Source: a bacterium
Lineage (GTDB): Bacteria; UBA9089; CG2-30-40-21; SBAY01
Direction of reading: 5' to 3'
NCBI GenBank assembly: GCA_040757115.1
Contig: JBFLYA010000080.1
Coordinates: 1-16,147 of the forward strand
Length of the DNA: 16,147 bases
Part shown: positions 1 through 16,147 of the stretch, in pieces
Layout: each line of letters opens with the position of its first letter
Position numbering within the stretch: the first letter of the stretch is position 1
Position numbers and translations under genes: made by a program
Notes under the pieces: model-generated
Databases searched by the model: none
What the model was told of the DNA's origin: nothing
What the model saw: the letters and a program-made list of their open reading frames with translations, nothing else

Positions 1-27
1 ACCCCCTAACCCCCTTTATTAAGGGGG
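1..27. repeat. C/G-run hairpin repeat, left edge
   Basis: Two direct copies of ACCCCCT (1-7 and 9-15) are followed by an AAGGGGG arm. CCCCCTT at 10-16 pairs with AAGGGGG at 21-27 around a TATT loop. A similar arrangement occurs in inverted orientation at the right end of the window (16011-16040), so this looks like a member of a dispersed intergenic repeat family. It has no coding content. The repeat may be cut by the window edge. Confidence 0.55.
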
Positions 28-91
28 AATATCTGTCCTCTACCTCTCATCTTTTCTATATTTGGGTGAGGGAATTTCATGAAGCCCTATT

Positions 92-113
92 TGGTAATTG
101 AAACCAATTACCA
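92..113. other. 9-bp perfect hairpin in the gene-free left end
   Basis: TGGTAATTG (92-100) pairs with CAATTACCA (105-113) around an AAAC loop. There is no T-run on either side, so it is not a typical intrinsic terminator. The gene-free stretch 1-438 contains this hairpin, the C/G repeat, a MITE-like element and a tail at about 352-377 with a GAACCGTCCCGATTTTTTT stretch. I see no gene in it. Confidence 0.4.
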
Positions 114-153
114 TTTACTTGCTTTTAATTTCGTAAAGCACCAAAATTATTCC

Positions 154-333
154 ACCTGTGCGGTTAAATGTAAAATGGATAATGTAAAATGAGAAATGTA
201 AAATGAAAATGTATAACTGAAAGGTAATGAGTCTGGCGAAGTACTAAAATTTCCCATTTTTCATTTCCTATTTTACATTTTACATTTATTTTTCCTTTGC
301 GTCTCTGCGATGAATTAGTCTAATCGCACAGGT
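154..333. mobile_element. MITE-like imperfect inverted-repeat element
   Basis: The ends ACCTGTGCGGTTA (154-166) and TAATCGCACAGGT (321-333) are inverted repeats matching at 12 of 13 positions. Inside them, a TGTAAAATG-rich left arm (about 166-212) is complementary to a CATTTTACATTT-rich right arm (about 255-288), so the element can fold into a long imperfect hairpin. It has no ORF of its own. Size (180 bp), terminal repeats and AT-rich palindromic core fit a miniature inverted-repeat element, but I cannot show a target-site duplication or a second copy within the window. Confidence 0.45.
169..210 (+). repeat. Three tandem 14-bp TGTAAAATG units
   Basis: TGTAAAATG starts at 169, 183 and 197, exactly 14 bp apart, each followed by a purine-rich 5-mer (GATAA, AGAAA, AAAAT). 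The array makes up most of the left arm of the inverted-repeat element. The units are too short and too close together for CRISPR. Confidence 0.6.
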
Positions 334-438
334 CGCAATCTTTCAAACAAAAGTGAACCGTCCCGATTTTTTTATTTTATGTAAACTTTTGACTAATACC
401 TGCTATAACTCTTACCCTTTATCGTCATTCAACGCTCC

Positions 439-1407
439 TTAACTTTGAGCTATAAATCCTTCTTTTTGTAAAACCATTTTCGCCGCACCAATTAGCCCGG
501 CGTCATCTCCTCGCTGTGCCAGGACAATAGAAATTCGCTTACAAGGTTCTAAATAAGTCCTTTTTGTAACTTCTTCTTTCACATATTGTAATAGTAAATC
601 TCCTATTTGGGCAACCTTGCCACCAATAACTACTAATTGTGGGTTCAACACATTAACGATGCTGACAATCCCAATTCCCAGATACCTGCCTGTTTCTTTC
701 AGAATATAATTTGCCACCTCATCCCCTTTTATGGCAGCTTGATAGACTACCAGTGGCGTAATCCTTTCTAATTGGTTTTGCACCAATTCACTAATGATAG
801 TCGTTGTCCCTTGTTTTATTGCATAGGTGGTGCGTTTTGTAATCCCCTGACCTGAGGCATAGGCCTCCATACACCCGTAATTTCCACAACCACACCTCAG
901 TCCATTGGGTTCAACAATAATATGTCCAACCTCTCCTGCGGCATCATTTGAGCCGTGAAAAATCTCACCGTTGATAATAATTCCACCACCAATGCCAGTG
1001 CCTAATGTCAGGCAGACAAGATTTTCTACCTCTTTACCTGCCCCAAGCCACTTCTCACCTAAGGCGGCTAAATTACCATCATTATCCACATAAGTTGGCA
1101 GATGAAATTCCTCTTCAATTGTCTCTTTCAAAGCTACATTTTTCCAGCCCAGATTAGGTGTATCAATGATTACACCTGTCTTTGTATCAAGTGGGCCTGG
1201 CGAACCTATACCAATACCCACTATTTGTTGGAAAGATACTTCTTTAATCACATCCTGGATAAGTTCTTTCATCTGCTGGATAACAACTTCATGTCCTTCA
1301 GATACCTTTGTAGCGGTATCTTTTTTTTCGATTATTTTGCCTGTTTGGTCAACTACAGCAGCTCTTATATTTGTTCCACCCAGGTCAACTGCAATTACAT
1401 AATTCAT
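439..1407 (-). CDS. glcK: ROK-family glucokinase
   Basis: Likely ATP-dependent cytosolic glucokinase of the ROK family, making glucose 6-phosphate. From the start at 1407 the protein is 322 aa, the usual family length. Visible motifs are the phosphate-binding DLGGTN (residues 8-13), the catalytic Asp in VDNDGN (about 110), the LTLGTGIGGG loop (133-142), AGEVGH (158-162) and the ROK zinc site made by His162 and the CxCGxxGC cysteines (172, 174, 179). The frame stays open upstream to 1443, but that extension adds 12 atypical residues, and family members start like MNYVIAVDLGGTN, so I chose the ATG at 1405-1407; its ribosome site is weak. The gene follows the HEPN gene after a 45-bp gap. ROK kinases vary in sugar, so N-acetylhexosamine or fructose kinase activity remains possible. 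Confidence 0.9.
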   Translation of the reverse strand: MNYVIAVDLGGTNIRAAVVDQTGKIIEKKDTATKVSEGHEVVIQQMKELIQDVIKEVSFQQIVGIGIGSPGPLDTKTGVIIDTPNLGWKNVALKETIEEEFHLPTYVDNDGNLAALGEKWLGAGKEVENLVCLTLGTGIGGGIIINGEIFHGSNDAAGEVGHIIVEPNGLRCGCGNYGCMEAYASGQGITKRTTYAIKQGTTTIISELVQNQLERITPLVVYQAAIKGDEVANYILKETGRYLGIGIVSIVNVLNPQLVVIGGKVAQIGDLLLQYVKEEVTKRTYLEPCKRISIVLAQRGDDAGLIGAAKMVLQKEGFIAQS

Positions 1408-1452
1408 AAGTCTAATCCATCCAGACAAGTATAATTGCATCAAATTTATTTT

Positions 1453-1857
1453 TCAAGATGTCATCTTTTGTTCTTTTATATATCCTTCAATTCTTTCTAC
1501 ATACTTTTCTGCGTTCTTTATTTGATGTTCTGCCTGTTCCTTTGTTGCTATAAAAAAATCATCATAATCACTATCGTTTCTTATTTCTTCGGCTTCTCTT
1601 AACATCTTTGAATACTCCATTTCAATTTTCCCTGTCTTCACATAATATTGATTGAAATAAGAGATTATTCCTGAATGTTTGCTACTGTCAAACCTATCAA
1701 AAGACAATAGAGCCCTGGTTATGTGAAACATAGCATAGTAAGAACGATTTATCGACTGCGCAAATTTACCGTTATCAAAATTTATTTTTGCCGTCTCTAA
1801 ATCTCCTTTTGCTTTTTCAATCCGATAGATGGCTAAATCTTTTTCAGTTCCGTTCAT
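1453..1857 (-). CDS. HEPN-domain protein, probable toxin of an MNT/HEPN pair
   Basis: A small (134 aa), all-helical HEPN-domain protein. The pattern NRSYYAMFHITRALL (37-51), KHSG (60-63) and a late EEIRNDSDY (91-98) is typical of the HEPN family paired with minimal nucleotidyltransferases. The classical RNase motif (Arg, 4-6 residues, His) is not evident after Arg93; an Asp-Tyr occupies that region, as in many members of this subgroup. The start at 1857 is preferred over 1884 because GGGAG lies about 8 nt upstream. With this start it overlaps the upstream MNT gene by 14 bp, which implies translational coupling. In known pairs the HEPN protein is a ribonuclease toxin that the MNT partner neutralises by nucleotidylation or binding. 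That activity is inferred here, not seen. Confidence 0.82.
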   Translation of the reverse strand: MNGTEKDLAIYRIEKAKGDLETAKINFDNGKFAQSINRSYYAMFHITRALLSFDRFDSSKHSGIISYFNQYYVKTGKIEMEYSKMLREAEEIRNDSDYDDFFIATKEQAEHQIKNAEKYVERIEGYIKEQKMTS

Positions 1858-2206
1858 AAATAATAACTCCCTGGTTGGAAACATTTTTATAAAAAGGTAA
1901 TATATCTAAATATTTGTTGTAATTTTGATAATTCTTTTTTATTACAGAGATAATAATTCCATATTCCAGTTCTAAATCAAAAATAGCATTTGTAACCACT
2001 CCATAGCATTTACTCAATTCCTCATTGTTCAGATCAACCAAAGCCATAATATCAATATCTGATTGGCTATTATAATCACCTCTTGCATGAGAGCCAAATA
2101 AGATAACACTTTTCAACCTATTTTTAAATATATTTTCCAGTCTTTTCCTTACTTCTAAAACTATTTTTAAAACACTTTCACTTTTTATAGTTGAAATATC
2201 TTTCAT
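1844..2206 (-). CDS. Minimal nucleotidyltransferase (MNT), probable antitoxin
   Basis: A 120-aa nucleotidyltransferase of the polymerase-beta superfamily. The signature GSHARGDYNSQSDIDIM (about 38-54) carries the GS motif and the two metal-binding Asp residues of DID, so the active site looks intact. The size fits the minimal family (about 100-140 aa), which lacks a palm extension or substrate domain. It is the first gene of a two-gene unit with the HEPN gene, which begins before this one ends. The ATG at 2206 has a moderate GGTGAT site upstream. In characterised MNT/HEPN modules this enzyme transfers AMP to the HEPN toxin. The third catalytic carboxylate is probably the Asp or Glu in IFDLELEYG, by family analogy. 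Confidence 0.85.
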   Translation of the reverse strand: MKDISTIKSESVLKIVLEVRKRLENIFKNRLKSVILFGSHARGDYNSQSDIDIMALVDLNNEELSKCYGVVTNAIFDLELEYGIIISVIKKNYQNYNKYLDILPFYKNVSNQGVIIYERN

Positions 2207-2287
2207 AATAAATCACCATCCAAATCTGATAATAGTTCAAATTACTTACAATATATCAAATAAAAAACTGGGATATGGTAGCCATGT

Positions 2288-3025
2288 TTAATATTCCCCT
2301 GTATATCCACACATTCCGACCCGTGGAGAATTAACCACTGGCAAGAACATATCTTCGCCGCACTCATGTTTTTGAGCGCATTTATCACAAAACCATCCTT
2401 CGCCTTCATAGATACATTGTGTGCAAACCTGGGTAGCGATTTTTCCACATATCTCACAAATTATCTGAGGAGGTTCATTTCTAGCCAGAATCTGAATTGA
2501 TTTGTTTTTGATATTTTCTTCGCGTTCTGATAGAACTCGCAATGTCAGATGTGTAGTGGTTCCAAAATCATATTCGTAATGGAATTTGAGACCCGGCGAT
2601 AGAACAGAGCCAGTAGGGACATTCATACTCCTCCTTGCTCTCTCTGTGCCAAATATCCCTGACCACATAGTATCTACGCCACCAGTATCTTCCTCATACT
2701 CTATATTATTGATGTAGAAAGCACTCAAATGCCAGCAGCACTCCACCCAGATATCTCTAAGAAAATTATCCAGGTCTTTGAGCTTTGCATCCCCTGGCAC
2801 ATCAAGATGCATCCAATACTCAGGACTGTAACTTCCTTCAACCACAAGATGGAATACCCTCTTATCCTGCTGATTTGACTTCTGTCCAGATGATGGTTCT
2901 ATTGGAGTAATCTCTCTTTGCTTACATGACTTCAGATGATTAGTCATTGTAGATTTTGAGAATATACCTCCGCAAAAACTACATTTTCCGTCTGATTCCT
3001 GTTTTTTTATTTTCTGCTTGCTCAT
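2288..3025 (-). CDS. Plasmid pRiA4b ORF-3-like protein with N- and C-terminal zinc modules
   Basis: The 245-aa product carries a pRiA4b ORF-3-like domain (about residues 56-170: FHLVVEGSYSPEYWMHLDVP, LRDIW, WHLSAFYINNIEY, FHYEYDFG). The function of this domain is not established. It is flanked by two putative zinc modules: an N-terminal CSFCGG...HLKSC finger (15-34, C-x2-C-x11-H-x3-C) and a cysteine-rich C-terminal segment (190-222, C-x2-C, C-x2-C, C-x2-C, then H-x-C) resembling a MYND or treble-clef finger. The tail NSPRVGMCGYTG (232-243) looks like a conserved signature. The start at 3025 is fixed by an AGGAGG seven bases upstream; the frame is open 19 residues further but without a good site. 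The paired fingers suggest nucleic-acid or protein binding. It is separated from its neighbours and may be a single-gene unit. Confidence 0.78.
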   Translation of the reverse strand: MSKQKIKKQESDGKCSFCGGIFSKSTMTNHLKSCKQREITPIEPSSGQKSNQQDKRVFHLVVEGSYSPEYWMHLDVPGDAKLKDLDNFLRDIWVECCWHLSAFYINNIEYEEDTGGVDTMWSGIFGTERARRSMNVPTGSVLSPGLKFHYEYDFGTTTHLTLRVLSEREENIKNKSIQILARNEPPQIICEICGKIATQVCTQCIYEGEGWFCDKCAQKHECGEDMFLPVVNSPRVGMCGYTGEY

Positions 3026-3118
3026 TTTAAAACCTCCTTTTTTTATAGTATTCTCGTATATCTTCCCATTTCCCCTTCCCAAAATTTTAGATAAATATCT
3101 TCAAATAAAAGTAAATTT

Positions 3119-3220
3119 TTATTGAAATATTATACCATATGAAACATCTCGCCATTTAATGATACCGTCGCCAATACCTGTCCCTATAGTTAAACCGATA
3201 TTTCGGCTGCATATTATCTT
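3119..3220 (-). pseudogene. Possible ROK-kinase gene remnant
   Basis: Directly after the deoB stop codon, and in the same frame, a 33-codon stretch reads as coding-like sequence containing IGLTIGTGIGDGII and ending in a stop at 3119-3121. It resembles the LTLGTGIGGGIIINGEIFHG loop of the ROK glucokinase in this same window, with matches in LT, GTGIG and GII and a Gly at the loop end. It has no start codon, ribosome site or other ROK motifs. I read it as a decayed fragment of a second ROK gene. A chance match to a short glycine-rich motif is the alternative. Confidence 0.3.
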
Positions 3221-4393
3221 TTAAAATAAGCTCTCTTCAAATCCCTTACCCTCGGTTATAAAAGACAATTTAAAGATATTAGCAATAGTTGCGGAGATAT
3301 CTGCAAAAGAATTCCTTATGCCAAGATTAACCCCTTTTTTAACTTTGGAGCCGTAACCTATTAAAGGAACATATTCTCGTGAATGGTCTGTGCTTTTAGT
3401 TGTTGGGTCACAACCATGGTCAGCGGTTAAAATTAAAATATCTCCTTCATAAAGAGCGTCTAAAATTTCAGGTAGTCGTTTATCAAAATCTTGTAGTGCC
3501 TTGGCATAACCCCAAATATCATTTCGATGGCCGTAGACCATATCAAAATCAATCAGATTAGTAAAAATTAATCCTTTACTTTTACTCCGCATAGCCTTAA
3601 TTGTTTTATCAATTCCATCTAAATTGTTCTCTATGTGAAAAGAGGTGGTAATCCCTGAACCAGCAAATATATCATTTATCTTACCAATAGCAGTAACACT
3701 AAAGCCTCCTTCCGTAAGAGCATTCAGGATAGTTGGTCGAAAGGGAGCAATAGAATAATCTTTTCGCAGATGATTAATTCTCTTAAACTCTCCTACTTTA
3801 CCTCCAAACGGTCGAGCTATCACTCTATTAACAGCATGTTCACCTACTAAAATCTTCCGTGCTATTTCACAAAACCTGTATAATTCCTCAATCGAAATAA
3901 TATCTACATGAGTAGCTATCTGGAAGACGCTATCTGCTGAGGTATAAACTATTGGAAAACCAGTCTCTAAATGTTGCTTCCCTAATTCTTTTATAATCTC
4001 AGTTCCAGAAACAGGTTTATTGCCCAAGATATCCCTCCCGATAGCTTCTTTAAATGGTCTAATTATCTCCTCAGGGAAACCCATTGGATACAGAGGAAAA
4101 GGCTTTTTTAGAACAAGCCCCGCTATCTCCCAATGTCCGGTGGTAGTATCCTTACCCACGGACTTTTCAATCATTTTACCAATAGCTGCTGCTGGAGTTA
4201 GTACTGGCTTTACTCCTTTAATTTGACCAAGATTCCCTAATCCTAACTTAGCTAAATTAGGTAAGGAAAGTCCACCAACTGCGTTGGATAAGTTAACCAG
4301 GGTATTACTTCCTTCATCTCCATAATGCTTAGCATCGGGTAACTCTCCAATTCCTACACTATCTAAGACTATCAAAATAAAACGATTAATCAT
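3221..4393 (-). CDS. deoB: Phosphopentomutase
   Basis: Cytosolic phosphopentomutase, interconverting (deoxy)ribose 1-phosphate and 5-phosphate in nucleoside salvage. The 390-aa length is standard. It belongs to the alkaline-phosphatase superfamily, and the metal-binding set is visible: Asp11 ([10 protein letters not shown]), Asp284 and His289 ([11 protein letters not shown]), Asp325 and His326 ([10 protein letters not shown]) and His337 (DHSRE). The phosphate-accepting Thr lies in [10 protein letters not shown] (80-89), and the ribose-binding [11 protein letters not shown] is present (152-162). All key residues appear intact. The start [16 protein letters not shown] matches the family; the ribosome site is weak. 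It lies downstream of the nucleotide-signalling cluster in the same orientation, 147 bp after the dehydrogenase gene, and may be transcribed with it or separately. Its substrate links it to base or nucleoside turnover. Confidence 0.96.
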
Positions 4394-4419
4394 TTAATCT
4401 GATAAAAGCCTATAATTTT

Positions 4420-4533
4420 CTATTTTTTAAACACAAACTTCATGCCGTCAACGGTGATTATGTTCTTAACTGTTCTTTTACTTCCGCCAATGTCAATTAT
4501 TGTTTCTTCTATAACTTCCTTTTTTATAATCAA
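4420..4533 (-). CDS. Possible small ORF between the dehydrogenase and deoB genes
   Basis: The gap between the two genes holds a 37-codon reading frame that looks coding-like (KKEVIEETIIDIGGSKRTV in its first half, a lysine-rich end at FVFKK). Its only upstream start is a TTG 6 bp after the dehydrogenase stop, with no clear ribosome site, so it would depend on coupled translation. An internal ATG near its end would give a trivial peptide. It may be a small protein, the tail of a degraded gene, or chance. I do not recognise it. Confidence 0.25.
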   Translation of the reverse strand: MIIKKEVIEETIIDIGGSKRTVKNIITVDGMKFVFKK

Positions 4534-4539
4534 TTAAGA

Positions 4540-5244
4540 TTAACATATTCTATTAATAATAATCTCTGTTGCTATTGCGGAATCTTTTGTGATGACCATA
4601 TCTACTATTATCCTTGCTACATCATAAGGGTTCATGAACTTTGAAGTATCCACAGATAAACCACAATCTTCAGTCCAGAATGGTGTATTCATACCTCCAG
4701 GATAAACAGCGATTACTTTAATCGGGGTTCCTTTCGTTGCTGCTTGTATTGCTTCGGTATAACCTCGTGCACCCCATTTTGCAGCACAGTAAACTGACTC
4801 TTGTGGCTTACCCGTATGAGCAGCAGTTGACATAATATTTACAATAATGCCTCCTTTATCTTTCATCACTTTAAGGGCATAGGACGAAAGTAATATTGTA
4901 CCGACCAGATTAGCTTCGAAAACCTTATCAATCATTTCTTTCGAGACTGAGTCAGGATCGCCAAAGAGCCCCATTCCTGCAACATTGAATACCATATCAA
5001 CCTCAAAATTATTCTCTGTAATATATTGGAATAGTTTGCTTACATCATTCTCATTTCCTACATTTGCAATATAGCTATGCAATTGTGCTGAACTTGATAT
5101 TGAGGAAAGTTTAGAGATAGCCCTGTTGAGCTTTGAATCCAATCTTGAAGTAATACAGACATTATACCCATTTTCAAGTAAACATTTAGCAATCTCGTAA
5201 CCCAGTCCTGAAGAACCACCGGTAACCAATGCTATCTTGTGCAT
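4540..5244 (-). CDS. Short-chain dehydrogenase/reductase (SDR)
   Basis: A classical SDR of 234 aa that binds NAD(P) through TGGSSGLG (residues 8-15). The NVAG motif (a variant of NNAG, about 87-90), the Ser in NIMSTAA (about 140) and the catalytic Tyr/Lys pair in YCAAK (about 152-156) are all present. PGGMNTPFW is the usual segment after the active site. The substrate is not predictable; SDRs act on sugars, fatty acyls, steroids and many others. The start is supported by GGGGAG eight bases upstream. It is the last gene of the cluster that begins at 12363 and follows the cyclase gene after 38 bp, so co-transcription is likely. Its link to the signalling genes is by position only. Confidence 0.88.
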   Translation of the reverse strand: MHKIALVTGGSSGLGYEIAKCLLENGYNVCITSRLDSKLNRAISKLSSISSSAQLHSYIANVGNENDVSKLFQYITENNFEVDMVFNVAGMGLFGDPDSVSKEMIDKVFEANLVGTILLSSYALKVMKDKGGIIVNIMSTAAHTGKPQESVYCAAKWGARGYTEAIQAATKGTPIKVIAVYPGGMNTPFWTEDCGLSVDTSKFMNPYDVARIIVDMVITKDSAIATEIIINRIC

Positions 5245-5282
5245 AATAATCTCCCCTTTTGGAGAATTTTCTTCTCTCTATT

Positions 5283-6467
5283 CTATAAACTGCCAATAGG
5301 AGTGGATAAATTTTGCAGATGCTTTAACCCCTCTCTATATGCCTGATACTGCGGTGTAGGTTGTTGTGTTACCCATGTATAATCAAAAGCTGGGCATACC
5401 CTTATGTCAGCATCCCAGATATATGGGCTGATGTGGATACGTCCCCCCGGTTCATCCCAGTCCCAATATGAGGCGAAGTAGAACGGGCGATCATACTCCC
5501 GGAAATCAAGACTCCGGACATGACCGTTCAGAACCTTACGCAGATTTTTTATTGCCGTTTGCTTGTCCCGGAGAAGCTTCTCGTGCCCCCTTTCTTTCGT
5601 TTCCATCCATTGCAAAATATTATCCTTGAGGAAAAAGATGTCTATCCGTTCCCAGTTCTTGGACGGATTATTTCTCAATACCTTTACAATAATGTTGGCC
5701 AACTGGTCGTTGGTAGCGCCTACAAATGCTAATTTGTTATGTTTATTAAGGAGTTCTTCGGGAGGAATCTTTTTATCTTTCCAGCCGTATTTGTCTACAG
5801 ACAGAATCGGCGGTTCAATTTGCAGATGCCACTTGTTTGCAGGTGCACCGGACTTCCCAAAAGGATATTCTCTGCCATCCCGGATTATCCTTCCGGTCAC
5901 ATTTTTGACCGTTATAATCTCGTTATGTTTAGCAATCACCTCATATTCCTCAGGCTCAATCTGATATTTAAAGTCGTTGTGCTTACTCTGGTCATCTGGA
6001 TCCAGACGTTGGGTGAATTCTTTATGGCGAACCAACAGTTGTCCAGGCTCGGCGGCGTCCATGATGCGCTGAGCTACATTAATGGCTGCTCCGCAAACAT
6101 TCGTCTGGTCGTATGGGTCCTTAACCAGGTCAAGTTCACCCTGATTGATTCCGCATCGTATACCTATCTTTGGGTCGTGTGTATTTGCCCATACCATCAT
6201 ACTTCCAGCCAACCACAGAGCGGTGTGCTCTCGCTGGGGATGAGCATCAGCCTTCTTCCACAGGACCACCACAGCACCGTCTCCAGTGGGCAAAAGACAG
6301 TATCGGCTGTCGTCCGAGCGATCGGGCGGTACTCCCCATAGGTAGACCAGTAAGGTTTTTAACTTTTCAAAGAATGATCTGGCGATAGATAATTGAACCG
6401 GATCCCAATTCATCGAGAACGCGGCCAAATCGACGAAGAGGATGGTTCCGGTACGTTCGTCATTCAT
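5283..6467 (-). CDS. Class III nucleotide cyclase with C-terminal PLD-like domain
   Basis: The N-terminal 155 residues form a class III nucleotidyl cyclase domain. Metal-binding Asp13 (LFVDLAAFS) and Asp63 (LPTGDGAVVV) and the transition-state pair Asn130/Arg134 (AAINVAQR) are present, so it should be catalytically competent. The positions that read the base in adenylyl cyclases (Lys and Asp) are Leu59 and Asn123 here, and they do not match the guanylyl pair either, so the product may be an unusual cyclic nucleotide. After a linker, residues about 243-385 (LAFVGATN, IDIFFL, RPFYFASYWDW, RIHISPYIWDADIR) look like the PLD-like or DUF5919-like domain of the membrane protein encoded at 8419-9483. 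There is no membrane segment. The start has GGAGG seven bases upstream. The gene is clearly richer in GC than the radical SAM gene beside it. Pycsar cyclases are the closest known analogy. That is inference. Confidence 0.85.
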   Translation of the reverse strand: MNDERTGTILFVDLAAFSMNWDPVQLSIARSFFEKLKTLLVYLWGVPPDRSDDSRYCLLPTGDGAVVVLWKKADAHPQREHTALWLAGSMMVWANTHDPKIGIRCGINQGELDLVKDPYDQTNVCGAAINVAQRIMDAAEPGQLLVRHKEFTQRLDPDDQSKHNDFKYQIEPEEYEVIAKHNEIITVKNVTGRIIRDGREYPFGKSGAPANKWHLQIEPPILSVDKYGWKDKKIPPEELLNKHNKLAFVGATNDQLANIIVKVLRNNPSKNWERIDIFFLKDNILQWMETKERGHEKLLRDKQTAIKNLRKVLNGHVRSLDFREYDRPFYFASYWDWDEPGGRIHISPYIWDADIRVCPAFDYTWVTQQPTPQYQAYREGLKHLQNLSTPIGSL

Positions 6468-6538
6468 GAGTAATCCTCCCTATGAAAATATCTGAATCAA
6501 AGATAGTCAATTCAAAGCCCCCATAGTTTCTCTGAATT

Positions 6539-7309
6539 TTATTCTATTGGACTTTCAAAAAAATTTACATTTATCTGTCCATACTTTATATGAGCTTGAT
6601 TATCGCAAACTTTACAAGGGTCATATAAATCACGGCGACCTTCTATAAGATTTTGTCTCATTTTATTAAAAGTATCTGAGAACCATACTTCTTTTATGCT
6701 TTTATCTTTAATATTACCAAATCTATTTATTCTTCTTGCATCTTCATAACATAATAAAATATCGCCATTATATGCTATAACGAGTCGGTGTCGAGGAACA
6801 AAGCATGGCAGATTTAATGTTTTGATACAACCTAATACCCCGCCTTTGTTATTAATATGAAAATTTTCAAGTACAGTTTGAAAAGGACGAAGTGGAAATT
6901 CTTTTTTGGAATGATTTGAGATTACAATTAGAGTTACTCCTGATTCTACTAATTTATTATATTTTGATTCAGTTAATTTATCACCATTTGTATATAATAT
7001 ACGTTCAGCTCTGGGGTGGAGTTTTTCAGTCGCATATTTTATTATCCATTCTATTTGAGGATGGAGTAAAGGTTCACTATAAAAATGAAAAGAAAGTCGT
7101 CCTGAAAAACCGAGTTCTTTTAACTCATCAATTATCTTTGTGTAAAGATTATCATCCATCAGTTGAGGTGGATCAATTGGATCAATTATCGAATTAGGAC
7201 AGTATGAACAATAGCTTCCAGAAAGATCTTTCATATTACACGCGGTATTAATTTCTATTTCAACCCTGCTAAAAATATCTGGAATTTTAGAAGAATAATT
7301 CTCAATCAT
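6539..7309 (-). CDS. Radical SAM protein with SPASM-like C-terminus
   Basis: A 256-aa radical SAM enzyme. The cluster-binding cysteines are spaced C-x9-C-x2-C (Cys24, Cys34, Cys37 in ACNMKDLSGSYCSYC), not the common C-x3-C-x2-C; Elp3 is one known family with this wider spacing. LSFHFYSEPLLHP (72-84) stands at the SAM-binding GGEP position. The C-terminal part (178-240: YNGDILLCYED, RFGNIKDKSIKEVW, CKVC) is a SPASM or twitch-like module with Cys187, Cys232 and Cys235, which may bind an auxiliary cluster. The start codon overlaps the SLOG-fusion stop as ATGA, with GGAG eight bases upstream, so the two proteins are probably made in step. SPASM enzymes often modify peptides, but small-molecule substrates are also known. 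No precursor peptide is evident. The gene is very AT-rich. Confidence 0.85.
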   Translation of the reverse strand: MIENYSSKIPDIFSRVEIEINTACNMKDLSGSYCSYCPNSIIDPIDPPQLMDDNLYTKIIDELKELGFSGRLSFHFYSEPLLHPQIEWIIKYATEKLHPRAERILYTNGDKLTESKYNKLVESGVTLIVISNHSKKEFPLRPFQTVLENFHINNKGGVLGCIKTLNLPCFVPRHRLVIAYNGDILLCYEDARRINRFGNIKDKSIKEVWFSDTFNKMRQNLIEGRRDLYDPCKVCDNQAHIKYGQINVNFFESPIE

Positions 7310-8358
7310 TTATATAACTCCATAATAGCTTTAACCAAATTTTCTTTTAATTCCGTTAAGTTTGACAATTCATATTTTATTTGAATATTATTAGCTATGT
7401 CAGATGCTGATTCTCCCGGAGATTGATTTATCAACACCGTTTTTTTGCCTAAGCCAATACCCATGCCATATTCGTAGAGGACATTGGGGTTATTACCTGT
7501 TAAATCTACAATTAAAAGTGAAGCTTCAGAGATACATTGGGATAATGAACTGTCAATTTTACCCGAACGGAGTACGTCGTGTCGTTTACATTGATACTTT
7601 GCCGGCAAGTTATAAATACTATTAGTAAAAATTTCCATAATAGAAGAATATACTTCATCGAATTTTTTACTAAAAGGCATAATTATAAATACTTTATTAT
7701 TAGTTATTGGTATAGGGGTGCAACGATACTTATTCTTTTTCTTAGCCAACTCAATTGCAATATCGACTGCTATTTTCCCTATTTGCTGTTGGTTAGAAAT
7801 GAGGTTTAGTTTGTCCAAGTCCTCAATTTTTTTTGAAATAAAATTGCTTTTATAAAAACAATATGGAGGAGACGGATCGTCAAATCTTGACCTTATGAGA
7901 TTCCAACATTCAAGGCTGGAACCACCTGTAGGCCAAATTGGAATAACTGGCGTTCCAACATTTAAACAAGATTCTATCTCTGCTCCCGTACCCTTGCCTC
8001 CTTCTATTGTTATTAGAGAATCTATCAAAGAGGCCATAAAAGGTCGTCTTTCAGGTCTCGTTTTACCCTGACAGACAAATTTATTACCTTGAGCTATGGT
8101 TGTAAATTTTTGACCTGGAATTTTATCATCTGGAAGTATAGAAATGATCCTGTGCTGTTGTTCTATTGTATCGCTTAAAGAATCAGCCGCCTTTTGAGCA
8201 CAATACTGAGTTAATCCACCTGCGCACCCGCCGCTAACAAGTCTATGACCTCTTTTCATTATTTCTTCACCGAGTGTTTCTGCTAATATCTGATATTTAA
8301 TAGATTTCTCTCGATCACTTGTACCTGCAAAGCCAATAAAATAACCATTTATTATCAT
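7306..8358 (-). CDS. SLOG/LOG-like domain fused to a deoxyribosyltransferase/TIR-like domain
   Basis: A 350-aa two-domain cytosolic protein. Residues about 1-205 form a Rossmann-like SLOG domain (the DprA/LOG superfamily), with GFAGTSDR (9-16), VSGGCAGGLTQ (41-51) and EGGKGTGAEIE (119-129), the last being the counterpart of the LOG PGGxGTxxE motif with its Glu retained. Residues about 222-350 form a nucleoside deoxyribosyltransferase/TIR-like domain: VFIIMPFSKKFDEVY (223-237), CKRHD, then LLIVDLTGNNPNVLYEYG (281-298) with the likely catalytic Glu296. Such domains bind or cleave N-glycosidic nucleotides and serve as sensors or effectors in nucleotide-based immunity. The start has AGGAGGAG upstream. 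It is coupled to the radical SAM gene by a 4-nt overlap. The ligand and direction of action are unknown. Confidence 0.85.
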   Translation of the reverse strand: MIINGYFIGFAGTSDREKSIKYQILAETLGEEIMKRGHRLVSGGCAGGLTQYCAQKAADSLSDTIEQQHRIISILPDDKIPGQKFTTIAQGNKFVCQGKTRPERRPFMASLIDSLITIEGGKGTGAEIESCLNVGTPVIPIWPTGGSSLECWNLIRSRFDDPSPPYCFYKSNFISKKIEDLDKLNLISNQQQIGKIAVDIAIELAKKKNKYRCTPIPITNNKVFIIMPFSKKFDEVYSSIMEIFTNSIYNLPAKYQCKRHDVLRSGKIDSSLSQCISEASLLIVDLTGNNPNVLYEYGMGIGLGKKTVLINQSPGESASDIANNIQIKYELSNLTELKENLVKAIMELYK

Positions 8359-8418
8359 AAAAATCTCCTCCTTTTTAATAACCTCTCTCTTATGTAGTCA
8401 TGATTATAACGCCAGAGT

Positions 8419-9483
8419 TCAGCCGTCCCGTTCCAGCGGGGTAGGCTGCAGCGAGTCGTCATCCATTGCAGACTCTGGTTCTTTAGGGATAGTAGGAGGC
8501 CAGTCTCCTTCTTTAAAACGATTCTCAATCTTGGCAAAGTCAATTTCTAGCAGACTACGTAGCATGTCTTTATCTTTATACTTACTATCAAGTCTTACTG
8601 TCTTTTCACTGCGCCAAGGCTCCTCAAAATGATTAGCTCTGAATTTCTTAAAAATAGAATTTGGATCTTCTGTATCTTCTATTATTAGGGTGAAGTTGTC
8701 GTATACAGGACCGTGTAGAGTGCTAGCGTTTACCAACATTGCTCTACTTGTAAAGATGGCATATGCCGTTATTACACCTGGATACAAACGGATATTCTTC
8801 CGGTCGAGTAGGCCCCCCTTGGGGCTTTCCTGAGACTCTACGGATTTACCATCGAGGATATCTTTTGCAAGATACTTGAGTGTGCGTTGAATATCTCTAG
8901 CTACAGCAGCCCGTTCACGATTCTCTACTCTCTCTCTAAATTCTCCATAAGCTGGGTGCATTAGCAATGCTCTAATCCTAACATTATTTTCAAGTTTATG
9001 TTTGAGTAAGTGGTACAGTTGTTTCTTTTCTTCGCTTTCCTCTGCTGGGTCAAGTGAACCAAGAAGAGAAGTTCCAACAAAATCAATTGATTTATCTTCT
9101 CGCTCAAGCTCGCTCCGGAATTTTTGCATAGCTGAGGAACGATTGGCAAAAACACCTATTACACCAGCTTCATAAAATATTTGTATTTGCCGAAGTTTTT
9201 CTACAGCAACATCAAGATCACTTATCGGCTTTTGTAACGCCCTTGCAGCTTCTTTGCTGACCCCTTTTTGAATAAATCCCACGATAATATTCCCTATTGC
9301 AGTTACAGCAAGGGCAGCTAAGAACGACAGGATGGGTGTGCGATAATTCCCAATAGGAATTTCTGGTGGAACTATCGCAAAGAACACAAAGCCAAGAAGC
9401 AACAAAATACCCGAAACAATTAGAAAGACGTACTCTATTGGCAACTGAGTTCCGCCTCTTTGAATTCCATTTTCTTTTTTCAT
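8419..9483 (-). CDS. Two-helix membrane protein with PLD-like cytoplasmic domain
   Basis: The 354-aa product starts with a polar tail and two hydrophobic helices (about 16-38 and 49-71) forming a hairpin anchor, then a short coiled-coil-like linker (76-105). A soluble domain follows with the pattern YEAGVIGVFANRSSAMQKF (104-122), IDFVGTSLLGSL (133-144), VRIRALLMHP (168-177), NIRLYPG (230-236) and FTSRAMLVN (244-252). This resembles phospholipase D-like or DUF5919-like folds but lacks the HKD catalytic signature, so a binding role is more likely. The charged C-terminal tail is proline-rich. The ATG at 9483 is preferred over the GTG at 9486 because GGGAGG then lies seven bases upstream. The same domain type seems to end the cyclase of this cluster. 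It could be a membrane effector or sensor; this is inference. Confidence 0.72.
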   Translation of the reverse strand: MKKENGIQRGGTQLPIEYVFLIVSGILLLLGFVFFAIVPPEIPIGNYRTPILSFLAALAVTAIGNIIVGFIQKGVSKEAARALQKPISDLDVAVEKLRQIQIFYEAGVIGVFANRSSAMQKFRSELEREDKSIDFVGTSLLGSLDPAEESEEKKQLYHLLKHKLENNVRIRALLMHPAYGEFRERVENRERAAVARDIQRTLKYLAKDILDGKSVESQESPKGGLLDRKNIRLYPGVITAYAIFTSRAMLVNASTLHGPVYDNFTLIIEDTEDPNSIFKKFRANHFEEPWRSEKTVRLDSKYKDKDMLRSLLEIDFAKIENRFKEGDWPPTIPKEPESAMDDDSLQPTPLERDG

Positions 9484-9529
9484 CACTTAACCTCCCTATT
9501 TATAATGGATAGCAAATTTATCCATCCCA

Positions 9530-11494
9530 TCATATTTTCAAATTAATTAGCGATTGTTGGTAATCTTTAATCTCACCTTTATCCTTTCCTTCAATGTAGT
9601 ATCTAATCAATGCGTCTGTGCCGGAGGCGCGGATAAGAAACCAGAAGTCATCGAACTCCATGTATGTTCCCTCCAATAGCTTGCCCTCGCCTACGAGGCA
9701 GACCCGCTTCGGTTTAGGTATAGCCCTGTCCGCATCAGTCAGCCTTGAGTTAATCTCGTCGTGTATCTCGTCCAGAGATTTTCCGGCTGATGCTTGTTCG
9801 GCCAGTTTCTTGAAAAAATTCATGATTCTGTCTCTGGTTTGTTCTCCATCAGATTTAGCTTTTTGTAGGTCAGCTCCGGTCAGGCTTTCATCGTATAGCC
9901 TTATATCTCTGCGGTCAAAAAATCTGTTCTGTATGTTATACTTCTCTATCAAGCTGGAGTAGTAATTCGCGAATGACTGATTCGAATTGTATAAATGAGC
10001 TGCCAGTGATAATGCCATCAGACCGAACTGCATGCCATCCTTCTCGCGAAGTGCTATCAGGCCTTTTGAGCCGCTTTCGTTCATGAGTAACTCTATTCCG
10101 CCGAAGACGGCACCACCAGACTCTTCGCACATAATCAAGGCTCGTGGCTTCTCGCCTATGTAAATCTTGTCCCCGATGGCGTTGATGAAGGGTTCATTAG
10201 AGTCAGTGCGATTTTCGAGCCATTCGGAGAAGGTACCCATATATTTAAAACCTACGCGGACATGGGCAACCGGTATATTTTCCTGTGCGGCGAGTTCGCT
10301 AATCGAACGGGAAGTAGAAATAGAAGGGGTAATGAACCAATTGAAAACATTGAGCAATCCAGCCTCCTTCAGAACGCTAATCCGGTAAGCAGTCAGCATA
10401 AAAAAGAGCTGGTTGGGCGAAAAATAGACAATGGACTTATCTCTACCGGGATACAAATCAACCTTAAGGCCAAGTATCTCAGCCTGTTTGGCTTGTTCCG
10501 CAGAGGTTATGGTAACAATATTGAACCTATCGCCGTCCGGATCCCAGATGAAAACAATATCTGCCTTGCCATTAAGCAATATCTCCTGGGCGCCAATGTT
10601 CTTGTAGACCTCCTGCTTGCTGGGGTCAGGTCCGAAATGCTTCCCGTCTTTCTCGCCAAGTTGATGGTATTGTGAATCCTCTTCTCCAAAGAGATATTGA
10701 ATGATGCCATCCTGACCTATGGAGATGTCAAGCATCGGGAACAAACGTTCGGTAGTAGCCTTCATTGAACCGCCAACTGTACAAATTGTACATCGGAACC
10801 CTTTTTCTTTAGCTCGCTTAATATCATCTTTGGATTTGTCAACAATTACTGATTGTTGGTACTTTATATAAGCCTGGTCAACATTGAAATCATAAATAAT
10901 CTTCTCTTTTAATCCCCATGGCGCAAGGCTTATTTTTTCCCGGTTGTTGACAATATTCCTTACCTCAGAGATAATTTCTTTTTCTTCTGTGAGGAGCTGT
11001 TTGCCGGCTGAGTCCATAGGCTTCCATCCCCCTTTAAAAAAAGGCGAATGACTGGCGGTAAGGTTATCCCCACTTTGATATTCCTTATAAAAGGTTCCAA
11101 AAGAAGAATACCAGATTGGGGTTGTTTTAATATCTGCTCTAAGATGTACTTTTATATTGTGAGCGGCATACACTCGGGACAGAAGAGCGATGAAATCCTG
11201 GGTATGCGGTCGTGTTTCTCCTCCAATGTGCACTTGTCCCTGTTCAAAAGGTGCAAGTTTTCGTTTAAAGACTCTGGCTTTGGCTTCACCCAAAATAGCA
11301 ATTGTAAGCGAATTAAATGCAACCTCTGGATCATTAGCGTCTTTTGGGTTTAATTGGTCCCGGTAGCCTGCGGTCATTAAGGAAAACTCCTCTGCCCATT
11401 TCTCAAGAGAATATGAGGCAACTATTTCTTCAGAGAGTACGATTTCTTGCCACTCTTTTCCATAGGGGTTAATTTCAAGCCTTTTTGAACTCAT
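9530..11494 (-). CDS. Divergent alpha-D-phosphohexomutase (phosphoglucomutase-like)
   Basis: A 654-aa cytosolic member of the alpha-D-phosphohexomutase superfamily, which moves phosphate between C1 and C6 of hexoses. All four active-site loops are recognisable: the phosphoserine loop LTASHSPFFKGGWK (Ser148, with HSP replacing the usual HNP), the metal loop WDPDGDRF (Asp318, Asp320, Asp322), the sugar loop CEESGG (456-461) and the phosphate loop RASGTDALIRYY (622-633). The N-terminal GTSGxR is replaced by LMTAGYRDQLNP (39-50). At 654 aa it is about 100-200 residues longer than typical enzymes, with extra sequence between the loops and before the C-terminal domain. GGAGG lies upstream of the ATG. 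It follows the HAD phosphomannomutase after only 20 bp and precedes the membrane protein. The substrate may be an unusual sugar or a ribose phosphate. Confidence 0.85.
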   Translation of the reverse strand: MSSKRLEINPYGKEWQEIVLSEEIVASYSLEKWAEEFSLMTAGYRDQLNPKDANDPEVAFNSLTIAILGEAKARVFKRKLAPFEQGQVHIGGETRPHTQDFIALLSRVYAAHNIKVHLRADIKTTPIWYSSFGTFYKEYQSGDNLTASHSPFFKGGWKPMDSAGKQLLTEEKEIISEVRNIVNNREKISLAPWGLKEKIIYDFNVDQAYIKYQQSVIVDKSKDDIKRAKEKGFRCTICTVGGSMKATTERLFPMLDISIGQDGIIQYLFGEEDSQYHQLGEKDGKHFGPDPSKQEVYKNIGAQEILLNGKADIVFIWDPDGDRFNIVTITSAEQAKQAEILGLKVDLYPGRDKSIVYFSPNQLFFMLTAYRISVLKEAGLLNVFNWFITPSISTSRSISELAAQENIPVAHVRVGFKYMGTFSEWLENRTDSNEPFINAIGDKIYIGEKPRALIMCEESGGAVFGGIELLMNESGSKGLIALREKDGMQFGLMALSLAAHLYNSNQSFANYYSSLIEKYNIQNRFFDRRDIRLYDESLTGADLQKAKSDGEQTRDRIMNFFKKLAEQASAGKSLDEIHDEINSRLTDADRAIPKPKRVCLVGEGKLLEGTYMEFDDFWFLIRASGTDALIRYYIEGKDKGEIKDYQQSLINLKI

Positions 11495-11514
11495 TATCTT
11501 CCTCCAAAAAAAAA

Positions 11515-12363
11515 TTAATCTATGAATTTAAGTTCATGAAGTTTATCTATCGTTTCGCGCCAGGAACTTATTTGAATCGCTTCTACTGGACATCTGGACT
11601 CTGAAGGCCATGCTTTAATAAACTCATTGATAGCCGCATCGTTTCCACCTTCAAACAAGGCGTCACCCATGAACACAACTCTTTGGAAGCCTTTTTTCAA
11701 TAATGTGCGTATTGGTTTGGTTTTATCTTCACCAACTATACCTATATCAAAAGATGTTTGGCCACCAAAGGTAATTTTTAGCTGTTTTTCATTTATCAAG
11801 GAGGACAACTCCTGATTAAGATGTTCTAAAACTTTTTTTCTGTAATCATTTGCTCGATCGAACGCTACGAAATTATCTCTGTTGTTTTTACCCTCTGTGT
11901 CCTCCTGCTCCATTCTGCCAATAGGGCATAGGTTTATCATTGATACTCTATCGACTATTCTTCCATCGCGTATCTTTAGCGAAGGTGGTAAGCGAAATTT
12001 TTCCATTTCTAAAGTTTCGGTCAATCTCTTTAATAAGTAATTATAATTGGCCTCGCCAAGATACTTCCTGAGGTTGAACTCTGAAACCAATTTGATTGAC
12101 ATCTCCTTAGAATAATCGCACTGATAATGCATAGCGCCGTTACTGAGAAAGGCGTCAAATTGTTTGCGAAAGCCGAGAGCATAAAGTGGTCTAAAAAACT
12201 GCTCTTGTAAAAGCGAGAGGTGACTCCCAGCGGCTACGAAAAAAGGAACGCGTAATCGGCCCAACACCTTCACCATTGATCTGGTAATCGGCTGACGGGG
12301 AGGCGTAAGAGTACTATCAATATCGAAGACTAAAACCGTTTTCATTATTTTTTGAGATATCAT
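11515..12363 (-). CDS. Eukaryotic-type phosphomannomutase, HAD superfamily
   Basis: The 282-aa protein matches the HAD-fold phosphomannomutases of eukaryotes (PMM1/PMM2), not the bacterial alpha-phosphohexomutases. Evidence is VFDIDSTLTPPRQPIT (12-27, with nucleophile Asp14 and general-acid Asp16), GS at 46-47 and EQ at 54-55, IRDGRIVDRVSMINLCPIGR (131-150) aligning with the NGMLNVSPIGR sugar-binding loop, GGQTSFDIG (200-208), and MGDALFEGGNDAAI (232-245), the metal-binding motif. The family converts mannose 6-phosphate to mannose 1-phosphate; some members also act on glucose 1,6-bisphosphate as phosphatases. It is the first gene of the cluster, downstream of a strong promoter. The ATG at 12363 has only a weak AAAGAAAG site and a hairpin just upstream. 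The family is uncommon in bacteria, so horizontal transfer is plausible. Confidence 0.85.
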   Translation of the reverse strand: MISQKIMKTVLVFDIDSTLTPPRQPITRSMVKVLGRLRVPFFVAAGSHLSLLQEQFFRPLYALGFRKQFDAFLSNGAMHYQCDYSKEMSIKLVSEFNLRKYLGEANYNYLLKRLTETLEMEKFRLPPSLKIRDGRIVDRVSMINLCPIGRMEQEDTEGKNNRDNFVAFDRANDYRKKVLEHLNQELSSLINEKQLKITFGGQTSFDIGIVGEDKTKPIRTLLKKGFQRVVFMGDALFEGGNDAAINEFIKAWPSESRCPVEAIQISSWRETIDKLHELKFID

Positions 12364-12548
12364 TATAACTTTCTTTAGGAGTTACTCCAACTCCTTTTCT
12401 CTCTGGAACACCGTAAGCAAGTCTACATGGGACAATACGCTCCTCTTTGTATTCTATCCGATGACATCATTTCCTCAATAGATTTTAAAATCACTTTCCT
12501 GGAAAATCTGACGATGGTTACCTCGGTGTTATACAGTGCGGTACCTAA
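12364..12548 (-). pseudogene. Coding-like leader sequence, possibly a decayed gene with a frameshift
   Basis: Between the promoter and the HAD gene two overlapping frames read like protein. Frame A is open from 12548 to a stop at 12423 (ALYNTEVTIVRFSRKVILK, then EEMMSSDRI). Frame B is open from 12466 and continues RIVPCRLAYGVPERKG before stopping inside the HAD gene at 12317. A shift near 12452 would join them. A short ORF within frame A (ATG at 12467, GAGG upstream) could encode a 14-aa leader peptide instead. I recognise no family. The rest of the 323-bp gap holds a promoter and, at 12659-12676, a repeat motif. Confidence 0.25.
12378..12394 (-). promoter_or_regulatory. Hairpin just upstream of the HAD phosphomannomutase start
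   Basis: GGAGTT (12378-12383) and AACTCC (12389-12394) form a perfect 6-bp stem with a 5-nt loop. It ends about 14 nt before the start codon, which has only a weak ribosome site. It could mask or present an internal AGGAG and so control translation. No T-run follows, so it is not a terminator. Confidence 0.3.
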
Positions 12549-12579
12549 TTACTACCAGTGATATCCGAACCCTACACAT

Positions 12580-12609
12580 ATTCTACAACATCCCTATCCA
12601 TTTTGTCAA
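12580..12609 (-). promoter_or_regulatory. Sigma70-like promoter of the seven-gene cluster
   Basis: On the minus strand a perfect -35 TTGACA (12604-12609) is followed 18 bp later by TAGAAT (12580-12585), one mismatch from TATAAT. Transcription would begin near 12573, leaving a leader of about 210 nt before the HAD gene. No other equally good promoter was seen at the gaps inside the cluster, which are 71 bp or less. Confidence 0.6.
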
Positions 12610-12658
12610 GGATTAATTCTGAAACGGGTGGATGTAATAAATATGGGTAACTTTTTTT

Positions 12659-12676
12659 ACCACAAAGGCACAAAGA
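12659..12676 (+). repeat. CRCARAGR-type short repeat
   Basis: ACCACAAAGGCACAAAGA here and ATCGCAGAGACGCAAAGG on the minus strand at 294-311 match at 12 of 18 positions, and all six differences are transitions. Both copies lie in spacers. Related motifs are common in intergenic DNA of diverse bacteria, so this is probably a dispersed repeat family, not a gene-specific site. Confidence 0.4.
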
Positions 12677-12686
12677 CATAATATTT

Positions 12687-14111
12687 TTAAGTTCCTTTAA
12701 TAAATTTACTGCCCGACTCAAGCATCTTCTCTAACTTATGGTTATTATTTGTTTCAGCATAACATCTTATCACAGGCTCTGTTTGGGAAGCTCTTAGCGT
12801 TACCCAACTGCCGTCTTCAAGGATAAATTTATTTTCTGAGACAACTCTTTTTACAGCAATACCTGCAAATTCAGTTGGTGGATTATTTGTTAATTTCATT
12901 AAAAACAACTCTCTTTCTTTGTCTGTTACATAAAGACTCATCTTTTTATAAAAAAATGTACCAAATTCTGCGTAAAGTTCTTGCAAAATTTTACTTAAAG
13001 GTTTTTTTTCTACCGCCACCATTTCTGCCATCAAAAGGCAGCCTAAAATTCCATCCTTTTCCGGGATATGACCTTTAACCGCCATTCCACCGCTTTCTTC
13101 TCCTCCAATAATTGCCCCTTCCTGTATGGCTTCTCCTATATATTTAAATCCAATGGAGGTTTCAATAAGAGAGCAGTGGTATTTCTTACAGATAGCATCA
13201 ACAAGATGCGTAACAGTTATAGTTTTGGCGACTTTGCCTTTCCATCCCTTTGTTTTTAAAAGATAGAAAAGAATCAGAGCAAAAACCTTATTGGGGTCAA
13301 GATAAATTCCTTTTTCATCAACAACTCCAAATCTATCCGCATCTCCATCCGTAGCCAGTCCCAGGTGAGCAGAGTTTTTGACTACAAGCTCAGCCGTATC
13401 TTTCAATGTTACTTCAGAAGGATCAGGCGGGCTACCTCCAAAAAGCGGGTCCATTTTTGTATTCAAGGCTATGCACTCACATCCTATCTCCTTAAAGATT
13501 CTCTCTAAATAGCCACATGCTGTACCATGCATAGGGTTGATTACTACCTTCAAATTAGCTTTTTTAAACAGATCGATATCAACCAGGGACTTCAGATATT
13601 TCAGATAGTCCTCCATTGGATCAATGAGACAAATTGATTTAGCCTCGATGCCTTGTTCATAAGAAATCTCTTTCACCTTTTTAAGAGGGAGAGAAAGGAA
13701 GCGTTCTTTAATCTCTTTATTAATAAGTGCGTATTTCCATCCCCCTTTTAGGGTGGAAAAACATTTCATTCCACTATACTCAGGAGGATTATGTGAAGCA
13801 GTAATATTAACACCACCACCGCTTTCTCTTTTTAACAATTCATAGGCAATAACAGGCGTAGGGGTTGGTCGATTAGTCATCCATACCTTAAGGCCATTTC
13901 CCGCTAATACAGAAGCCACTATTTGGGCAAACTTATCTGATAAGAATCTACTGTCGTAGCCAATCACCACGTCTCTTTTGATTTTCGTTCTTTCCTTAAT
14001 GTAATCAGCTATAGCTTGAGCTAATATTCTAACGCTATCAAAAGTAAAGCCATCACCGATTATTGTTCGCCAGCCATGGCTTTCATGCCATTGACCTCTT
14101 ATTTGATTCAA
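12687..14111 (-). CDS. Phosphoglucomutase/phosphomannomutase family protein
   Basis: A 474-aa alpha-D-phosphohexomutase of the bacterial COG1109 type. The catalytic loop NITASHNPPEYSGMK (102-116, Ser106), metal loop ATDGDADRFG (253-262), sugar loop GGEESGG (336-342) and phosphate loop RASQTEPVIRCYAE (440-453) are intact, so it should interconvert hexose 1- and 6-phosphates, supplying nucleotide-sugar synthesis. The N-terminus is odd: the usual FGTSGWR motif reads QWHESHGWR. The start is a TTG at 14109-14111, supported by AAGGAGA seven bases upstream; no nearby ATG fits. It is the third hexose-phosphate mutase within 5 kb, but it is separated from the other two by a 323-bp gap with its own promoter. 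It could be transcribed with the Uma2 gene 74 bp upstream. Confidence 0.9.
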   Translation of the reverse strand: MNQIRGQWHESHGWRTIIGDGFTFDSVRILAQAIADYIKERTKIKRDVVIGYDSRFLSDKFAQIVASVLAGNGLKVWMTNRPTPTPVIAYELLKRESGGGVNITASHNPPEYSGMKCFSTLKGGWKYALINKEIKERFLSLPLKKVKEISYEQGIEAKSICLIDPMEDYLKYLKSLVDIDLFKKANLKVVINPMHGTACGYLERIFKEIGCECIALNTKMDPLFGGSPPDPSEVTLKDTAELVVKNSAHLGLATDGDADRFGVVDEKGIYLDPNKVFALILFYLLKTKGWKGKVAKTITVTHLVDAICKKYHCSLIETSIGFKYIGEAIQEGAIIGGEESGGMAVKGHIPEKDGILGCLLMAEMVAVEKKPLSKILQELYAEFGTFFYKKMSLYVTDKERELFLMKLTNNPPTEFAGIAVKRVVSENKFILEDGSWVTLRASQTEPVIRCYAETNNNHKLEKMLESGSKFIKGT

Positions 14112-14185
14112 AATAGATCTCCTTTTTTCAAGTTTCTTGTCGGTTAGACTTCCTCCTCTACCAGGCAGAAAAATATGGAATCCTT

Positions 14186-14740
14186 TTAAAATATCTCTTT
14201 TAGATTAAAGTTTAGCCCTTTGATTAACTTTGATTTAACCACATCCCCTATTTTATAAATGCCCGTATCTTCATAGAACTTGCCGGTATGAGAAAATATC
14301 TGGAGTGTCTTTTTATCTGCATCGACTATCCAGTATTCTTGAACCCGATAGGTCTCATAAAGTCTCTTTTTTAATAGTTTATCCAAATTTTGGGTATAAG
14401 GAGAGGTGATTTCGATAATTAAATCAGGTACACCTTCTATACACTTATCTGTAATGATAGACATCTTTTCCTTAGAGATAAAAAATATATCTGGTTGAAC
14501 CACATTTTCATCTGATAAAACAACATCACAAGGGGCATAAAATACTTCCCCTAAATTACCCCTGGTAACAAATTCATCAATAATTTTACCAAGTTTTCTA
14601 ATAATCCTTTGATGATACGGAACTGGTGCTGGACTCATATAAACCTTCCCCTGAATTATTTGATACCTTTTCCCATTATCGGGAAACTGGACATAATCTT
14701 GATATGTCCAGTTTTCTTCCTCTGTGGCTACTGTTGACAT
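14186..14740 (-). CDS. Uma2-family PD-(D/E)xK nuclease-fold protein
   Basis: A 184-aa Uma2 (DUF820) protein with the restriction-endonuclease-like fold. Characteristic segments are WTYQDYVQFPDNGKRYQIIQ (11-30, including the RYEIIDG-type motif), SPAPVPYHQ (36-44), VVQPDIFFIS (80-89, metal-binding Asp84), GVPDLIIEITSP (103-114, Glu110) and the closing KLLKKRLYETY...EYWIVD. The family is expanded in cyanobacteria and some candidate phyla, and its biological role is unsettled; many copies occur singly near mobile DNA. The start has GGGAGG upstream. A TTGACA-N17-TAAGAT promoter lies about 190 bp upstream, and a 12-bp hairpin sits in the leader. Confidence 0.9.
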   Translation of the reverse strand: MSTVATEEENWTYQDYVQFPDNGKRYQIIQGKVYMSPAPVPYHQRIIRKLGKIIDEFVTRGNLGEVFYAPCDVVLSDENVVQPDIFFISKEKMSIITDKCIEGVPDLIIEITSPYTQNLDKLLKKRLYETYRVQEYWIVDADKKTLQIFSHTGKFYEDTGIYKIGDVVKSKLIKGLNFNLKEIF

Positions 14741-14770
14741 TGATTTTCCTCCCTGCTTCTCTTAAAGTCT

Positions 14771-14797
14771 CCTGCAAGGTTTGAAAAACCTTGCAGG
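14771..14797. repeat. 12-bp perfect palindromic hairpin in the Uma2 leader
   Basis: CCTGCAAGGTTT (14771-14782) and AAACCTTGCAGG (14786-14797) pair perfectly around a GAA loop. On the plus strand a T-run follows (14804-14809), as in an intrinsic terminator, but no plus-strand gene ends here. On the minus strand it lies about 30 nt upstream of the Uma2 start and could shape its leader RNA. REP-like palindromes of this kind are often dispersed. Confidence 0.6.
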
Positions 14798-14924
14798 TAG
14801 TTGTTTTTTCACTATTTAAGAAGACACTATTACTATAATACACTTTTGCTTTACCAAATTAATCATACTTGTAATGAATTATCAACTTAAAAAATCTTTT
14901 TTCATTTATTGATTCTCTATTTCA

Positions 14925-14953
14925 ATCTTAACAAAAAAAGAAGAATTTGTCAA
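14925..14953 (-). promoter_or_regulatory. Sigma70-like promoter for the Uma2 gene
   Basis: On the minus strand TTGACA (14948-14953) is separated by 17 bp from TAAGAT (14925-14930), two mismatches from TATAAT. It lies in the 247-bp spacer after the broken propeller gene and would give a leader of about 180 nt including the 12-bp hairpin. Confidence 0.5.
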
Positions 14954-14987
14954 CAAAGTTTTTCACGAAACCAAAAAGACTCTAATC

Positions 14988-15939
14988 TTAATGGTTATGA
15001 AGAACAAAGGTTTTAATTCCGTTGGAAGTGAGGATATATAACTTATTTTCTTCCATTGTAATATCTTTCGCCCTCTGGACTTTAAAGAAGCCTGGATGAT
15101 GGTTATCGCAATCAGGGTTCAAATTCGTATCGAGAATTTGAATACAACCATCCTCATTTAAAGCAATAATATTGTTCTTACCAAAGGATAAATCTATTAT
15201 TTTTTCTAAACTCTTAGAAGTTGAAATCGAAATCTGGCTTTTTACTTTTTTTGTTCGCTTATTTATTTTTCCTATTTTTATCTTTGTCAGTCCCCCATTT
15301 TGTCTATCAATGGCACACAGTTCATTACCTTTTACCATAATTTTTCCAAATTTTTCATTTGGGTAGGCATCAAGAGTCCAATTTTTGAATAAGTGACTTA
15401 AGATATAACATTCAATTCGGACTACGGTTGATACATAAAAGTTCTCTTTTTCTATCACTATTCCATTTATTTCTTCCGGTAAAGAGACAAGTGTGCGTAA
15501 ATATGTTTCTTGTTCTGCGTCTAACTTCATAGATATGATTCTTTTCATCCCTATCTATCACATAAATTTTATTGTTGGCTACAGTTAAAGAAACAGGGTT
15601 TTTAAATCTGTATGCAATTTGCCCTATTTCTATAATGCTCGTAATTCCTGCTTCCTGGATATATTTAGTTCTTTTGAAAGGGACTATTTCGCCTGAGTAA
15701 ATATCAACTTTGGTAATACCCACAGGGGTAAGACAATACAGGATAGAGTTATCTATGGTTACATCAAGGGTATCATAAGGCACCGGGATAATTTGTGGAA
15801 TTTCCTCTATGTTTTTCGCTACCCACACTTGCCCTTCTCTATCTACATAAGGATAACTTCTGGATAAGGCTGATGTTGTCCAGTGAAACTCAATAATAAT
15901 GATGACTACCAAAAGACCAACAACTTTCCATTTAGTCAT
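14988..15939 (-). pseudogene. Frameshifted secreted or membrane-anchored beta-propeller-like gene
   Basis: Two overlapping frames form one gene. The 5' part (15939 to about 15530) starts with a signal peptide or anchor (MTKWKVVGLLVVIIII, then TTSAL) and has propeller-like strands such as DNSILYCLTPVGITKVDIYSG's core (ILYCLTPVGITKVD) and SLTVANNKIYVIDRD. The 3' part (from about 15500 to 14988) continues the same style in another frame: LVSLPEEINGIVIEKENFYV, IIALNEDGCIQILD, LYILTSNGIKTF. The span of 952 bp is one base more than a multiple of three, which fits a single-base insertion (or loss of two) between about 15525 and 15480. No long homopolymer lies there. If intact it would encode about 316 aa. 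The ribosome site AAGGA precedes the ATG at 15939. Function unknown; the repeats suggest an NHL or WD-like propeller. The break may be real or an assembly error. Confidence 0.75.
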
Positions 15940-16010
15940 TTTTCCTTATACCTCCTCGTATAATATATATTGTTGGTCATTTTGAATGCCACAATCTTAA
16001 TTCCTTATTA

Positions 16011-16040
16011 AATCCCCCACGATTGGGGGTTGGGGGTTGA
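16011..16040. repeat. C/G-run hairpin repeat, right edge
   Basis: CCCCCA (16014-16019) pairs with TGGGGG (16024-16029), followed by a second GGGGG run (16032-16036). Read on the minus strand it has the same plan as positions 1-27: two C-runs separated by AA, a short A/T-rich loop, then a G-run and GGA. It is probably another copy of the same dispersed repeat in inverted orientation. Confidence 0.5.
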
Positions 16041-16078
16041 AAATAAAATTAAAAAATTAATTATTAGTACTGGTAGTG

Positions 16079-16141
16079 ATGTGGAGAGTGTGGGTAACTC
16101 CAAAGGAGTTATCCAAGCAATTGTGGGTAAGTTGTGGACAG
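16079..16141 (+). promoter_or_regulatory. Cluster of DnaA-box-like 9-mers beside an A/T stretch
   Basis: TGTGGGTAA occurs twice (16089-16097 and 16122-16130), each one mismatch from the DnaA box TGTGNATAA. TTATCCAAG (16109-16117, opposite orientation), TGTGGAGAG (16080-16088) and TGTGGACAG (16133-16141) each differ at two positions. The first copy and TTATCC also form a hairpin (92-114 of this kilobase). An uninterrupted A/T run (16040-16066) lies just to the left. This is the layout of a replication origin, but the window ends here and no dnaA or dnaN gene is seen. Confidence 0.35.
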
Positions 16142-16147
16142 CTCTGC

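Follow-up and report, generated by a model that had tools for sequence, protein, structure and literature searches.

A cluster of seven bacterial genes points to a coupling between sugar-phosphate mutases and effectors of the conflict type. The window, a stretch of 16,147 nucleotides that makes up the whole of contig C80 of its source assembly (462 contigs, 99.87% complete, 1.41% contamination), carries a HAD-type mutase gene next to that of a divergent phosphohexomutase (PHM). The same HAD-PHM subfamily recurs elsewhere beside effectors that share a PLD-like domain, in keeping with the central guess of the original prediction, which had placed sugar-phosphate mutases with conflict-type effectors. 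We put at roughly one half the probability that the cluster is a divergent representative of a rare and so far undescribed family of conflict operons, of the abortive-infection type, in which a PLD-like effector is governed by the sugar-phosphate state. Recurrence of the association across loci is fairly well supported, and the genomes that combine HAD-PHM with PLD-like effectors seem to come from three phyla or more.

The main genes of the window all lie on the - strand. In order of transcription, the cluster encodes the HAD enzyme, PHM, a membrane protein, a SLOG protein, a radical SAM protein, a nucleotide cyclase and a short-chain dehydrogenase/reductase (SDR). The original prediction had described seven co-oriented genes with gaps of at most 71 bp and one 4-nt overlap, and the list of open reading frames bears this out (seven - strand genes between 4540 and 12363, separated by 20, 43, 60, -4, 71 and 38 bp). 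Its naming of a HAD phosphomannomutase, a divergent phosphohexomutase, a two-helix membrane protein, a SLOG/TIR-like fusion, a class III cyclase and a dehydrogenase also agrees with the profile and hydropathy results given below. The one strong promoter that it proposed fares worse: the site, TTGACA-18-TAGAAT at 12580-12609 (- strand) upstream of the HAD gene, matches 11 of 12 consensus positions, but promoter-like sites number 35 in the region and 26.7 +/- 5.6 in shuffles, which makes the match indistinguishable from chance and no evidence. GC3 changes from gene to gene along the cluster (radical SAM 0.16, SLOG 0.26, membrane 0.34, PHM 0.46, cyclase 0.50), which suggests that it was put together piecemeal, from several sources. 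Upstream of the cluster, and outside it, stands a third mutase-like gene of the GlmM type (12687-14111). The cluster is flanked in the window by toxin-antitoxin-like HEPN/MNT genes and by a Uma2 nuclease (PADLOC PDC-S03, 3.3e-44); one small MNT-like gene, at 1844-2206, encodes a protein of the toxin-antitoxin type that stands apart from the cluster.

The first gene (11515-12363, - strand) encodes a HAD-IIB phosphomannomutase-type enzyme of the PMM2 family (Pfam PMM, 3.4e-21; phosphomannomutase 5ue7 in the PDB, 8.1e-20). Its DxDxT, DKT and GDxxxEGGND motifs are intact and invariant across an alignment with seven relatives, to which it is 49-63% identical. The second gene (9530-11494, - strand) encodes PHM, a protein of 654 aa with all four Pfam PGM_PMM domains (I-IV) and intact TASHSP, WDPDGDR, CEESGG and RASGTDA motifs, 54-65% identical to six aligned relatives. 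Because the catalytic motifs are kept in both, as in PMM2-type phosphomannomutases and alpha-D-phosphohexomutases, the pair is likely to carry out a sugar-phosphate reaction. Unlike those enzymes, however, the 654-aa PHM belongs to a separate clade, its clade mates always accompany a HAD gene wherever the flank is visible, and at four loci effectors accompany HAD-PHM.

A search through 84,980 species genomes, for which PHM motifs were the main seed, yielded 62 loci. Its chimeric query combined four PHM patterns with one for HAD and one for the cyclase, so coverage is good for PHM and poor for the cyclase. In the closest loci a HAD gene lies directly upstream of PHM, with a HAD identity of 55-62%, and later whole-genome HAD searches added L095, L178 and L180, plus a lone HAD locus, L186. 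In the PHM tree (62 rows), the HAD-paired forms make up one clade of ten with support of 100/100, within which the window is sister to L017 (95/86) and L014 pairs with L178 (99/97). PLD-like effectors are present at four of the clade loci with usable flanks (the window, L017, L095 and L178), a small sample of eight, and at 0 of 52 PHM loci outside the clade. The one-sided Fisher p of 1.4e-4 for this association ignores relatedness and unequal flank lengths and is indicative only. The idea of a conserved neighbourhood common to all PHM relatives was rejected, as it is found only in the HAD-paired clade.

The third gene (8419-9486, - strand) encodes the proposed effector, a membrane protein in which two N-terminal hydrophobic segments (12-47 and 50-74 by hydropathy), predicted to span the membrane, are joined to a PLD-like domain, a label read from the motif pattern and not from a Pfam match. 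The C-terminal domains of the TIR proteins of L178 and L095 and of the two-helix protein of L017 can be aligned. A profile built from these three without the window, and searched against six-frame translations of the PHM loci, finds the window membrane protein at E 8.2e-5, the next best match being at 0.51. An hhalign control that took in some 590 ORFs gave the window protein a score of 41, against 24 for the unrelated ORF that came closest and no more than 20.6 for shuffles. These profile comparisons show that the PLD-like domain of the window protein is homologous to that of the L017, L095 and L178 proteins. Judged by its sequence, the window fits the proposed HAD-PHM/PLD-effector family in two respects, with its PHM inside the clade (100/100) and a PLD-like neighbour (8.2e-5). 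The domain is fused to two transmembrane helices in the window and L017, whose protein likewise opens with two hydrophobic segments, and to a TIR domain in L095 and L178, whose proteins have none. Swapping of effectors on one receptor-like domain occurs in CBASS and Pycsar (PMC11224242, PMC10952713), and the resemblance of the TIR/two-helix swap to it favours a conflict operon with sugar-phosphate gating. AlphaFold models of the membrane protein and the cyclase reached a pLDDT of 39, too low for use.

L178 is the tightest of the window's relatives and nearly gapless. Its operon consists of six co-oriented genes (G447:C128:103-6206), with a HAD-PHM overlap of 4 nt and overlaps or gaps of at most 55 bp among the first five, in the order HAD, PHM, 2H phosphoesterase (HITL and HCTI motifs; Pfam 2_5_RNA_ligase2, 3.6e-4), NAD-epimerase-like protein, TIR/PLD fusion (TIR_2, 0.0015) and a three-segment membrane protein that resembles the PADLOC defence candidate PDC-M50A (1.3e-52). 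L095 has the same HAD, PHM, 2H, epimerase-like and TIR-PLD genes; the membrane protein is missing and the TIR fusion is convergent. In L017, HAD and PHM lie at the contig end and the opposite strand bears epimerase-like, two-helix and PfkB genes, so that in both L017 and L095 the effector is on the strand opposite PHM. L017 has no 2H gene, as in the window, where a tblastn search with the 2H and epimerase-like proteins of L178 gave no match. A PfkB kinase, 37% identical to that of L017, precedes HAD-PHM in L015. L014 has kept HAD-PHM, followed by decayed pieces of 2H and epimerase genes, and since it is the sister of L178 these remains indicate that the larger operon is old; by our own reading L014 also holds an AbiEii-like ORF. 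The epimerase-like protein of L178, L095 and L017 retains the NAD-binding GGLGFIG motif and the catalytic Lys, and its catalytic Tyr is replaced by Phe (PFALSK, PFAFSK and PFTFSK against PYGCSK of active relatives), a pattern of residues more in keeping with a sensing or regulatory role than with ordinary epimerase activity.

Could the defence genes have gathered beside the pair by chance? The strongest rival explanation makes HAD-PHM a housekeeping pair of mutases for ordinary sugar-phosphate metabolism, which may act on mannose- or glucosamine-phosphate, with a hot spot for defence genes next to it. The pair does have an existence of its own, since four of the eight HAD-PHM loci (L014, L015, L018 and L180) are without a PLD effector. 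The mosaic base composition of the cluster, the toxin-antitoxin-like genes near it, the AbiEii-like ORF of L014 and the decay there of accessory genes while HAD-PHM persisted are likewise what a hot spot would leave. However, a hot spot does not account for the return of one homologous domain, in what appear to be different phyla, in the company of the same 2H and epimerase-like partners, nor for the lack of any PLD-like effector at the PHM loci outside the clade. Chance gathering is possible but somewhat doubtful.

Another rival starts from the sixth gene (5283-6467, - strand), which encodes a class III nucleotide cyclase domain at about residues 1-160 followed by some 200 further residues. 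On its own the cyclase is weak in Pfam (0.086, below the cut-off), but a profile with five relatives matches solved class III cyclases (3mr7, 1.4e-11), and the metal-binding D13 and D63 and the transition-state N130 and R134 are invariant in the alignment with these relatives. The C-terminal part gave no profile match to known families; the notion that it is another PLD-like domain was rejected on an hhalign score at noise level. Pycsar, in which PycC works with PycTM or PycTIR, offers a likeness in its class III cyclase beside membrane and TIR-like proteins and in its proposed abortive-infection logic. The cyclase, membrane and SLOG/TIR-like proteins might then be a working Pycsar-like system with the sugar enzymes as bystanders, as the retained metal and transition-state residues and the membrane and TIR-like neighbours, as in Pycsar (PMC11224242), would suggest. 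Yet Pfam finds no cyclic-nucleotide-binding domain in any cluster protein, the CNBD of PycTIR being absent from both the membrane and the SLOG protein, and for this reason Pycsar membership fails. No cluster protein matches a Pycsar protein in PADLOC either. The L017, L095 and L178 loci keep PLD effectors but lack a cyclase, and a search of the L017 genome gave no cyclase match either, so that the recurring core here, unlike that of Pycsar, is HAD-PHM-PLD effector without a cyclase. A Pycsar-like system is very unlikely.

The fourth gene (7306-8358, - strand) encodes a fusion of a SLOG domain with a nucleoside-deoxyribosyltransferase (NDT)/TIR-like domain, with a GGKGTGAE motif and matches to Pfam LDcluster4 (SLOG cluster 4, 6.2e-7), NCBIfam TIGR00725 (1.6e-9) and the CBASS-type 'Effector/TIR' profile of PADLOC (5.1e-7). 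Its SLOG and TIR-type domains recall the effector modules of CBASS and Thoeris. In contrast to those systems, the conserved partners here are sugar-phosphate mutases, and no CD-NTase (cGAS/DncV-like), SIR2 or ThsB-type gene was identified in the cluster.

The fifth gene (6539-7309, - strand) encodes a BtrN-like radical SAM/twitch-SPASM dehydrogenase (SPASM, 1.4e-14) that is homologous to BtrN over nearly its entire length (PDB 4m7t/4m7s, E 5.5e-40), the strongest single gene identification in the cluster. Where the original prediction saw a radical SAM-SPASM gene that matched no known conflict system, the SPASM assignment stands and the novelty gives way to homology with an alcohol dehydrogenase of the BtrN type. 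BtrN is the 2-deoxy-scyllo-inosamine dehydrogenase of butirosin biosynthesis (PMC9012708). The likeness is one of fold, and all four auxiliary-cluster cysteines are kept in the 4m7t/4m7s alignment. Unlike BtrN, however, the window protein has a first cluster motif, CNMKDLSGSYCSYC, that reads CX9CX2C instead of the CX3CX2C expected of the type, a Lys at the position of Arg152, and no 2-deoxystreptamine genes around it in the window. Its best plasmid homologue (36%, Sodalis) has a 2-deoxy-scyllo-inosose synthase and a PIG-L deacetylase for neighbours, and from this neighbourhood and the BtrN homology it follows that the protein probably oxidises a sugar or cyclitol hydroxyl. The last gene (4540-5244, - strand) encodes the SDR, with a catalytic YCAAK and a Pfam adh_short match of 3.8e-42. 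These two dehydrogenases open a further alternative, a biosynthetic cluster for a sugar or aminocyclitol product, in which HAD and PHM would supply hexose phosphate, the BtrN-like protein and SDR would oxidise it, and the cyclase and SLOG protein would regulate. The BtrN homology and the Sodalis neighbours are what such a cluster would predict, but no 2-deoxy-scyllo-inosose synthase, aminotransferase, glycosyltransferase or transporter is among the genes identified in the window, the Lys substitution and the stretched cluster motif depart from BtrN, and the PLD-TIR and PLD-membrane associations of the relatives are left unexplained. We consider biosynthesis unlikely.

How far does the rest of the cluster travel with the core? 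The original prediction made much of whether these genes ever co-occur elsewhere, and the outcome is divided: the full seven-gene set was seen once, in the window, and in no other genome searched, and the three-gene core of HAD, PHM and PLD-effector recurs. In the other searched genomes HAD-PHM is not accompanied by the cyclase, SLOG or radical SAM gene, and the only cyclase hits among 36 genomes with HAD/PHM relatives and 395 genomes of the phylum of G022 were partial domain matches, with no full-length orthologue. Comparison thus lends no support to the earlier model of a cyclase-made messenger sensed by the SLOG or PLD domains. None of the other 18 genomes of the window's phylum has an orthologue of PHM or of the cyclase, and searches for the membrane, SLOG and cyclase proteins in 37 genomes returned cyclase-domain and NDT-domain matches only. 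Viral contigs held nothing related to PHM or to the cyclase, SLOG or membrane proteins, and the HAD alignment met there nothing beyond generic HADs of the PMM type, none above 33%; plasmids, searched with the cyclase, membrane protein, TIR-PLD and 2H proteins, gave nothing except a match, put down to chance, with a structural gene of a phage. The HAD/PHM-effector combination matches no described system in the open-access papers, a set outside which some key papers lie. The SLOG/NDT, radical SAM, cyclase and SDR genes show no link elsewhere and differ in base composition; they may be a second arm or passengers.

On the favoured reading, a conflict operon gated by sugar phosphate, we infer a role in defence in which HAD and PHM would form a hexose mono- or bisphosphate or turn one such phosphate into another. 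The PLD-like domain would take this product as its ligand, or would respond to its absence when a phage, the presumed trigger, or another parasite disturbs sugar or nucleotide metabolism. Signalling in that putative direction would stop the cell, either by a two-helix module that permeabilises the membrane (window, L017) or by a TIR module that cleaves NAD+ (L095, L178). In the relatives, the 2H phosphoesterase and the epimerase-like protein without its catalytic Tyr could clear the ligand or detect it. Their place in the window would be taken by the BtrN-like dehydrogenase and the SDR, as modifiers of the sugar, and if the last four genes co-operate, the cyclase would make up a second arm with the SLOG/NDT protein, one that signals by nucleotides. 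A more specific version is rather unlikely as it stands: an immune operon that signals by a sugar phosphate or derivative, not a nucleotide, in which HAD and PHM set the level of hexose (bis)phosphate, a PLD-like receptor reads it and a TIR or membrane effector is released, with a catalytically inactive epimerase as sensor and a 2H off-switch in the relatives and a radical SAM modifier in the window.

To our knowledge, the forms of bacterial immunity that rely on a signal have until now centred on nucleotide messengers. A few little-known bacteria pair sugar-phosphate enzymes with defence-type effectors in one gene block, the function of which is predicted. If true, the recurrent coupling of a phosphohexose mutase to PLD/TIR and PLD/membrane proteins would be a new input to such immunity, namely sugar-phosphate sensing or signalling.

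Beyond the HAD-PHM pair (a PMM2-type phosphomannomutase-like enzyme and a divergent phosphohexomutase), three operons that carry it in other genomes encode epimerase-like proteins (L178:1653-2642, L095:6049-7032 and L017:7270-8334), and all three proteins have Phe where the SDR motif YxxxK has its catalytic Tyr. The L178 operon, which runs HAD-PHM-2H-epimerase-TIR/PLD, closes with a membrane protein. This three-segment protein (L178:103-519, - strand) matches the PADLOC candidate PDC-M50A at 1.3e-52 and is possibly a second effector of the operon. L014, the sister locus of L178, is a broken operon, with decayed 2H phosphoesterase and epimerase fragments (7050-7557, + strand) after HAD-PHM.

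At least 80 viral contigs (L096-L175, from IMG/VR) also code for PMM-type HAD proteins, which are 23-33% identical to the HAD of the window. The only relatives of the window cyclase domain within the window's family are cyclase-like domains with a GINxAQRxMD motif (L005 and L006, both in genome G006); they sit at the N-terminal end of very long proteins, STAND-type NTPases by look. A gene like the window's BtrN homologue lies on Sodalis praecaptivus plasmid pHS1 (L090:9004-9711) in an aminocyclitol-type cluster, adjoining genes for 2-deoxy-scyllo-inosose synthase, a PIG-L deacetylase and a glycosyltransferase.

Near the window cluster lies a toxin-antitoxin-like gene pair (1453-2206, - strand), HEPN (Pfam, 5.2e-22) and an MNT-type nucleotidyltransferase matching PADLOC PDC-S09, which overlap by 41 nt. 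Upstream of the cluster is a putative Uma2-family nuclease (14186-14740, - strand; PADLOC candidate PDC-S03, 3.3e-44).

Downstream of HAD-PHM, the window and L180, an Acidobacteriota-group locus, have in common a phosphopentomutase-like (DeoB) gene, at 3221-4393 (- strand) and at 1-486 (- strand, 18 bp after PHM), respectively. This neighbour might be a hint that the metabolism of pentose or nucleoside phosphates is involved.
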